A DNA stretch of 64,000 bases from Bacteroidota bacterium (GTDB lineage: Bacteria > Bacteroidota > Bacteroidia > Sphingobacteriales > Sphingobacteriaceae): the NCBI GenBank assembly GCA_013286235.1, contig JABDGE010000003.1, forward strand, positions 1 through 64,000, read 5' to 3'. Under the pieces are notes generated by a model. It had not been told where the DNA came from. It saw nothing but the letters and a program-made list of their open reading frames with translations, and made no database searches. Positions within the stretch are counted from its first letter, which is position 1. Every line of letters begins with the position of its first letter. The translations under genes and the position numbers were made by a program. Positions 1-64,000 of the stretch are shown in pieces.

Positions 1-498
1 ATAGGGTTTTCGTTCCAGAACAGCGCGCTGTACGACAGCATGACCGTGCGGAAAAATCTTGAGTTCCCGTTAGTGCGAAACCGCAGGGGTATTACGCGGA
101 AAGAAATTGATGATGCTGTTGAATCTGTGCTTGACGGTGTGGGCCTTTTGCAAACCATTAACCAGATGCCCGCGGAACTTTCAGGCGGCCAACGCAAGCG
201 GATCGGCATTGCGCGCACCCTCATACTTAACCCGGAGATCATGCTGTATGATGAACCGACGGCCGGCCTGGATCCGATCACCTGCACGGAAATCAATGAC
301 CTGATCAACAAAGTACAGCTAAAATACGACACGTCGTCTATCATCATCACGCACGATCTGACCTGCGCCAAGTCAACCGGCGACCGGGTTGCTATGTTGC
401 TCGACGGCAAATTTCAGCGTACGGGCTCTTTTGAAGAAGTATTCGATACGAAAGATGAGCGTGTTAAACGTTTTTTTGATTATAATTTTATTGAGTAA
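1..498 (+). CDS. ABC transporter ATP-binding protein, MlaF-like (5' end outside window)
   Basis: The reading frame is open from base 1, so the N-terminus with the Walker A loop lies upstream of the window. The 165 visible residues start at the Q-loop (FQNSALYDSMTV) and contain the signature LSGGQRKR near fragment residue 60, Walker B with catalytic Glu (MLYDEPTAGLDP, about 81-92) and the H-loop (ITHD, about 116-119). This is the catalytic half of an ABC ATPase. The MCE protein gene begins 17 bases downstream, which points to the MlaF subunit of a phospholipid/hydrophobic-ligand transporter acting between inner and outer membranes. The family assignment rests on the neighbour; the ABC ATPase call itself is secure. 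Confidence 0.93.
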   Translation: MGFSFQNSALYDSMTVRKNLEFPLVRNRRGITRKEIDDAVESVLDGVGLLQTINQMPAELSGGQRKRIGIARTLILNPEIMLYDEPTAGLDPITCTEINDLINKVQLKYDTSSIIITHDLTCAKSTGDRVAMLLDGKFQRTGSFEEVFDTKDERVKRFFDYNFIE

Positions 499-515
499 AA
501 AAATTTACCAAAATT

Positions 516-1502
516 ATGGCCTTCGCAGACAATAGAAAAGCGGTTACGGTAGGGATATTCCTTGCGCTCGCCCTCGTTATATTTATACTTGGGGTGTTTA
601 CCCTTGGCGGGCAACAAAAAAGCTTCGCAAAAAGTGTTTCGATCAGCGCCGTTTTTGACGATGTTTCGGGCCTGAAGAAGGGGAATGATGTTTGGTTTTC
701 GGGCGTGAAGGTGGGCACAATAAGCGAAATACGCTTTGTGGGTATTTCGCAGGTTGATGTAAGAATGCGGATCGACCAGGCTGTACAGCGGTTTATTCAT
801 ACCAATTCGGGTGTACATATTGGGTCGGACGGATTGATCGGCAACCGGATTATAGTCATTGAGGGCGGCAGCTCCGATGCGCCCCCGATCAAAAATGGCA
901 CTTTTTTACAGGCTGAGAAACTCACGTCTACAGATGATATGCTAAAAACGCTCCAGATCAACAATGAAAACCTGGTGGCCATCACCCGTGATTTTAAGAC
1001 CTTGAGTCATGATATGGTTAGCGGCAAAGGGACCATTGGTGCGCTGATGGCTGATAATACCATGGCCAATCAATTGCGCGCCTCGATGAAAAATTTGCAG
1101 GCCGCCACCACCAGTGCAGCACAACTTGCGGTGCAGCTTAACCAGTTTGGCAACAAGCTGAACACCAAGGGCGGCCTTGCCGACAAATTCCTTACGGACA
1201 CGGCCACCTTTAACCGCATCAAAGCTGCCGCCGCCGAATTGCAGCAGGCTGCCAACAATGCCAACGTACTTACCAATAACTTAAACAAAGCAAGCAACAA
1301 GCTGAACAGCACCGACAATGCGCTCGGCGTTTTGTTAAACGACCCGAAAGGCGCCGCAGAAATTCAATCTACTTTAAATAACCTGCAGCAAAGTTCCGTT
1401 AAACTAAACGAAGACCTGGAGGCTGCACAGCACAATTTCTTACTAAAGGGCTTTTTCAAACAACAGGCGAAAGCAAAGGCGGACAGTTTGAAGAATAAAT
1501 AA
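516..1502 (+). CDS. MCE-domain substrate-binding protein (MlaD-like)
   Basis: 328 residues. A single membrane anchor lies at about residues 10-30 (VTVGIFLALALVIFILGVFTLGG), followed by one MCE domain (about 38-115, with the FDDVSGLKKGNDVWFSGVKVG segment typical of the family). A long Asn/Ala/Leu-rich helical region, about 140-315, contains repeated LNN/LNK elements and probably forms a coiled coil across the periplasm. MlaD-type proteins form rings that bind lipids for transport to or from the outer membrane. The gene follows the ATPase by 17 bases, so the two are probably co-transcribed; the permease would lie upstream of the window. A weak stop-proximal charged tail (KQQAKAKADSLKNK) closes the protein. 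Confidence 0.9.
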   Translation: MAFADNRKAVTVGIFLALALVIFILGVFTLGGQQKSFAKSVSISAVFDDVSGLKKGNDVWFSGVKVGTISEIRFVGISQVDVRMRIDQAVQRFIHTNSGVHIGSDGLIGNRIIVIEGGSSDAPPIKNGTFLQAEKLTSTDDMLKTLQINNENLVAITRDFKTLSHDMVSGKGTIGALMADNTMANQLRASMKNLQAATTSAAQLAVQLNQFGNKLNTKGGLADKFLTDTATFNRIKAAAAELQQAANNANVLTNNLNKASNKLNSTDNALGVLLNDPKGAAEIQSTLNNLQQSSVKLNEDLEAAQHNFLLKGFFKQQAKAKADSLKNK

Positions 1503-1625
1503 GTCCGGAAGATGGGAAGATAGGAGTTTGAAAGTTAGGTTGTCCGGGAGCTTGGGCGATGAAACAAAATCGATTTGTTGTTTATTAATTATAGTTTTAC
1601 TAATTTTCGAATAAAAAGAGCGGTA

Positions 1626-1790
1626 ATGATACACCTCATTATTGATAATAAGAAATACGTTCTTATTCCCAAGGAAAGCTACCAGGAACTAAAAAGGATA
1701 GCCGCCTTAAAGCGCGAGCCGGAAAAAACCCTTTCCGTTGAAGAAGCACGCGAATATAGTAAAGGTCTCATCAGAAAATTTTCGTTGTAA
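1626..1790 (+). CDS. Small antitoxin-like protein without a visible toxin
   Basis: 54 residues when started at the ATG at 1626. An ATG at 1575 in the same frame would add 17 residues (LFINYSFTNF...) that look like untranslated AT-rich leader. The product begins with a short beta segment (MIHLIIDNKKYVLIPKE) and continues with a helical charged region ending in SLVEEAREYSKGLIRKF-like sequence. This resembles the small Phd/AbrB-like antitoxin proteins common in Bacteroidota. No RelE/ParE-like gene is adjacent, so it is either an orphan antitoxin or a small regulator. A large inverted repeat starts 4 bases after the stop codon. Function is an inference from length and composition. Confidence 0.55.
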   Translation: MIHLIIDNKKYVLIPKESYQELKRIAALKREPEKTLSVEEAREYSKGLIRKFSL

Positions 1791-1793
1791 AAA

Positions 1794-1872
1794 GACTTCC
1801 GAAGTTTAACTCGGTATTGTTTTTTTCAAAGGCCTCGTTGAGGGCTTCGCCGTTTAAAAACTTCGGAAGTCT
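1794..1872. repeat. 15-bp inverted repeat with 49-base spacer
   Basis: AGACTTCCGAAGTTT at 1794-1808 is matched exactly by its reverse complement at 1858-1872. It lies between the small antitoxin-like gene and the flotillin-like gene, which ends from the other side, so it could serve as a bidirectional terminator. Related AGACTT...AAGTCT elements occur at 10840-10884 and 25894-25922, so it looks like a dispersed repeat family. The following stretch 1873-1998 holds short iterations of CTTTCGGACTTTCGG and no gene. Confidence 0.75.
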
Positions 1873-1998
1873 GATTCTGGTATTTAAGTCAAGTTCCGGA
1901 AAATGAGCCTAAACGAGAGCCCATTCTATCTCACATCTCATATCTTTTTCCCTCTTTAGTCTTTCGGACTTTCGGACTTTTTCATATCTCTTCCTGCT

Positions 1999-3921
1999 TT
2001 AGTCTTTCGGCTTTCCGCTTTCAGCTTTCGACTGCTTTCCGCTTTCACCTTTTTCACGCCCGGATTCATTGGCTTTCTGCAGCTTCTTAAGCATCTCATT
2101 ACCGATCAGCGCATCAATGATGCCGTTGCCGCCACCATCTTTACCGCTCACCAATATTTCAGGCACCAATTTAATTCCGTTGGTGGCTAAGGCCTCCGCT
2201 ACGCGGACAATAGCGTATTGCTCGGTACCCATGGCCTGCGTTTTTTGGCGGGTAACTTCGGCCTCGGCCAAACCGACAGCCCTGATCTTTGAGGCCTCGG
2301 CGCTGCCATTAACTTCGGTTGCGTTGGCGTCAGCTTTGGCGTTTACCGTTTTCGCCTCGGCATCAGCCCTGGCTATCGTAATGCGCACTTCGGCGTCGGC
2401 TGTCGCGTTGATGGTTTTAGCCTCGGCTTCACCTTTTGAGGCTGCGACTTTCGAAGCCGCCATCTGCGTGTTGATCTCCACCTGCCGGGTTGATTTTACC
2501 ACTTCAGGCTGCATATCGGCGCCGGCCCGAGCGCTTTCAAATTCTTTACGCTCAATCTGTGCATTTCGCTGAATCTCGTAAGTGACTTTTTCCTGTTCCG
2601 CAATTTTACGGTCGGTAAGGGTTTTCATTAAAGCAGCCGGCGGCACGATGTCCCCTATCAGGGTATCCACGCCTACCACGTTGTAGTCATTCAGCACCTT
2701 GCTGATATGCATTTTAGCATCAGTTTGACGCTGTATACGATTAGCCAAAAATTCAATAACGTCACTCTTTTGGGCCGAGTTACGGAAATAGTTGGCAATA
2801 GTTGGCTCAAGTACCTGCGACACCAAATTTTTCATATTACCGAAACGGGCAATAACTTTCGGCGCTTCGTTTCGGGGGATATGGATGATCTGTGAAACGT
2901 CGAGGTTGAAGGTAAAACCATCCGAAGAACGTACCGTGATGGTGCATAGGTTCTTATCCAGTTCATGCGCTTCCGTACGGCTGTCGGCCCAATTTAAAAC
3001 AATATTGGTTGTGGGTACAATCTCAACCGCATGCGTATAAATATTTACAGGATGCTTGCCGGGGTCGAGCGGCTGATCCCAAACACCTTTCTGGTTGCGC
3101 TTTACTATATTGCCATGTTTGAAGCTGTCGCCGCTGGTATCGGTTCCTTCCGGACCCACAAACGAGTTCACCACGCCAACATAACCTATCGGGATATAGA
3201 TCATATCCACCTGCTCCACCAGTACAAACCAGGGGTTAAGGAAATAGGTACCCGCCAGGATCACGTCTTCCTGCAGGCCTTTCATACCACCGGCATTGAT
3301 AAAAGCGATCGGATCCTGGAAGTTTTTATGACCCGGCACCGATACACCTGCTATTTCGCCTTTTTCGAGCGGCTCGCCGTCGAGTGTGGTTATGATGCCC
3401 ACCTTGTTCTCATGGATCTGGGTGACGTTCACCATTTCGATATCAAACAAAAAGGGGTTGATACGGTAACTACCCGGCGTAAGAAACGCTGCCTGCGGTC
3501 CCTTTTGACCCTTGTTGTTTAAGAAGGAAACGGCATCCTGGAATTTATCACAATCAACAGGCTTACCAAGTACACGGCCGGTATCCATCGAAGCGCCGTC
3601 CTTAGCCTTTACAAGGCCAAGCTTACCCTGCTCAATGATGGTAAACGGGGCCATAATAATGTTGTATTGCCATGGCCACATGCCCCAATACAGGCCCGGC
3701 GCCAAAGCCCTGGCCTGCATACCGGCTTCGCCATTGATGGCGATGATGCGGCCATCCGGAAGGCGTTTCTCGCCTGTAAGGGCGTATTTCTTAATCACAA
3801 GGCCTATGCGGTCGTCAGGAACGATCACCATGCCGAAAAATACGCGCAGCACAAATTTGTACAGCAGCAAAAGAACTACGACAGGCACAGCCCACCATAG
3901 CATTTCTACATAATTGTTCAT
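1999..3921 (-). CDS. Flotillin-like SPFH/band-7 membrane protein
   Basis: 640 residues. An N-terminal membrane segment (about 7-30) is followed by beta-rich repeats with two 'GxxxxPGxY' type segments, an SPFH/band-7 domain (about 290-440) and a long Ala/Glu-rich coiled coil (about 450-590, with repeats such as KGEAEAKTINATADAEV). This layout is that of flotillin-type scaffold proteins that oligomerise at the inner membrane and organise membrane microdomains. The last 25 residues (SGREKGESGKQSKAESGK) are low-complexity and are encoded by the same CTTTCGG/CTTTCCGC iterations that continue downstream of the gene, so the tail may have been extended by repeat expansion. The gene is alone in this orientation. 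Its cargo or partner cannot be told from sequence. Confidence 0.9.
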   Translation of the reverse strand: MNNYVEMLWWAVPVVVLLLLYKFVLRVFFGMVIVPDDRIGLVIKKYALTGEKRLPDGRIIAINGEAGMQARALAPGLYWGMWPWQYNIIMAPFTIIEQGKLGLVKAKDGASMDTGRVLGKPVDCDKFQDAVSFLNNKGQKGPQAAFLTPGSYRINPFLFDIEMVNVTQIHENKVGIITTLDGEPLEKGEIAGVSVPGHKNFQDPIAFINAGGMKGLQEDVILAGTYFLNPWFVLVEQVDMIYIPIGYVGVVNSFVGPEGTDTSGDSFKHGNIVKRNQKGVWDQPLDPGKHPVNIYTHAVEIVPTTNIVLNWADSRTEAHELDKNLCTITVRSSDGFTFNLDVSQIIHIPRNEAPKVIARFGNMKNLVSQVLEPTIANYFRNSAQKSDVIEFLANRIQRQTDAKMHISKVLNDYNVVGVDTLIGDIVPPAALMKTLTDRKIAEQEKVTYEIQRNAQIERKEFESARAGADMQPEVVKSTRQVEINTQMAASKVAASKGEAEAKTINATADAEVRITIARADAEAKTVNAKADANATEVNGSAEASKIRAVGLAEAEVTRQKTQAMGTEQYAIVRVAEALATNGIKLVPEILVSGKDGGGNGIIDALIGNEMLKKLQKANESGREKGESGKQSKAESGKPKD

Positions 3922-4184
3922 TTTTTTAGATGAATTTTTTGATTTTTTAACGGAACCCTTAGGTGCGGGCCCTCACAATACCCTACAGCATCTATTTGTG
4001 GTAACCTGGCTGTATAGTGATGATTGGACGGCAAAGGCCTAAAATTGTTACCGCAATTCGTAAAAAAATTAAGCCTGATAGCCACAGTTCTTAAAATAAT
4101 TTTCATGCCGGGATAAACATTTAGCAGACCGAAGCGGTTTAACCTTTAATCAATCCCATCTGCTAACGGTTTAACAAAATCGCC

Positions 4185-4346
4185 ATGACAAAAACAGGAA
4201 AACCATCGGAAGGTGAAAAAATAAAGAATGAGAATCACGGCCTGAACAAACGGAATGAAATTAAGACTGACTACCCGTTAAGCGAAAAAGATGCTGTGAA
4301 ACAGGCGGAGGACCGTATGCGAAAAGCCAGGAAAGCCGAAACATAA
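4185..4346 (+). CDS. Small hydrophilic protein, 53 residues, unknown function
   Basis: An ATG at 4185 opens a 53-codon frame ending in TAA at 4344-4346. The product (MTKTGKPSEGEKIKNENHG...) is rich in Lys, Glu, Asn and Arg with no hydrophobic segment, and ends in a helical charged stretch (QAEDRMRKARKAE). Small Lys/Glu-rich proteins of this kind are common in Sphingobacteriaceae, but I cannot name a family. It lies divergently from the flotillin-like gene (264 bases between starts). Composition is protein-like and unlike the surrounding repeats, which is the main reason to accept it. Confidence 0.5.
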   Translation: MTKTGKPSEGEKIKNENHGLNKRNEIKTDYPLSEKDAVKQAEDRMRKARKAET

Positions 4347-4826
4347 AGCCCTTATCTTAGACTTCCATATAACTAAAGTTATTCTCTATAGAAACGTCAG
4401 ATGCAGCGTCTTTCGGTCTTCCGGACTTACTGACTTCCGGACTTCCATATAACTAAAGTCTAAAGTATAACCGCTAAGTGTGTAGAGCCACAGAATCTTA
4501 ATATTTTGTGCATGTTTCCTCTGTGTTCTCTGTGCCTCCTCCGGGACCTCCGTGTTTAAAACGCACTTCTAAGAGTTATCCGCCAGCTGGCGGACATCAG
4601 GCCCTTATTTTAGACTTCTGTATAACTAAAGTTATTTAGGCCGAAACGTCAGTCGCAGCTTCTTCCGGTCCCGATAGCTATCGGGATCCGGACTTCCGGA
4701 CTTCCGGACTTTCCGACTTCCGGACTTTCCAACGCGTAACTTTTTCGTGCATTTCCGCTCCTTAGAACTTCGATTAAGCTTTTTATCTAAATTTCCTTAA
4801 CTTTCAATTTTATAAACCATTTCGCC
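4347..4826. repeat. Repeat-dense intergenic region
   Basis: No gene is seen in these 480 bases. They hold a direct duplication: a segment starting GCCCTTAT at 4348 and running to about 4420 recurs at 4601-4668 (shared blocks include AGACTTC, ATAACTAAAGTTATT and AACGTCAG), plus a third partial copy of CTTCCATATAACTAAAGT at 4440-4460. There are two palindromes, TCCGCCAGCTGGCGGA (4579-4594) and TCCCGATAGCTATCGGGA (4669-4686), and iterations of ACTTCCGG around 4425-4450 and 4688-4730. The last 90 bases would carry the promoter of the following transporter gene. Confidence 0.75.
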
Positions 4827-5825
4827 ATGTTTATTATTGAGAGTTACGCTGCGGCCGTTGCCTGCTGCATTATCACCATGCTATGCTGGGGCTCCTGGGC
4901 CAACACGCAAAAACTCGCTGCAAGCCACTGGCGTTTTGAGTTGTTTTACTGGGATTGTGTTTTAGGAATACTTTTATTTGCACTGATCCTGGCCTTTACC
5001 CTGGGCAGCACCGGAACAGGCGGTCGGTCGTTTTTGAGCGATCTTGCCCAGGCTGACGGCAAGAATATAGGGTTGGCGCTCATCGGCGGAATCATTTTTA
5101 ATGCGGCTAACATTTTGCTGGGCGCAGCCATTGCCATTGCCGGTATGGCTGTAGCTTTCCCTGTGGGCATTGGCCTGGCCCTGGTTATCGGCGTCCTGGT
5201 GAATTATGCGGCTAACCCGGTTGGCAGTCAGTCAACTTTGTTTGGAGGTGTCGCGCTCATCGTTGTAGCCATACTTTTAAATGCCTATGCTTACCGGCGA
5301 ATGCAATCGGCCAGCAAGCAGACTTCGGTAAAAGGGCTGCTGCTGGCAGTGGTAGCGGGCGTTTTAATGGGTTTCTTTTACAAATACGTAGCGGGCAGCA
5401 TGTTCAGCAATTTCAGCCTGCCCGAATCCGGTAAGCTAAGTCCTTACACGGCCGTTGTTGTTTTTAGTGTGGGAATTTTGTTGAGCAACTTCGCGTTCAA
5501 CACGCTGCTGATGAAGCGACCCTTTGTTGGGGCGCCGGTGGGATTTGACAGTTATTTTAAAGGGGGTTTTAAGAACCACGTAACAGGGCTGCTGGGTGGA
5601 TCGATCTGGTGTTTGGGCATGTCGTTCAGCATTATTGCATCGGGTAAGGCAGGGCCTGCCATTTCCTATGGATTAGGACAGGGCGCTACGGTTATTGCCG
5701 CTCTGTGGGGCATATTTATTTGGAAAGAATTTCGCAATGCGCCGAAGGGAACCAGCGGCGTGCTAAACCTGATGCTGCTTTTTTATGTGGCGGGTTTGGG
5801 ATTGCTGGTTTACGCGGGGATGTAG
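4827..5825 (+). CDS. GRP/DMT-superfamily sugar transporter
   Basis: 332 residues, almost entirely hydrophobic, with about ten predicted membrane segments starting at residue 8 (AAVACCIITMLCWGSWANTQ). The N-terminal motif WGSWANTQKL and the pattern of two five-helix halves fit the GRP (glucose/ribose porter) branch of the drug/metabolite transporter superfamily, often labelled in Bacteroidota as DMT permease. The ribokinase gene begins 155 bases downstream in the same orientation, which suggests that the substrate is ribose or another pentose or nucleoside-derived sugar. Substrate is inferred from context only; the transporter class is well supported. Confidence 0.85.
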   Translation: MFIIESYAAAVACCIITMLCWGSWANTQKLAASHWRFELFYWDCVLGILLFALILAFTLGSTGTGGRSFLSDLAQADGKNIGLALIGGIIFNAANILLGAAIAIAGMAVAFPVGIGLALVIGVLVNYAANPVGSQSTLFGGVALIVVAILLNAYAYRRMQSASKQTSVKGLLLAVVAGVLMGFFYKYVAGSMFSNFSLPESGKLSPYTAVVVFSVGILLSNFAFNTLLMKRPFVGAPVGFDSYFKGGFKNHVTGLLGGSIWCLGMSFSIIASGKAGPAISYGLGQGATVIAALWGIFIWKEFRNAPKGTSGVLNLMLLFYVAGLGLLVYAGM

Positions 5826-5980
5826 GGCGGAAGCAGTTGGCGGTTGGCAGTGGGCAGTGTGGCTGTTGGGCAGTGGGCAGTAACACAAAATTGATATAGG
5901 AAGATAGTTGGTTGATTTGGCGGCAATGGTGGCCTTGCTTGAATTACACCGGGTAAAGGGAAATTATAGTTAGAAATTAC

Positions 5981-6889
5981 ATGAGACCATATATCCTTGT
6001 TATTGGCAGCTCAAATACTGACATGGTTGTGAAGGCTGACCGCTTACCGCTGCCGGGTGAAACTATTTTAGGCGGAAGATTTATAATGGCCGCGGGTGGC
6101 AAAGGCGCCAACCAGGCCGTTGCTGCGGCACGGCTGGGCGCCGATGTGGTTTTTATCGTGAAGGTGGGCGACGACCTGTTTGGTAGACAGGCTATTGAAA
6201 ATTTTAAAGCCGATGGCATCGTAACCGATTATGTGATAACCGACCCGGTGAACCCATCGGGTGTGGCTCTGATAACTGTTGACGAAAATGCTGAAAACTG
6301 TATCGTCGTTGCTTCGGGTGCGAACGCGGCGCTAATGCCGGCCGATTTGGATCGCGCAATGGAAGTGATAAAAAACGCTTCGCTGGTACTGATGCAGTTG
6401 GAAATTCCGCTGGAGACCGTAAAATATGTTGCCGGATTGGCAGCCCAAAACGGCGTAAAACTGATCTTAAATCCCGCGCCGGCATGCGCACAGGATGATG
6501 AATTGCTAAGCAAGATATCCATCATCACACCCAATCAAAAAGAAACGGAGATGCTGACCGGAATTAAAATTACCGGCCGGGATAGCGCCGAAACAGGTGC
6601 CAAAGCCCTTGCGGCAAAGGGAATTGAAACGGTAATTGTTACCATGGGTTCCGAAGGTGCTCTGTTGCTAACAGGCGGCCAGTTCGATTGGATCCCGGCA
6701 AGGGTTGTTAAGGCTACCGATACAACTGCAGCCGGCGACGTTTTTAACGGCGCCCTCGCTGTTGCGCTTTCGGAGGGAAAAGGTGTTAAGGAAGCCGTGG
6801 TGTTCGCTTGCTCGGCGGCAGCCCTGTCGGTAACAAAAATGGGAGCCCAATCTTCGGCGCCGATCCGAAGTGAGGTGGATGGGTTTTAA
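5981..6889 (+). CDS. rbsK: Ribokinase (PfkB family)
   Basis: 302 residues, the usual length for RbsK. The protein phosphorylates D-ribose to ribose 5-phosphate in the cytoplasm. The substrate-binding loop GGKGANQA is at residues 39-46, the early NTD motif (SSNTDMVVK) at 11-19, and the C-terminal PfkB signature DTTAAGDVFNGA starts at Asp247 with the catalytic base Asp253. The gene lies between the sugar transporter upstream and GH127/GH51 enzymes downstream, so it probably handles the pentose taken up by the transporter. No regulator gene is adjacent. PfkB specificity for ribose versus other sugars is inferred from the GGKGANQA/DTTAAGD pattern and length. Confidence 0.9.
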   Translation: MRPYILVIGSSNTDMVVKADRLPLPGETILGGRFIMAAGGKGANQAVAAARLGADVVFIVKVGDDLFGRQAIENFKADGIVTDYVITDPVNPSGVALITVDENAENCIVVASGANAALMPADLDRAMEVIKNASLVLMQLEIPLETVKYVAGLAAQNGVKLILNPAPACAQDDELLSKISIITPNQKETEMLTGIKITGRDSAETGAKALAAKGIETVIVTMGSEGALLLTGGQFDWIPARVVKATDTTAAGDVFNGALAVALSEGKGVKEAVVFACSAAALSVTKMGAQSSAPIRSEVDGF

Positions 6890-6908
6890 GGTTGGCGATT
6901 AGTCTGAA

Positions 6909-6926
6909 TCCCGATAGCTACCGGGA
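6909..6926. repeat. Imperfect copy of the 18-bp GATAGCTATC palindrome
   Basis: TCCCGATAGCTACCGGGA differs by one base from the palindrome TCCCGATAGCTATCGGGA found intact at 4669-4686, 21278-21295 and within 22000-22035. It lies 20 bases after the ribokinase stop codon and may act as a transcription terminator. Confidence 0.7.
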
Positions 6927-6960
6927 GCTAAAGAAGATGCACATATTTAACCAGAAACTA

Positions 6961-7084
6961 ATTCGTGAAATTCGACTAAATTCGTGCTAATTAGTGTTAA
7001 TTAAATTCGTGAAATTCGTCAAAATTCGAGCCAATTGGTGTTAATTAAATTCGTGAATTCGTCAAAATTCGTGTTAATTAGTGT
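6961..7084. repeat. Three tandem imperfect 44-bp repeats
   Basis: Units start at 6961, 7005 and 7049, each reading about ATTCGTGAAATTCG ... TTAATTAA. The spacing is exactly 44 bases between unit starts. The array occupies the whole leader of the GH127 gene and the third unit runs into its start region, so promoter or translation signals may lie inside the repeats. Confidence 0.85.
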
Positions 7085-7089
7085 TTATA

Positions 7090-8961
7090 ATGAAAAAATT
7101 GCTGTTGCTGTTATTGTTGGGTAGCACTTTGGTTAATGCCAAAACAGATAGCCGTGGTGTCAGGGTGATTGTTTTCAAAAATGCCGGGACCGCCGATTCC
7201 ATCAAACTTTACGGTCCGATCATCCCAAATAAAATCCCTGATCAGTATATTCCTGCCTATGAACAAAACATCGGCGGATACCTGGGCTACCGGCTTGATG
7301 TTAACCTCGAAAAGCGGTTACTACAGATTGACTCTGCGACCCTCCTGTCGGGGTTCAGGCATCGGCCGGGGGCGCAGACATGGATCGGCGAGCATGTGGG
7401 GAAGTTCCTGTTTTCTGCCTCAAAAACTTATGCCTACTCGCATGATCCGCGCATCAAACACCTGATGGATGATATGGTGCGGAAATACATTGTGTGCCAG
7501 ATGCCCGACGGCTACCTCGGGACTTACGTGTACAAAGACCGCTGGACCGACTGGGACGTGTGGGCGCATAAATATGCCATCATCGGTCTGCTGAATTACT
7601 ATTCGGTAACCGGCTATAAACCCGCCCTCGAAACGGCCGAACGCGCCGCCGACCTTATTTGCCGCACATTTGGCGACGAGCCGGGCAAACGTGATCTGAT
7701 GCTGGCCGGTGAACATAACGGCCTCGCGCCGGGCAGCATCCTCGAGCCGATGGTGGATTTGTACCGTTATACCGGAAACACTACCTACCTCGATTTTTGC
7801 AAGTATATATTGCGCGCCTATGAACAGCCTGACGGACCTCGCGTCATCGGCCAGCTGGAAAAGTATGGCGATGTGACCAAAGTTGGTGATGCCAAGGCTT
7901 ATGAAATGCTCTCCTGCTTTTTGGGCATCCTGAAATACTATAAGCTTACCGGCGAAGAAAAATACCTTACTCTTTTGCAAACAGCCTGGACCGATATCAC
8001 CCAGCACCGGCTATACATCACCGGCACCGCCAGCGATCATGAAGTATTTGTGCAAACCGGTGTCCTAAAAGCTACCAATGCCGACGATATGGGCGAAGGC
8101 TGCGTCACGGTAACATGGATACAGTTTAACCTGCAGTTGCTGCAAATTACAGGCGATATTAAATATGCCGGCGAGCTGGAGCGCTCGGTGTACAACCACC
8201 TGTTGGCAGCCGAAAACCCGGAAACCGGTTGTGTAAGCTATTATACGGCTTTGCAGGGCGTAAAACCCTACCGCTGCGACCAGGGTTATTCCTGTTGCCT
8301 GTCCAGCGTACCCCGGGGCATCTCGCTGATACCCGAAATGATCAGCGGTAAAATTGGGGGGACATTTACCACGTTGATGTATGAAAACGCCGAGTCAAAC
8401 GCGCAAATAGTTGCCGATGACCACAACAACGTTACGCTGAACGTAAAATCGATGACCAACTTCCCCTTGGATGGGAAAATTATTTATGTAGTGAACCCCT
8501 CACAAGCGGCAAAATTTAGCCTGGATTTTAGGGTGCCTGCATGGTCGGCGAATTTTATTGCGAAGGTCGGTACAGATAGCTATCCAGGAAAGAAGGGTGC
8601 GTTGCTCACGATAAACCGCAGCTGGAGCGCCGGTGATAAAATCGAGATTACTTTCGATATGCCGGTTGAGGTATTGCCCGGTGGTATCTCCTATCCCAAT
8701 TCGATTGCGATCAAACGGGGTCCGCAGGTGTTAGCTATCGACAAAAGCATTAACGGCGGACTAGCAAGCCTAAAGACGGTGCGGTTTGCCAAAGGCGGAC
8801 AACTCACCTACGCCGGTGGCGCTTTACCGGCTGACTGGGACTGGAAGGAAGCATTTTACGCGGAAATGAAGGTAAACAACGTCGCTCGAAAAGTGATGCT
8901 GGTGCCGTTTTCCGAAGCGAGCCAAAAAAGCGGGGATATGGAGGTGTGGATAAGGAAGTAA
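7090..8961 (+). CDS. GH127-family beta-L-arabinofuranosidase-like glycosidase, secreted
   Basis: 623 residues from the ATG at 7090; a GTG at 7081 is possible but would put three residues before the Lys-Lys signal start. A signal peptide (MKKLLLLLLLGSTLVNA) sends the protein to the periplasm or outer surface. The body is the (alpha/alpha)6-barrel DUF1680 family. The Zn-thiolate catalytic site known from the Bifidobacterium enzyme HypBA1 (Glu338, Cys340, Cys417, Cys418) is matched by Glu336-Gly-Cys338 (GEGC) and Cys402-Cys403 (YSCC). The family hydrolyses beta-L-arabinofuranosides, with related members active on other pentoses. With the oppositely oriented GH51 gene downstream, it suggests breakdown of arabinose-containing plant polymers. 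Confidence 0.9.
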   Translation: MKKLLLLLLLGSTLVNAKTDSRGVRVIVFKNAGTADSIKLYGPIIPNKIPDQYIPAYEQNIGGYLGYRLDVNLEKRLLQIDSATLLSGFRHRPGAQTWIGEHVGKFLFSASKTYAYSHDPRIKHLMDDMVRKYIVCQMPDGYLGTYVYKDRWTDWDVWAHKYAIIGLLNYYSVTGYKPALETAERAADLICRTFGDEPGKRDLMLAGEHNGLAPGSILEPMVDLYRYTGNTTYLDFCKYILRAYEQPDGPRVIGQLEKYGDVTKVGDAKAYEMLSCFLGILKYYKLTGEEKYLTLLQTAWTDITQHRLYITGTASDHEVFVQTGVLKATNADDMGEGCVTVTWIQFNLQLLQITGDIKYAGELERSVYNHLLAAENPETGCVSYYTALQGVKPYRCDQGYSCCLSSVPRGISLIPEMISGKIGGTFTTLMYENAESNAQIVADDHNNVTLNVKSMTNFPLDGKIIYVVNPSQAAKFSLDFRVPAWSANFIAKVGTDSYPGKKGALLTINRSWSAGDKIEITFDMPVEVLPGGISYPNSIAIKRGPQVLAIDKSINGGLASLKTVRFAKGGQLTYAGGALPADWDWKEAFYAEMKVNNVARKVMLVPFSEASQKSGDMEVWIRK

Positions 8962-9277
8962 TTTAATCTCCCCCCAAAGTCATCCCGAGTACACACCAGG
9001 GCACACCCTGGAAAAATCATAATGACGTGTCTTGATTGTCAGCGCCGCCTCCAGACCGTCATGGCGAGGAACGATGCCAACTCTACACATGCAAATCAAT
9101 ATGTAAAATGTGGTCAGAACCACACAGCCGCAACACATTCCCGCCAGTGCCATTGGAAGTGGTCGCAAACGGATTACCGTTGAAAAGCACTAAATAATGC
9201 ATATTGTTGTCAAATACATAGATTCAATTATACGGGTCGTATAATACCTCTCTCTTCGTTCGAGGTGACAAAGTTTT
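8962..9277. other. Convergent intergenic region, no gene seen
   Basis: These 316 bases separate the convergent GH127 and GH51 genes. They include phrases typical of Bacteroidota intergenic repeats (for example ATGGCGAGGAACGATG near 9060 and TCGTTCGAGGTGACAAAG near 9245). The open frame on the minus strand is short, Cys-rich and has no coding character. I see no clear promoter or RNA gene. Confidence 0.5.
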
Positions 9278-10822
9278 TTATTCCAATTCCAGCATTACCA
9301 TCGATTTCGCCGGCAAAATCACCACCAAATTATCACCTTCCTTTTTTACATCCTTAAAGCTTACAAGATGCAACTTATCGGGTTGATCAAAAGTATTAAC
9401 ATCCGTAATATTAGCCGAGGTTAGTATTTGCCCGGTTACCGATTTCCATTTGATACCTGCCAAACTGGTCATAATGGTGATGTTGTTATGCAAATCGAGA
9501 TTCACCAGCGAAATATGCACTTTACCCGAGGCGTCCTGTGACGCCGAGACATTCACCGCTGATATCTTTTTACTACCGACTATGTAATCGGGCGAGTTGA
9601 TTTGTATTGGGAGGTACTTCGCGTCCTGGTGAACTTTGTACAGGTCAAAAATGTGGTAGGTTGGAGTTAAGAGCATTTTGTCCTTATCGGTCAGGATCAG
9701 GGATTGCAGTACGTTAATGGTTTGGGCCAGGGCCGCGCCGCGCACACGGTCGCAATGATTATTGAAAATATTCAGGGTACTGGCGGCGATCAAGGCATCC
9801 CGCAGGCTGTTTTGCTGGTATAAAAAGCCGGGATTAGTGCCAGGTTCCACATCCGTCCATACGCCCCATTCGTCAACTACCAGGGCTACGCGTTTTTTCG
9901 GATCGTACTTATCCATAATGGCGGCATGCTTGCTGACCAGCTCATCCATTTTCAAACAATTTGCCATGGTGCTGAGGTACTCTTCCTCGGTAAAGCTGGT
10001 AGCTGAGCCTTTGTGACCCCAGTCGCCGGTTGGGATAGTGTAATAATGCATTGAAATTCCCCACATCATCCATGTGGGAATATTTTTCATGATCACGTCG
10101 GTCCAATTATAGTCATCCGCGTTGGGGCCGCTGGCGATCTTTTTGAGCGGAGCGCCTGGATAGTTTTTTGCGAATGAAGCATACCGCTTAAACTGGTCGC
10201 TGTAAAACTCGGGCGTCATATTGCCTCCGCAGCCCCAGCTTTCGTTACCGATGCCCCAAAACGTAACCTTGTAGGGATCCGGGTGGCCATTTTGCGCGCG
10301 CAATTGGGCAATGGTGCTATTGCTGTTGCTGTTGCAATATTCGATCCATTTTGACATTTCCTCCACCGTGCCGCTCCCTACGTTGGCGGCAACGTAAGGC
10401 TCGCAACCCAGCAGGCTGCACAGTTCGAGGAACTCATGTGTACCGAAACTGTTATCTTCCGTTACGCCGCCCCAATTGGTGTTTACCATCCTTGGGCGTT
10501 GTGCGCTGGGGCCTATGCCATCGCGCCAATGGTATTCATCGGCAAAGCAGCCGCCGGGCCAGCGCAGGCTGGGGATCTTTATTTCTTTAAGCGCATTCAC
10601 CACGTCCAGCCTTATCCTGTCTTGCTTTTCCACGGGCAGGGATTTGTCGACCCAAAATCCACCGTAGATACCATGACCTAAATGCTCGGCAAACTGGCCG
10701 TAGATATATTTGCTGATAGTAAGTTTGGAGGTATCGCTAATGGACAGTGTAGCGGTTTCCTGGGCGAAAGCGGGTAAACTTAGGCTGATAAGAACGAAGA
10801 GGAAGATGGTTTTGAGTTTCAT
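9278..10822 (-). CDS. GH51-family alpha-L-arabinofuranosidase, secreted
   Basis: 514 residues with a signal peptide (MKLKTIFLFVLISLSLPAFAQ), so it acts in the periplasm or outside. It is a retaining glycosidase of the TIM-barrel plus C-terminal beta-sandwich type. The acid/base Glu194 is in GIGNESWGCGG and the nucleophile Glu318 in VVDEWGVW; RWPGGCFADEYHWRDGIGP (about 94-112) is the typical GH51 substrate-site segment. It removes alpha-L-arabinofuranose from arabinan, arabinoxylan or arabinogalactan. It converges on the GH127 gene. A strong 14-bp inverted repeat lies 18 bases upstream of its start codon, in the probable 5' leader. Confidence 0.93.
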   Translation of the reverse strand: MKLKTIFLFVLISLSLPAFAQETATLSISDTSKLTISKYIYGQFAEHLGHGIYGGFWVDKSLPVEKQDRIRLDVVNALKEIKIPSLRWPGGCFADEYHWRDGIGPSAQRPRMVNTNWGGVTEDNSFGTHEFLELCSLLGCEPYVAANVGSGTVEEMSKWIEYCNSNSNSTIAQLRAQNGHPDPYKVTFWGIGNESWGCGGNMTPEFYSDQFKRYASFAKNYPGAPLKKIASGPNADDYNWTDVIMKNIPTWMMWGISMHYYTIPTGDWGHKGSATSFTEEEYLSTMANCLKMDELVSKHAAIMDKYDPKKRVALVVDEWGVWTDVEPGTNPGFLYQQNSLRDALIAASTLNIFNNHCDRVRGAALAQTINVLQSLILTDKDKMLLTPTYHIFDLYKVHQDAKYLPIQINSPDYIVGSKKISAVNVSASQDASGKVHISLVNLDLHNNITIMTSLAGIKWKSVTGQILTSANITDVNTFDQPDKLHLVSFKDVKKEGDNLVVILPAKSMVMLELE

Positions 10823-10839
10823 GGCGCAGCGTAGATTGG

Positions 10840-10884
10840 CCGGAGGAGACTTAGTTTTTCTAAAACTTCGTAAGTCTCCTCCGG
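10840..10884. repeat. 14-bp perfect inverted repeat between divergent genes
   Basis: CCGGAGGAGACTTA (10840-10853) and its exact reverse complement (10871-10884) enclose a 17-base loop. It lies between the starts of GH51 (minus) and a lipoprotein gene (plus). The inner part AGACTTA...TAAGTCT also occurs at 25894-25922 and, in a diverged form, at 1794-1872, so this is one copy of a dispersed element. In the GH51 mRNA it would form a hairpin close to the start codon. Confidence 0.8.
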
Positions 10885-10982
10885 GAATAAATGTATTTTA
10901 TAACGGTTTATAAAAGTAGAAAGAATTTTTATTAAGCTGTTATATTTCTAATTTCAACAATTATTTGACGGCTAAAGTCAAC

Positions 10983-11375
10983 ATGAAAAAATACATCCCA
11001 CTTTTCCTGGTTGTTGTCACCCTGTTTTCCTGCAAAATGCCCATCAATGCCAACGACCTCTACGGAAAATGGAAATACATTAAAGTGACTAACCCAAACG
11101 CTAGCCCACCTGATAGCGTAGCCAGCGATGACCTTGCCGCACAGGCGCCCTATATACAATTCGACACAAACAATACTTTGATCATCATGTGGGGGGGGAA
11201 AGTACTGTCGCATGGAAAATTCAAATTGGACGGCCGTAATATTCAGTACACCGAAAGCCTGCCGGATGGAACGACCAGAACCTTCCCGTTTTGGGTTTCG
11301 GAGTTGACCGATAAGGAAATTATTTTCGAGACAAAAGGCGTGGATGGATCGGGGGTGACCGCGGTGAAGGAGTGA
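10983..11375 (+). CDS. Small lipoprotein, lipocalin-like
   Basis: 130 residues from the ATG at 10983. A type II signal peptide (MKKYIPLFLVVVTLFSC) has the lipobox LFSC with the lipidated Cys at residue 17. The mature part (DLYGKWKYIKV..., then alternating short beta strands such as YIQFDTNNTLIIMW and KFKLDGRNIQY) resembles the small lipocalin-like lipoproteins of Bacteroidota that start with a 'GxW' motif. The reading frame contains an eight-G tract at 11191-11198. No operon partner is seen. Function unknown. Confidence 0.75.
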   Translation: MKKYIPLFLVVVTLFSCKMPINANDLYGKWKYIKVTNPNASPPDSVASDDLAAQAPYIQFDTNNTLIIMWGGKVLSHGKFKLDGRNIQYTESLPDGTTRTFPFWVSELTDKEIIFETKGVDGSGVTAVKE

Positions 11376-11563
11376 GGGGTGTTGATAGCGGCAGCGGTAG
11401 TTGGCAGTGGCAGTTTTAGGAACATGTATTTTAGGTATGCGTTATCCATTTAATATTAAATCGGAACTATTTTCACCAGGTTCAAATAACTGCCCTGCAA
11501 TTGCACTTGACGAAATCCGGCAAACCCACACAGAATAAATATACCTTTAGCCAAACAAAAACT

Positions 11564-12031
11564 ATGGAAAAGTTGCCTTTCGATCTATTGAAAATCAATG
11601 CTGACGATGTAGATGCCCTCGAGGCAACGTACAGGGCGCTAAAAGAAAACTTCAAAGTTGGGTTGATAAAGGATGATGCAATAAGATTAAAAGAGTTTGA
11701 CATGTTCACCAGCCATCCCGAGGCAACGATCGGGGGAACGCTTTTAATCAATCACCCGGAAGACGGCTGCCACCTCACCTTCGTGAAACTGCGTACCGTT
11801 ATACAGGGCGGGCGGGGATCCGCCATCAGTTATTACAAATACCAGGTGTGGGCATCAGCGACGTTACGCAGCGACTTCGGGCGGGTAATGATCAGGCGCG
11901 AAAGTCTGAAGAGAGCAAAATTTGTTACTCCCCATCATTCGGCTCCCAAAGCTCGATTTTGTTGCCTTCCGGATCAAGAATGTGAACAAACTTGCCATAA
12001 TCATACACAGCAATTTCATCCTCGACGATAA
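11564..12031 (+). CDS. Hypothetical protein whose 3' end runs into the opposing gene
   Basis: 155 residues from the ATG at 11564 (MEKLPFDLLKINADDVD...). The first ~120 residues look protein-like, with mixed alpha/beta sequence and no signal peptide or membrane segment. The last ~35 residues (VTPHHSAPKARFCC...) are simply the antisense of the C-terminus of the VOC gene, which ends at 11925. This suggests that the original stop codon was lost by a frameshift or deletion and the frame now reads on through the neighbour. I do not recognise a family. The N-terminal part is the reliable portion. Confidence 0.5.
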   Translation: MEKLPFDLLKINADDVDALEATYRALKENFKVGLIKDDAIRLKEFDMFTSHPEATIGGTLLINHPEDGCHLTFVKLRTVIQGGRGSAISYYKYQVWASATLRSDFGRVMIRRESLKRAKFVTPHHSAPKARFCCLPDQECEQTCHNHTQQFHPRR

Positions 12032-12314
12032 CACCGGCAGCCTCTAATTCAGCCACCAATGCTTCGAGGTTTTCAACCCGGTAATTGATCATAAAATCTT
12101 TTGTGGATGGTTCAAAGTGTTTAGTATGCTGTGGAAAGGTCGCCCAGGTAGTAACTCCCTTTTTCTCCGGCTCATCAGCATCCAGCCATTCAAACGTGGC
12201 GCCCCAGTCAGTGGTTTGCAGGCCAAGGTTTTTGGCGTACCATTCGTTCATTTGCTTTGGGTCCTTGCATTTAAAAAAAATGCCCCCGAGTCCTGTCACT
12301 TTTTTCATACCCAC
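11925..12314 (-). CDS. VOC-family (glyoxalase/bleomycin-resistance fold) protein
   Basis: 129 residues. The start MGMKKVTGLGGIFFKCKDPKQMNEWYAKNLG is the typical first beta-alpha-beta module of single-domain VOC proteins, and the C-terminal GKFVHILDPEGNKIELWEP is the second-module signature. Glu at the 'KIELWEP' position is the usual metal ligand. VOC proteins bind a metal and act as isomerases, dioxygenases or drug-binding proteins; the specific reaction cannot be assigned. It converges with and overlaps the preceding plus-strand frame by 107 bases. Bacteroidota genomes carry many paralogs of this small type. Confidence 0.9.
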   Translation of the reverse strand: MGMKKVTGLGGIFFKCKDPKQMNEWYAKNLGLQTTDWGATFEWLDADEPEKKGVTTWATFPQHTKHFEPSTKDFMINYRVENLEALVAELEAAGVIVEDEIAVYDYGKFVHILDPEGNKIELWEPNDGE

Positions 12315-12355
12315 TAAATTATAAATTTAGCACTGTTATCTTGCCTTAAAAAAGT

Positions 12356-12363
12356 TAAATTTG
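12356..12363 (+). promoter_or_regulatory. Candidate -7 promoter element TAAATTTG
   Basis: TAAATTTG fits the Bacteroidota consensus TAnnTTTG exactly and ends 20 bases before the antitoxin start codon at 12384. No good TTG element is found at the expected distance upstream, so only the -7 part is supported. It would drive the toxin-antitoxin pair with a very short leader. Confidence 0.45.
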
Positions 12364-12383
12364 TTAAATTAAATGGCATCGGT

Positions 12384-12602
12384 ATGCGAATGGTAATTGA
12401 TTTGGACGAAAAATACAAAACCCTTTATTACGAGATGGTAAAAGCTACTCAAGCTGTTATTGTCGAGGAAGAACCAGAATTATCGGCAGAAGTCCGGGAA
12501 CATATTATAAGCGGAATAAAAAAAGGGCGGGAGCAGGTAAAAAATGGTCAAACCAAATCATATGACGAAGTAAAACAACTGCTTGCCAAACGATGGCCCT
12601 AA
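12384..12602 (+). CDS. Antitoxin of a type II toxin-antitoxin pair
   Basis: 72 residues, acidic centre (VIVEEEPELSAEVREHI) and a helical C-terminal part with KSYDEVKQLL, as in small antitoxins that pair with ParE/RelE-type toxins. An alternative ATG lies two codons inside. The stop overlaps the start of the toxin gene by 10 bases, the usual arrangement for translational coupling. It should bind and neutralise the toxin and repress the shared promoter; DNA-binding residues are not obvious in the short N-terminus. Family is inferred from size, order and partner. Confidence 0.75.
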   Translation: MRMVIDLDEKYKTLYYEMVKATQAVIVEEEPELSAEVREHIISGIKKGREQVKNGQTKSYDEVKQLLAKRWP

Positions 12603-12895
12603 AAATTATTTTTTCAGATGATGCCGCGGAAATGCTGCTAACCATCGCTGAATTGATTGAAAACAAATGGAGTAAAAAGGAAACCAAAAAATTTCTCGAA
12701 AAAGTTCATAAAACGCTTGCTCTCGTATCGACGCAACCCTATATGTTCAAAGCCTCTCCCTTTGACGAAAACATCAGGGTTGGACTTATTGCTAAACAAA
12801 CCTCTTTTTATTACGAAATTCAAGAAAATGAGATAATTATTTTGTTTTTTTGGGATAACCGCCAGGAACCGTTGTTTACAGGCGACTCCAATTAA
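12593..12895 (+). CDS. ParE/RelE-superfamily toxin
   Basis: 100 residues. The order is the RelE/ParE fold: an N-terminal strand (LKIIFSDDAAEML), two helices (LIENKWSKKETKKFLEKVHKTLALV), then strands with a conserved Arg (NIRVGLIAKQTSFYYEI) and a terminal EIIILFFWDNRQEPL strand. The WDNRQEP ending is typical of a Bacteroidota subfamily of these toxins. RelE members cut mRNA on ribosomes, ParE members inhibit gyrase; the sequence does not settle which. The gene overlaps its antitoxin by 10 bases and is followed 8 bases later by the gluconate permease gene, which may therefore share its transcript. Confidence 0.8.
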   Translation: MALKIIFSDDAAEMLLTIAELIENKWSKKETKKFLEKVHKTLALVSTQPYMFKASPFDENIRVGLIAKQTSFYYEIQENEIIILFFWDNRQEPLFTGDSN

Positions 12896-12903
12896 AACAA
12901 GTA

Positions 12904-14220
12904 ATGATTTTATTAACCATCCTTTTTTGCATCATCGTGCTGGTGCTGCTCGTAAGCTGGGCCAAGGTTAACCCCTTTATCGCCTTCCTGATCGTTTCCA
13001 TTATGGCTGGCCTGCTCCTGGGCATCCCGCTGGATAAGGTGATGCAATCCGTGCAAAACGGTTTGGGTGATACAATGGGGAAGATCACCATTATTATTTG
13101 CGTGGGCGCCATGATCGGTAAGCTGGTGGCCGTGAGCGGCGCAGCGCAGAAAATAGCCGAAGTGCTGGTGAATGCCTTCGGCATCAAACACATCCAATGG
13201 GCATTGGTTATTGTGGGCTTCATTATCGGCATCCCCCTGTTTTTCGAAACGGGTTTTGTGCTGATGGTGCCGCTTATTTTTACCGTGGTTTACAAATACA
13301 AGTTAAAGGCCGTCTACATCGGCTTGCCCATGCTGGCGGCCTTGTCGGTAACCCATGGTTTTTTGCCGCCGCACCCCTCGCCTTCCGCGCTGGTGGTTAT
13401 TTTTAAAGCCAATATCGGCACGACACTGGTATATGGCCTTATCCTCGCTATACCTGCTATCATCATTGCCGGGCCGCTATTTGCCCGGAGCCTGAAAAAC
13501 ATAGACTCCCAACCGCTGGATACCTTTCGCGCCGAAGAAATGCCGGACGATAAATTGCCTGGCGCCGCAACAAGCTTTTTAACGGCCCTGCTGCCGGTTA
13601 TCCTTTTGATGGCCGGTACACTGTACCTCAATACCGCCCATAGTACCGGCATGCTGCATAACCTGGTGGCGTTTGTAAGCGATGCACCGATGGCCATGAT
13701 TATTTCGCTGCTCGTGGCTACCTATACGCTTGGGCTAAAACAAGGCTTACGCATGGCAAAGCTTGCCGACATTTATGGTCATGCCGTAAAAGATGTGTCG
13801 CTTATCCTGTTGATAGTTGCCGGGTCGGGTGCCTTTAAGGCAGTATTAACGGATAGCGGCGCCAATCACCAGATCGCTGGATTTTTGCAGAGCTTTAATT
13901 TACAGCCTTTGGTGATGGGATGGCTTATTGCAGCCATCATACGCATAAGCCTCGGGTCGGCTACAGTTGCGGGTTTAACCGCTGCGGGCATTGTTTCGTC
14001 GATGGTTTTACATGATCACAGCATAAATCCCAATTTGATGGTATTGGCCATCGGCGCAGGCAGCCTTGCCTTTTCGCACCTCAATGATGGCGGTTTCTGG
14101 CTGTTTAAGGAATATTTTAACCTTTCTATAAAAGATACCATCCGCTCCTGGTCGTTGATGGAAACCATTATTTCGGTTACGGGGTTGATAGGGGTTTTGG
14201 TTTTGAACCAGGTGGTTTGA
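12904..14220 (+). CDS. GntP-family gluconate:H+ symporter
   Basis: 438 residues, about 12-13 hydrophobic segments covering the whole length. Segments such as GIPLFFETGFVLMVPLIFTV (about 103-122) and THGFLPPHPSPSALV are hallmarks of the GntP/GntT family, which import gluconate or related sugar acids and hydroxy acids with protons at the inner membrane. Length matches the family (about 440). It starts 8 bases after a toxin gene and ends 2 bases before the end of an opposing toxin gene, so it is squeezed between two toxin-antitoxin pairs. No gluconate kinase is nearby, so the substrate remains open. Confidence 0.92.
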   Translation: MILLTILFCIIVLVLLVSWAKVNPFIAFLIVSIMAGLLLGIPLDKVMQSVQNGLGDTMGKITIIICVGAMIGKLVAVSGAAQKIAEVLVNAFGIKHIQWALVIVGFIIGIPLFFETGFVLMVPLIFTVVYKYKLKAVYIGLPMLAALSVTHGFLPPHPSPSALVVIFKANIGTTLVYGLILAIPAIIIAGPLFARSLKNIDSQPLDTFRAEEMPDDKLPGAATSFLTALLPVILLMAGTLYLNTAHSTGMLHNLVAFVSDAPMAMIISLLVATYTLGLKQGLRMAKLADIYGHAVKDVSLILLIVAGSGAFKAVLTDSGANHQIAGFLQSFNLQPLVMGWLIAAIIRISLGSATVAGLTAAGIVSSMVLHDHSINPNLMVLAIGAGSLAFSHLNDGGFWLFKEYFNLSIKDTIRSWSLMETIISVTGLIGVLVLNQVV

Positions 14221-14222
14221 CG

Positions 14223-14567
14223 TTAATTCGGCTCTGATAAGATTTGGTTTAAAATAGACAAGACTTCGTCCTTTTTTATCGTGTCTATTTCAGATTTATC
14301 ATAAATTGTCACCAACATTATATTTATCGAATCTTCGGTTTTTATGGTGAGATAATAGATCACGCGAAAACCGCCACTTTTTCCTTTTCCTTTGCTCTTA
14401 TCGGCCAGCCGTATTTTGTAAATATTTTTGCCGTATGACTCGCCTAAAAACGGATTTATTAAAAGGTCGGCTATCAACTCGTCGACACTTTGCCTTAAAG
14501 AATGGTATTTTTTCGCAAGAGGTTTTAATCTCTTTTTGAATTCATTTGCATAATCAACGCTATTCAT
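14223..14567 (-). CDS. RelE/HigB-like toxin of a second toxin-antitoxin pair
   Basis: 114 residues. The helical N-terminus (YANEFKKRLKPLAKKYHSL) leads into GKNIYKIRLADKSKGKGKSGGFRVIYYL, the Lys/Arg-rich segment followed by FRVIYY that marks RelE-type mRNA interferases, and a final helix (KKDEVLSILNQIL). This is a slightly longer, Lys-rich subfamily seen in Bacteroidota. The antitoxin gene lies immediately upstream and overlaps by 8 bases. The gene converges on the gluconate permease gene with a 2-base gap. Confidence 0.8.
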   Translation of the reverse strand: MNSVDYANEFKKRLKPLAKKYHSLRQSVDELIADLLINPFLGESYGKNIYKIRLADKSKGKGKSGGFRVIYYLTIKTEDSINIMLVTIYDKSEIDTIKKDEVLSILNQILSEPN

Positions 14568-14778
14568 CCCAAAGAGTAGAGATAGGATTTCTTTCCAACT
14601 CCCCCCGTTCCGTCAAGATTGCTTCTTTTAACCCCTGCTTTAAAGAACTGAGCTGGCTTTGTTTAAGAGAACTTAAGTCACTCTTTTTTCCCGCTATTTC
14701 CTCAATTTTTTGGGTGCTCTTCTTTGAGGTTCTTTTAGCAGGAGTCTTATCCTCCGTCTTTATAATAGTAAGCGTCAT
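14560..14778 (-). CDS. Antitoxin partner of the second pair
   Basis: 72 residues, strongly basic at the N-terminus (IIKTEDKTPAKRTSKKSTQ) and helical in the middle (LSSLKQSQLSSLKQGLKEAILTE), with a short repeat SSLKQ. Position (first gene, overlapping the toxin by 8 bases), size and the C-terminal segment that would lie along the toxin groove support the antitoxin role. No known DNA-binding fold is obvious. Confidence 0.65.
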   Translation of the reverse strand: MTLTIIKTEDKTPAKRTSKKSTQKIEEIAGKKSDLSSLKQSQLSSLKQGLKEAILTERGELERNPISTLWDE

Positions 14779-14842
14779 AATATTTGCCGTTATAATTCAA
14801 ATTTAATGAAAAGAAACTGAAGATTTCAGCATGATTCTCCGC

Positions 14843-16642
14843 TCAATCAAAATCCAAATTGAATTTATTCTTCAAATCCACCATTGCCGGATTCTTAGCC
14901 GCCATATGCTGGAATTTTTCCGCGGCGGTATAAGGACGTTTTACAACGGCTTTTTCATCAATACGGGCGCTTACTTCAATGTTAAAGTTCCGGAGGCCCA
15001 TCCGTAAAAAGTTCATCAGGTTTGGGCGTTCGTCGCGGAATAGGTTTTCCTGCACTTTGTTCTCTACAATGATTTCGTAAGTATCGGGGCCGATCAATTT
15101 TGGGGGATTGGAAGTAAAAATCGTCAGCGAATTTTTCTTGCCTTCCGACTTTAAACGGGCGGCAAAATCGCTCCAGGCCTGTAATAGCTGGTCATTGGTA
15201 TAACTGCCCTTTGCATCGCCTTTCAGGTAGGGGTCTTCCTCCTCCAATATCGCTTCGCGCGTTTTGCCCATGTCTTTCAACGAAGGTATTTTTACGGAAG
15301 TAACCGCACCGTTTGCATTGGGTATAAAACCTTTGGGCTTTTCGGCCGCCGGCGCTTCCACTTTTTCGGGCGGCTTTACCGGTTGTGGCTGCCTGTTAAC
15401 CTGGTAGCCAACATCCGGATCGCTCAGGATTGACACCGGTTCAGCAGGTTTTGGCGCGCTCTCCGGCTTTACTGCTGCAGGCTCAGGTTTTTTTTTTAAT
15501 TGCCCTTCCGCGGGCATTGCACTCAGCGGATTTACCGCAACCCTGAAGACGGAGGGCAGGTTGCACATCTTCAGCAATGCCAGCTCCACCTGCAAACGCT
15601 GGTTTTTGCTAAGCTTGTAGTTCAGGTCGCACTGGTTGGCGATGTTAAGCGCCGATAGCAAAAAGGAGACAGATGATGACTGCGATTGCTGCAGGTATTT
15701 CGATTTGATCCCATCGCTTACTTCGAGCAGCTTTAGTGTGGCTTGGTCCTTGCCGACCAGCAAATTACGAAAGTGCTCGGATAAGCCGGAGATGAAATGC
15801 GCGCCGTCGAAACCACGCGATAAAATCTCATCAAACAGCAGCATGGTCTGGCTGTTGTCTTCGTTGAGCAGCCGGTCGGTGATGCTGAAATAATAATCGT
15901 AATCGAGTATGTTCAGGTTGTCGATAACGGATTTATAGGTCACGTTCCCACCCGAAAAGCTTACGATCTGGTCGAACATGGAAAGGGCGTCCCTTAAGCC
16001 GCCGTCAGCCTTTTGAGCGATGATGTGCAGGCCGTCGGGTTCGTAGCTGATGTTTTCTTTTTTGGCGATCCCGGCTAAGTGCGCGGCCATATCGTCAACC
16101 CGGATGCGGTTGAAATCGAATATCTGGCAGCGGGAAAGGATGGTGGGCAGTATCTTATGTTTTTCGGTAGTTGCCAGGATAAAAATGGCATAATGCGGCG
16201 GTTCTTCCAGCGTCTTCAAAAAAGCGTTGAAGGCAGCCTGCGACAGCATGTGCACTTCGTCGATAATATATATCTTATAACGAACAGCCTGGGGCGGGAT
16301 GCGCACCTGCTCGATGAGGCTGCGGATATCATCGACCGAGTTGTTGCTGGCGGCATCGAGTTCGTGAACATTAAACGAGTTGCCATTTTGAAACGACTGG
16401 CACGACGCACAAACGCCGCAAGCCTCGCCATTAGGTTGCAAATTTTCGCAATTGATAGTCTTTGCAAGTATGCGGGCACAGGTAGTTTTGCCTACGCCAC
16501 GCGGCCCGCAGAATAAAAACGCCTGCGCCAGCTGGTTATTTTTGATGGCGTTTTTGAGCGTGTTGGTGATATGCTGCTGACCGACAACACTTTCAAAAGT
16601 TGCCGGGCGGTATTTGCGCGCCGAAACAATAAAATTATCCAC
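14843..16642 (-). CDS. dnaX: DNA polymerase III subunits gamma/tau
   Basis: 599 residues. The clamp-loader ATPase: Walker A GPRGVGKT at 46-53, the four-Cys zinc module (CENLQPNGEACGVCASC, about 65-81), Walker B with DEVHMLS, and sensor 1/arginine finger region TTEKHKILPTILSRCQIFDF. Domains I-III cover about 1-365. The rest (about 366-470) is a Pro/Lys/Glu-rich linker, and the last ~110 residues form a tau-type C-terminal domain. It loads the beta sliding clamp and couples polymerase to helicase. An internal frameshift to make gamma, as in E. coli, is not evident from a quick look. No operon partner is close. Confidence 0.97.
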   Translation of the reverse strand: MDNFIVSARKYRPATFESVVGQQHITNTLKNAIKNNQLAQAFLFCGPRGVGKTTCARILAKTINCENLQPNGEACGVCASCQSFQNGNSFNVHELDAASNNSVDDIRSLIEQVRIPPQAVRYKIYIIDEVHMLSQAAFNAFLKTLEEPPHYAIFILATTEKHKILPTILSRCQIFDFNRIRVDDMAAHLAGIAKKENISYEPDGLHIIAQKADGGLRDALSMFDQIVSFSGGNVTYKSVIDNLNILDYDYYFSITDRLLNEDNSQTMLLFDEILSRGFDGAHFISGLSEHFRNLLVGKDQATLKLLEVSDGIKSKYLQQSQSSSVSFLLSALNIANQCDLNYKLSKNQRLQVELALLKMCNLPSVFRVAVNPLSAMPAEGQLKKKPEPAAVKPESAPKPAEPVSILSDPDVGYQVNRQPQPVKPPEKVEAPAAEKPKGFIPNANGAVTSVKIPSLKDMGKTREAILEEEDPYLKGDAKGSYTNDQLLQAWSDFAARLKSEGKKNSLTIFTSNPPKLIGPDTYEIIVENKVQENLFRDERPNLMNFLRMGLRNFNIEVSARIDEKAVVKRPYTAAEKFQHMAAKNPAMVDLKNKFNLDFD

Positions 16643-16741
16643 AGCTACTAAGGTAACAACATTATGGGTTAGTTAAAAGCAGTGTTGATGATTTGGGCGA
16701 TGCCGTTCTGTTTTAAGTTTAAATACCTAAATTTGTATCAA

Positions 16742-17341
16742 ATGAATTGCGTTATGCAGCTTTCCGACCTCGATCTAACCAAAACGTACACCTATGCCGA
16801 TTACCTTAATTGGTCTTTTGATGAGCGGCTGGAGTTGATCAGGGGCAAGATATTTAAAATGAGTCCTGCACCAAGTTCCGGACATCAGTCTGTGTAGGGC
16901 GCGGTATTTAGTGAAATATACAACCATCTTAAAAAAAAGCCTTGTAAGGTATTTTCAGCTCCTTTCGATGTTCGTTTAATGCGGCGGTCGGCTGATGATA
17001 GAGATGTCGTAACTGTGGTGCAACCCGATATCTGTGTGATATGTGATTTGAAAAAAATTGACACAAAAGGCTGCATTGGCTCCCCGGATATTATAATCGA
17101 AATTTTGTCGCCGGGCAATAACACGAAGGAACTTCAAAACAAATATGAAATTTATGAGGAAGCCGGTGTTTTAGAGTACTGGATCATTCACCCTGTTGAG
17201 GAGACGTTTTTAAAGTACGTTTTAATCGAAAATCAATTTCAGCCCTCCAGGCTTCTTACCGTTGGCGATCTGGTAACTACGCCCATACTGCCAGGCTTTA
17301 TAATGGATTTAAAAGAATTGTTTGCAGAAGCAAATGGCTGA
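16742..17341 (+). pseudogene. Uma2-family (PD-(D/E)XK, DUF820) protein broken by an in-frame TAG
   Basis: The frame from ATG 16742 reads MNCVMQLSDLDLTKTYTYADYLNWSFDERLELIRGKIFKMSPAPSS in the family's usual order, meets TAG at 16895-16897 in GHQSV*GAVFSEIYNHL, and continues in the same frame to 17341 with the catalytic half (VVQPDICVIC, SPDIIIEILSPGNNTKEL..K). Together the parts make a full-length ~199-residue protein of the type usual for Uma2 nucleases. A single C-to-A change (TCG to TAG) would explain the stop. Uma2 proteins are abundant in Bacteroidota and of unsettled role. It is a pseudogene unless the amber codon is suppressed. Confidence 0.85.
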
Positions 17342-17387
17342 TCTTCGAGTTAAATACTACATTTAAGCAAAAGGTAAACTAATCCGC

Positions 17388-17618
17388 TCAATCGTAGTCG
17401 TCCTCGGGTAAATGATCGTCATCGTCCGGATCTAAAATATCATTGTCCTGTTCCAATACATGCAGGTCGTCCCGGTCGTCGGCCAAATCTTCGAAGTCTT
17501 CATCATCGATGTCGGACCAATCGCCGTCACCGTCTTCAACGTCGTCATCATCGCCGGGGGACAATAGTATAATAGTTTGTTCTTCGTTTATCGCGGTGGT
17601 ATATTCGTCGGTTAACAT
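17388..17618 (-). CDS. Very acidic small protein (Asp-rich)
   Basis: 76 residues, of which about half are Asp or Glu, in runs such as SPGDDDDVEDGDGDWSDIDD and a DPDDDDHLPEDDYD terminus. There is no signal peptide, Cys or clear fold, so it is probably disordered. No family name is recognised. It lies between the Uma2 pseudogene and an aldo/keto reductase gene without an operon link. The corresponding opposite-strand frame is Ser-rich and is judged a shadow. Confidence 0.6.
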   Translation of the reverse strand: MLTDEYTTAINEEQTIILLSPGDDDDVEDGDGDWSDIDDEDFEDLADDRDDLHVLEQDNDILDPDDDDHLPEDDYD

Positions 17619-17756
17619 AAGACAAAGCTAATTAAAGTATATCTAAAGAAAAAAGTCATGCTGATAGAGCACCGACACACCTGCCTGGCGTGAACGCATG
17701 ATGGGAGGCCGAAACAAGTTCGGCAAGAGGCAGGACTTGTTATTTATTATCGAAGT

Positions 17757-18638
17757 TTACCCCAAATACGCCATATCGTCGCCGGTCAACTCAATATCCG
17801 CCGCTGCCATATTCTCCTCAAAGTGTTTCAACGAGGAGGTACCCGGAATAGGCAGTATCCACGGCGAGCGGTGCAGCAGCCAGGCTATATTGGCCTGTAC
17901 CTGGGATATATTATATTTTTTTGCGATCTCCGCTATCCGGTCATTTTTTTTGGGCATGGACAGAAACAGCGAGAAATACGGTACCAGGGGTATTCCATTA
18001 GCTTCACAAATGTCCAGCAGCTCTTCACCGCCGTTACTTACCATGTGCCCCGCGCCATGTGTTGTACGCTGAGCGTGGCCGTACATATTTTCCACAGTGG
18101 CAACCTCACCCATTTTCATGGCGGTTTGCAGTTCATCACGGGTAACATTGCTCACGCCCACATGCAAGATCTTGCCTTCGCGCTGCATTTTAAACATGGC
18201 CTCCATCGATTCTTCAAAGGGAGCGCCATGGCCGGCAATAGCCCTGAAATGCACCAGCGTTATCTGTTCAATTTTAAGCGTGCGAAGGTTATTTTCAATG
18301 CTGCTGCGCAAATTTTCGGGCCTGTTAAATGGTATCCAGCTTTTATCGGGCTTGCGCGCGCCACCAACCTTGGTGCAGATCACCAAATCAGCCGGGTAAG
18401 GGTACAGCGCCTCGGCAATCAGGCGGTTGGTTACATCTTCGCCATAATAATCGGCGGTATCAATAAAATTCACACCAACTTCTACCGCGCGTTTTAGTAT
18501 TTGCAGTGCTTCGGGCCGGTTTGGCGGTTCACCATAAATGCCCTCGCCGGTAAGGCGCATGGTGCCATAGCCGAGGCGGTTAACAGTTAATGGGTGCTCG
18601 GATCTGCCGGCAATGGTAATGGTTGCAGGAATGCTCAT
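17757..18638 (-). CDS. Aldo/keto reductase
   Basis: 293 residues, a TIM-barrel NADPH-dependent oxidoreductase. The catalytic set is visible: Asp and Tyr in NFIDTADYYG (about 54-63), Lys in LVICTKVGG, and His in ITLVHFRA. The C-terminal PIPGTSSLKHFEEN is the usual cofactor-binding segment. Members reduce aldehydes and ketones in the cytosol; the substrate cannot be predicted. Length is normal. The gene stands alone between a small acidic protein and a SUFU-like protein gene. Confidence 0.93.
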   Translation of the reverse strand: MSIPATITIAGRSEHPLTVNRLGYGTMRLTGEGIYGEPPNRPEALQILKRAVEVGVNFIDTADYYGEDVTNRLIAEALYPYPADLVICTKVGGARKPDKSWIPFNRPENLRSSIENNLRTLKIEQITLVHFRAIAGHGAPFEESMEAMFKMQREGKILHVGVSNVTRDELQTAMKMGEVATVENMYGHAQRTTHGAGHMVSNGGEELLDICEANGIPLVPYFSLFLSMPKKNDRIAEIAKKYNISQVQANIAWLLHRSPWILPIPGTSSLKHFEENMAAADIELTGDDMAYLG

Positions 18639-18698
18639 GGTTTTGTTTTGATAGATAATGGGGGCAAAATTAGGGATTGTTTTGGATTAAAAACAGTT

Positions 18699-19355
18699 TT
18701 ATGCTACAGGCTCCCTGTCCAGGTCACTGTAAGGGTAATAGCCTTTCTTTTTCAACAAATCAAATAATTTATCGCCCCCGTTGTCCTTGGCAAAATTCAT
18801 TTCACTTTGAAAAATCTCCATGCATAATAACAGATGGTGTGCTTGCTCGCCAATTTTAAACGCCTTGTTAGCAGACATGTAATTATCGAAAATCAAAAAC
18901 CCTTTTTCGTCCGGAAGTTCACAAGTCTCCTTCGGTGCAATAACGGCTTCAAAAGAGTATCTCGCTATCCCTGTAAATATCCAACGAGTTCGATTTTTCA
19001 TCCGTTCAAAAGATGGTTTCATATTCTCGGTTTCACTATACGGTAACTTAGTAAACGCGACCAGTTCAAAAGTACCAAGCAGATTTGGTTTTGGCCCGCT
19101 TCCATCAGTGGTCAATAATTCCATTGTTGCAAACCCAGTTCCGGGAATATGATGCAGGAAGAAATAAATATCTACATACCCTCCGCCATAAAATGAGATA
19201 ATCGAATGGTCGCTACCATGCATCTTACCTAAAACATTTTCAAGCCCTTGTTCTTTTAGCTCCAAGTAATTGACATATCGCTCAACCGGAATCTCATCGC
19301 CATATTGTTCTATTTTTTGCTTTTTTTTGCCGAATACTCTCTTGAAAAAATCCAT
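18699..19355 (-). CDS. Suppressor-of-fused (SUFU)-like domain protein, tentative
   Basis: 218 residues, starting with a basic MDFFKRVFGKKKQKIE. The middle (VDIYFFLHHIPGTGFATMELLTTDGSGPKPN...GTFELVAFTKLP) resembles the core of bacterial SUFU-domain proteins, in which a 'vTtGMS/TdGSG' segment is followed by ELvaf. Bacterial SUFU proteins often serve as immunity proteins against polymorphic toxins or have unknown roles. No toxin gene is nearby. Cytoplasmic by sequence (no signal). The family call is from memory of the motif and should be treated as provisional. Confidence 0.45.
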   Translation of the reverse strand: MDFFKRVFGKKKQKIEQYGDEIPVERYVNYLELKEQGLENVLGKMHGSDHSIISFYGGGYVDIYFFLHHIPGTGFATMELLTTDGSGPKPNLLGTFELVAFTKLPYSETENMKPSFERMKNRTRWIFTGIARYSFEAVIAPKETCELPDEKGFLIFDNYMSANKAFKIGEQAHHLLLCMEIFQSEMNFAKDNGGDKLFDLLKKKGYYPYSDLDREPVA

Positions 19356-19960
19356 GCGACCCGCTGCACTTTTAATGTTTAAATGGCAGTTAAATTTATA
19401 AATAAATTGTGCTCGGAATTTACAAATGGAGGGTTTTCAGCTGATAAAAACCAGAGTCTTACATTTAAAGAACCCATTATTCGCGCCAGGGATAGCAGCG
19501 GATACCGGCCAAGAGCGTAAGGCCTGCAGGCGTATGAGCAGATAGCCCGCCCGGGCGCCCAAATTATTTAAAGGAGGAGTTTGCAAGTCCCGTCCGCAAT
19601 CATTATAATCCATAACACCACTATCTAATCACCAACATACCCCCCACAAGCAAATATCCGACAAAATTCGCGACGTATCTCCCCTACAATTTCATCTTAA
19701 AATAACCCAATTACCTTTCTCACAAACAGACAAAAAATCCTTAATTCACAAAACAATAACCCACACCACAACCCTACACCATAACCCCACAATAAGCCCA
19801 AAACAACAACCCACACCATAACCCAACGACAAGCCCAAAACACCCCAAAAACAAACCAAGAACACCCCCAAAACAAACCAAAAACAACCTCACACGCACC
19901 CCACCACCCATCCCTCGAACTTTTTTGTGAAATAGTGCATACTTTTTTCATAAAAATTCT

Positions 19961-19968
19961 TAATTTTG
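19961..19968 (+). promoter_or_regulatory. Promoter -7 element of the rpsF operon
   Basis: TAATTTTG matches the Bacteroidota TAnnTTTG consensus. Transcription would start about 6-8 bases downstream (near 19975), giving a leader of about 40 bases before rpsF. A clear TTG is not found at the preferred distance upstream, though the region is T-rich. Confidence 0.6.
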
Positions 19969-19972
19969 CAGC

Positions 19973-19986
19973 CCCGTAATAGCGGG
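19973..19986 (+). promoter_or_regulatory. Leader hairpin before rpsF, possible S6:S18 control site
   Basis: CCCG (19973-19976) pairs with CGGG (19983-19986) around the loop TAATAG. Known S6:S18-binding leaders of rpsF operons contain a CCG-bearing hairpin, and this hairpin lies just before rpsF at the start of the inferred transcript. The match is by position and the CCG/GCGG element only. Confidence 0.35.
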
Positions 19987-20013
19987 TAAAAAGTTAAAAA
20001 TCAAAGTATAACA

Positions 20014-20379
20014 ATGCAACAGTACGAAATTGTGATCATTCTGACCCCGTTGTTATCGGAAGAAACTGCTAAAGAGGCCATTGGCAAGTACAGCAAAATT
20101 CTTTCTGATAACGGAGCCGAAATTGTCCAGGAGGACAATTGGGGTCTGAGAAAACTTGCGTACCCTATTCAAAAAAAGACGACAGGGTACTATCACTTAA
20201 CTGAATTCAGGGCTCCGGGTGATTTAATTAATAAACTGGAGGTTGAATTACGCCGCGACGAGCGCGTTTTGCGTTTCCTGACGATTGCTTTAGACAAGCA
20301 CGCCATTGCATACAACGAGAAAAAACGCAGCGGTGCATTTAACCAGAAAAAACAACCTAAAGAGGAGGCTGCAAGCTAA
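20014..20379 (+). CDS. rpsF: Ribosomal protein bS6
   Basis: 121 residues. The family start ([17 protein letters not shown]), the [26 protein letters not shown] segment and the [19 protein letters not shown] strand-helix end are typical S6. It belongs to the platform of the 30S subunit and pairs with bS18. It is the first gene of rpsF-rpsR-rplI; its stop codon overlaps the rpsR start (TAATG). The C-terminal tail carries a basic stretch and then ends in KEEAAS; the same DNA encodes the rpsR ribosome-binding site. Confidence 0.97.
20363..20368 (+). promoter_or_regulatory. Strong Shine-Dalgarno site of rpsR
   Basis: AGGAGG ends 10 bases before the rpsR ATG at 20379. Such sites are rare in Bacteroidota, whose ribosomes hide the anti-SD behind bS21, bS18 and bS6. 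A strong site on bS18 is a recognised exception and is thought to allow autoregulation. Confidence 0.85.
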
Positions 20380-20642
20380 TGGCAAACGAACAGATTAAAT
20401 ACGTTACCGCCCCCAAGGTTGAGGACACACGTAAAAAATACTGCCGTTTTAAAAAGAACGGGATAAAGTATATCGACTACAAAGACGCTAACTTTTTGCT
20501 GAAGTTTGTTAACGAGCAGGGTAAAGTATTACCACGCCGCTTAACCGGTACTTCGCTGAAATTTCAGCGCAAGGTGGCCCAGGCCGTTAAACGCGCCCGC
20601 CACATCGGTTTATTGCCTTACGTTACGGATTCACTTAAATAA
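20379..20642 (+). CDS. rpsR: Ribosomal protein bS18
   Basis: 87 residues, with the conserved [39 protein letters not shown] order and the basic end [12 protein letters not shown]. It binds next to bS6 on the 30S platform; in Bacteroidota it also helps cover the 3' end of 16S rRNA. It overlaps rpsF by one base and has an AGGAGG site placed inside the rpsF coding end. One Cys (KKYCRF) is retained. Confidence 0.97.
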
Positions 20643-20644
20643 GC

Positions 20645-20650
20645 AGGAGG
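20645..20650 (+). promoter_or_regulatory. Strong Shine-Dalgarno site of rplI
   Basis: AGGAGG ends 9 bases before the rplI ATG at 20660, in the 17-base gap after rpsR. Its presence on the third gene as well as on rpsR is unusual for this phylum. Confidence 0.8.
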
Positions 20651-20659
20651 TTTAAAGCA

Positions 20660-21103
20660 ATGGAAGTTATTTTAAAACAAGACGTAAAGCACCTCGGCGA
20701 AAAAGACGACGTGGTGAAAGTGAAACCGGGTTATGGTCGTAATTACCTTATTCCTAAGGGTTATGCCATACAGGCAACTGAATCGGCCCGCAAAGTTTTA
20801 GCTGAGGACCTTAAACAGGCGCAGTTTAAACAGGAAAAGATCCGCAAGGATGCCGACGCGATTGCTGCCCGTTTGGAAGGCGTTAAGCTGACTATCGGCG
20901 CAAAAGCAGGCGAAACCGGCAAGATCTTCGGTGCTATCAATACCATACAGATCGCTGACGCCCTGAAGAAAGAAGGCTTTGACGTTGACCGTCGCCGCAT
21001 TACTTTTGACCAGGAGCCGAAATTTACAGGCGATTATGTGGCCAACATTAACCTGCACAAAGAGGTTAAAGTACGGGTACCGTTTTCGGTGGTAGCTGAG
21101 TAA
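20660..21103 (+). CDS. rplI: Ribosomal protein bL9
   Basis: 147 residues. The N-terminal domain (MEVILKQDVKHLGEKDDVVKVKPGYGRNYLIPKGYAIQAT) is the diagnostic L9 signature, followed by the long connecting helix (about 40-75) and the C-terminal domain (KIFGAINTIQIADALKKEGFDVDRRRI). It binds 23S rRNA near the L1 stalk and supports reading-frame maintenance. Last gene of the operon; a hairpin-T terminator follows 72 bases later. Confidence 0.97.
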   Translation: MEVILKQDVKHLGEKDDVVKVKPGYGRNYLIPKGYAIQATESARKVLAEDLKQAQFKQEKIRKDADAIAARLEGVKLTIGAKAGETGKIFGAINTIQIADALKKEGFDVDRRRITFDQEPKFTGDYVANINLHKEVKVRVPFSVVAE

Positions 21104-21174
21104 ATTGATTTCGGATGGGTGAGGGCTTCGCCGTCCCGGATTGCCGATTTCGGATTTCATATTTGAGGATATTT

Positions 21175-21208
21175 AAAGGTGTTTTGCGAGAGCAGGACAC
21201 CTTTTTTA
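21175..21208 (+). terminator. Rho-independent terminator after rplI
   Basis: AAAGGTGT (21175-21182) pairs with ACACCTTT (21197-21204) around a 14-base loop, followed directly by further T residues. Position after the last gene of the ribosomal operon fits. Confidence 0.85.
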
Positions 21209-21277
21209 TTTAGCAAGTGGGACGACAAACATTGCAAGTCAACCTAAAAAAGCTAAATTCTTAATTCCGCAGTCGGC

Positions 21278-21295
21278 TCCCGATAGCTATCGGGA
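21278..21295. repeat. 18-bp palindrome TCCCGATAGCTATCGGGA
   Basis: Perfect palindrome, identical to the one at 4669-4686 and to the core of the 36-bp palindrome at 22000-22035. It lies between the rplI terminator and the first outer-membrane protein gene. The rest of 21209-21407 holds no gene; the 60 bases before 21408 are AT-rich and probably carry that gene's promoter. Confidence 0.85.
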
Positions 21296-21407
21296 CCGCA
21301 TTCCGAAATAAAGTGGACCGACCCTTATTCATCTTGAATAATTTTCGCGCTGCCCCGATGATTTTTTAAATAAATATTATTTATTTGCAGAAAAAAACCT
21401 AATCGAC

Positions 21408-21980
21408 ATGAAAAAATATCTACTCGCATTCACAATTTTCCTATGCGCCGCGTATGGCGCTTTCGCACAGGACGATAACACTTTAACCAAGATCGGCATC
21501 GGCGGCAGCGGCGGCGGCACCATCGGATCATATGCAGGTGCTTACCCGGTTGGCAGCGAATTAAATTTGAGACTGGAATTCCCGCTGGAAGGAACACCTG
21601 TGAGCCTCACCTTTAATACCGGTCTAACCTTTTACCTTTCGTCAGACGGGTATAACGTGGACTATACCACTGACGAAGGAGATTATAGCTCTGGTTCCGT
21701 GGCAGTATTTCTACCGGTACAGGTGGGAGCACGATTTTACGCCACCCACAAGTTTTTTTTAGAGGGCGACGTTGGCGGCTCATTTAATTTGAATTCACCT
21801 TCGTCCAACTTTACATCGCAAAAGGTGGCCTTACTGGTTACCCCGCAGGCGGGCTTTACATTTCCGTTTGGCGCTTCCAGGTTTTCATTAGACGCTTCAT
21901 TGCTTTACGAAGACCGGTTTGAATCGGGCGGCGGCTACGGCCAGATCGCGGCACGGGTTGCATTTAACTTTGGGTTGTAG
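21408..21980 (+). CDS. Outer-membrane beta-barrel protein (first of a tandem pair)
   Basis: 190 residues with a signal peptide (MKKYLLAFTIFLCAAYGAFAQ). The mature part alternates short beta strands (LNLRLEFPLEGTPVSLTFNTGLTFYLS, FFLEGDVGGSFN) and ends in a phenylalanine-rich strand (AARVAFNFGL), the usual sign for assembly by BamA. It looks like a small eight-stranded porin-family barrel. The next gene is a paralog (shared YPVGSELNLRLEFP / FPEAGSLILKLELP, KFFLEGDVGGSFN / HFFLEGEAGASFN, GGGYGQIAARVAFNF / GGGYSQVALRAVFNF). Ligand or role unknown. Confidence 0.8.
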   Translation: MKKYLLAFTIFLCAAYGAFAQDDNTLTKIGIGGSGGGTIGSYAGAYPVGSELNLRLEFPLEGTPVSLTFNTGLTFYLSSDGYNVDYTTDEGDYSSGSVAVFLPVQVGARFYATHKFFLEGDVGGSFNLNSPSSNFTSQKVALLVTPQAGFTFPFGASRFSLDASLLYEDRFESGGGYGQIAARVAFNFGL

Positions 21981-21999
21981 ATGGGGATCAGAATTTTTT

Positions 22000-22035
22000 G
22001 AATTCGACTCCCGATAGCTATCGGGAGTCGAATTC
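22000..22035. repeat. Perfect 36-bp palindrome
   Basis: Every base from 22000 to 22017 pairs with 22018 to 22035. The centre is the recurrent 18-mer TCCCGATAGCTATCGGGA, here extended on each side by GAATTCGAC and its complement. It sits 19 bases after the first barrel-protein gene and could terminate transcription or separate expression of the twins. Confidence 0.95.
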
Positions 22036-22138
22036 CACACTGTGTCCATATTTTTACATAACATATAACCCTTTCGGGCGTTATTGAGGCATTATTCAAA
22101 TAATTTTAGTTTTTTTGCCCCAACACTTAAATAACCCC

Positions 22139-22756
22139 ATGAAAAAGATCTTTCTATTATCTGCTATTTTATTCGGCGCTGTCTGTGGCGCTTCTGCCCA
22201 ATATTATTACAACAATAATAATAATGACCCGAACGCACCCGCACCCAAGCTCGGTTTTGGCCTTAGCTCGGGCATAGCCACCGGGCCGGTTTCGGGCTAT
22301 TTCCCGGAAGCAGGTTCGTTGATTTTGAAACTTGAGCTTCCCATAAAGAAATCACCGGTAAGCGTAGTATTCCTTACAGGATACACCTTTTATGTATCGC
22401 AGGGCGGCTACGCCGCAGGCTATGACGGCTACGGGTTCGACTATGGCACCTACTACTCCGGCCAGGTAGCGTCGTTTATACCGCTTGAAGCAGGCTTAAA
22501 AGCCTATGTGGCGCCGCATTTTTTTCTTGAAGGTGAGGCTGGTGCGTCGTTCAATGTGAACTATGCTACTTCCAATTATACCAACGACGAAACCGCCTTA
22601 ATTTATGATTTGGGTGCGGGCTACTCCTTCCCGCTTGGATTCAGCCGGAGGGCTACAACCGATCTGAGCGTGGTATATGAAAACAGGCCTGAGGCAGGCG
22701 GCGGCTACAGCCAGGTAGCCTTACGCGCCGTATTTAACTTCCCTTTAATAAAATAA
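22139..22756 (+). CDS. Outer-membrane beta-barrel protein (second of a tandem pair)
   Basis: 205 residues from the ATG at 22139; an in-frame ATG at 22115 would add MPQHLNNP before the Lys-Lys start and is less likely. Signal peptide MKKIFLLSAILFGAVCGASAQ, then a low-complexity Tyr/Asn stretch (YYYNNNNNDPN) and a barrel paralogous to the preceding gene, closing with LRAVFNFPLIK. Two differently sized Gly/Tyr-rich loops (YAAGYDGYGFDYGTYYSG) set it apart from its neighbour. Outer membrane location inferred; function unknown. Confidence 0.8.
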   Translation: MKKIFLLSAILFGAVCGASAQYYYNNNNNDPNAPAPKLGFGLSSGIATGPVSGYFPEAGSLILKLELPIKKSPVSVVFLTGYTFYVSQGGYAAGYDGYGFDYGTYYSGQVASFIPLEAGLKAYVAPHFFLEGEAGASFNVNYATSNYTNDETALIYDLGAGYSFPLGFSRRATTDLSVVYENRPEAGGGYSQVALRAVFNFPLIK

Positions 22757-22784
22757 GCGAAACTCCGCAAATAGATTAGTCGTG

Positions 22785-22821
22785 ATTAAACCGTCGAATT
22801 TTTTAATTTAGACGGTTTAAT
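22785..22821 (+). promoter_or_regulatory. 11-bp hairpin directly before mtgA
   Basis: ATTAAACCGTC (22785-22795) pairs exactly with GACGGTTTAAT (22811-22821) around a 15-base AT loop. The stem ends 4 bases before the mtgA start codon. It may terminate the barrel-protein transcript, or, in an mtgA mRNA, restrict ribosome access. Confidence 0.6.
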
Positions 22822-22825
22822 TCCT

Positions 22826-23575
22826 ATGGCTAAAAAAACGACTGCAAACCGAAAACCTGCGCCGGGCAAATCCAAAGGTATTTTCCGGAGCGGATGGCTC
22901 AAGCTTGTGCTGCGTATTTTAAAGCTGGCCTTTATATTTTTTGTGGTGAGCAGCGTTTTGGCGGTTATCCTTTTTCGCTTTATAAACCCGCCGGTTACTT
23001 TCCTGATGATCGAGCGGGGTTTTGAGCGAAAGGCCGATGGCAAGCCCTGGAAGATTGACAAACAGTGGATAAGTTTTGACCAGATAGCCGACCCGATGAA
23101 GAAAGCTGCTGTTGCAGCCGAGGACCAAACCTTTCTTGAAAACCACGGCTTCGATTTTAACGCCATTGAAAAAGCCATCCAAAAAAACGAGCACAGCAAA
23201 AAGCTGATAGGCGGTAGCACCATTACGCAGCAAACCGCAAAAAATGTTTTTTTATGGCCGGGCAGGTCGATCATTCGCAAGGCCTTCGAAGCCTGGTTTA
23301 CCATGCTGATGGACGTTTTTTGGAGCAAGAAACGGGTGATGGAGGTTTACCTGAACGAAATCGAAATGGGCGACGGCATTTATGGCGTGGAAGCAGCCTC
23401 ACAGGCATATTTTCATAAGTCAGCTTCCGATTTAAACAATTCCGAGGCTGCAGCAATTGCGTCGATATGGCCAGACCCATTAAAATGGTCGCCCACCGAC
23501 CCCAGCGATTATGTAAAGCACCGGCAATATTTGATTAAAAAGAATATGAGAAGACTGGGAGCATTGGATTTTTAG
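22826..23575 (+). CDS. mtgA: Monofunctional biosynthetic peptidoglycan transglycosylase
   Basis: 249 residues, GT51 family. A basic cytoplasmic N-terminus and one membrane anchor (about 33-55, LAFIFFVVSSVLAVILFRF) precede the catalytic domain. The catalytic Glu99 lies in the EDQTFLENHGFD motif; GGSTITQQTAKNVFLWPGRS, RKAFEAWFTMLMD, KKRVMEVYLNEIEMG and the YFHKSASDLNNSEAAAIASIWPDP segments are the other four family motifs. It polymerises lipid II glycan strands in the periplasm without a transpeptidase domain. Length matches MtgA. Confidence 0.95.
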   Translation: MAKKTTANRKPAPGKSKGIFRSGWLKLVLRILKLAFIFFVVSSVLAVILFRFINPPVTFLMIERGFERKADGKPWKIDKQWISFDQIADPMKKAAVAAEDQTFLENHGFDFNAIEKAIQKNEHSKKLIGGSTITQQTAKNVFLWPGRSIIRKAFEAWFTMLMDVFWSKKRVMEVYLNEIEMGDGIYGVEAASQAYFHKSASDLNNSEAAAIASIWPDPLKWSPTDPSDYVKHRQYLIKKNMRRLGALDF

Positions 23576-23720
23576 CCCCCGCCCCCCAACCTCCTAAAGA
23601 GGGAGTTTGAATCTTCAATTATCTAAAGATATTCCACTTTGAAATTAGCTTTTAAATCCTGAATTTCTTCGTTTTCCATTGTCAAAAAACCATTCGCTTT
23701 AAAGTTCCCCCTTTAGGGGG

Positions 23721-24335
23721 CTAGGGGGTTTGGTACTTCCAATGCCTTGATTTCCCTTCCGCTATCCACTCTATTGCTGTATCCAAACGTTTCAGCCTGG
23801 TAGCATCGCTTTTCGCATCAACAATCCATTCCATATATTCGCGCTTGTGGGACGGGCTGAATTTCTCATAGGCCGCCTGCGCCTGGGGATTATGGGCCAA
23901 CCGGTCGGAAAAATCAGTGGGCATTTCTATCGGAGCTTTAGGGGCAGTTTCTTTTTTTACCGCAGGCTTTTTGTTGGCGGGCTCATTTAGCAGCATCGCT
24001 TGCTTTATAAAATCCACAAGTATCTCGTCCGAAGGAAGATCGCTTAAGCTCATGATCTTTCCAAAACTGCCTGCGGTGCCATCTTCCGGCTTAATTAATT
24101 TACCCGGGTCGTTCAATTGACTTTGCTTCCAGAATCCAAAACCCATGTGCTCCTTAAAAGCGGCCATTTGGCAAACCGACCCGTTGTAATCAAAAAACGG
24201 GAAGCCCCATTTCATCGTTTCGGTTAATAAAGGCGACACCGAGTGTACCAGTTGCCTTAGGTGTTTTAAAATTGGCTGGGCAAAATCGGCTGATTTGCCG
24301 ATATAGGCGTCTACGCGCGAATCATATTGTTCCAT
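23721..24335 (-). CDS. DUF1801/YdeI-family protein
   Basis: 204 residues in two parts: an N-terminal DUF1801-like domain (about 5-115, with LLTETMKWGFPFFDYNG and MGFGFWKQSQL) and, after an Ala/Lys/Pro linker, a C-terminal YdeI/OmpD-associated helical domain (about 145-200, FSPSHKREYMEWIVDAKSDATRLKRL). The family is cytosolic, common in soil Bacteroidota and of unknown biochemical role. No operon partner is seen. Confidence 0.88.
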   Translation of the reverse strand: MEQYDSRVDAYIGKSADFAQPILKHLRQLVHSVSPLLTETMKWGFPFFDYNGSVCQMAAFKEHMGFGFWKQSQLNDPGKLIKPEDGTAGSFGKIMSLSDLPSDEILVDFIKQAMLLNEPANKKPAVKKETAPKAPIEMPTDFSDRLAHNPQAQAAYEKFSPSHKREYMEWIVDAKSDATRLKRLDTAIEWIAEGKSRHWKYQTP

Positions 24336-24676
24336 AACCGTAAAAATACTTACAAAAAATAATCCGGCAAATAGTTCATGCGGAGAGGATATCGTGAAAT
24401 TGCACAGATGGGCCTGAATTCCACCTTATAATTGTAAAAAATATTACACAGCCTCTGCAATCATATACATTCTCATTGGCCTCCAATGTCCAATAAGGCA
24501 GAATAATGAAGGCACTAAAGGTTCAAACAAACGCAGGTTCCCAAGACTTTGGGAAATTGGTAAACCGTTATGGGACAGATTCCTTTGCGTTCTCTGTGCC
24601 TTCCCCGCGCTCTCTGTGGTTAACTCTTCCGGGCAACAACATTAAGAACTGCCGGACATCATTCGGCAAATTAAAT
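24336..24676. other. Intergenic region, no convincing gene
   Basis: 341 bases. A plus-strand frame at 24506-24694 has no family character and overlaps repeat-like phrases (CTCTGTGCCTTCC, CTCTCTGTGG) that also occur in the 4.5 kb intergenic region (CTCTGTGTTCTCTGTGCC). The segment probably holds the promoter of the upstream DUF1801 gene and repeat debris. Confidence 0.5.
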
Positions 24677-24835
24677 TCAAATATCTTTAAGTGATAAAGG
24701 CTGCACCGTTCCGTTTTTCATTTTCGACACCTCAATTAATGCCTGTGCAATTTCTTTTGTAAGTTCGTTCTGACCGGACTCTTCAATCAAAATTTGCCAG
24801 TCTTTTTTCTTTTGTTTTTGCTTCGACTTTTCCAT
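24677..24835 (-). CDS. Small charged protein, 52 residues, unknown function
   Basis: The minus-strand frame from ATG at 24833-24835 to TGA at 24677-24679 encodes MEKSKQKQKKKDWQILIEES..., a Lys/Gln-rich start followed by a helical segment (LTKEIAQALIEVSKM) and the ending GTVQPLSLKDI. It starts 15 bases after the stop codon of the 24851-25333 gene on the same strand, so they may be co-transcribed. The product looks like a real small protein (no low-complexity beyond the Lys start), but I cannot name a family. Confidence 0.5.
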   Translation of the reverse strand: MEKSKQKQKKKDWQILIEESGQNELTKEIAQALIEVSKMKNGTVQPLSLKDI

Positions 24836-24850
24836 TCAATAACCGTTGAA

Positions 24851-25333
24851 CTAACTCACCAAATTCCCAAACAACTGCACATGCCAGCTATCCTTAAAAG
24901 GTACTTCCCATTTGGTTTGCAGTTCGTGCAGGTTTTGTACCATATTGTTAAACACGATAGAGTCGGTATTTATAGCGCCTTGCTTGATGAGGTTTTCAAA
25001 AACGTGCCGCGGCGCCGACAGCACTTCAGTGCCTTCGCGGTAGGCCAGGTTGAACCGGTCCAGCAAACTGATGTTGAATTGCTGTTCCAGGTGTTTAATA
25101 AAATGTACTGATTTATCAATGGAGCAGCCACTGGCCCCGGCCTGTCCTTCGTCCACAATGAGTATAATAAACCGGTTATAGCGTATTTCTGCCCCGGCTT
25201 TCAGCTGGTTGTTATGGGCCGTCCAGCCGGTTACAAAGCCGTCCGTCGCCTCCTGAATTTGTGCAGTTTCCGCATCCGAAAGCTTGCGGTTAGCCTGGTA
25301 AACCCATACCCGTGAATTTTGTGAAAATTGCAT
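24851..25333 (-). CDS. Conserved Bacteroidota protein, often mislabelled ABC transporter ATPase
   Basis: 160 residues. The sequence (SRVWVYQANRKLSDAE..., FVTGWTAHNNQLKAGAEIRYNRFIILIVDEGQAGASGCSIDKSVHFIKHLEQQFNISLLDR) is a family I recognise from Bacteroidota genomes, where it is annotated as ABC transporter ATPase although no Walker A or signature motif is present here. The conserved GCSIDKSVHF segment may hold an active-site Cys. Cytoplasmic, no membrane segment. Function unknown. Confidence 0.75.
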   Translation of the reverse strand: MQFSQNSRVWVYQANRKLSDAETAQIQEATDGFVTGWTAHNNQLKAGAEIRYNRFIILIVDEGQAGASGCSIDKSVHFIKHLEQQFNISLLDRFNLAYREGTEVLSAPRHVFENLIKQGAINTDSIVFNNMVQNLHELQTKWEVPFKDSWHVQLFGNLVS

Positions 25334-25428
25334 TTACAAAGCTATCTATTTTATTAATTTATGGTTTAACTTTGTTGTCATCTTAAGATAAGATATTTCT
25401 TTTTGCGCCGAATGTAAACCAACCTGCC

Positions 25429-25893
25429 ATGGGGTTAAAAAATTTACTGATCGCTGTCTCCATCCTGCTGCTCTTGACGGTCAACTACGGCTTTAAGCCT
25501 GCTTTTGACGAGCAAGACTGGTTGGCATGGGTAAACCGCGCCCTCACACAATCGTACGACCAAACGGCCGATGCTAAAGTGAAAAAAGTGGAAATATCAG
25601 TAACGAGCGATTATTTTGTCAGGCTGCGGAAAACCTACGCGAAAAACATGCAGGAATATTATTCGTTCAACCTGCATAAGTTTAACGACTTCGATTATTT
25701 TGGCGATACCAATAGCGGCACCCTTCAGCTAAAAACCATAGCCGACGACATCATCGTTCAAACTTACAACAGCCGTGATGGGGATATCGATTCCATGAGC
25801 ACCGTCCTGAACATCCCTGTAAGAAACGTTGAGCCGGAGCGATTGGACAGCCTGCGGGAGGCTTTTAATTATTTTAAGGCGAAGGGATTGTGA
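25429..25893 (+). CDS. Secreted hypothetical protein
   Basis: 154 residues. A hydrophobic N-terminal segment (LLIAVSILLLLTVNYGF) is a signal peptide or anchor. The rest (DEQDWLAWVNRALTQSYDQT..., VKKVEISVTSDYFVRLRKTY) is mixed alpha/beta with no Cys and no recognised motif. Orientation is divergent from the preceding gene and convergent with the Fe-S gene; a palindromic element overlaps its stop codon region. Function unknown. Confidence 0.7.
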   Translation: MGLKNLLIAVSILLLLTVNYGFKPAFDEQDWLAWVNRALTQSYDQTADAKVKKVEISVTSDYFVRLRKTYAKNMQEYYSFNLHKFNDFDYFGDTNSGTLQLKTIADDIIVQTYNSRDGDIDSMSTVLNIPVRNVEPERLDSLREAFNYFKAKGL

Positions 25894-25922
25894 AGACTTA
25901 CGAAGTTATAAAAACTAAGTCT
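25894..25922. repeat. Dispersed AGACTTA...TAAGTCT element
   Basis: AGACTTACGAAGTT is followed by an AT spacer and AAAACTAAGTCT. The element is the reverse complement, with small changes, of the centre of the 10840-10884 repeat, and it lies between two convergent genes, as a terminator would. Confidence 0.7.
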
Positions 25923-25932
25923 ATTGCGTGTT

Positions 25933-26781
25933 CTACAACCCATTCGCCCTCACGGTGATCTCCGCAATATCCAATACCTGTATCTCTTCTTCTTTGTTCT
26001 CAAGCTTCACCCCGTCCCGCAGCATTGTCATGCAGAAGGGGCATGCTGCTGCGACCACCGTGGCTTTTGATTGCAGGATATCAGCCATGCGTTCCACGTT
26101 GATATCTTTCTTGCCTTTTTCGGGTTCTTTAAACATTTGCCCGCCGCCTGCACCGCAGCAAAGGCCGTTGGACCGGCAGCGTTTCATTTCTACCAGGTCG
26201 GCATCCAAAACCTCCAGCGCTTTGCGTGGGGCCTCGTAAACATTATTTCCGCGGCCCAGGTAGCAGGGGTCATGGTAAGTGATCCGCTTGCCTTTAAAGC
26301 TTTCGCCGCCTTCGGCTTTCAACTTGCCTTCATCAATTAATTGCTGTATGAGTTGGGAATGGTGGATCACTTCATAATTACCACCCAAGCCGGGATACTC
26401 ATTCTTCAGCGTGTTGAAACAATGCGGGCAGCCGGTTACAATTTTTTTGATTTCGTAGGCATTGAGCACCTCAATATTCGTCAGCGCCTGCATCTGGAAC
26501 AAAAATTCATTGCCGGCGCGTTTCGCCGGGTCGCCGGTACAGCTTTCTTCGGTACCCAAAACCGCGAAGCTGATACCCACATGGTTCAGTATTTTGCAGA
26601 TGTCGCGGGTGATGCGCTGGGCGCGCTCGTCAAAGCTGCCGGCGCAACCCACCCAAAAAAGGATATCAGGTTGTTTGCCTTCGGCGGCCATTTCGGCCAT
26701 TGTGGGGATTTTCATTTCGGATTTCGGATTTTTGATTTCGGATTTTTTATTTTTCGCGATTTTTTTTGCGATACTAAACAA
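25933..26781 (-). CDS. CCG-domain Fe-S oxidoreductase subunit (HdrB/LutA-type)
   Basis: 282 residues as drawn. Two cysteine-rich domains are visible: the first around VGCAGSFDERAQ and CPHCFNTLKNEYP, the second around YHDPCYLGRGN and RSNGLCCGAGGGQMF, with a closing CPFCMTMLRDG. Such domains bind a noncubane or 4Fe-4S cluster in heterodisulfide reductase, glycolate and lactate oxidase subunits. With the next membrane Fe-S protein (on the same strand, upstream) it forms an electron-transfer pair. The first 22 residues (KKSEIKNPKSEM) are encoded by a GATTTCGGATTT repeat; ATG at 26713-26715 (MKIPTMAEM) may be the true start. Confidence 0.88.
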   Translation of the reverse strand: MFSIAKKIAKNKKSEIKNPKSEMKIPTMAEMAAEGKQPDILFWVGCAGSFDERAQRITRDICKILNHVGISFAVLGTEESCTGDPAKRAGNEFLFQMQALTNIEVLNAYEIKKIVTGCPHCFNTLKNEYPGLGGNYEVIHHSQLIQQLIDEGKLKAEGGESFKGKRITYHDPCYLGRGNNVYEAPRKALEVLDADLVEMKRCRSNGLCCGAGGGQMFKEPEKGKKDINVERMADILQSKATVVAAACPFCMTMLRDGVKLENKEEEIQVLDIAEITVRANGL

Positions 26782-26876
26782 GGCTATGGCCGTTTCGAAT
26801 TTATTTTATGAACTGCCATCTATAAAGCCACAAACTGCTGCTGCCAACTGCAAACCGCTACTGCAAACTGCCAATG

Positions 26877-28178
26877 CTACTCCTCCCCCGCCCAATTCAA
26901 CCTGTCTGCGGCACTATACTTCCAGGGCGCGCCGTTGTTTTCAACATTCCCGAACATATTGTTCAGGCTGGCAGGGGCTTGTGACTCTTCCATTACCACA
27001 TACCTGCGCATTTCGGTAATAATTTCCAGCGGGTTGATGTTCACCGGGCAGGCGTCGGTACAGGCGTTGCAGGTGGTGCAGGCCCACAGCTCTTCGCGGC
27101 TGATGTAATCGTCCAGCAGCGATTTTCCGTCCTCGTGGTCTTTGCCGTGTTTATCAATGTTATTTCCCACTTCGGTGATCCTGTCGCGGGTATCCATCAT
27201 GATCTTCCGGGGCGACAAAAGCTTACCGGTTTGGTTGGCAGGGCATACCGACGTACACCTGCCGCATTCAGTACAGGTGTAGGCGTCGAGCAGGTTTTTC
27301 CAGGTCAGGTCGGTTACGTCCTTCGCGCCAAACCTGCCAGGCTCTCCCGTTGTTTGCGGCACAAACGACGGATCGATCATCGCCTTTACTTCATTAGTGA
27401 CCGACGCCATATTTGTGAACTGTCCTTTTGGATGCAGATTGGAATAATACGTGTTTGGGAAAGCCATCAGGATGTGGAAGTGCTTGGAATAGGGCAAATA
27501 ATTCAAAAACGCCAGTATGCCGATGATATGGAACCACCAGCAGCACCGCTCTATGATCTCCAGCGACGATGCATTATCCGGCAGCAAACGCCCGATGAAT
27601 TGGCTCACCGGGAAGCTGCCTGCCTTAATGTAATGGCCGTAATTTAACAATTGCAGCTTATGGTCGGCGGCGTTCATGGTTAAAAAGGCCGTCATCAAAA
27701 ATATTTCGATGATCAGGATATAGTTCGCATCGGATCGTGGCCATTTGGTCATCTCCACCCCGCTAAAGCGCTTCAAGTGTGCAATGTTTCGCCTGGCCAG
27801 GAAGGTAACGCAAGCCACCAGCACCAATACCGCCAGTATTTCAAACCCGCCGATCAGTAAGCCGTACAGGCTGCCCAGCAGCTTTGAGAAAATGCGGTGT
27901 GAGCCAAACACCCCGTCGATCATGATCTCCATCACCTCCAGGTTAATAATGACAAAGCCTACATAAATAAAAATATGCATCACAGCAGCCAGCGGCCGCT
28001 TTACCATTTTGCTTTGTCCGATGGCGACCAGCCCCATCGTTTTCCAGCGCAATCCGGGATTATCGGAGAGATCAAGGTCTTTGCCCAACAGGATATTACG
28101 GCGAATTTTACCGGCATTTTTACTAAACAGGTAAATGGCGGCGGCGAGGATGATGATGAATATGATCTGTGCAATCAT
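26877..28178 (-). CDS. Membrane 4Fe-4S electron-transfer protein (HdrC/NarI-like fusion)
   Basis: 433 residues. About five to six membrane segments fill the first ~245 residues (starting IIFIIILAAAIYLFS) and resemble a NarI-type quinone/heme membrane domain. The C-terminal half has two 4Fe-4S motifs: CTECGRCTSVCPANQTGK and CTTCNACTDACPVNINP. With the downstream CCG-domain protein it makes a membrane electron-transfer module that probably passes electrons between a dehydrogenase or electron-transfer flavoprotein and menaquinone. The two genes are separated by 95 bases (161 if the later start is right). Confidence 0.88.
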   Translation of the reverse strand: MIAQIIFIIILAAAIYLFSKNAGKIRRNILLGKDLDLSDNPGLRWKTMGLVAIGQSKMVKRPLAAVMHIFIYVGFVIINLEVMEIMIDGVFGSHRIFSKLLGSLYGLLIGGFEILAVLVLVACVTFLARRNIAHLKRFSGVEMTKWPRSDANYILIIEIFLMTAFLTMNAADHKLQLLNYGHYIKAGSFPVSQFIGRLLPDNASSLEIIERCCWWFHIIGILAFLNYLPYSKHFHILMAFPNTYYSNLHPKGQFTNMASVTNEVKAMIDPSFVPQTTGEPGRFGAKDVTDLTWKNLLDAYTCTECGRCTSVCPANQTGKLLSPRKIMMDTRDRITEVGNNIDKHGKDHEDGKSLLDDYISREELWACTTCNACTDACPVNINPLEIITEMRRYVVMEESQAPASLNNMFGNVENNGAPWKYSAADRLNWAGEE

Positions 28179-28427
28179 TATGCGTGCATAGGAATTTCCA
28201 AATATAGAGGTATTGTTGTAAAATTGTAAGGTTGAAAAGTTGGAATGTTTGGTCTGTTTTTCTGTTTTGCCTGCATGGTAATTTTTTCACTTGAAACATT
28301 CCAGCCTTTCGACGTCGCCGGCAACAATCTAACAATACAACAATACAACAACCTTCCAACATTCTAACATTACAACACCCTCCCCCAACAATTTTGAAAA
28401 AAAATCAAGGCGAAATGAAAAAAATCT

Positions 28428-28435
28428 TACATTTG
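28428..28435 (+). promoter_or_regulatory. Promoter -7 element of tRNA-Phe
   Basis: TACATTTG fits TAnnTTTG and ends 15 bases before the first base of the tRNA. A second element is not evident in the A-rich upstream sequence. Confidence 0.65.
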
Positions 28436-28450
28436 CAGCCCCAACGGGAG

Positions 28451-28523
28451 GGTATCATAGCTCAGTTGGTAGAGCAAAGGACTGAAAATCCTTGTGTCGC
28501 TGGTTCGATTCCAGCTGATACCA
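28451..28523 (+). tRNA. tRNA-Phe (anticodon GAA)
   Basis: All four arms are present: acceptor GGTATCA/TGATACC, D stem GCTC/GAGC, anticodon stem AAGGA/TCCTT around loop CTGAAAA (anticodon GAA), and T stem GCTGG/CCAGC with TTCGATT loop. The discriminator base is A at 28523 and the CCA end is not fully encoded. A hairpin terminator follows. Its 3' end is the likely integration site of the element that starts with the recombinase gene at 28709. Confidence 0.98.
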
Positions 28524-28530
28524 CAGAATA

Positions 28531-28568
28531 AAATAGGTCTTTTTCTAACGAAAAAGGCCTATTTTTGT
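28531..28568 (+). terminator. Terminator after tRNA-Phe
   Basis: AAATAGGTCTTTTTC and GAAAAAGGCCTATTT form a 15-bp stem with one G-T wobble, a TAAC loop and a following run of T. It starts 7 bases after the tRNA. Confidence 0.85.
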
Positions 28569-28708
28569 ATCTACAAGGCATATTCTTTGGCTTAGGGCCA
28601 TTTTGCCGGGACGTTCTGTTCTGGCCGGTTTTACACAAATTTTTGTTAAACTCAGCGAAAAAAAGTTACAAATAAGTTACGAAACTTTTTTCGCCTAAAA
28701 ACCAAAGT

Positions 28709-30052
28709 ATGGCTACTGTAGGCATTAAGGTGTTTAAGCACCACAAAAAAGCAGACGGAACTTACAATGTTAAGATCCGCGTATCACACAAAGGGAGTAA
28801 TCACTACATCGATACTACTCATTTTGTAAACGGTAAACAACTTACCGCTAAATTCAAAGTCAAGGATACTTTTATCCTTGACCTCGTTAATGATACCTTA
28901 AAAGGGTATAGAAAAGTAATAAGTGAACTGGAAGATAAAATCGATCTCTACAATTCAGAAACATTAAGAGATCATTTAGTCGGCAAAGATAAAGAAGTAA
29001 ACTTTATTCAATTTTCTTACGAACACATTGATGAGTTATTTAAAGAAAAGCGGGACGGCTCCGCCAAGACTTTAAAAACGGTTGTACTTAGCTTAATCGA
29101 CTATTTCAAAAAGTCGGTTGTTTTGCCGAAAGAAATCAACGGGGCCATGTTAGTTAAATATGAGGCTTATTTAAGAAAACCGAGAAAAATAACCCGGCCC
29201 GACCAATTCAAAATTCCGCGCACACGGACAGTCGAGGGCATGAAAGATGCCGGGGTTCATAATCATTTGCGTGATCTCCGGATATTGTTTAAGGCTGCAA
29301 TGAAAAAATATAATAAGCCAGAACTTGGTGAAATAAAGATCCCTCATAACCCTTTTGAAAATTATAAGATAGTTGAAGCACCTGAAACTAAAAAAAGAAA
29401 CATCACAGTTCAGCAAATCATCGATATCATGAAATGCGAGGTTAAAGCCGGAAGCAGGCCAGAATTAGCCAGAGATTTATTCACCTTATCTTTTTTCATG
29501 TGTGGTATAAATGCAGTAGACCTTTACGAACTTACAAAAGACAATATTGTAAATGGCCGATTAGAATATAACAGGTCTAAAACTGAAAGCCGGAGGAAAG
29601 ACAATGCATTTATAAGTATCAAAATCGTAAGGGAAGCAAAACCTCTACTTCATAAATATATTGAAAAATTAAGCGTGAGGTATGCGAGTTCCGAAAACCT
29701 GGACCATGCTCTCAATGAAGGTATGCGTCAGCTATGTAAGGCCCTGAAGATGTCCCGGATTACATTTTATTGGGCAAGACACAGCTTTGCTAACATAGCC
29801 AGGAATAAGTGTAAATTGAGTAAAGATTATGTTGGTGAAGCCCTTAATCATCTTGACAGCGAACATAAAACAACCGACATATATATCGAAAAAGATTGGA
29901 GTATTGTAGACAACGTGCAGAGCGAAGTCGTGGTATATTTCCGAAAAGTTTGGAAACTAATACAGAAAAAGGAAAATATCGATGACGTGAAAGAAGTTAG
30001 GGTTGTTAATTTATTTCAATCAATCGTACTCAATCCATTAAAGGCAAGTTGA
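28709..30052 (+). CDS. Tyrosine recombinase/integrase, Bacteroidota type
   Basis: 447 residues: an Arm-type N-terminal domain (about 1-95), a SAM-like core-binding domain (about 100-215) and the catalytic domain (about 225-425). Catalytic residues seen are Arg357-His358 in YWARHSF, a His in EALNHLDS and the nucleophile Tyr392 in TTDIYIE. The first Arg of the classic R..HxxR..Y set is replaced in MCGINAVDLYEL, and the His of HxxR is Tyr, both of which occur in a well-represented Bacteroidota subgroup. Position beside a tRNA gene suggests that it integrates the element into the tRNA 3' end. Confidence 0.93.
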   Translation: MATVGIKVFKHHKKADGTYNVKIRVSHKGSNHYIDTTHFVNGKQLTAKFKVKDTFILDLVNDTLKGYRKVISELEDKIDLYNSETLRDHLVGKDKEVNFIQFSYEHIDELFKEKRDGSAKTLKTVVLSLIDYFKKSVVLPKEINGAMLVKYEAYLRKPRKITRPDQFKIPRTRTVEGMKDAGVHNHLRDLRILFKAAMKKYNKPELGEIKIPHNPFENYKIVEAPETKKRNITVQQIIDIMKCEVKAGSRPELARDLFTLSFFMCGINAVDLYELTKDNIVNGRLEYNRSKTESRRKDNAFISIKIVREAKPLLHKYIEKLSVRYASSENLDHALNEGMRQLCKALKMSRITFYWARHSFANIARNKCKLSKDYVGEALNHLDSEHKTTDIYIEKDWSIVDNVQSEVVVYFRKVWKLIQKKENIDDVKEVRVVNLFQSIVLNPLKAS

Positions 30053-30140
30053 CCATCAATGATTAAATTCCAGCGCATTTTTCATTATTATTTTTGTTAA
30101 AGTTTCTATAAATTTAACTAATAATTTTAAACCTTAACCT

Positions 30141-31235
30141 ATGAAAACTTTCGTGTTTTTATTGACCGGTATCGCAGTAATCACTTCCTGTTCGTCCGTT
30201 CACAACTCTATAAAATTTGCAGAAAGCAAAGCGGATACAATGGCTGACCTGCCGGCAAATATTTTTTCAAATTTGCTTGACCCATGGAACCGCCGGGTTG
30301 ATCAGGCTGATACTGCAATAAATAGCCCCGAAATTATCAGGAATTTGAGCTCAGTTGACACGAATTTATCACACCAGTTTATTTTTGCCGATTTATCCGT
30401 GCCATATTATGTGGTTGACAATGCTCCTTTGGTGGTTAAAATATATGGCGATCCTGAGGGTGTACAAGGAGGGAATTACACCTTGCCAGTGGACACGCAA
30501 ACACTGTTTCCTGAATTGAGCGGAAAAAAGCCCCAGATCAGTGATCCTCATTTATGTATCGTTGACATAGGGACAAAAAAGCTGTATGAGTTGTATGGCC
30601 CCGATTCAGTAGGTCCTAAACTCTGGAAGCACAACGGCGCAGCATTTTTCGATCTTTCTCAAAATGGCATTAACCGGGCGGATGGCTACACCTCGGCTGA
30701 TGTAGCAGGACTTCCGATTTTGCCGGGCCTCCTTCGATTCGACGAACTACGAACCGGTAGTATAAACCACGCCCTCCGTATAACGATAGCGGATAGCACG
30801 GGATTGAACGCCCACATCGGGCCAGCAGCAACTCATCATCCGAAAAATCAGAATGGGGTTTCGCCGGGAGCACCCATTTTATGGCTTCCAATGGGAGCAC
30901 GATTGAGGCTACGCGCCAGTGTAAGCGAAGCACACTTATCGCCTGACGGACTGGCAATTGTCCGTTGCCTGAAAACATACGGAGCGGTGGTTGCCGACAT
31001 CGGCCCGCCATTTGCCATCTCTGGCACACAAGATATTCGATTTAAAAGCGATGCTGCGATGTGGCGGGCAGACACGACCAATAATAAAATTAGCTGGACG
31101 CTGCGGCTATCTGATAGTACGGGCACACGTGATATACGCTGGGGAGATTTCCAAGTCATCAAAATTGCGCCGGGTGATTTGGATACATTGATTAGCAGCC
31201 TACCGCCGCCTAAACAATATGTGAAGAAAAAATAA
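30141..31235 (+). CDS. Secreted lipoprotein of a conserved beta-rich family
   Basis: 364 residues with a lipoprotein signal (MKTFVFLLTGIAVITSC, lipidated Cys17). The conserved stretch GLPILPGLLRFDELRTGSINHALRITI, then GAPILWLPMGARLRLRAS, ALKTYGAVVAD and FAISGTQDIRF, closely follows a family of secreted proteins found in actinobacteria, myxobacteria and plants that carry 'LPGLVRYDEV..G.I.HALRFTV', 'PMGLRVRLKAS' and 'LKTYGM.VADNG'. No enzymatic activity is established for it to my knowledge. It lies directly after the recombinase gene as the first cargo gene. Confidence 0.65.
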   Translation: MKTFVFLLTGIAVITSCSSVHNSIKFAESKADTMADLPANIFSNLLDPWNRRVDQADTAINSPEIIRNLSSVDTNLSHQFIFADLSVPYYVVDNAPLVVKIYGDPEGVQGGNYTLPVDTQTLFPELSGKKPQISDPHLCIVDIGTKKLYELYGPDSVGPKLWKHNGAAFFDLSQNGINRADGYTSADVAGLPILPGLLRFDELRTGSINHALRITIADSTGLNAHIGPAATHHPKNQNGVSPGAPILWLPMGARLRLRASVSEAHLSPDGLAIVRCLKTYGAVVADIGPPFAISGTQDIRFKSDAAMWRADTTNNKISWTLRLSDSTGTRDIRWGDFQVIKIAPGDLDTLISSLPPPKQYVKKK

Positions 31236-31562
31236 AGTTCAGTAGAGATATTGACAGTCGCAAATAAAACAATCATTAACGAGCGTAATAAAACAATTAT
31301 TTGTAAAGCGAATATGGTATAGACATTGCCTTAGTAATTTCACACTTAGGCACTTATATAAGGGGCAAATTTTGAGACCGAAAATAATCGCGAACTGATT
31401 GTCACATTAACAAAGTCCCTTTTTATGCGCGTCTCAGAAGCTTCGACTTATAATATATCATGGCATGAAGGTATATCTCCCACAAAAATTAAGACAGGTC
31501 AAATCAACTCCAAAGATGACAAGAGTTTTCGTAAATTGCTGCGATAAACCTGATCTAATCAA
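31236..31562. other. Intergenic region with a possible gene remnant
   Basis: 327 bases. A plus-strand frame without a start is open from 31362 to a stop at 31545-31547; its later part from ATG 31425 would give a 40-residue product (MRVSEASTYNISWHEG...). The composition is protein-like, so it may be the tail of a lost gene, but it is too short to call. The rest is AT-rich with no visible RNA gene. Confidence 0.35.
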
Positions 31563-32078
31563 ATGCGCATTTTTTTATTTTGGACTCTGCTGATAATTGT
31601 TTTTGTGACTCCAGATAGCTCGAGCCAGACTAATGAACTATCTCCGTTAAAACTGGGTGATCTCTTTAAAAAAACCGACCAAATTTTTTCCAGGCACCCG
31701 GATTCAGCAATTGCAATGGTAAATTCGGCATATCACTTTGCAATACGAAATAAGGATTTAATAGCTCAAGTCAGATGCTTGAATACCCTTGCCTATTATA
31801 ACTTCTATGCCAACTTTGGGGACAAAGGTGAACGCGATGCGATCAAAGCGGTTCAAACCTCTCGGCACCTAGGCTTAGATTCTTTGATTGGAGATGCTTA
31901 TGTCACATTGGGAAGCATATTGTCCGGCGGGTTTAGGTTTAAAGAAGCTATAGAGGAATACCAACTGGCGCAACAATATTATCCGGCTAAAAAAATGCCT
32001 GCCCGGATGGCTCTTGTATTCTTTGATCTTGGACGTTGCTATCGTGAGATGGGGGTAATTCCGGCATGCATCGATTGA
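31563..32078 (+). pseudogene. Truncated TPR protein, N-terminal fragment of a sensor-type protein
   Basis: 171 residues with a signal peptide (MRIFLFWTLLIIVFVTPDSSSQ) and three to four TPR-like helical repeats (CLNTLAYYNFYANFGDKGERD, IGDAYVTLGSILSGGFRFKEAIEEYQLA, MALVFFDLGRCYREMG). In Bacteroidota this layout is the start of long TPR proteins that end in a histidine kinase or LuxR-type DNA-binding domain. The frame stops abruptly after one helix of a repeat (GVIPACID), with no later domain in the following sequence. It is best read as a broken gene. Confidence 0.6.
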
Positions 32079-32261
32079 TCATTGATGGGATAGAAGCTCA
32101 TATTAGATATATAATGTTGCGCTTCGTACCTCGTCCCGCAAAGTACCACCTGTATGTTTAAACTAAATGTCATTTAGGAGATTATGACGCACACTTTTTA
32201 TAACTTTTAGTGCACCGCTTATTAACACATGTGAAAAAACAGGAAGATTGTAAGTGTAAGC

Positions 32262-32784
32262 TCAATGCCTGGTGAACAGGCCCGGCGCGACAAAATCACC
32301 CTCCGGCCAATCCGGTTTCTTCATGTCCGCAATGATGCCGGCAACTTTGGCTTTCCGCGTGTCATTGTAAATGATCATCCTACCCATCAATTCGCTGTAG
32401 GGAACCGGTCCGAAATACCTGCTGGCCTGGCGCTCCGTTAGTACCACGTTGCCCTTACTCGCTAAGGAATCTGGATTGCCAGCCAGCCAACGGCAGGGAA
32501 ATATTTTAAAAAGGCCGGGGCTTAACACCAACACATTTGGCGGGTATTTCGCGGGTTCCGGTTTTTTTAAACTGTAAGCGGGAACCCGCCAGGCCGGGAA
32601 TGGTGACTTTCGCATAATAGGTTTCAGTCAAAATATGGTCGGCCGGTCTTGACAGAAAGTGCATCTGCTGGTCTTTTTTATACCAAACTATAAAAAATAT
32701 GAACAGGCAAATGACCAGGCAGATGTATATGGCTATGGCAAGTTTCGCGGTTCTCATCGGCTTTTTAGTATTTATTTTGGTCAA
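32262..32784 (-). pseudogene. Frameshifted and truncated ABC permease fragment (MacB-type periplasmic region)
   Basis: Two overlapping minus-strand frames together resemble the front part of a MacB/FtsX-type permease: 32784-32506 has one membrane segment (AIAIYICLVICLFIFFIVWY) and ends off-frame; 32615-32262 continues with PNVLVLSPGLFKIFPCRWLAG and GNVVLTERQASRYFG...GRMIIYNDTRKAKVAGIIADM, the MacB periplasmic-core pattern. The join is near 32580-32600. The fragment ends after about 150 residues with no FtsX domain. The start overlaps the stop of the S41 peptidase gene upstream by 20 bases. Confidence 0.7.
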
Positions 32785-34228
32785 TAAGTTTCAGTGTATA
32801 GTTCAGCGTTTTGTCTTCGGTTCCCAGGCCGTCATCTTTAAAGGGGTAATCCGGCACTACACCCGTTGTGGCTGTGCTGCCATTCGGACGGACCATGTAA
32901 GCTTTAGGGTAAGACACAATAAAATGGGTGTGCGGCAGCGTAAATTCATGCTCTGCGGCGTATAAGGTCGGACAATCCGCTGTAGTCTCGCCGACGATCT
33001 TCCCGAAATGGTCATCCTGTATCATGGCCGGCGTGGTGGTTGCATTAGAGTAGCTGTGCCGGTTGGTCAGGACATAAACGTGGCCGGTGAATTTCAGCGA
33101 ATCTGTCCTTGGCGGATAGCTTGGCAGAGGGGTATCAAAGACATCCCCATCCTTGTGCGACAGAATTGCCGCGCGGATTTCCTTCACGGTCGTGTCGGTC
33201 ACTCCCACCCAGAATTTCTTGGTCAGCTCACTGGTTTTTACACTGAAGCGCGAGCAGAACCAAAACGGTTTGGTGGCAAAATAAGCCACCATAGGGTCAC
33301 TAAAAGAGTCATCGCCGCCGGGGTTGCCGCGCAGGTCGATGATCACATTTTGGATATGGTGCAGGTGTACCTGGAGGAAAGCCGAATCCAGCAACCGCAG
33401 GAACTCGCCTTTTTCAAAGGTCTTATGGTCGGAGGTGCCGCCACCGCCATCCATGTTCAGGAAGATACCCGGACGATAATAGGCGGTACGCTTATCCAGA
33501 AGGCGGAATGCGCGGTCGAATTGCAGGGCATTGTAAATGCCTTTGTCCACTTTATCGAATTGCACTGCCGTGATCGCACTCACATTAAGCACTATTTTGA
33601 TAGCAGTACCCGCTTTCTGGATCTTTAGCCTGAAGTTATCCTGACGCCCGAAAGCCTGCCAGAGCGATCTTGGGAAACCGCCTATATCTACGGATGTGCT
33701 TTTGAAATAGTCGTTCTCCCCAGCAACGAGGGGGTAGATACCTTTGAGGTAATAGCTGAACGGCTTGCCATTGATGGCAAGAATTTCGTCACCCAGCTCA
33801 AGGGTACTGTTCCCGCTGTAATTGGCTTTTATAAAACCATGTTCCCCTTCGATCCGGACCCCCAAAGGGAACAATGTGCCGCCGCCGGCCTTGTACAGGT
33901 TATAGGCATCGGAGAACGCGCCCTGTACGGACAGGTGCCCCAGCCCGGCCAGTACCGTAAAACGCTGGAAAAGGCTGGCCGTTTCCATTTCGGTCAGGGA
34001 GTCTTTACGTTCGCTGAGCTCATTTTTGATCCGGTGGTATTCGGCATCATAGACGCTTTTTGGCGTCGTTACATACAGGTTATAAGTGGAGACTTGCAAC
34101 GTCTGGTAACAAGTATCCAGGTCGGCGCTGACATCGGCAGGCGCGAATTTTGGTGATTCCTGTGCGAGAACACGGAGCGTGCCCATGGCAACAAAGCTTA
34201 AGGTTAGTAATACGATCTGTCTTTTCAT
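32765..34228 (-). CDS. S41-family peptidase (C-terminal processing protease-like), secreted
   Basis: 487 residues with a signal peptide (MKRQIVLLTLSFVAMGTLRVLA). A helical lead and a PDZ-like stretch (about 125-165, GVRIEGEHGFIKANYSGNSTLELGDEILAINGKP) precede the catalytic region, with NVIIDLRGNPGGDDSF and the Ser-containing HVYVLTNRHSYSNATTTPAMIQDD. The S41 fold normally uses Ser and Lys; the Ser is in HSYSNA. It would act in the periplasm or outer membrane. It follows the large regulator-permease fusion on the same strand (212-base gap). Confidence 0.85.
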   Translation of the reverse strand: MKRQIVLLTLSFVAMGTLRVLAQESPKFAPADVSADLDTCYQTLQVSTYNLYVTTPKSVYDAEYHRIKNELSERKDSLTEMETASLFQRFTVLAGLGHLSVQGAFSDAYNLYKAGGGTLFPLGVRIEGEHGFIKANYSGNSTLELGDEILAINGKPFSYYLKGIYPLVAGENDYFKSTSVDIGGFPRSLWQAFGRQDNFRLKIQKAGTAIKIVLNVSAITAVQFDKVDKGIYNALQFDRAFRLLDKRTAYYRPGIFLNMDGGGGTSDHKTFEKGEFLRLLDSAFLQVHLHHIQNVIIDLRGNPGGDDSFSDPMVAYFATKPFWFCSRFSVKTSELTKKFWVGVTDTTVKEIRAAILSHKDGDVFDTPLPSYPPRTDSLKFTGHVYVLTNRHSYSNATTTPAMIQDDHFGKIVGETTADCPTLYAAEHEFTLPHTHFIVSYPKAYMVRPNGSTATTGVVPDYPFKDDGLGTEDKTLNYTLKLIDQNKY

Positions 34229-34440
34229 TTTTATGGATTTAATTTTTTATACTTTAAAGTTTTCTGAGATAAATTTTCCCTAATTCGGAAGTGAATAGAT
34301 AAGCAAGGTTAAAATCATTATAAAGCTAACGTTATTCTGTCTTCTGTCTTTTTTTAAAATGGTTAAAGTGAAACGGAACAAGGCGTCTCAATATTCGAAA
34401 TAAGGTGGTCGGCGGCTACGTAATTTCCGGCTCAGTCAGC

Positions 34441-37400
34441 CTATTCGCTCCTCAAGCTCTTCACCGGGTTCGCCAAGGCTGCTTTGATGGACTGAAAGCT
34501 AATGGTTATAAAGGCAATAGCAATTGCCCCCAAACTTGCAGCTATCACTAACCACCACTGAATATTTTGATGATAAGCAAAACCTTCGAGCCATTGGTGC
34601 ATGAAATACCAGGCTGCGGGAACTGCCACAACAATGGCAATAAGTACCAACAGAATAAAGTCTTTTGATAGCATACCCACGATAGTTGAAACATTAGCTC
34701 CCAACACTTTGCGTATTCCTATTTCTTTGGTGCGCTGCTCGGCTGCGTATGCTGACAGGCCGAACAAACCAAGGCAGGCAATGATAATAGCAAGTGAAGT
34801 GAACGACGCAGCTATTTCCCCGGTATGCTGTTCCGAACGATATAATTTATCGAATTCATCATCCATGAAATTGTAGTTGAACTGTTGATTTGGCGATAAT
34901 TCGGTCCATTTAGCTTTTACCTGTTCAACAATGGCACTAACGTCGGTCGATCTCACCCTGATAGCCATAGCGTTAACGCCTCCCCCGGTATTAAATAAGA
35001 TCAGCGGGGTCACATTTTCACGAAGCGATTTAAAGTTAAAATCCTTCATCACGCCGATAATGTGGAAGGGCTTCATTACCTTAGCCATTTTATCCTGCGG
35101 CGCATACATCATCTGGTTTAGCGGATTATCGAAACCTATTCGTTTAGCCGCAGTCTCATTGACGATGATCGCTGTAGAATCTGTAGCCATCTGTTTGGAA
35201 AAATTTCTTCCGGCAGCCATTTTTATGCCAAGTGCAGGTATATAATCTTCATCCACATCCCATAGCTGACTCGCTGTTGCCTGTTTCTGATCAATTACCG
35301 GGCTTTTGTATAAAGACATACTGCTACTTATATCTGATGTTGGCAGGTAGTCCGACATAGCAACATTTTGTATCCCGGCAAGTTGTTGTACTTCGTGTTT
35401 AAAGGCTTTAGCTTTATTGCCTGGCAGTGTCCCTGTATCCCACACGATCAACACATGTTCCCGGTTATAACCCACGTCTTTATGCTGAATGTATTCGAGT
35501 TGATGGTACATGACAAGGGTCCCAATGATCAGGCCGATGGAAATAATAAACTGCCCCACAACCAGCACATTGCGTAGCAGACCACCCTTGAAACCGGCTG
35601 CAAGTTTTCCTTTGAGCACTTCAATAGGCTGAAAGCTGGAAAGATATATCGCTGGGTATGATCCGGCCAGGCAGCCTACCACTATAATGAAGACGATCAT
35701 AACCGGAAACAACCAGCCAATGATCTGCGGAGTAATTAACAATTGCTTACCGGAAAGCCCGTTGAACAGAGGTAACAATGCCCAGGCAGCAAATACTGCA
35801 ATAATAGCACCGATCAGCGTTACGATAATCGATTCCGTCAGGAACTGAGCAATAAGGTTTTTGCGTGTTGATCCTAACACTTTGCGAACACCCACTTCTT
35901 TTGCCCGGTTAGATGATCTTGCTGTAGATAAATTCATAAAGTTTACACAGGCGATAAGCAAGATAAGTACAGCGATCACAGCAAAAATGTAGACGGTCTG
36001 TAAATTGCCGTTTGCATCCAATTCGCCCAAAGCATTGGATTGAAGGTGTATTTTCAATAGCGGGAAAAGCTTAAGTCTGTAAATGTTCCCACCCTGCTCC
36101 ATTTGAGCGAAGGATAGGTGCAATATGCTCTGAATATCCGGCCCAGAGTGTTTTTCCAGGAATGCCGGAAGCTTCGCCTGCAGTTTTTGGGGATCGACGC
36201 CGGGCCTTAATAAGATATAAGTATTGAAACTACCGCTGAACCAGGCATTCTCCTTGCTGTCCTGCAGGGTTGACATCGATATAAAAAAGTCGAAATTAAA
36301 ATGTGACTGCTCACGCACGTCTTTGATGACGCCGGTTACCTTGTAAAGCGCGGTGTCATTAAAAGTAAATACTTTACCTACCGCATTATCGGTATCAAAA
36401 TATTTCTTTGCAGTGCTTTCGGTAATCACAACCGTATGTGGTTCCTTTAATGCGGTTTTAGGGTCACCGTTTATCATGGGCAGGGTAAATACATCAAACA
36501 AGGCTGGGTCGGCATAAACCATCTTGTTCTCCTGTATATTCCCGGTGCCCTTCCTGACTTTGGCGCCTCCCTGGCTGCAGAGCCTTGCTACCTGCTCAAT
36601 TTCGGGAAAGTCCGCTTTTAATGCCGGAGCAAGGGGCGCCGCAGACACGGCCCACAGATTCTCAGCCCCCCCAAACCTGAAGTCAATGTTTACTCGATAT
36701 ATACGATCGGCCTTTTCATTATACCTGTCATAACTCAACTCGTCGAAAACATAAAAAACAATAAGCAGGCAGGTGGCCAGGCCCAGCGCTAGCCCCAGCA
36801 CATTGATAGCTGTAAAGCCTTTGTTCTTCAAAAGATTGCGGAATGCGGTCTTGATGTAGTTTTTAACCATTGTTGCACGTTTTAAATCTGTAAGAGTGGT
36901 TCCGTGACACAAAATTACCGCTGTAGGATGGGAATAAGGCTCCAAATAAGGTCTCAAAGTGTATGTTGGGCGCTCTTTTTTCAGGTCGCTCATATATTCG
37001 GCCGGAGGTTTGCCGGTCATTTCACGGAAGACACGGTTAAAGGTGGATTTGGAATTGAATCCGGCCGTCAATGCAATTCCCAGCAATGTTAGCTTGTCAT
37101 ACGCCGGGTCCCGCATTTTCCGGGTCACCTCACGGATGCGGTATTCATTGATAAAATCATTGAAGTTTTTTCTAAATGCCGTATTAATGATCCTGGATAA
37201 TTCATTAGGATACAGGTCCAGCGCTTCAGCCAATGAGCGCAAGCTGAGTTCCGCATCGTGGTAATACAGATTGGCTTTCATTACCTCCTTCAGCCAGAGC
37301 CCTTTTCGTTTTAGTTCCGCTGGCGGCAGTGGCCTGGAAACAAAAGGAATACGGAGAGGCGCCCCAACATCTGGCCTTAAATGGGCGGCGGCGGCTATCC

Positions 37401-38100
37401 AGATAAAAAAGGCTGATAAAAGGAGATACCAGGACTCGTAAATCTGGATGCCTAACCGGCCATGGTAATAAAAATAGTCAACTCCAGTATATGGGATCCA
37501 CAATAGCCACAAGATACCGAAACTCGTTAGTAAACGATGCAACCACCGTAATTCGCACCGGTATCGGTCACCCCCCTCATTAAATTTCAGCCGTTGATAA
37601 AACCGTTCTATCAGTCTATGAGACGCGTATAAGTAGATGCTAACGGAAATGAACACTAGCAATTGCAGCACCGGGTTTAACTGCCGAAATATAAAGGTAC
37701 CATACGTAGCTACGCCCTTCTCTATGCTCTCTTTAACCTCCAAAACTAAGGCGCCTTGTTGCAGCAAAAGCGGGCTGAAATGAAGCAGATCCTTAAAACG
37801 AAATTTATATTCTGGCAGGGTTATTTTGAGCACATAAAAAAAAATTATCGGGCCCAATACAAGCAAAAATTGGATCGGCAGCCAGCTCCAATGAGGGAAA
37901 TATGTTCCAAGCCGGACGTCGATGCCCAACACCCAAACCATCTGCAAAACGATGGTGATCAGGGCTAGTGCAAGGAACCGGTTTGCGGTCTGGTTAATTC
38001 TTTTTGCGAATCCTAAAAGTAGAGCAAACATCAGCCCAATAAATATCGTTCCCAGGAGGACCAAGTCATACAGGTTGATATGGAATGTATATGGGTTCAA
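34441..38100 (-). CDS. Fusion: 7TM AraC-type regulator plus MacB/FtsX-type ABC permease
   Basis: 1219 residues in one frame starting at a TTG (38098-38100); an in-frame stop lies a few codons upstream and no ATG is available. Residues about 1-245 form seven membrane segments; about 270-375 is an AraC-type HTH domain (LSLRSLAEALDLYPNELSRIINTAFRKNF, LLGIALTAGFNSKSTFNRVFREMTG). After a 35-residue linker, Met411 (ATG at 36868-36870) opens a complete 809-residue permease (MVKNYIKTAFRNLLKNKGFTAINVLGLALG...) with a periplasmic MacB core and two FtsX domains (CVNFMNLSTARSSNRAKEVGVRKVLG; LFGLSAYAAEQRTKEIGIRKVLG). Each half is full-length, so either two genes fused by stop loss or a genuine membrane-sensing regulator-transporter. 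Confidence 0.9.
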   Translation of the reverse strand: MNPYTFHINLYDLVLLGTIFIGLMFALLLGFAKRINQTANRFLALALITIVLQMVWVLGIDVRLGTYFPHWSWLPIQFLLVLGPIIFFYVLKITLPEYKFRFKDLLHFSPLLLQQGALVLEVKESIEKGVATYGTFIFRQLNPVLQLLVFISVSIYLYASHRLIERFYQRLKFNEGGDRYRCELRWLHRLLTSFGILWLLWIPYTGVDYFYYHGRLGIQIYESWYLLLSAFFIWIAAAAHLRPDVGAPLRIPFVSRPLPPAELKRKGLWLKEVMKANLYYHDAELSLRSLAEALDLYPNELSRIINTAFRKNFNDFINEYRIREVTRKMRDPAYDKLTLLGIALTAGFNSKSTFNRVFREMTGKPPAEYMSDLKKERPTYTLRPYLEPYSHPTAVILCHGTTLTDLKRATMVKNYIKTAFRNLLKNKGFTAINVLGLALGLATCLLIVFYVFDELSYDRYNEKADRIYRVNIDFRFGGAENLWAVSAAPLAPALKADFPEIEQVARLCSQGGAKVRKGTGNIQENKMVYADPALFDVFTLPMINGDPKTALKEPHTVVITESTAKKYFDTDNAVGKVFTFNDTALYKVTGVIKDVREQSHFNFDFFISMSTLQDSKENAWFSGSFNTYILLRPGVDPQKLQAKLPAFLEKHSGPDIQSILHLSFAQMEQGGNIYRLKLFPLLKIHLQSNALGELDANGNLQTVYIFAVIAVLILLIACVNFMNLSTARSSNRAKEVGVRKVLGSTRKNLIAQFLTESIIVTLIGAIIAVFAAWALLPLFNGLSGKQLLITPQIIGWLFPVMIVFIIVVGCLAGSYPAIYLSSFQPIEVLKGKLAAGFKGGLLRNVLVVGQFIISIGLIIGTLVMYHQLEYIQHKDVGYNREHVLIVWDTGTLPGNKAKAFKHEVQQLAGIQNVAMSDYLPTSDISSSMSLYKSPVIDQKQATASQLWDVDEDYIPALGIKMAAGRNFSKQMATDSTAIIVNETAAKRIGFDNPLNQMMYAPQDKMAKVMKPFHIIGVMKDFNFKSLRENVTPLILFNTGGGVNAMAIRVRSTDVSAIVEQVKAKWTELSPNQQFNYNFMDDEFDKLYRSEQHTGEIAASFTSLAIIIACLGLFGLSAYAAEQRTKEIGIRKVLGANVSTIVGMLSKDFILLVLIAIVVAVPAAWYFMHQWLEGFAYHQNIQWWLVIAASLGAIAIAFITISFQSIKAALANPVKSLRSE

Positions 38101-38268
38101 GCAAAATAGAGCCTCAATCGCTGTTCCAAATTGCTAACATATTGACAGGTAGAAGATTATGCTATATTTTGGATAGCTATTGTAACAAAACCGGACAGGC
38201 GGTCGTTCGGTTTTGAATTGTGAAACATTGCATTATCGCATCAACTGCAGACACTTGACCGGCGAGGT

Positions 38269-39177
38269 TTAGTCATTAATGCCGAAACCGCTGATCTTGT
38301 TTTGGGAATCGAATTGTATGATCAGGTCTATATAGTCGTACCCGTAATCCAAACGGTAGCGATAGGTTCGTCTGCCGTTCTTTTCGCGCCGCTCAATCAG
38401 CTTTATGGAATAAATCTTGCCTCTAATCGGGTCAGCTAATCCCTGCGCTTGATCTTTCTTATAAAGCTTAGCAAGTTCCCCGGATAATGTGCTGGTGTCG
38501 ATAGAAGAATGCTGCTGTAGTCCATTAATGAAGTTTTTTACCCTGGCTGTGATTCCTGGTTCTTTATCAGGAAGGGCCTTTGCGGGTAAGGGCTTTAATG
38601 CAGGCATAAAGAATCCGGCAATGTTTTGCGCCATGCGTTCTACATTAACGCTGCCAACATTGGTTAGCACGATTACCGTAAGTTTATCGTCAGGGAACCG
38701 TTCAAAATCCGATCTGAACCCTGGAACGAAGCCGCTATGATGTACATGCAGATGATTATTAACCGAATCGATAAACCAGCCAAAGCCGTAGTGGGTGTTT
38801 TTACCATCATTCAATTTCATAGCCGTCCACATTTGTTTTTTACTGACGGTTGTTAAAAGTTTGTCGTTATAGAGTATCCCATCCCATTTTGTCAGATTAG
38901 TTATACTGGAAAGAAAAGCCCCGCTTGGCCGCAGTGCAAGCCATATCTGTGCGTTTTCCCAGCCTGCACTTTTTCTTTCATAACCACCTGCACGGTTTGG
39001 GACCAGATCAGTCATACTGCATGTAAGGGTTTGGCTCATGCCGGCAGGATCAAAAATATGCTTGCTGATCCACCCGGCCCAGTTTGTGCCGGTAACTTTC
39101 CCAATTATTGCTGCAAGTACATAATAGTTCATGTTGCTGTATTCCCATTGCGTGACTGGGGTGAAATCGAGCGGCAA
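38269..39177 (-). pseudogene. 5'-truncated serine hydrolase (class C beta-lactamase fold)
   Basis: 302 residues. The second half of a beta-lactamase/D-peptidase-like hydrolase is present: catalytic Tyr motif EYSNMNYYVLAAIIGKVTG, a GFGW...HHSGFVPGF segment (KTG-box region) and a C-terminal domain. The SxxK active-site region, which should lie about 60-80 residues before YSN, is absent. The frame continues in the same sense upstream of 39177 (FFADVDPLKVRPLSEDIKAIYPL) without a start and then meets unrelated DNA. It cannot be catalytically competent as it stands. The break point is 39178-39244, shared with the next fragment. Confidence 0.75.
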
Positions 39178-39243
39178 GGGATAGATGGCTTTTATATCTT
39201 CGCTTAGCGGGCGTACTTTAAGCGGGTCGACGTCAGCGAAGAA

Positions 39244-39711
39244 ATGCCAAAGCCGCTCTCGAACGCTAACAACTGGCAGCGCGGCGGATTTAACTATGCT
39301 TATTACGAAGGGACTTGGGATCAGTGGCCGGATATTACAAAACTGACACCTGTAAAAACGGGCATAACCGACAGTAGTTTCGATACCGATAAGCTACCGC
39401 GGAAAAATCATTACGCATTGGTGATTGACGGTTTACTTGAAACCAACGAAGAAGGATATTACATTTTTGGCCTGAATGCCGATAAGGGCAGCAAACTTTA
39501 TATCGATCATCTATTGGTCGCTACCTGCGATGGCGAATTTCCACGCGCAATCATTGTGCCTCTATCCAAGGGGTTTTACCCGTTTAGGGTGGAATACCTT
39601 CATCAAGATGAAGCATATAGTTTAGACTGGCAGCAATATTTAACCCCCGGCATACTGGAAAGCCAAAACTATATACTCATTCCGGCTAACCTGCAATATA
39701 ACAAAAGGTAA
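39244..39711 (+). pseudogene. PA14-domain fragment, 5' end missing
   Basis: 155 residues. The sequence GGFNYAYYEGTWDQWPDITKLTPVKTGITDSSF...NHYALVIDGLLETNEEGYYIFGLNADKGSKLYIDHLLVA is a PA14-type carbohydrate-recognition domain as found at the C-terminal end of large Bacteroidota glycosidases. It lacks a signal peptide and any catalytic domain, and the upstream frame reads back to a TAG inside the opposing serine-hydrolase remnant. It is most likely the tail of a larger gene cut by a recombination event. The next gene begins 10 bases later. Confidence 0.65.
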
Positions 39712-39721
39712 ATTTGTCACT

Positions 39722-41179
39722 ATGAAAATAAATTTCCCAATAAACTCCATTTTTTCCTTGACAGGGCTGATGCGCATGTTGACCCTTGCCGGCATGCTGG
39801 TTACCAGCAGTATCAGCCTGCCCGCGTATGCGCAGTCCGGTAAAGTCATATCCTATGAGCAGTTGAAAGCCTACGAAGGCGTTTACGGATATTATGACTA
39901 TACCACATTAAAAATTGCAGCGTCCCCCCGGGACACCCTGTTATACGCGATCATTAATAAAAGCAGTTATCCCCTGAAATGGCAAGCCCCCGACGTATTT
40001 GTAACGGCCAGCAATAGCACGGTGAAATTTCTTCGCAATAGTACCGGGGAATTAACGGGTTATACCACAGATAATACCACTTTTAAACTCCTCAGCCGCG
40101 ATGTTCATTTCCCGGTGCAGATGTGGTACCCTCGCATGGTAGCTGATCCCAAAAACTTTATTTACCATTATGCAAAGCCACAACAGTTAAGCGATGGACT
40201 GGCTGTCGGCGATTTGAGCGGTTCAGGCCTTGATCCCGAACTGCTCGCAACCATGGTACAAAAGATCGTTGCCGGCAAATATCCAAATGTTCACAGCATA
40301 CTTATTCTGCGGAACAATAAGCTGGTATTTGAAGAATACTTTTATGAGTACAACCGAGACAGCCTGCAGGAGATGCGGTCCGCTTCCAAAAGCGTGGTAT
40401 CTGCCCTTATGGGTATTGCCATTCACCAGGGTAGGATCAAAAGTGTTCATGAACGTTTGCTGGCCTTGCTGCCGGAATACCATTTTGCCAATCCTTCGCC
40501 GTTAAAAGAACAGATTACCATACAGGACCTGCTGGATAACCAGAGCGGGGTGAATTACGATGAAGCCTGGGATAAATCGATGGGTAATGAAAATGATATG
40601 AACTCTTCTGACGATTGGATCAAGTATACCTTCGACCTTCCAATGATCGACACACCTGGCAAAAAAGGGCGCTATAATTCCGGTAACCCGATAACCGTTG
40701 GATGGCTGATCGAAAAATATACTGGTATGCCGCTACACGATTTCGCGGCAAAATACCTGTTCGGCCCGATGGGGATTACAGATTTTAAATGGAATTTTAA
40801 ACCCGATCGTTCCAACGTCGCAAACTATTGCCAAGTCGTGCTTACCCCGAGAGACATGGCTAAATTCGGATTACTTTATTTGAACAACGGCTTATGGCAA
40901 GGGAAGCAACTTGTTCCTGCCGGATGGGTTGCTGAATCAACAGCCAAACATTCCGTAGTGGAAGGAGTGGACTATGGTTATCTTTGGTGGCTGAAATACC
41001 TGGATGCGGGCAATGTGCGGTATCATAGTTTTGCGGCACAAGGAAACGGCGGCCAAAAAATATACGTTTTTCGGGATTTGAACCTTGTCATCGTCACCAC
41101 AGGCGGGAATTTTAATACCCAGTCACCGGCAGATGAATTGATCAAAACCTACATTCTGCCTGCGTTTAACAAGCGTTAA
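39722..41179 (+). CDS. Serine hydrolase, class C beta-lactamase family, secreted
   Basis: 485 residues with an N-terminal signal/anchor (MLTLAGMLVTSSISLPAYAQ, about 17-37). An N-terminal ~150-residue beta-rich domain precedes the hydrolase domain, where SxxK is visible as RSASKSVVSA, the Tyr motif as RYNSGNPITVGWLIEKYTG, and the third-box region near HSFAAQGNGGQKIYVF. Members hydrolyse D-amino-acid peptides, esters or beta-lactams in the periplasm; the substrate is unknown. Unlike the neighbouring hydrolase remnant at 38269-39177, this copy is intact. Confidence 0.9.
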   Translation: MKINFPINSIFSLTGLMRMLTLAGMLVTSSISLPAYAQSGKVISYEQLKAYEGVYGYYDYTTLKIAASPRDTLLYAIINKSSYPLKWQAPDVFVTASNSTVKFLRNSTGELTGYTTDNTTFKLLSRDVHFPVQMWYPRMVADPKNFIYHYAKPQQLSDGLAVGDLSGSGLDPELLATMVQKIVAGKYPNVHSILILRNNKLVFEEYFYEYNRDSLQEMRSASKSVVSALMGIAIHQGRIKSVHERLLALLPEYHFANPSPLKEQITIQDLLDNQSGVNYDEAWDKSMGNENDMNSSDDWIKYTFDLPMIDTPGKKGRYNSGNPITVGWLIEKYTGMPLHDFAAKYLFGPMGITDFKWNFKPDRSNVANYCQVVLTPRDMAKFGLLYLNNGLWQGKQLVPAGWVAESTAKHSVVEGVDYGYLWWLKYLDAGNVRYHSFAAQGNGGQKIYVFRDLNLVIVTTGGNFNTQSPADELIKTYILPAFNKR

Positions 41180-41389
41180 AGAACGTTCAACGGTTTCACT
41201 GAATAAGTCCAATTCGACTGCAAAAACTTTCAGTCTTTTGCCAGATTTCGTGAACGAGCTCCGGTATTCAACCAATGTTCGAAAGGGTTTGCGACATAAT
41301 TTATTATTACGGAAGTGCCCCGATATCGAGCCCGCGCTTTCCGCTATATCTTTATAGGGATCATTATTAAAAGGATAAACTTAGCAGGG

Positions 41390-41575
41390 TTACTTCCTGC
41401 TATTCTTTTTGAGATACGACTCCACGTCCTTTGGAGAGTTACCAACAGCATTAACTGCGGCTTTCAATTTAGCCTTGGTTACATCAAACTTATCAGCCCA
41501 GGCTCTCAAGTCTTTATCCTCTTTCAGATTTATAACTTCAATTATCCCGCTTCCGTTTGCCCCATTTCGCTCCAT
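41390..41575 (-). CDS. DUF3606-family small protein
   Basis: 61 residues. The pattern INLKEDKDLRAWADKFDVTKAKLKAAVNAVGNSPKDVESYLKK is the DUF3606 signature (a short helical protein with 'vn..e..elr.Wa..f.vt...L..AV..VG.....V..yl'). The family is cytoplasmic, common on mobile elements and in soil bacteria, and its function is unknown. It lies alone between the serine hydrolase and a receptor gene. Confidence 0.85.
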   Translation of the reverse strand: MERNGANGSGIIEVINLKEDKDLRAWADKFDVTKAKLKAAVNAVGNSPKDVESYLKKNSRK

Positions 41576-41763
41576 AACAATTACAATATGTTATCATTAA
41601 AAAAGAAACTTCACCAGCTCTAACCGGTCATTTTTATTACGTTCAATTTAGCAATAACCACCTAAAAAAATAACACAAAATTTACAATAAAAAAACATTC
41701 ACAACAGCCCTGTTTTTTTGGCATCCCTTTGAGCAGCCTCTCCGCCCCATCTTAGAAGTGCTC

Positions 41764-44208
41764 CTAGTTTCCCACCCTATCAATCTCATCATTGGCACTT
41801 GTATCGGTATGTTTAACGGCTTTATAAGCTTTGCCAAAGCGGTATGTGAACGCAACGGTAACTACCCGCGTATCCTGAAGCTCTTTAAAATACTCGGTGG
41901 CGTTGGGGAATTGGGTTAGGCCTTCCATCCAATTGGTATGAAAAATATCACGGTAGCTGAGTCTTAAAGTGCCTTTCTTTTTTAGTACCGGTCTCGACAG
42001 TCCGAGCGACACCTGCCCGGTTGGGTACAAAAGTTCCTGTATATCGTTGCGGGCGTGGGTAGTGTAGGCGCCGGTAACTTCGGCGGTATAGATTCCTGCA
42101 ATAGTAAACTGACTGATGGTGTTAACGCTCAATTGGTTGATGGTGCTGGTGTAGTCGTTACCGTTAAAACCTGCCAGTTGCTTGTGGTTAAAAACTGCTT
42201 CGGCTGTAAACGACCACCACTTAAATGGTGAAACCGACACAGCTTCTGAAAGTCCGAGATTATAGGTATGCCCCACATTTCCCTGCGAATATAAAAGAAT
42301 TTGTTTTGAAGTATCGGCCAGGAAAAGCTGCGAAAAATAATTACTGATCACACTGTATGACAGGGTGGTAGTGAACAGGTCTTTGTACTGGTGACTCAAT
42401 TGCAAATTCCAACTGTATTGGGGCAGGATATAAGGGTTACCTGTTTCGTAGGTGTATTTATTGATAATAAATAAAAACGGATTGAGTACCTGAAAGGGAG
42501 GCCTGTCAATACGCCGGCCGGCGGTAAGGCTGAGCGTATTGTCCGTATCAGCCTGGTAGCTGATATAACCACTCGGGAAAAGGCTGCCGTAATTTCGTGA
42601 AAAGGCCGAATCTTTTTGGATGGCATTACCCAGTTGATTTGCGTGATAGCCGGTATGTTCATAACGTAGCCCGGCCTGAATGGTTATGTGATCATATTTT
42701 TGCTCAAAGTCGCTGTAGATGGCGTTAATAGCCTCATTATAGGTAAAGTGATTGCTTTTGGTATCATCGTCAACGTATTGAGAGCCGTCGAAATTCTGAT
42801 AGTCGGCTGAATTGTCTGTACTGCTGCGAGACGATTTCCAGCCAGCCTCCAGGGTACCGTTTTTTCCGGCTTTTAAAGTATAATCAATCTTGCCGGCAAC
42901 AATCTTGATAGTAGTGGGAATAGTTGCCCGCGACAATTCATCGTATCCACCTGGCGCCAGTAACTGGTAGTCGAAACTCTGGTCGCTGGAGATAGAATAA
43001 TGCAGCAGGTCGAAATCGGCGGCGATATCCTGCGCCGAAGATATGGTATGCCGGGCGTTCAGGTTGATCGCGCCGTTTTTAAAGCCATCGTTGTTTTTGT
43101 TATCAGTAGCTATTGTTGAATCCAGTGCACCCGAAGGGCTTAGCCAACGGGCCAGGTCGGTATTGTTCCCCTTACGGCTGATGTCCGTACCTGTTAGCAC
43201 AATGCCAACAGTAGTCTTAGCATCAAGCGAATAGTCTACACCTGTTTTGATGGTATTGTTTAGAGAAGTCCCTTTAAAATAGGAAGGTTGGTCAAGTTGG
43301 GAAAGCAGTGTGCCATCATCGTCGTAATATTTGCGTAGCGCGTACAGGTTGAGATAGGACTGTTGATAATTCAGGTTGTAGTTAAAAAAAGTGTTGAATT
43401 TGCCGCTACGGTAGTTGAGCACCAGGTTATCGTTGTTTTTAGGGTAGACCCCCTGGCCGGCTGAGGCGGTAAAAGTGTCGTTAAAACCTTTCTCTTTGTT
43501 TTTTTTTGTTTTAATATTGATGATTCCCGCATTGCCGCTTGCGTCATATTTAGCCGTCGGATTGGCGATCAGTTCGATTTGGTCAACCTGCGATGAACTC
43601 ATACTACTTAGCAGATTATTCAAATCGCCGCCGCTAAGATAGGTGGGCTTATCATCGATAGTCACCAACACGCCTGTCTTACCTTGCAGCGAAATACCAC
43701 CATTGCGGTCCACTGTCACTCCGGGCGACTTTTCCAACACTTCCAATACCGTGGTACCCACATTGGTTGGCGACGCGTCAACATTTAGGATTACCTTGCC
43801 TTGTTTTTGCTCGATAAAAGGCTTATTAGCCGTAATGCTTACCTCTTTAAGCGCGTTACTTGCCGGCTGTAGTGTTACGGTCGCAGCATTTAAATTTCCG
43901 GGGAAATGGTATACGCCCGTGGTCTGTGATTTGTAGCCGGTGTAAGTGATCGTAAAGGTATAGTCGCCATCAGCAATTTCTTGGAAGGCGGCTATGCCTC
44001 TTGCATCCGTAATCGTCACCTTTACCAGTTTGCTATCCTTTAACAATTGAACAGTAGCGCCTTCTACAGGCTGCGACTTTTCATTTAAAACTGTAAATGC
44101 AAATGAATTTGTGGCCGAAGCCTTGGCGTAGCCTATAAACGATAATAACATTAGCGTTAAGAGCACTGCTTTTTTTTCCGGTATTTTGATCTTCAAATTA
44201 TAGAGCAC
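41764..44208 (-). CDS. TonB-type outer-membrane barrel protein (OMP_b-brl_3 family)
   Basis: 814 residues; the frame opens at GTG 44206-44208 (a TTG at residue 5 is an alternative), and an in-frame stop lies shortly upstream. Signal segment (LLTLMLLSFIGYAKASA), carboxypeptidase-regulatory-like beta domain (about 32-105), plug domain (about 125-225, VSITANKPFIEQKQGKVILNVD, SGNAGIINIKTKK) and a C-terminal barrel ending VTVAFTYRFGKAYK. This OMP_b-brl_3 family is thought to take part in outer-membrane transport; the ligand is unknown. A similar protein is encoded at 45901-48330. No SusD partner is present. Confidence 0.88.
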   Translation of the reverse strand: MLYNLKIKIPEKKAVLLTLMLLSFIGYAKASATNSFAFTVLNEKSQPVEGATVQLLKDSKLVKVTITDARGIAAFQEIADGDYTFTITYTGYKSQTTGVYHFPGNLNAATVTLQPASNALKEVSITANKPFIEQKQGKVILNVDASPTNVGTTVLEVLEKSPGVTVDRNGGISLQGKTGVLVTIDDKPTYLSGGDLNNLLSSMSSSQVDQIELIANPTAKYDASGNAGIINIKTKKNKEKGFNDTFTASAGQGVYPKNNDNLVLNYRSGKFNTFFNYNLNYQQSYLNLYALRKYYDDDGTLLSQLDQPSYFKGTSLNNTIKTGVDYSLDAKTTVGIVLTGTDISRKGNNTDLARWLSPSGALDSTIATDNKNNDGFKNGAINLNARHTISSAQDIAADFDLLHYSISSDQSFDYQLLAPGGYDELSRATIPTTIKIVAGKIDYTLKAGKNGTLEAGWKSSRSSTDNSADYQNFDGSQYVDDDTKSNHFTYNEAINAIYSDFEQKYDHITIQAGLRYEHTGYHANQLGNAIQKDSAFSRNYGSLFPSGYISYQADTDNTLSLTAGRRIDRPPFQVLNPFLFIINKYTYETGNPYILPQYSWNLQLSHQYKDLFTTTLSYSVISNYFSQLFLADTSKQILLYSQGNVGHTYNLGLSEAVSVSPFKWWSFTAEAVFNHKQLAGFNGNDYTSTINQLSVNTISQFTIAGIYTAEVTGAYTTHARNDIQELLYPTGQVSLGLSRPVLKKKGTLRLSYRDIFHTNWMEGLTQFPNATEYFKELQDTRVVTVAFTYRFGKAYKAVKHTDTSANDEIDRVGN

Positions 44209-44500
44209 TTGTTTGGCAATTGAAATTTAAGCAAGGGGTGCATGTTTAAGTGCTAAATTAAAAGTTAAATTGGCTTCGCTTCTATCCCAAAAGGGGGGAT
44301 TTATACAATTCAGAAAGCCATTTTACATGTTGCGAAAAGAAGGTGTGCCTGTCTGGCGTGTGAATTATTGGACTGTGAGTATCTCACACTGGAAAGATTG
44401 CTCCAGGGCCACCTGAAAATTAAGATCGACATCAAAAAAGGGTGAGGTTATATCCTGGTCGAAGCTCACTGCCTGGTAAAAAGCTATTCGCCCGTCATGC

Positions 44501-45421
44501 TTAATTGGGTATTTCCGGAAATTCTTCACCGTTTACAAATCTTTTTAAAAGTAATGGTGCATCCTTTCTGAGTTTTTCTTCAAATTCTACCCCGCTCCAA
44601 ATTTCTGTTTCCTTTATCCCATACTGACCGGCATAACTGCTGATCATCGTCCTCATGTTTGCGCTTACCCTCCCCCCGCACACTACGATAAAACAATCTG
44701 GTATATTTTTCTCGCTAACCAGTTTCTTTATATCTTCCTTTACTTTTCTTACTTCCAAATGCCTGTAATTCGCACATTGGTAACAAAAACTCTTTCCCTC
44801 ATAGACCCCCCAAATATCCCTTCCGCCATCGTTACCGGTTTGCCCCAGGTATTGGATAATATCCCAGTTTTTCAATTGAATTAAGTAGGCAAAGACAAGC
44901 CTTTCAAATTCTATTCCGCTGCGATCTTCAAAGTGGATCGGAAATACAGATTTTTCAATTGAAGCTGTTTGACTTGCTTTATTAATGCTATCATATTTTT
45001 TTGATTTTTCAATTTCGACGAACAAGTCGGAAAGTGACTGATATTCGGCTACGTGAATCGCCGTAACATTCAAATTTTTCTGATTTTTATCACAATAAAC
45101 CATTAGGGCATCGAACAAAGTCTTTAATCTGCTATCAGCATTGTAGATTTCCTTAATTTCAGTGGTAACATTTCCGGAAAACTTTTTTTCATAATCATTA
45201 TGACGCAATTCTTCCCGCTGCTGAACTTTCTGCAAATAATCATCAAGTTCCTTTAAAATTTCATTTTTAAAATCATTGGGGAAACGGTGCAGGGATACAC
45301 GCTCTTCGTAATTATTTTCATTTAAAAAATCAGACCGAAATTCTTTAATTAACTCGCTAAAACAATTTTCATCAATTGAATCAGGGTATTTTGTTTCTTC
45401 TAATTTTTGGTAAGCATTCAT
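44501..45421 (-). CDS. Mrr-like restriction-endonuclease-fold protein
   Basis: 306 residues. The first ~150 residues are helical and charged; the C-terminal domain (about 155-300) follows the PD-(D/E)xK pattern of Mrr-type enzymes: FERLVFAYLIQLKNW (helix with Glu), GQTGNDGGRDIWGVYEG (Asp202) and SFCYQCANYRHLEVRKVKEDIKKLV. The Lys expected after the Gln in QxK is absent: the sequence reads YQCANY. The following VCGGRVSANMRTMISSYA...EIWSGVEFEEKLRKDAPLLLKRF is shared by a distinct subfamily that I recall having the same change. Possible role: modified-DNA restriction or another DNA-processing defence function. Activity is uncertain. Confidence 0.75.
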   Translation of the reverse strand: MNAYQKLEETKYPDSIDENCFSELIKEFRSDFLNENNYEERVSLHRFPNDFKNEILKELDDYLQKVQQREELRHNDYEKKFSGNVTTEIKEIYNADSRLKTLFDALMVYCDKNQKNLNVTAIHVAEYQSLSDLFVEIEKSKKYDSINKASQTASIEKSVFPIHFEDRSGIEFERLVFAYLIQLKNWDIIQYLGQTGNDGGRDIWGVYEGKSFCYQCANYRHLEVRKVKEDIKKLVSEKNIPDCFIVVCGGRVSANMRTMISSYAGQYGIKETEIWSGVEFEEKLRKDAPLLLKRFVNGEEFPEIPN

Positions 45422-45584
45422 AGGTGTATTTCCTATAAAGTTAACGACAAAAAGAAACGAAATTCAATTCACGAATTCAAAATCCTATACTAACTGCGCT
45501 CTTATATCCCCAAAAGTTAAAAGATCCGGCCGTTGCCTTCTGCCCGGGCTATCCATTACAATCTTTTTCAAAGGATTTTCATTA

Positions 45585-45878
45585 CTATCCCTAACGGATA
45601 ACTCCTGCTTAAAAGTCAACTTTACTCATTTCGCTTCGCTCATTCTTTCAGCAAATTTTTAAGCCACACGGTAAAAGCCTGCCTGCCGTATGCCCATCCC
45701 TCATTCCTGAATTTGACTGTACACTTTGTTTAACCTGGCAAATTCATCGCGCTCATCCGGCAGGCAGGCATTTACCCCTTCCCCCAAAAGATATAAGGCA
45801 TTTACATTGGATCCAGTGCATGTTTTTAGGTAAGGGCAAAAGAAACGGAAGCTAAGGGAGATGGTTTTTGTTCACAAT
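45585..45878. repeat. Long direct repeat, copy A
   Basis: Begins CTATCCCTAACGGATA and contains CATTCTTTCAGCAAATTTTT, GCCTGCCTGCCG and, about 80 bases later, the matching CGGCAGGCAGGC (a 12-bp inverted repeat), ending near GCTAAGGGAGATGGTTTTTG. Same orientation as copies at 50301-50584 and 52171-52436. On the minus strand it carries the coding-like tail LPDERDEFARLNKVYSQI followed by a stop in all three copies, so it may be a duplicated gene end. It lies between the Mrr-like gene and the second receptor gene. Confidence 0.9.
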
Positions 45879-45900
45879 TTATCTTTCAGAATGTGCATGA

Positions 45901-48330
45901 TCATTGATTCACATTTTGATCCATCTGAACGCGTTGTTTTTCTTCTTCTGCACCAGTTGCCCTTTTTCTCGCCGGCGGTACTGTCTTTTTGCCAAATCTC
46001 CAGTTCAAACTCAATATTGCTATGCGGCTGTCAAATCTTCGCAGATATTCGGCATCGATATTCTCAAATTGGGTGGAGTACTGCCATTTTCTGGTATGTA
46101 ATAGGTCTTTAACAGCCAGTTTGATACTACCTTGTTTATTAAAAATATATTTTTGGATACCGGGGTTAACCTGGAAGCCTACTGATCTTATATTTAAGAG
46201 ACCTTGTTGCTGCCCGGAAAGATAATTTAAGTTCAGTTCGGCATTCCACATTTCCGACAAAATGAAACTGTTAGTCGCATTCAGGTTAAAGGTAGGCTTG
46301 AAAGTATTTAATTCGCCGTCTAAATAAGGTCCGTGGTAGTAATTAAAAAATTCGCCGATAAAATCATTGGTATCCCACCAGGATGTTACCTGCTTGGTAT
46401 AGCTTATTCCAAACCCTCCATCTATAACGGTAGAAATGTTGCCATAAGTAGTTATCGTTGTATGTGTGTTGTCATTTTGTTGTATTATACTATTTATGCC
46501 ACCCTTAGTGAAATCTATGCTAAAATCAAAATTCCAGGTGTTTTTGTGCAAATAACTTATTTCAAAGGAGTGGCTTAATTCAGGATTAAGATATGGGTTG
46601 CCTTCTTCATAATTAAACGGGTCATATATTTTTTTGTAAGGATCAAGTAACTGGTAGGACGGCCTGTTTATGCGCCTGCTATAGGAGAAATTAAATTGGT
46701 CGTCATCGGATTGTTTATAGCTAAGGAAAAAGCTTGGGAACAGATCAATATAATTTCTATTGAATATTTGTCCTGTTGACAATTCGTTTCCTTCCGAATT
46801 TGTTTGTTCTACCCGTAAACCTAATTGAATGCTAATTTTGGTGAAGTCTTTGGAAAGATCAGCATAAGCTGAATTAATATTTTCCTTATATACAAAATCA
46901 TTGCTTAATCCGGGGTCTAAAATGTTTGAACCATTTAGTACATTATAAAAATCCAGATTATTATTATTGCTGACCCAACTGGCTTTTATACCTGTTTCCA
47001 GTTTATATTTATCACGTAACGGATAACTGTAATCGCCTTTAAAAGACCTGATAATCAAATTACCGGGATAAGAATTAATCAGCGTATCAGGAGATTGCTT
47101 TAATTTACCAAACTGGTCGAAATAGGAATTCTGAAAAAACTCATTGTAATTGCGGTGATAATTTCCATAATCCAGGTCAAAACTAAGCTGCCTGCCCGTC
47201 GAATCAATCGCATATCTTAAATTCAAATTGCCTGTGTAGTTTTGCCAGTTGTTTTTGTTATTGTCAATCGTCATCAAAGAGGAGTCCGTAATGCCAGACA
47301 AACTTTTTGTGAGCGTGGTATTGTTTGTATTAGCGCTATAATTATTCAAAATTCCGTTAAATAAAAACCCTATGGTCAGTTTCCTTGTGGCATAGAAGTC
47401 GGCACCCAATCGCAATGCGTCATTCACAGTTTTATTCAACTGATGATTTTGCTGATCGAAGACGATTCCGTCCGAATTAAAATATCTTTCGCTGCTTACA
47501 TCCGAAAAATTATTGATAATTGTTTGATTATATCCCCCAAAGACGTTCCATTTTTTATCCCTGTAGTTCAGATTAAACCCACCGATATATCTTGAATCAA
47601 CGCCTTGCCCGTAACTTAAGTTCATATTGCCGTTCAGCCCGATTTTCTGATCTTTTTTAACTATAATATTAATAATGCCATTACCTGAAGCTTCGTATTT
47701 ACTTGAAGGGTTACTGATTATTTCAACCCGGTCAATTTGACCGGCATTTAAGCCGCTTAAAAATAATAACAGGTCTCCGGCCGATAAATTTGTTGGCCTG
47801 CCATCGATGTAAACAATTGCACCTGCCTTACCATTAATTGATACGTTCCCATTTACGTCAACCAGCACACCAGGCATTTTTTCTAAAATTTCAGAACCTG
47901 TATTGCCTGCTGATAAAATACTGTTCCCGACGTTTACGATCAGGCGGTCGGCTTTTCGCTCCATTAATGGTTTTTTTGTTGTTATCGTCACTTCGCTCAG
48001 GTTTTTTATATCCTGGTTTAGTATAATGTCCCCTAACACCACTTCGGGATGTGCGGGGTCAATAGTGAATTCAGGTGAATACGTTTTTGAATATCCGACC
48101 TGGTAAGCCATAATCTTGTAATCACCAGGTTTGACATTATCAAACTGATACTTACCCTGGGCGTTGGTAATTGTCCCTTTTACCAGCGCAGAATCTTTGG
48201 CATTAAGCAATGAAACAGTAATATAGTCTAATTTTTGGGCACGATCATCTGTTACAAGCCCCGAAATCTTACCCGGGGTTTGTGCTATTGCTATATTAGC
48301 AATAAATAAAAAATAGCAAATTCTATACAT
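45901..48330 (-). CDS. TonB-type outer-membrane barrel protein, regulated-type operon member
   Basis: 809 residues: signal peptide (MYRICYFLFIANIAIA), a carboxypeptidase-regulatory-like domain (about 20-95), a plug domain (about 105-225, VTITTKKPLMERKADRLIVNVG, SGNGIINIIVKKDQ) and a beta barrel ending AILSLNWRFGKKT. Paralogous in layout to the 41764-44208 protein. It is the last gene of a BlaI-M56-receptor unit on the minus strand, 101 bases after the M56 gene. The C-terminal tail PPARKRATGAEEEKQRVQMD is charged and unusual for a barrel that normally ends in an aromatic strand. Confidence 0.88.
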   Translation of the reverse strand: MYRICYFLFIANIAIAQTPGKISGLVTDDRAQKLDYITVSLLNAKDSALVKGTITNAQGKYQFDNVKPGDYKIMAYQVGYSKTYSPEFTIDPAHPEVVLGDIILNQDIKNLSEVTITTKKPLMERKADRLIVNVGNSILSAGNTGSEILEKMPGVLVDVNGNVSINGKAGAIVYIDGRPTNLSAGDLLLFLSGLNAGQIDRVEIISNPSSKYEASGNGIINIIVKKDQKIGLNGNMNLSYGQGVDSRYIGGFNLNYRDKKWNVFGGYNQTIINNFSDVSSERYFNSDGIVFDQQNHQLNKTVNDALRLGADFYATRKLTIGFLFNGILNNYSANTNNTTLTKSLSGITDSSLMTIDNNKNNWQNYTGNLNLRYAIDSTGRQLSFDLDYGNYHRNYNEFFQNSYFDQFGKLKQSPDTLINSYPGNLIIRSFKGDYSYPLRDKYKLETGIKASWVSNNNNLDFYNVLNGSNILDPGLSNDFVYKENINSAYADLSKDFTKISIQLGLRVEQTNSEGNELSTGQIFNRNYIDLFPSFFLSYKQSDDDQFNFSYSRRINRPSYQLLDPYKKIYDPFNYEEGNPYLNPELSHSFEISYLHKNTWNFDFSIDFTKGGINSIIQQNDNTHTTITTYGNISTVIDGGFGISYTKQVTSWWDTNDFIGEFFNYYHGPYLDGELNTFKPTFNLNATNSFILSEMWNAELNLNYLSGQQQGLLNIRSVGFQVNPGIQKYIFNKQGSIKLAVKDLLHTRKWQYSTQFENIDAEYLRRFDSRIAILSLNWRFGKKTVPPARKRATGAEEEKQRVQMDQNVNQ

Positions 48331-48431
48331 AAAAATTAAATTTTCAACAAAGCGGTGGCTAAAGCCTGTAAAATATGACTTGGTTGGTGGACAATAAATG
48401 TTTGGACGGACTACTTAGGGATTTTACAAAA

Positions 48432-49859
48432 TTAGCTGTCAAATTCAAATGTGACGACGCATTTTTCATTCGCATCGCCAAACTTTCCGGTTGAATATGT
48501 ACCTAAGTATATATAAGTCTCCCTGATTTTTTCAGCAGGTATGATATCCTTAAATTCATTAAGCGGGTACTCTTTACCTTTATAATAAAATATGGCATCG
48601 GGATAGTTTTTTATGAGAAACACTGATGGATAACGGTCCCGGTTTTTAATAAGGGCAATTCCATCTTCGCCCTCTACGGTAATTTGACCTCCGCTTATAT
48701 TTACAAGCGCATCCCCGGTCATTTCGGCATGCCAGTGGGCGCCGGTCGGAATATCATAGTTCGGAATACCTTCATTTCCCGTTACGGAAGGTATAACCGC
48801 CTTTTTATTACTTTTACTTATTTTATAATTGGCCGCGATCTTCGGAGGCAATGATGAATTTACCCGGGCGGGATTATTTGGCTTTAATGGCGTAGAAGTA
48901 TTTAAACCCGGCAGATCAAACCCGGCAGCAAATTGTTTGATAGCTTTTATGGTAGTTGGCCTTACATCATCAAACAGCGGTGAATTAAAAATAATGAACA
49001 ATAAAAATATTACAGGAACGATGACCATATACTTTAAGCAGGACAGTTTTGATGACGGGTTTTCCCGGTTCATCATAAAAAGCCTTTTTTTGAAGGTATA
49101 AGCCGCAAAAAAATTAACTGAAAAAACTACTTTATCTGAGTTAGAAACATAAAGCAGGCTTAGCTGGTAGCGCTGCGGATCGAAGCCTTTTTTTAATACC
49201 GAACTATCCGCTATAAACTCAAGGTTCTGCCGTAGCGACCTGATATAGTACCATACTAAAGGATTGAACCAACAGATGATTTTAAAAAGTTCCCCTGATA
49301 AAATATCTATAGTATGGTACTGATGAACATGGATTTTTTCATGTTCAATGATATGCGTAAATTCTTCGGGGGAATATAATTCGGGATTTAAAAAAATTTT
49401 GTTCCAGAAGGAAAATGGGGTTTTATGTTCTTTAAAGTTATGAATGATAGCTTTACCTTGTTTGCAATACGCTGAAGATTTGTTTAGAAATCGTACTAAG
49501 CTACATGTCTTGTAAACGAACAGTAAGCTAAAAGCGATTGCGCCGAACAACAGTAAATAGGAAAGCAGGGCGATATTACTTAAATAATGATAAGCAGAAG
49601 CCGTTTTTACTATTATTTGATTATCATTTAAGCTTTTTGAAATTTTAAAAACAAAATCGTTTTTGGGGTCTGCATCGCTTTCAAAAAAGCTTCTGAAGTT
49701 CAAAAGCGGCAAAATTATAGCAATGACAATAGTCGATAATAAATATATCCTATTCAAAAAATAGAAGCTGAGCTCCCTTAAAAACAAGCGGTAAATGATA
49801 TACAAGAACGTAAAACATACATTTACTTTTAATACAAATATTACCAGGTGATTTATCAT
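48432..49859 (-). CDS. M56-family membrane metallopeptidase (BlaR1-like sensor)
   Basis: 475 residues. Four membrane segments in the first ~310 residues (about 3-22, 40-55, 95-115, 270-290) enclose a zinc peptidase motif HEKIH at 173-177 in EEFTHIIEHEKIHVHQYHTIDI, with a downstream Glu (QNLEFIAD). The C-terminal ~150 residues are not a penicillin-binding domain as in true BlaR1 but an unidentified Asn/Lys-rich extracytoplasmic part. Such proteins cleave BlaI-type repressors on sensing a signal. It overlaps the blaI-like gene by 4 bases (ATGA) and precedes the receptor gene, suggesting control of receptor expression. Confidence 0.9.
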   Translation of the reverse strand: MINHLVIFVLKVNVCFTFLYIIYRLFLRELSFYFLNRIYLLSTIVIAIILPLLNFRSFFESDADPKNDFVFKISKSLNDNQIIVKTASAYHYLSNIALLSYLLLFGAIAFSLLFVYKTCSLVRFLNKSSAYCKQGKAIIHNFKEHKTPFSFWNKIFLNPELYSPEEFTHIIEHEKIHVHQYHTIDILSGELFKIICWFNPLVWYYIRSLRQNLEFIADSSVLKKGFDPQRYQLSLLYVSNSDKVVFSVNFFAAYTFKKRLFMMNRENPSSKLSCLKYMVIVPVIFLLFIIFNSPLFDDVRPTTIKAIKQFAAGFDLPGLNTSTPLKPNNPARVNSSLPPKIAANYKISKSNKKAVIPSVTGNEGIPNYDIPTGAHWHAEMTGDALVNISGGQITVEGEDGIALIKNRDRYPSVFLIKNYPDAIFYYKGKEYPLNEFKDIIPAEKIRETYIYLGTYSTGKFGDANEKCVVTFEFDS

Positions 49860-50221
49860 TTGGAACTCCTGTTTTTGATGATTTCGATAATTTCCTCCAG
49901 GTCATTCTGAGTGAGTTTTCTTTCTTCAGCAAAGAACGCCACCATTTCTTTGAATGAGTTTGAAAAATGATCCTTGACAAATGAGGTAAGAAAATACTTT
50001 TTATACGCGGTTTCTTTTATGACTGGCAGGTATTCGTTTGTATTTCCGACCGGCCTTATTTCAAGGTATTTTTTTGATTTCAAATTATCAAGCGTTGAGC
50101 GAAAAGTGTTATAATGAGGTGCAGGCTCATCATGGGCATCTAAAATTTGCCTTGCAGTGCCTTTTTGAATCTTCCACAATGCCAGCATTGCGTCTCTTTC
50201 CTGGGATGTTAACCTCTCCAT
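49856..50221 (-). CDS. BlaI/MecI-family transcriptional repressor
   Basis: 121 residues, a winged helix protein of normal length. The LTSQERDAMLALWKIQKGTARQILDAH start, NTFRSTLDNLKSKKYLEIRPVGNTNEYLPVI (recognition helix and wing) and helical dimer domain FVKDHFSNSFKEMVAFFAEERKLTQNDLEEI are typical. It should repress its own operon and be cleaved by the M56 protein. The probable operator is the palindrome TGCGAAAATTTCGCA at 50244-50258. Confidence 0.92.
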   Translation of the reverse strand: MERLTSQERDAMLALWKIQKGTARQILDAHDEPAPHYNTFRSTLDNLKSKKYLEIRPVGNTNEYLPVIKETAYKKYFLTSFVKDHFSNSFKEMVAFFAEERKLTQNDLEEIIEIIKNRSSK

Positions 50222-50243
50222 GTCTGCGATTTTTTCGTAAAAA

Positions 50244-50258
50244 TGCGAAAATTTCGCA
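50244..50258. promoter_or_regulatory. Candidate BlaI operator
   Basis: TGCGAAAATTTCGCA has two 7-bp arms around a single central base and lies 23 bases upstream of the blaI-like start codon. Dyads near their own start codon are typical of BlaI operators, though the arms differ from the TACA/TGTA core of staphylococcal sites. Confidence 0.5.
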
Positions 50259-50300
50259 GGTTTGCAAAACTTTTTTCACATTTTTTTATAATTTTTATTG

Positions 50301-50584
50301 CTATCCCTAACGGATAACCCTTGCTTAAAAATCAGCTTCACTCATTTCGCTCCGCTCATTCTTTCAGCAAATTTTTATGCCGCACGGTAAAAGCCTGCCT
50401 GCCGTATGCCCATCCCTCAGTTCCGAATTTGACTGTATACTTCGTTTAACCTGGCAAATTCATCCCGTTTATCCCGCAGGCAGGCATTTAGCACTACCTA
50501 CTGATAGAGGGTATTTGTATGTAATCTGATATTTTTAGACAAGAAAGAAGAAATGAGCTAAGGGCGGTGGTTTTTGTTCGCAAT
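50301..50584. repeat. Long direct repeat, copy B
   Basis: Same start (CTATCCCTAACGGATA) and end (GAGCTAAGGGCGGTGG) as copy A, with about one change per ten bases by eye in the shared core. The 12-bp inverted repeat arms are reduced to 10 matching bases (GCCTGCCTGC / GCAGGCAGGC). It separates the BlaI unit from the DUF2911 gene. The remaining 50585-50658 holds no gene. Confidence 0.88.
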
Positions 50585-50658
50585 AGTGTATATCATGGGA
50601 CTCGTTCTGCTTTGAGTACAGAGGTACTTTTAGCTTTCGTGTGCTGAAAACTAAACCG

Positions 50659-51783
50659 TTAATCCAAATTCATATCTTTTCCATCCTGCAAATCTTTTAT
50701 GGCTTTTGCAACCGCATCTTTATTGGCTTTGCCTTGAGCCTGCGGCAACGCCTTTTCGGCAAATGTTAAGGCTTTTTTTAAATCACCCAATGCTGAATAT
50801 CCGCTTGCCATCCCCATGTTGCTAATCAAGTCATCCGGATGTTTATCATAATTCATCTTAAATAGGTCAAAAGCTTCCTTGGTCTTTTTGCGATTCACAA
50901 GGTCGGTTGCATACATGTAAACGTCAAACTCGCCCCCATAAGGCAACGCCTTTTTCATAATTTCATCTGCTTCATTAGTACGTCCCAGGCTATCTAATAC
51001 TATCGCTTTTGTCCTCCATGCCTGATAACTCTGGCTGCCGCCAAAGTTCGGTCCTACAGCATTATCTGTCCATTTTAGAGCCTCATCGAGGTTTGTTTTA
51101 TTTTGAACACAATAAGTCGCTGCCTGATCCCAGCTTTCCCAGGTGAAGCCCTTATTGCTCCGGAGTTCTCTCCTGAAGGACGCTATTTGATTACTCACCA
51201 CATCGACTTCTATTTTAAAGGGGATCACCAGTTTCTCCCATTCCAGTTCGACAACAGCGCTTGAAGACGCTTCGTCAACGAACTCGTATTTCAGCCATTC
51301 CACACTATTATCAGTGGTTATCGGTTTTACTTTTACGCGCAGCGCATCTTCTGATGGATCATAATAAAAGCTGCCCCATGACGTAGAGTTTTTTGAAAAG
51401 ATCAAAATACATTCGTTGGGATCGTAGGCTATTGAAAACCCATACCTGCCGGCTGGCAAAGGCTGCCCTTCTACTTTTACATCGGTCGAAAATTCTATCG
51501 TGGTATTTTCATTGGCCCCTGCGCGCCAGGGTGCGGCTTTTGAGGTGCCGAAGCCCTGATCGACAAACCCTACTGGTATAAGTTCGCCCCAAATATGGCC
51601 GTCCCTCTTATTAACATGAGGGCGGTTATAGTGAATAGTGATGTCTGTAAGCCCAACCTGCTCACTTACCGAAGCCCTTCTATTGCCGCCGTCCGGCAAT
51701 GCGGTCAGTTGTGCATTGACCCTCTCAGTAAAAAAAAACAATATTAATCCGGCGGCAATAACAGGGGTAAAAAGATTCTTCAT
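50659..51783 (-). CDS. DUF2911-domain protein with TPR repeats, secreted
   Basis: 374 residues. Signal peptide (MKNLFTPVIAAGLILFFFTERVNAQ), a DUF2911 domain (about 28-180: VSEQVGLTDITIHYNRPHVNKRDGHIWGELIPVGFVDQGFGTSKAAPWRAGANENTTI, GRYGFSIAYD, GSFYYDP) and C-terminal TPR-like helices (about 230-365). The family is secreted and common in Bacteroidota; its function is unknown. It stands between repeats B and C, as a single-gene cargo block. Confidence 0.92.
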   Translation of the reverse strand: MKNLFTPVIAAGLILFFFTERVNAQLTALPDGGNRRASVSEQVGLTDITIHYNRPHVNKRDGHIWGELIPVGFVDQGFGTSKAAPWRAGANENTTIEFSTDVKVEGQPLPAGRYGFSIAYDPNECILIFSKNSTSWGSFYYDPSEDALRVKVKPITTDNSVEWLKYEFVDEASSSAVVELEWEKLVIPFKIEVDVVSNQIASFRRELRSNKGFTWESWDQAATYCVQNKTNLDEALKWTDNAVGPNFGGSQSYQAWRTKAIVLDSLGRTNEADEIMKKALPYGGEFDVYMYATDLVNRKKTKEAFDLFKMNYDKHPDDLISNMGMASGYSALGDLKKALTFAEKALPQAQGKANKDAVAKAIKDLQDGKDMNLD

Positions 51784-52170
51784 TGCAATAATTTTTGGTT
51801 GTGAATAAAAAATATCGTGATCATTATATTTTATTTATACGCTTCGATTTTAATTTAAAAGTCGCCGCTTAGAGCAAGTGAATCGGACTATAATCCGGTT
51901 AGGCCGCCCCCTCCACATTAATACTGCTGGTTAACAAGTCACCGCTTCAGCACTGCTATACGCGCAGAAAACCGCTAAAAGGTCCTGTGAATAGTAATAA
52001 AAACATTCAACTCAATATTTCAATAAAAATATTGCTCCTATTCTTTAAATAAATCCCCCCTAATGGGAGATTTATTTAAGAGCAACCAGAAAAAAAAGGA
52101 TTTAAATTTTATTGCTGAAGATGACATTATCATTTGTCGATAGATCTTAATCATCAAAAATCGGTAATAT
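51784..52170. other. Intergenic region, no gene seen
   Basis: 387 bases upstream of the DUF2911 gene. AT-rich, with a short dyad-like run at about 52050-52080 (AAATCTCCC and GGGAGATTT). It probably holds the DUF2911 promoter; nothing else is supported. Confidence 0.5.
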
Positions 52171-52436
52171 AATAACCCCTGCTTAAAAATCAGCTTCACT
52201 CATTCGCTCCACTCATTCCTTCAGCAAATTTTTAACCCGCACGGTAAAAGCCTGCCTGCCGTATGCCCATCCCTCATTTCCGAATTTGACTGTACACTTC
52301 GTTTAACCTGACAAATTCATCGCGCTCATCCGGCAGGCTGGCATTTGCCCCCTCCCCTAAAAGAGAAAATTATAAGGCATTTTATATTTAATGATATGAT
52401 TTTTTAGGCGAAACGGGTAAAAAGCGCAGCTAAGTA
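52171..52436. repeat. Long direct repeat, copy C
   Basis: Shares ATAACCCCTGCTTAAAAATCAG, TCAGCAAATTTTTAAC, GCCTGCCTGCCG and CGGCAGGCTGGC with copies A and B in the same order and orientation; homology fades after GCATTTGCCCCCTCCC, with only GCTAAG shared near 52429. The stretch from here to 52665 has no gene and is followed directly by the SSB gene, so copy C marks the left edge of the PRTRC core block. Confidence 0.85.
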
Positions 52437-52665
52437 CGATCCCGCATCTGTCGTTGGGTTTTGCCAAAAGACTACGGCATAATGTAAACGCTCGTTCCTC
52501 ACTTTTCCACCCTTCGGGACTTATTCCGTTTCCTTTTGGCCTTTAGGCGGGCTCTATTTTTTGCTTTCTTTTTTCCCTTTTTCTTTTAAAAAATACACAC
52601 ACAGACAAACGGACGAAAAGAAGAAACAAACAAAATAGTTCACTAAAAAAAACTTTAAAAAAGTT

Positions 52666-53079
52666 ATGGAAATCACAGGAAGATTGACCGCAAACGCAGA
52701 GGTCAGAAATGTAAAAGGCGACAAAAAAGTAACAGGTTTTACTATCGCCATGAACCGTTCCTACAAAAAGGACGGTGAAAAAGTAACCATCACCACTTAC
52801 GTGGATTGCTCCTACTGGATCAATTCAGGTGTAGCCGAGTTTCTTAAAAAAGGCACATTGGTGCAGTTGTACGGCGACATGGATGTAAGCGCATGGATTA
52901 ACAAGGAAGGCAACGCACAGGGGCGTTTAACGTTCCACATCCAAACCATCAAAATCCTTGCACAGCCGGGAAACAATAATGCTGAAAACACCAATTCAGC
53001 AAAGCCCAATACGGATAAGGCAAAAAGCAAAAAGGCTGCAGCCAACGGCGCATCTGATGAAGACGACCTGCCATTTTAA
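52666..53079 (+). CDS. ssb: Single-stranded DNA-binding protein (mobile-element type)
   Basis: 137 residues. OB-fold start MEITGRLTANAEVRNVKGDKKVTGFTIAMNRSYKKDGE, then YVDCSYWINSGVAEFLKKGTLVQLYGDMDVSAWINKEGNAQGRLTFHIQTIKIL. A disordered Asn/Lys-rich linker leads to the acidic tip DEDDLPF, the usual SSB protein-interaction tail. It coats single-stranded DNA during replication or conjugative transfer of the element. First gene of the core block; the DUF932 gene follows 44 bases later. Confidence 0.9.
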   Translation: MEITGRLTANAEVRNVKGDKKVTGFTIAMNRSYKKDGEKVTITTYVDCSYWINSGVAEFLKKGTLVQLYGDMDVSAWINKEGNAQGRLTFHIQTIKILAQPGNNNAENTNSAKPNTDKAKSKKAAANGASDEDDLPF

Positions 53080-53123
53080 TTAATCCAATCAGAAAAAAAT
53101 TCACGAACAAAATTTTTAATATT

Positions 53124-54191
53124 ATGGCACACAATCTTAATTATAACGAAGAAAACAAGGAATACAGCTTTTTCAGCACCAAGGAAAGGGCTTGGCACGG
53201 GTTAGGGAAAATCGTTGACCAGTACCCGACAAGCGCAGAAGCGATTAAATATGCCGGGCTTGACTACCGGGTTGAAAAACGCCCCCTTTTTACCAACGAA
53301 TTTGCGAACGAAGATATCGGGTATGTAGGGAATGATGTAGCGTATAAAATCGACGTACCGAATTTTTATGCTACCGTCCGCACTGATAATAACGCGGTGT
53401 TAGGGGTTGTCGGCAAGGACTACGAAGTAGTACAGAACGTAAACGCATTTGAATTTTTTGATGCTATCGTAGGCGGGGAGGATGGTATCCTGTACGAAAC
53501 CGCAGGCGCATTAGGCAAAGGTGAACGCATATTCATTACTGCCAAATTACCTGGATATATCAGGGTTGGCAAAGATGATTTCATCGACCAGTATCTTTTC
53601 CTTACCACCTCGCACGATGGTTTCGGCAGTATCACCGCTGCATTTACCCCCATTCGCATTGTTTGCAACAATACCTTAAATGCTGCCATGCGTAACCATG
53701 CCAATTCCATTAAAATCCGTCATACCGCCTCGGCAAATGACAGGTTGAAACAGGCGCATACGCTAATGGGTATCAGTTCAAATCTTGGCGCAGAACTACA
53801 AGGGCTTTTTAACCAGTGGTCACAAGTCCGTATTACCGACAAGGAAGTAAAAAAACTCATACAGGTCGCGATGGCTCCAAACAAGGAAGTCCTTAAAAAT
53901 TTGGAGGCCGGCAAAATGGATGAACTTTCCACCACCTATACTAACATTATTGATAAGGTGTATGAATATGCACTTAGCAGCCCTACCCAGCAGATGGTAA
54001 CTACTGCCGGAACGGTATTCGGCGCTTACAATGCCGTAACGGGCTATTTTCAGAATGTTCGCAATTACAAGGACGACGAAGCCAAATTCAAATCCATCAT
54101 GGATGGAACTGCAAAGCAAAGGGCGCAAACGGCCTTTGACCTTTGCTGGAACTTTTCAAACAACGGTGCAAACGCTTTAATACTTAATTAA
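53124..54191 (+). CDS. DUF932 (phage/plasmid-like) protein
   Basis: 355 residues. WHGLGKIVDQYPTSAEAIKYAGLDYRV, then LGVVGKDYEVVQNVNAFEFFDAIVGG, LFLTTSHDGFGSITAAFTPIRIVCNNTL and RHTASANDRLKQAHTLMG form the DUF932 signature. It occurs on phages, plasmids and conjugative elements next to replication and partition genes; the biochemical role is not established. Cytoplasmic. A GNRA-loop hairpin follows the stop codon before the next gene. Confidence 0.93.
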   Translation: MAHNLNYNEENKEYSFFSTKERAWHGLGKIVDQYPTSAEAIKYAGLDYRVEKRPLFTNEFANEDIGYVGNDVAYKIDVPNFYATVRTDNNAVLGVVGKDYEVVQNVNAFEFFDAIVGGEDGILYETAGALGKGERIFITAKLPGYIRVGKDDFIDQYLFLTTSHDGFGSITAAFTPIRIVCNNTLNAAMRNHANSIKIRHTASANDRLKQAHTLMGISSNLGAELQGLFNQWSQVRITDKEVKKLIQVAMAPNKEVLKNLEAGKMDELSTTYTNIIDKVYEYALSSPTQQMVTTAGTVFGAYNAVTGYFQNVRNYKDDEAKFKSIMDGTAKQRAQTAFDLCWNFSNNGANALILN

Positions 54192-54195
54192 TCAG

Positions 54196-54220
54196 TAAGG
54201 GGGAGCAATCCCCCTTATTT
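54196..54220 (+). terminator. Stable intercistronic hairpin with GCAA tetraloop
   Basis: TAAGGGGGA (54196-54204) and TCCCCCTTA (54209-54217) form a 9-bp stem capped by GCAA, a GNRA tetraloop, followed by TTTAAAA. It lies 4 bases after the DUF932 stop and 14 bases before the next start codon, so it may act as partial terminator or mRNA-stability element that lowers downstream expression. Confidence 0.7.
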
Positions 54221-54233
54221 AAAATTCTATAAT

Positions 54234-54749
54234 ATGACACGTTCAAATCTTTATATCAAACTAAACAACGGAGATAATATAAACTGCGTTACCGAAAGCA
54301 GCAGCGCACCGGAACAGGGCTATATCGTTGAAAACTTAATCGTTCCCCTTTTATCATTTTCCAATGCGGAACATGAACTGGCTTTGCTCAAAGAGCATTG
54401 CACAATGAATGAACTACGGATAAATGCAGACTACCGCTATGAAATCGACCTGCAAAAGGAAACAGTAGCATTTTACGACGAAATGTATTTTTTTAAAACA
54501 GGTGTCTTTCGCAAAGGCGAAAACCTCACCCGCAGGTATATCGCATACCTCGAAAAAATCCAAAATCAAACCGTAAAGGATATGTTCAAAGGCTATTCCA
54601 ACCAAGCCCTGATTCAAAGGGCAAACGACCTGCCCGACTTTAAATGGGATGACGAGGGAACTGAGTTAAGAAGAAGGAGCCTGCTTTCAAACGGCGCATT
54701 CATCTACACCATGCGTGGCAATTCACTAATCATTCTAAAAGACAACTAA
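54234..54749 (+). CDS. Element-core hypothetical protein
   Basis: 171 residues, start MTRSNLYIKLNNGDNINCVTESSSAPEQGY. Mixed alpha/beta; a LLSFSNAEHELALLKEHC helix, then NADYRYEIDLQKETVAFYDEMYFF strands and a final FIYTMRGNSLIILKD. No motif is recognised. It lies between DUF932 and the next accessory gene with 42 and 11 base gaps, so it is part of the core transcript. Confidence 0.75.
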   Translation: MTRSNLYIKLNNGDNINCVTESSSAPEQGYIVENLIVPLLSFSNAEHELALLKEHCTMNELRINADYRYEIDLQKETVAFYDEMYFFKTGVFRKGENLTRRYIAYLEKIQNQTVKDMFKGYSNQALIQRANDLPDFKWDDEGTELRRRSLLSNGAFIYTMRGNSLIILKDN

Positions 54750-54760
54750 AATTCAGCGCC

Positions 54761-55432
54761 ATGAAGCAAATAACTTTAAAACTATACAGCTTTAACGAAC
54801 TGGACAAAGAAGCCAAAGGAAAAGCGTTAACGACCCACAGGGATTTGAATGTAAACTTTGATTGGTGGGACGATGAATTTGAGGATTTTATAGAACTGTG
54901 TTCTTACATGGGCATAGCCGTTATAAAAGATAAAATCAAATTCAGGGGCTTTTACTCGCAGGGGGACGCAAGCGGTTTCTCGGCAAAAGTAGATATTCCC
55001 AAACTGATTACCGCCATAGAAAACCAATCCTGGAAAGACTATGCACCGATGCAGGAATTTCTCTTCACTTCGCCCGGCATCGACCGCAGGGTATTACCTC
55101 TACTGGCAAAGGACGTTTTGCCCAACGAACCGCAGATCATTAGCAGGCACAGGCAATTCGGCGTAGTGGTGGATTTAGGGGTGTATGTCATTAACGAGAA
55201 CGGCAGGCAACATGACAACGTGTTTGAAGAACTCGACAAACTCGAAGAATGGCTGCGCAAAATTGCTGAAACCCTTAACCGCTATCTCTATACCACCCTT
55301 GAAAAACAATATGAATTTCTATGCAGTGATACCGCGATTAAGGAGAGTATTTTAAATCAGGAATACCTCTTTACCTCGGACGGCAGGTCTGCCAACTATT
55401 TAGAACAACTGACAAAAAAGAAAAAAAACTAA
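54761..55432 (+). CDS. Phage/plasmid-type hypothetical protein
   Basis: 223 residues. The start MKQITLKLYSFNELDKEAKGKAL, then FDWWDDEFEDFIELCSYMGIAV and FRGFYSQGDASGFSAKVDI, resembles a widespread phage and plasmid family beginning 'ikLY.f.ELs.eAK.kA...' with 'WW' and 'SqGDg'. Its function is unknown. The C-terminal half is helical and charged, ending in LTKKKKN. It is followed 10 bases later by the PRTRC E gene. Confidence 0.75.
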   Translation: MKQITLKLYSFNELDKEAKGKALTTHRDLNVNFDWWDDEFEDFIELCSYMGIAVIKDKIKFRGFYSQGDASGFSAKVDIPKLITAIENQSWKDYAPMQEFLFTSPGIDRRVLPLLAKDVLPNEPQIISRHRQFGVVVDLGVYVINENGRQHDNVFEELDKLEEWLRKIAETLNRYLYTTLEKQYEFLCSDTAIKESILNQEYLFTSDGRSANYLEQLTKKKKN

Positions 55433-55442
55433 ACGAAAAACC

Positions 55443-56033
55443 ATGACAACGAATTTTTTTCAAAACATAGCAAGTCTTAACGTTCCCGGAAACTGGAAAC
55501 TGACCTTGCACACAGACGAATCCGGGAATTTTACCATATCGGCTCTTTTTACTGCTTTGCATAATGCTGATAACGCGCTCAAAGCAATTCCCCCCATGTT
55601 ATTAAAGGGAACGCCCGATGAACTGGACGAGGGCTTTTTTGAAGTCATCACGCAACCCGTTCAGCAAACCGCAGGTCTTTATGACAATCTTAATGCTTAC
55701 CACAAGGAAGTAGAAGAAGCCCGTCTTAAATCGAAAATGGAACAGGATAAAAAAGCCAAAGAGAATAAGGCAAAGGCAGGCGCAAACGGTTCAAAGGACG
55801 ACATCGAAATAGGCGAGCCAAAGCCCAGCAAAGAGGACAAACGCAAGGCTTATGTACAAGCCATGATTGAGGTAAACGAACTGAAAGCAGCTTGTAAGTA
55901 CGGCGAAGCATTGGCGGTATTACCTGTCATAAGCGAGTACCCCGAAAAAGAAACCGAAATCACTAAGAAAGCGGAAGAACTCACCCGCCTCAAAGCCCTG
56001 AAAGATAAAAATTTAGAATTGTTTCACGCCTGA
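55443..56033 (+). CDS. PRTRC system protein E
   Basis: 196 residues. The N-terminal half (FFQNIASLNVPGNWKLTLHTDESGNFTISALF..., IPPMLLKGTPDELDEGFFEVITQPVQQTAGL) matches the PRTRC-E pattern, including the GTPDELD segment. The middle is charged and disordered (KMEQDKKAKENKAKAGANG). PRTRC cassettes (ParB-related, ThiF-related) are carried by plasmids and integrative elements; the function of E is unknown. It precedes PRTRC C by 11 bases. Confidence 0.88.
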   Translation: MTTNFFQNIASLNVPGNWKLTLHTDESGNFTISALFTALHNADNALKAIPPMLLKGTPDELDEGFFEVITQPVQQTAGLYDNLNAYHKEVEEARLKSKMEQDKKAKENKAKAGANGSKDDIEIGEPKPSKEDKRKAYVQAMIEVNELKAACKYGEALAVLPVISEYPEKETEITKKAEELTRLKALKDKNLELFHA

Positions 56034-56044
56034 TTTGAATAGCC

Positions 56045-56263
56045 ATGTTAGCAACAACCACATTACAAAGGATTTTTTTACACAAGGAAAATGGTGTAGA
56101 AATCCGCCTGACAGACCCCGGCGAGGGTTTTGCACCCGAAGCCGTGATGATATTTTATTCAGCGACCTATCCCATTTTGAATAACGCAAAAATCATCGGC
56201 CCCGAAATAAAGGACGATGAAATACAATACCGATTCGAAAGCACGATGGGCGTAAAAGGATAA
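56045..56263 (+). CDS. PRTRC system protein C
   Basis: 72 residues. TTTLQRIFLHKENGVEIRLTDPGEGFAPEAVMIFYSATYPILNNAKIIGPEIKDDEIQYRFESTMGVKG has the PRTRC-C order (strand, 'Pe.v...Ya..YPeL..A.i.GPe', 'y.f....G.KG'). Function unknown; it always lies next to E and F. Normal length. Confidence 0.88.
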   Translation: MLATTTLQRIFLHKENGVEIRLTDPGEGFAPEAVMIFYSATYPILNNAKIIGPEIKDDEIQYRFESTMGVKG

Positions 56264-56267
56264 AACT

Positions 56268-56444
56268 ATGAAACAGCAAATCATAAAACGAAGGATAACG
56301 ATAAACAAGGAAAACGACCAATGGAAACTACACCAGCTATTCGGACAATTAAGCACAAAACTCGACCGTCTGCCGGACGCAGGAGAGGTACAGCGCAACC
56401 AATTGAGAAGCGCCCCGCAGGGCTTCGTCCCGATGGTTTTCTAA
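56268..56444 (+). CDS. Small basic protein overlapping the start of PRTRC F
   Basis: 58 residues from ATG 56268, 4 bases after the PRTRC C stop codon. The product (MKQQIIKRRITINKENDQW..., KLDRLPDAGEVQRNQL..., ending QGFVPMVF) has a protein-like composition, while the PRTRC F frame over the same bases is Arg/Pro-rich and shadow-like for its first ~40 codons. Thus this frame is probably the translated one here and PRTRC F probably begins later. Alternatively the two frames form one protein joined by a frame change. Confidence 0.5.
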   Translation: MKQQIIKRRITINKENDQWKLHQLFGQLSTKLDRLPDAGEVQRNQLRSAPQGFVPMVF

Positions 56445-57418
56445 ATCATTACTTCAAACCTTTTTCCGCGGTCGAAAACCGGAATTACCGGGAGACTGAA
56501 ATCGAGTTTTTCCGCTCCGCCGAGAACCTTTGCGAACTGTATAAAATAACCCTGCCTGAAATGGCAGGGTTACAGTTCCCGCAAAACGTGGATTATACTT
56601 ACAACTACATCTGCCATAAGCTGAATAAACTCGAAGAAAAAGAGGAATGTATCATTATCAGGGATGAAACACACAAAGCGACATTAGCCACTTTGAAAAC
56701 TTATGATACCGGACAGTGTCTTTATTATATCCCGGTAAGACCCTTATGGCGGATTACACAGGTTGCACAACAGCAACCTTTAGCGGAAATGCTGACTTCC
56801 GTGTTCGCTTACCTCTACCAAATCGCAGATATATGCTATTACAAGGGCAACGGGAGTTACCTCGACTGCATGTATGATACGCTTGATAGCTGGATAAACG
56901 AGGAAATGGACGACGATCAGGAACAGGAATACAGGGACGACCAAAACAACGACCTCAACGAACTGACCTATGCGGGTGAACAATTACGGCCATTGATAGC
57001 GAACCCAATCTATTTAGAAAACTTTGAAACCCACATCCAAAATTACCGCAAATCCGGAAATTGGGATTTGGAAACGGAGTGCCTGGCATCCGAATTTTTA
57101 CAGCTTTACAGGGATTACCCGCAACAATCCGTTTTTCAAAACATACACCCCAACCTTTTTAACCCGGACGAGGAAGAACGGGTAAGGGCATGGCAGTATA
57201 TCAGCTTCTATTGGAGCGGGGAAGATACCCTTTACGAAATGCTGTATGAAATGGTAAATAACGAGTTTCAGGAATATGGGGTAACCGATGAACCAATGGT
57301 AATCCAACTGTATGACAGTCCGCAAACTAAACCGCTCAACGACCTCAATTTCGAAAAGAGGCTATTTGAACTAATCGACAAACTGTGTAAAATCTTAAAC
57401 CAATACGACCATGACTAA
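56321..57418 (+). CDS. PRTRC system protein F-like
   Basis: Up to 365 residues, but the first ~40 (TIKHKTRPSAGRRRGTAQ...) overlap another frame and are doubtful. From FLNHYFKPFSAVENRNYRETEIEFFRSAENL on, the sequence is convincing, with acidic helices (INEEMDDDQEQEYRDDQNNDLNEL), a cysteine-poor body and ENFETHIQNYRKSGNWDLETECLASEFLQLY. Order in the cassette (E, C, then this, then B) identifies it as protein F. The gene overlaps PRTRC B by 8 bases. Start codon unresolved: no ATG follows until well inside the protein. Confidence 0.75.
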   Translation: METTPAIRTIKHKTRPSAGRRRGTAQPIEKRPAGLRPDGFLNHYFKPFSAVENRNYRETEIEFFRSAENLCELYKITLPEMAGLQFPQNVDYTYNYICHKLNKLEEKEECIIIRDETHKATLATLKTYDTGQCLYYIPVRPLWRITQVAQQQPLAEMLTSVFAYLYQIADICYYKGNGSYLDCMYDTLDSWINEEMDDDQEQEYRDDQNNDLNELTYAGEQLRPLIANPIYLENFETHIQNYRKSGNWDLETECLASEFLQLYRDYPQQSVFQNIHPNLFNPDEEERVRAWQYISFYWSGEDTLYEMLYEMVNNEFQEYGVTDEPMVIQLYDSPQTKPLNDLNFEKRLFELIDKLCKILNQYDHD

Positions 57419-58154
57419 CGTGAGTGATAATTTTAATGAAGCCTATATTCCCTATAAAGCACTGCTCATCTATAATTGTGTAAAAGGCAATGATAGTACC
57501 AAAAGCAGGTCGGAAAATTCCTCTGTATATGTGGAAAGCTATGACATTGCCGGAAATGGCAATCCGATTAACGCCCATCCATTATCCCTCACGGAAAGTA
57601 TCGCATTAGCGGAGTTGCTGCAAAGCGGTTCTGAAATGCAGAATACTTATCTGAAATCAAGAGGACTGCTGCCTCAAAATTTGTTATTCGTTAACCCGGA
57701 CAGCACAGGATATGCGGTATGGTATACCCCGCCACAGCAGAGAGAATTGTTTTTTATCAAGAATTTAGAGATACCGAGCGGTAAGGCATTTATACCCGCG
57801 ATGGTTTGGAAAGCCGGAAGGGATAATTTAAGTGTTTACGCCATCAAGGGGAAAAGCAAACCGAATGCAGGTACTACCCTTTATCATGCCCCCTACTTTA
57901 ATATTTATCAGGGCGGTAACGTGTGCATGGGTTCTGTCAATGTCAAGATTGACCGAAACACCTGTTTGGAAGATTTTATGGCACAATGGGAGAAATATTT
58001 CTTCGGCAGCTATTTCAGCCACACGATTGCCAACGGAAGTAACACCAAGCAAAATGTCGTTCAGCTATGGCAGGAACAAACCACCACCAGCCGGAAATTC
58101 CCCGAGGATATTTTGGTAGAAAACGGCATGAAACTTAACCACATCATCAAATGA
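57411..58154 (+). CDS. PRTRC system protein B
   Basis: 247 residues. Signature segments: YIPYKALLIYNCVKG, SESIALAELLQ-type helix (LTESIALAELLQSG), GLLPQNLLFVNPDSTGYAVWYTPPQQRELFF, IPAMVWKAGRDNLSVYAIKG and LYHAPYFNIYQGGNVCMGSVNV. This matches PRTRC-B closely. Its role is unknown; it lies between F and ThiF, and overlaps each (8 and 4 bases), which indicates translational coupling. Confidence 0.9.
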   Translation: MTNVSDNFNEAYIPYKALLIYNCVKGNDSTKSRSENSSVYVESYDIAGNGNPINAHPLSLTESIALAELLQSGSEMQNTYLKSRGLLPQNLLFVNPDSTGYAVWYTPPQQRELFFIKNLEIPSGKAFIPAMVWKAGRDNLSVYAIKGKSKPNAGTTLYHAPYFNIYQGGNVCMGSVNVKIDRNTCLEDFMAQWEKYFFGSYFSHTIANGSNTKQNVVQLWQEQTTTSRKFPEDILVENGMKLNHIIK

Positions 58155-59029
58155 AAAAGAAACTGATAACCCCAAAGCAAGCCGTACATATCGTTGAGAA
58201 GGAATGGCTGAACCCTTATAATCCTATCGTAGTTAACCTCATTGGCGCAGGCGGAACAGGAAGCCAGGTGCTGACCGCCCTTGCAAGAATGAACCAGGCA
58301 TTAATTGCCCTTAACCATCCCGGCTTGTTTGTCCGCCTTTTTGACAATGACAGGGTGGAAAGGGCAAACCTCGGCAGACAGCTATTTGCCACCGCCGAAT
58401 TAAAAAAATATAAAGCGGTCGCTTTGATTGACCGGGTAAACCTGTTTTTCGGCACCAACTGGAAAGCCGTACCGCAGCTTTATGACAAGTCCCTGTTTTC
58501 CAATGATGCAGCTTTAGCACAGGCAGGGTTAACCATTTCCTGCGTCGATACGGTACAGGCAAGATTAGAAATAGCCGGTATCCTCAAAAACCTGAACAAG
58601 AATAGCGGACATGGCAGGAACAGACCGCTTTATTATATGGATTTCGGCAACAGCCGTTTCACCGGGCAGGTCATACTTTCTACCATCGGAAAAGTGATAC
58701 AACCTGCTATGAAAAAATACCAAACGGTTGATCAATTACCGATGGTGACAGACGAATTTAAGGAATTGCTATTGGCGTCTGAAAGTACAGACAATACACC
58801 AAGTTGTTCATTGGCGGAAGCCTTAGCCAAGCAAGACTTATTTATCAATTCTTCCTTAGCCAATCTTGGGGCATCCCTGTTGTGGCAGTTGTTTCGCGAG
58901 GGCATGTTATTCAACAGGGGATTTTTTCTAAACCTGAAAGAGTTCAGGGCACAGCCCTTAAAAATTACGCCAACGGTTGCGAAGGAAGTAAAGATGAAAT
59001 CAAGTAAATTCCATCTTAAAGTAGCATAA
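58151..59029 (+). CDS. PRTRC system ThiF-family protein
   Basis: 292 residues. The N-terminal Rossmann-like E1 fold: PIVVNLIGAGGTGSQVLTALARMNQ (nucleotide-binding GAGGTGS), LFDNDRVERANLGRQLF and SCVDTVQARLEIAGIL, followed by YYMDFGNSRFTGQVIL. ThiF/MoeB/E1-like enzymes adenylate a C-terminal glycine; in PRTRC the partner is expected to be a JAMM-type protein A, which is not found here. No CxxC zinc pair is visible. Overlaps PRTRC B by 4 bases (ATGA). Confidence 0.93.
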   Translation: MKKKLITPKQAVHIVEKEWLNPYNPIVVNLIGAGGTGSQVLTALARMNQALIALNHPGLFVRLFDNDRVERANLGRQLFATAELKKYKAVALIDRVNLFFGTNWKAVPQLYDKSLFSNDAALAQAGLTISCVDTVQARLEIAGILKNLNKNSGHGRNRPLYYMDFGNSRFTGQVILSTIGKVIQPAMKKYQTVDQLPMVTDEFKELLLASESTDNTPSCSLAEALAKQDLFINSSLANLGASLLWQLFREGMLFNRGFFLNLKEFRAQPLKITPTVAKEVKMKSSKFHLKVA

Positions 59030-59058
59030 TTAACAACGGGCATTAAAGATTAAACACG

Positions 59059-59244
59059 ATGAAAATTATTGATTTGGACGGCAGGGAAATTGAAGTTACA
59101 GATTTGGCACTGGCGCTTCTGCAGGCGGACGATTACCGCCATTACAGGGTTACAAATCCAACTCCAATGCACCTGCGCTTACAGGACTATTGGAAAGATT
59201 TATACCAAAAATTGTTGGCATTGGATAGGGAAATTAAAGGATGA
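59059..59244 (+). CDS. Small PRTRC-associated hypothetical protein
   Basis: 61 residues (MKIIDLDGREIEVTDLALALLQADDYRHYRV...). A short strand and several helices ending in LYQKLLALDREIKG; no motif. It lies 29 bases after ThiF and its stop codon overlaps the start of the macrodomain gene (GGATGA), so it belongs to the same transcript. I recall similar small proteins beside PRTRC ThiF in Bacteroidota elements, but cannot name a family. Confidence 0.7.
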   Translation: MKIIDLDGREIEVTDLALALLQADDYRHYRVTNPTPMHLRLQDYWKDLYQKLLALDREIKG

Positions 59245-59750
59245 TAAACTACGTAAAGGGCAACCTGCTGGATAGTCCGGCGGTTGCCTTAGTCAATACA
59301 GTGAATACCGTAGGCGTAATGGGTAAAGGGATTGCCCTCCAATTCAGATGGGCATATCCCCATAATTTCGCGGTCTATAAAAATGCCTGCTGTCTTGGGC
59401 AGGTTGAAATAGGAAAAATTTTGGCGGTCAAAGACCGCGACTTGATTTTAGGGGACAAATTGATAATTAATCTGCCGACAAAAACGCATTGGCGTTTACC
59501 GTCCCAATATGGATATGTAGAAAAAGGCCTGACAGCGCTTCGGGCATACCTGATGGAAAACGATATCAAAAGTTTGGCAATGCCTGCCCCTGGTTGTGGA
59601 AACGGTGGGCTGGATTGGAATTTGGTAAAATCAATATTGGAAAAATATCTTTCCGGCCTTGATTGCGCTGTTGATGTTTTTGAACCCGATTATAACATCG
59701 CACGACGGGGGATTGCTATAGTTATGCTCAAAACGAATAGTTCTTACTGA
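59241..59750 (+). CDS. DarG-like macrodomain protein (ADP-ribose hydrolase type)
   Basis: 169 residues. INYVKGNLLDSPAVALVNTVNTVGVMGKGIALQFRWAYP and AMPAPGCGNGGLDWNLVKSIL form the ADP-ribose pocket of the DarG/TARG1 type. DarG removes ADP-ribose that DarT places on DNA. The DarT toxin and the C-terminal part of full-length DarG are absent, so this is an orphan macrodomain. It overlaps the preceding small gene by 4 bases and ends the core block. Possible roles: anti-DarT function or removal of ADP-ribosylation during transfer. Confidence 0.9.
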   Translation: MINYVKGNLLDSPAVALVNTVNTVGVMGKGIALQFRWAYPHNFAVYKNACCLGQVEIGKILAVKDRDLILGDKLIINLPTKTHWRLPSQYGYVEKGLTALRAYLMENDIKSLAMPAPGCGNGGLDWNLVKSILEKYLSGLDCAVDVFEPDYNIARRGIAIVMLKTNSSY

Positions 59751-59774
59751 CCTAATCAGCCGTAATAACCAACC

Positions 59775-61226
59775 TTATTTTTTGAATTTTTCGTTCAGAT
59801 CGTTGGCAACCCATTGTACCCAGTCTTTCTCCTGCGCGGGTATGTAAATATCGGGTTTTATACCCGTTGGGTTGATGGGATTTGTTTTTATATCCGTCGA
59901 GAAAAATACCGGGTAGCCCCAATAATACCATGGGCAGTTTTTATCGCCTATCGGCAAGGCATTAACGCTGCTGTAATCAATCATGCCGAACGTATTATCA
60001 CCGTATAAAGTCATTTTTGAGCTGGTTTCCTTTAGCCCTATAATGAAGGCTTCGCCGGCGCTTGCTACTGCTTTATCAGTAATAACTGCAATGTGCGCCG
60101 GATATTTGTACACTACTCTTTTGTCGGTATCCGGCCTGGAGCGATAAAACGAAAAGCCAATCATCGTACCGGGATTGGCCTTGATTACCGTTATAAGGCT
60201 GTCGTAGTACTTAGTCGCCCGGTCGTCTTTCTTTTTCCGGTAATATGCGCTCATGTTGTAAAGGTAGACGGCATCGTCCCGCGATGCCATAAGCATCAGG
60301 TCGCTGACGCCAGGTTTCTTCGGTTCGGGGCGTACAATGGTGTTGGCGATATCATAAATGCTTCCCCATATATAATTACCGCCGCCATTGCCGCGCACAT
60401 CAACGATTAAATTCGGTGTCGATTTAATGAGCGCATCATTTTTTGTAAGCAAACTGTCGAGGTAACGACCGTCAATTAATGCCGAGGGCACAGTAAGCAG
60501 TACATTGTTTTTATCGATAACCTTTATAACAGGCAACTGCGGGTCTTTGGTATTTATGTATTTGTACTCAGCGTTGACAGGCCAGGTTTTGGCAAACCGG
60601 TAATTGCCCATTGCCAGGAAAACATTTTTAAAAATATGTATATCTTCAAAACGTAGCCGGGCAAAATCGCCCCTGTAAACTGATATATTATAGGTATTTT
60701 TGGCCGTTTTTTCAATTTCCATTTTTACCATACCCGGTGCCCATTTTGGCGAAGATGTTTGCTGTACCACACCCGAAAAGGTATTGTTACCTGTTTTTAT
60801 TATGACCACCTGCTGGTAACCGGCCGTCGTCCAAATGCCTTCTATAGAATCCTTTCCGGTCTTTTGAGAAATTATTTCTTTATAATTTGCTGGTACAGAA
60901 AGAGTTTTAACCGTAGCGGCTAAACTATCGGGTTGTTTTGGCGGCGATTCAAAAATGTCTAAATGCCCATCGTGAAAAAAGGCAACATATTGCTGTAACA
61001 CGCCATAGCAATCAATAAAAGAGGTGTTGACCGCCTTGTTTTTCAGCATGGCTTTAAGCCCTATATATTGCGAACTGTCTTTTTCTTTTACTTTATGAAT
61101 ATAACCCGCATAGTCGCTTTCCGTTTTTGAAATAACCTGGCCCAAAAGGTCCGGACATGAGCATGTTTGCGCGAACACGGTATATCTGCCAAGTATGCAA
61201 AAAACCAATAAAAATATCCGTTTCAT
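59775..61226 (-). CDS. S41-family peptidase, secreted
   Basis: 483 residues with signal peptide (MKRIFLLVFCILGRYTVFAQ). Helical start with a Cys pair (TCSCPDLL), a beta-rich middle and the S41 domain: LIVDVRGNGGGNYIWGSIYDI, HIAVITDKAVASAGEAFIIGLKETSSKMTLYGDNTFG. The catalytic Ser lies in VASAGEAF, with the expected Lys region downstream (ETSSKMTLYG). It would act in the periplasm or on the surface. Divergent from the LytS/LytTR pair across 178 bases with direct repeats. Confidence 0.88.
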   Translation of the reverse strand: MKRIFLLVFCILGRYTVFAQTCSCPDLLGQVISKTESDYAGYIHKVKEKDSSQYIGLKAMLKNKAVNTSFIDCYGVLQQYVAFFHDGHLDIFESPPKQPDSLAATVKTLSVPANYKEIISQKTGKDSIEGIWTTAGYQQVVIIKTGNNTFSGVVQQTSSPKWAPGMVKMEIEKTAKNTYNISVYRGDFARLRFEDIHIFKNVFLAMGNYRFAKTWPVNAEYKYINTKDPQLPVIKVIDKNNVLLTVPSALIDGRYLDSLLTKNDALIKSTPNLIVDVRGNGGGNYIWGSIYDIANTIVRPEPKKPGVSDLMLMASRDDAVYLYNMSAYYRKKKDDRATKYYDSLITVIKANPGTMIGFSFYRSRPDTDKRVVYKYPAHIAVITDKAVASAGEAFIIGLKETSSKMTLYGDNTFGMIDYSSVNALPIGDKNCPWYYWGYPVFFSTDIKTNPINPTGIKPDIYIPAQEKDWVQWVANDLNEKFKK

Positions 61227-61279
61227 TTTTTTTTAAATCTATCGTACAAATAAAATAAACAGGCCGCCGGTATTTTCCA

Positions 61280-61349
61280 TAGTATACATAAAACGGGTAT
61301 TAGTATACCAACTGCATAATTTATATTTCAAAACGGTGTTTTAGTATCA
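61280..61349. promoter_or_regulatory. Direct repeats, candidate LytTR regulator sites
   Basis: TAGTATAC at 61280-61287 and 61301-61308 (21 bases apart) and TAGTATCA at 61342-61349 (41 bases further). The last two lie in longer repeats AAAACGGGTATTAGTATACC (61290-61309) and a near copy at 61330-61350, 40 bases apart. LytTR proteins bind spaced direct repeats, and the region lies between the peptidase gene and the LytS/LytTR genes. Confidence 0.45.
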
Positions 61350-61410
61350 CATCATACATTAATAACACCATCTATGTAATCAGAAAAGCTTTAAATAAGC
61401 ATATTTGCTT

Positions 61411-62499
61411 ATGCTCAACCGTAAGAAAATACATACAGGAGTATGGATAACTTATTTTTTGTTCGACTATTCACTCGACATGCTTATGCTTTGGCAGCGA
61501 TACCCATACCGCAAAGCCGATTTGGTTGAACAATCTTTCCTTTTTTCGTTATTACTGATAGGGCCAAAAATAGCTTCATTTTACCTGCTGTTAGACGGCA
61601 TTAATCGCATAGGTTTTAAACATGCAAAACAAAAGCTGTATGTTATTTTGTTTTGCGTAGTTGTACTTACTGGTTTTGTAGTTATGCGGCAATTGATTAT
61701 AAAAGCAGGAACACCTTACATTTACCACAACCCGCCTGTATATTATGCGCCTGCCTACCATATTGCGCCGCCCGATGCTATGTTTAGTGCTAATCGTGTA
61801 GGGACTGCTATAATGGACTTCCTGATAGTTTGCGGTCTTTTAAGTATTACAGAATTGTATATACACCAGGTAAATGCCCTGTTTGTTGAAAAAAACCTTA
61901 TCAAAGAAAAGCTGCAATCGGAGCTGAACTTTTTAAAAGCACAGGTTAACCCGCATTTTTTGTTTAATACGCTCAATAATATTTATGCGCTGGCCCGAAA
62001 ACAATCGTTGCAAACCCCGGAGGCTGTTTTACGGCTTTCGCAACTGTTACGATTTACTTTATATGAAACACAAAGCGAAACCATACCGATTGAAACTGAA
62101 ATAAAGATAATTGAAGATTACATTTTGCTGGAGCAAATGCGCTACAACGACCGGCTGTCGGTATCTTTTAAGAAAGCAATGGCATATACGTCGCAGCAGG
62201 TGGCGCCCCTTATTTTGCTGCCATTTGTTGAAAATGCGTTTAAACACGGGGTAAGCGAAACCCGGAAAAATTGCTATATTGATATCAGTTTGAGGTTGGA
62301 AAAAGACCTGCTTTTTTTCCAGATCAAAAACTCAAAAAACAATATCATAGAGAGAAATCCCGAAGGTAATTTGGGGTTAAAAAATGTGAGGCGTCAACTT
62401 GAACTTATTTACCCCGGTAATATTTTGCAAGTTGTTGATGAAACCGAAAGCTATGCCGTAAATTTAACCATCGACTTAAAAGATCATGTTAAACTATGA
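61411..62499 (+). CDS. LytS/YehU-type sensor histidine kinase
   Basis: 362 residues from ATG 61411; a TTG six bases earlier opens the same frame. About four membrane segments in the first ~155 residues (WITYFLFDYSLDMLML; SLLLIGPKIASFYLLLDGI; VILFCVVVLTGFVV; FLIVCGLLSITELY). The phosphoacceptor His182 is in QVNPHFLFNTLNNIY (His_kinase family), and the ATPase part contains LLPFVENAFKHG and NLGLKNVRRQLEL. It senses an unknown membrane signal and phosphorylates the LytTR protein encoded directly downstream, which overlaps by 14 bases. Confidence 0.93.
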   Translation: MLNRKKIHTGVWITYFLFDYSLDMLMLWQRYPYRKADLVEQSFLFSLLLIGPKIASFYLLLDGINRIGFKHAKQKLYVILFCVVVLTGFVVMRQLIIKAGTPYIYHNPPVYYAPAYHIAPPDAMFSANRVGTAIMDFLIVCGLLSITELYIHQVNALFVEKNLIKEKLQSELNFLKAQVNPHFLFNTLNNIYALARKQSLQTPEAVLRLSQLLRFTLYETQSETIPIETEIKIIEDYILLEQMRYNDRLSVSFKKAMAYTSQQVAPLILLPFVENAFKHGVSETRKNCYIDISLRLEKDLLFFQIKNSKNNIIERNPEGNLGLKNVRRQLELIYPGNILQVVDETESYAVNLTIDLKDHVKL

Positions 62500-63232
62500 C
62501 TGTATAATTGTTGAAGATGAGCCCTTTGCAATTGAGGTGCTGAAAGATTATATCGATCTGGTGCCATCATTGCGGCTACAGCACATTTGCACTGATGCCA
62601 TACGAGCAATTGAAATATTGCAGCAGTTTAAAATCGACCTCATTTTTTTGGATATGCATTTGCCTGAATTAAAGGGCATAGATTTTATGAAGTCGGTAAT
62701 GCAATGCCCGCCCGTAATAATTACCACGGCTTATCACCAATATGCGCTGCCAAGTTATGAACATAATGTTGTTGATTACCTTTTAAAACCTTTCGACTTC
62801 ATACGAGTTGTAAAGGCGGTAAATAAATTCTTCCTGCAAAAAAACCACGCCGAAATGGTTACACAAAGGATTACGGAAAAGCCCTTTCTCCTCGTATCAG
62901 TAAATAAAAAGAAGATGAAAATTTTTATCGGCGATATTATTTATCTTGAAAGCATGCGTCAATATGTTAAAATTTTTACGGCCAGCGGAAGTATCACTAC
63001 CAAGCTTAAGATCAGCCAGGTAGACGGCTGGTTGGGTAATATCGGTTTTATACGTATTCACCGGTCGTTTATTGTTTCGCGTGTCAATATAACGTCTTTC
63101 ACGGTATCCTATGTCGAGATCGGGGGCAGGCAAATACCAATAGGGCGTTACTATAAGGAAAGTACTTTAACTGCTCTAAAAGCCGGGCAGGTGCATAATA
63201 ATCCAGGTATTGAAGCGCTTATTTTCGTTTGA
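62486..63232 (+). CDS. LytTR-family response regulator
   Basis: 248 residues. Receiver domain (about 1-120): acidic pair in YDCIIVEDEPFAIEVL, phosphoacceptor Asp56 in LIFLDMHLPELKG, Thr and Lys switch residues (ITTAYHQYA, LLKPFDF). LytTR DNA-binding domain (about 140-240): DIIYLESMRQYVKIFTASGSITTKLKISQVD, FIRIHRSFIVSRVNITSF, GRQIPIGRYYKE. Start overlaps the sensor gene by 14 bases, so translation is probably coupled. Targets likely include the divergent S41 peptidase gene. Confidence 0.95.
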   Translation: MLNYDCIIVEDEPFAIEVLKDYIDLVPSLRLQHICTDAIRAIEILQQFKIDLIFLDMHLPELKGIDFMKSVMQCPPVIITTAYHQYALPSYEHNVVDYLLKPFDFIRVVKAVNKFFLQKNHAEMVTQRITEKPFLLVSVNKKKMKIFIGDIIYLESMRQYVKIFTASGSITTKLKISQVDGWLGNIGFIRIHRSFIVSRVNITSFTVSYVEIGGRQIPIGRYYKESTLTALKAGQVHNNPGIEALIFV

Positions 63233-63599
63233 CAGACCTGACAATTTATTGCCTTAACATCGGCAACGGCTTCGCCTGTGGCTCTTTATGAAATTGAATT
63301 GATTTCAAACAGGCCCCTGCGTGATGTATAGCACATACAGAACATACTAAAAAAGATAATTCTTGTGAAAGATTCGTTACCTTCTTAGTATTTGGCCCCG
63401 GCAAAGCCGGGACTACCTTTCACCACTGTTTATTTGTTTTGGATGTTTTAACAGCCAGTGCTTTTTTTATAGGAAACAATTCAACTACATTACGGAATTT
63501 ATTACTTCAATTTTTTTTTTTGGGGGGGGGGTAAAACTCTTGTGACTTCTTCCAAATAGTGTTATTTTAATTTTGATGAATATCTCCCATGATGTTTAA
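63233..63599. other. Intergenic region with a T11-G10 homopolymer
   Basis: 367 bases with no gene. A run of 11 T followed by 10 G is at 63511-63531. A small hairpin CCCCGGC...GCCGGG lies near 63395-63412 (GGCCCCGGCAAAGCCGGGACT). The homopolymer may be variable in length in the population or a sequencing problem spot. Confidence 0.6.
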
Positions 63600-64000
63600 T
63601 CAGCTATAATTAGATAAGTTATAATTGGCATTCAACCAGTTGAGCATTCCGATCAAGTGCCCCTTCATCTTTTGAGCGTTTGCAAATTCTACGTCCGAAG
63701 ATTTCTTCTGCAAGCTCTCCGCTGAAATAAAAGCAGTCTGCGGGGTATAAAAATTAGCGGCAAAAAAGGTAAACATTTCACCCATATTCTCTTTCTTCAA
63801 AAGTCCCTTCTCCACAAGCATCCGTATCAGTAAACCGAACTGTGCTACCGGCAAATTGATTTGCAGCCGTTTAGAAGATTTAGATAATTCGGTATCTTTC
63901 AATACAATCCTTCGTAGTTGCAGCAATTGTTTGATGACCTGACCTTTTTCCTCCAGGAAACATTTCAAATTAGTAATGAGGGATGCTTCGCATGTCAATA
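63600..64000 (-). CDS. Hypothetical protein, N-terminus beyond the window
   Basis: The minus-strand frame is open to the end of the window; the first visible codon with start potential is a TTG at 63996-63998, so the true start is probably outside. The 133 visible residues are helical and Leu/Lys-rich (IVLKDTELSKSSKRLQINLPVAQFGLLIRMLVEKGLLKKENMGEMFTFFAANFYTPQTAFI...). It resembles regulatory C-terminal regions seen on Bacteroidota conjugative elements, but I cannot name a family. It is the first gene on the minus strand after the LytTR pair. Confidence 0.65.
   Translation of the reverse strand, partial: LTCEASLITNLKCFLEEKGQVIKQLLQLRRIVLKDTELSKSSKRLQINLPVAQFGLLIRMLVEKGLLKKENMGEMFTFFAANFYTPQTAFISAESLQKKSSDVEFANAQKMKGHLIGMLNWLNANYNLSNYS

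Follow-up and report, generated by a model that had tools for sequence, protein, structure and literature searches.

In a 64,000-nucleotide stretch of DNA from a member of the Sphingobacteriaceae (hereinafter the window), a membrane-anchored AraC-type regulator and a MacB/FtsX-type ABC permease are encoded as a single fused gene (34441..38100 on the minus strand; 1219 codons plus a stop, with the TTG start at 38098-38100). The explanation we favor, and consider reasonably probable, is that this gene belongs to a multi-copy family in which a MacB/YbbP-type permease is extended in-frame, ahead of its ATG, by a modular 5' cassette comprising an operator, a promoter, a TTG-started AraC regulator and a linker about 33 residues long. 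The gene product is best read as a self-regulating, membrane-tethered regulator-permease, and the fused gene probably gives rise to two products, as sequence signals at the junction hint.

An open-frame scan and the translation revealed no internal stops across 34441-38100, in agreement with a preliminary description of this DNA that had proposed one open frame joining the regulator to the permease. From the N-terminus, the chain comprises a membrane sensor part (37378..38064; residues about 13-241), an AraC-type HTH (36991..37233; residues 290-370), a linker (36871..36975; residues 376-410) and, from the ATG codon of residue 411 (36868..36870), a duplicated permease lacking an ATPase domain (34444..36870; residues 411-1219), all on the minus strand. 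The HTH_18 model of Pfam matches the second of these with 53.3 bits against a cut-off of 33.6 (3.5e-14), which by the curated threshold makes it an AraC/XylS-type domain, while the HTH_AraC model reaches 22.0 bits, below its own cut-off of 26.6. MacB_PCD and FtsX each match the permease in two stretches (best 430-645 with 9e-39 and 708-825 with 2e-27, respectively), and these hits, together with the fold match, identify it as a MacB/FtsX (type VII) ABC permease with both domains duplicated. Foldseek searches with residues 411-1219 recovered YbbAP (9ge7/9ge6) and MacB (5gko) as the top matches and also LolCDE and BceAB. The NCBIfam model TIGR03434 (ADOP) scores 351.8 bits over residues 416-1219 against a cut-off of 622.3, which places the permease near that family but under its threshold.

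An AF2 model of residues 21-1219 (mean pLDDT 77.4, pTM 0.58; the first 20 residues were omitted) predicts seven helices in the sensor part at about 22-31, 37-61, 73-94, 102-128, 136-170, 178-199 and 221-241, the first being cut short because of the omitted residues. The HTH domain lies at about 261-373 between these helices and the linker, which is itself modelled without confidence (pLDDT blocks of 24-47 over 376-407), while the permease part is mostly well modelled. The model and the Pfam domains uphold the earlier claims that a DNA-binding domain lies between two membrane domains and that a whole regulator is followed by a whole permease starting at its family-typical Met, a residue kept in all 107 full fusions that we collected. 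As for the proposed 7TM nature of the regulator, the seven helices stand in the AF2 model, whereas a crude count of hydropathy peaks gives 5 for the window copy and between 4 and 7 for 102 relatives; hydropathy, which agrees with the model in part, leaves the helix number unsettled and the 7TM label therefore rests on AF2.

This architecture is repeated both within the genome and beyond it. The genome of the window, of the Mucilaginibacter group, holds 68 matches to the fused protein, itself included; apart from the protein itself, twelve or thirteen cover both halves or extend across the junction, with 40-54% identity. A 65-residue junction query found 263 matches, spread over 67 of the 120 genus genomes (13 in the genome of the window), with one to 18 fusion copies per carrying genome, and, in a draw of 301 genomes from the family, the junction was present in 35, which represent 5 of the 25 genera (E 1e-40 or better). 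Neither the genus nor the family set has a stop at the junction among the matches listed. The same domain fusion, which the preliminary description had suggested seeking in related genomes, recurs in them, and homologs in close relatives are not always split, as that description had allowed; fused and split forms coexist. In a draw of 296 genomes from the phylum, full cover of the junction was seen only in three genomes, all of the same genus as the window; one near-full match (G287) is a broken copy, and the remaining matches are mainly to the HTH. Named records among 77 loci are from Mucilaginibacter, Parapedobacter and MAGs named just Bacteroidetes; those of Mucilaginibacter include M. gossypii and M. 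frigoritolerans, both of which have copies, and a contig of M. gossypiicola with L132. This repetition in its own genome and in many others defines a fusion family centered on Mucilaginibacter.

Among plasmids, full junction cover was found in one Spirosoma record (NZ_CP087141.1; L176:8347-11799), in which the permease is split; this broken copy, from outside the family of the window, is absent from the PLSDB gene table. Some fused copies within this family are broken as well, as is G287 outside it. A search of viral contigs yielded no match. The set of full fusions comprises long open frames with both halves, with duplicates removed only when identical (107 full); the 36 partial fusions kept out of it comprise 26 that run into the end of their locus and others of which six or more are truncated or broken. 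Literature searches, with subscription papers and bioRxiv outside their scope, turned up no earlier report of an AraC-FtsX/MacB fusion.

Few ATPases were found near the fused genes that we looked at. The genome of the window has 48 matches to ABC_tran, none of them on the contigs with fused arrays C100, C104 and C136, and a motif scan of 20 fused contexts found ABC-ATPase-like frames in just one, L045, where they are encoded on the opposite strand. No Pfam match to a kinase, a response regulator or an ABC ATPase was obtained for ten proteins around the window copy, so the locus does not constitute a Bce-type module. A MacB-type permease fragment (32262-32615, minus strand) lies 3' of the fused gene, with a score of 21.7 bits that is under the Pfam cut-off. 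Elsewhere in the genome, about a dozen standalone permeases form an array (G000:C1:10-33747) that has one ABC ATPase at its end (C1:34343), a possible shared energizer.

The two halves of the fused genes group differently in trees. The regulators of 102 fused genes lie on one side of a branch with support 99, apart from 21 standalone relatives. The permeases, in contrast, are interspersed: a FastTree phylogeny of 137 rows, which were not hand-picked (102 fused and 35 standalone, the latter being those accompanying the loci rather than a census), has 20 changes of the fused label, 18 of them forced by starred branches, though FastTree warns of long branches; in it the window permease groups with six standalone permeases. 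The label is nonetheless clustered beyond shuffles (20 changes against a mean of 31.2, with 0/500 as low), indicating that transfers were not constant. In a mixture-model tree of 39 permeases, 14 label changes are forced against a shuffled mean of 13.1, a closeness that overstates randomness because the rows were hand-picked to include mixed pairs. Individual swaps run in both directions: the L097 pair, from the same locus, has regulators with 91% amino acid identity and permeases with 33%, whereas in the opposite case of L104/L112 the regulators are 49% and the permeases 90% identical. In the cleanest pairs identity falls within the first 8-10 permease codons, while in others the fall is more gradual. 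We also found one filled/empty site: L101 has the regulator and linker, L165 lacks them, and the two loci share the flanking permeases, of which the upstream one matches as far as the stop codon (77% over 1590 nt) and the downstream one matches with 78%. The L101 cassette has an ATG start and no palindrome.

Trees by themselves cannot separate gain of the cassette from its loss. Six genomes of the genus (G001, G002, G005, G010, G011 and G016) give no junction match and hold standalone permeases 54-64% identical to that of the window, which favors gain, short of proving it. Most likely, as these sequence comparisons suggest, the joined regulator arose once and was later placed by recombination ahead of permeases of many lineages; the cassette would have spread mainly by gain, via crossovers in the first permease codons, which are common to most permeases. 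A second N-terminal prefix of about 110 residues occurs on permeases from the same genus (L173:1672-4455, L174:919-3699 and L175:1438-4164); the one of the three prefixes that was checked (L173) had no Pfam hit, and by eye we take them to resemble a FecR/anti-sigma N-terminal domain. This suggests that further regulatory pieces have also been fused to these permeases.

At its upstream edge, the cassette is marked by a palindrome with the core AACCGnAC-N8-GTnCGGTTT (38188..38213), about 90-113 nt upstream of the TTG, which is a candidate for both the operator and the 5' boundary of the cassette. Conservation upstream of the fused genes sets in at about -120 from the start codon, beginning with the palindrome, and continues through a promoter/leader region (38101..38187, minus strand) that contains the TTTGGAACagcgATTG block; no shared hairpin with good support was found in this upstream region. 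The start codon, counted as the one aligned to the TTG of the window, is TTG in 88 of 95 fused genes, and in 25 of 91 an additional in-frame ATG, GTG or TTG lies farther upstream. The genome of the window has 9 palindrome sites with at most one mismatch (17 strand-matches against 5 for a reversed control), 8 of them directly upstream of fused genes or fragments of fused modules. The sole site not beside a fused gene is at G000:C50:15449-15473. With a looser pattern, the palindrome falls in the -120 bin of 41 of 91 fused genes, the corresponding figures being 1 of 34 for standalone permeases and 91 of 5000 for random stretches; the pattern is hence found in under half of the fusions.

The linker is nearly constant, with 33 residues in 98 of the 107 full fusions, 29 in 7, 32 in one and 37 in one, and its sequence is recognizable across 38 displayed fusions. 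Its conservation is evident at the nucleotide level. At several places third codon positions are more conserved than the amino acids, as at the codon 32 positions before the Met, in which the first two letters vary while the third is nearly always T. Across 102 sequences (5 of the 107 with >90% identity being dropped), the synonymous excess identity is 0.51, 0.35, 0.57 and 0.48 in the linker blocks, as against an average of about 0.25 for residues 1-360; for the permease, in which it drops past residue 420, the value is about 0.09. Two regulator blocks (0.45 and 0.41) approach the linker. In 51 close pairs, pS is 0.38 in the linker versus 0.52-0.54 elsewhere. The linker has a dN/dS of 0.50 versus 0.10-0.18 elsewhere. 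As a protein, then, it is just loosely constrained, which, with its low model confidence, counts against the predicted coupling through the linker.

These properties bear on the preliminary description, which took the linker for former intergenic sequence and stop-codon loss for the simpler origin of the fusion. Stop-codon loss sits poorly with a near-constant linker that is recognizable in more than 100 diverged fusions and with a single regulator clade. Nor does the linker appear to be intergenic DNA copied from standalone permeases, as linker-like DNA was not found upstream of those examined save for one remnant. A linker model gave 39 hits outside the long open frames, 34 of them with E of 0.18 or more; the rest are three at locus edges, the broken copy L063 and the remnant in L151 (E 0.0028). 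In the latter (L151:9100-9230), the first codons of the regulator lead, in the wrong frame, into the last part of the linker, and the permease frame is intact behind the deleted regulator, implying that the permease may work alone.

The nucleotide-level constraint coincides with a potential RNA structure. In analyses of the 93 of the 102 sequences with 33-residue linkers, the window included, RNAalifold predicts a hairpin with a strong covariation term that ends about 5 nt before the ATG. Two segments over it fold tighter than synonymous recodings (z -1.30 and -1.29; se 0.11-0.12, n = 93), against z values of -0.52 to +0.62 in 27 others; the segment over the junction ATG is less structured than expected (z +0.62), and the start region is A-rich. 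In the 23-pair structure 78.1% of cells pair, as against 33-44% when it is slid. By a shuffle control that keeps the kinship among sequences in, the hairpin exceeds all 500 shuffles in cells paired, double changes (74 versus 49.4) and covariation (0.141 versus 0.117), whereas two of the five measures fall within the shuffles (146/500 and 124/500) and the slid controls, with 44-78 double changes, reach the observed 74. When single changes were roughly counted by hand, those of the G-U and A-C kinds proved similar in number, revealing no clear RNA-strand preference. The hairpin of the window copy is damaged, with 12 nt missing from its 3' arm. A search of Rfam over 34000-38700 gave no match. Taken together, the conserved junction ATG, the hairpin and the less structured start region suggest that the permease alone may also be made, from an internal start with RNA-level signals. 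We also considered a candidate internal promoter in the linker: TAATTTCG is present there, with the window copy TAATTTTG being a perfect match to TAnnTTTG, and a conserved TTG sits 25 nt upstream of TAATTTCG. The corresponding spacing in Bacteroidota promoters is shorter than 25 nt.

Some of this evidence could be read differently. The two halves might be functionally separate, with the long chain a by-product, the working permease made from the internal ATG and the frame open because the linker evolved from coding-compatible DNA. The junction Met of 107/107 fusions, the A-rich, less structured start region, the TTG aligned as the start of the long product in 88/95, the weak protein constraint in the linker and the intact L151 permease with no regulator in frame are all in keeping with this. 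Yet a neutral open frame would be expected to be lost often at such divergence, while no junction stops occur among the matches listed and linker lengths keep the frame in 107/107, albeit in a set selected as intact frames; we hold this reading to be rather unlikely. It is more improbable still that the hairpin in the linker and the palindrome upstream of the gene mark the ends of a mobile or recombination unit, with their conservation stemming from DNA mobility and not from gene control. Such a unit would fit the sharp onset of conservation near the palindrome and its end about 10 codons inside the permease, the many permease hosts, the L101/L165 pair and the hairpin changes with no clear strand preference by the rough hand tally; but the crossovers lie within the shared permease start, as expected of homologous recombination, the palindrome is absent from the L101 cassette and the viral contigs had no match.

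A sequencing error, an assembly artefact or a recent stop loss in the window gene alone has a negligible probability: recurrence across many assemblies, named isolates included, refutes it, and the hidden stop envisaged in the preliminary description is belied by the recurrence of the junction in its own genome and in 67 of the 120 genus genomes, with no stop among the matches listed.

Returning to the modular-cassette reading, we advance the following mechanism as the most likely. The full protein would reside in the inner membrane with its HTH in the cytoplasm, where the AraC domain is predicted to bind the palindrome ahead of its own gene as well as those ahead of sister genes. A substrate-related input might come from the attached permease, by analogy with BceB and its kinase. 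Some permease would also be started at the internal ATG, under the control or tuning of the hairpin just upstream. We infer that the protein may act as a transporter-coupled switch, with transporter state controlling transcription directly. A bolder version, which we offer tentatively as possible if doubtful, is that a spreading regulatory prefix makes transporters self-reporting transcription factors: the cassette would have been captured by many permeases and its linker read in three ways, as protein tether, RNA hairpin and internal-start leader, yielding a tethered factor and a free permease in a ratio set by the hairpin.

The fusion recalls several known systems without coinciding with any of them. 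ADOP proteins (TIGR03434) share the duplicated MacB/FtsX permease without an ATPase domain; the fused gene differs in falling under the ADOP cut-off and in having its membrane-anchored AraC-type regulator in the same chain. A Spirosoma plasmid record has a PadR gene beside a 'permease prefix domain 2-containing transporter', whereas here the regulator is in the chain. Solved structures of MacB and YbbP have the fold of residues 411-1219 and no regulator domain. Both have an ATPase, either as a domain or as a partner. Among standalone 7TM AraC-type regulators of Bacteroidota, the fuller matches in other genera are about 26-41% identical over most of the regulator half; these regulators are unfused, with no permease match in the ~1.5 kb flanks of 26 loci. 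Bce modules comprise a separate kinase, response regulator and ATPase. Their BceAB permease has a related fold by the Foldseek match to residues 411-1219, and in BceAB with BceRS the permease informs the regulator (e.g. PMC10314905). Here, by contrast, the DNA-binding domain is within the permease chain and most copies examined have no adjacent ATPase. In the CadC/ToxR type, the regulator and the transporter are separate proteins and the HTH is of a type other than AraC. The shared features are the membrane-tethered DNA-binding domain and the transporter input, as in CadC with LysP. This pairing of a membrane one-component regulator with a transporter is described in PMC12764776.

The question whether transporters can directly influence transcription has mostly been approached in systems of separate proteins, such as Bce and CadC-LysP; in this family the link is covalent. 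Natural shuffling has placed similar regulators on different permeases and has left similar permeases with and without the regulator, so that the family offers a ready collection in which to ask whether the signal is set by the regulator half or by the permease half. The fusions may also bear on why these genomes are so rich in permeases that lack their own ATPase.
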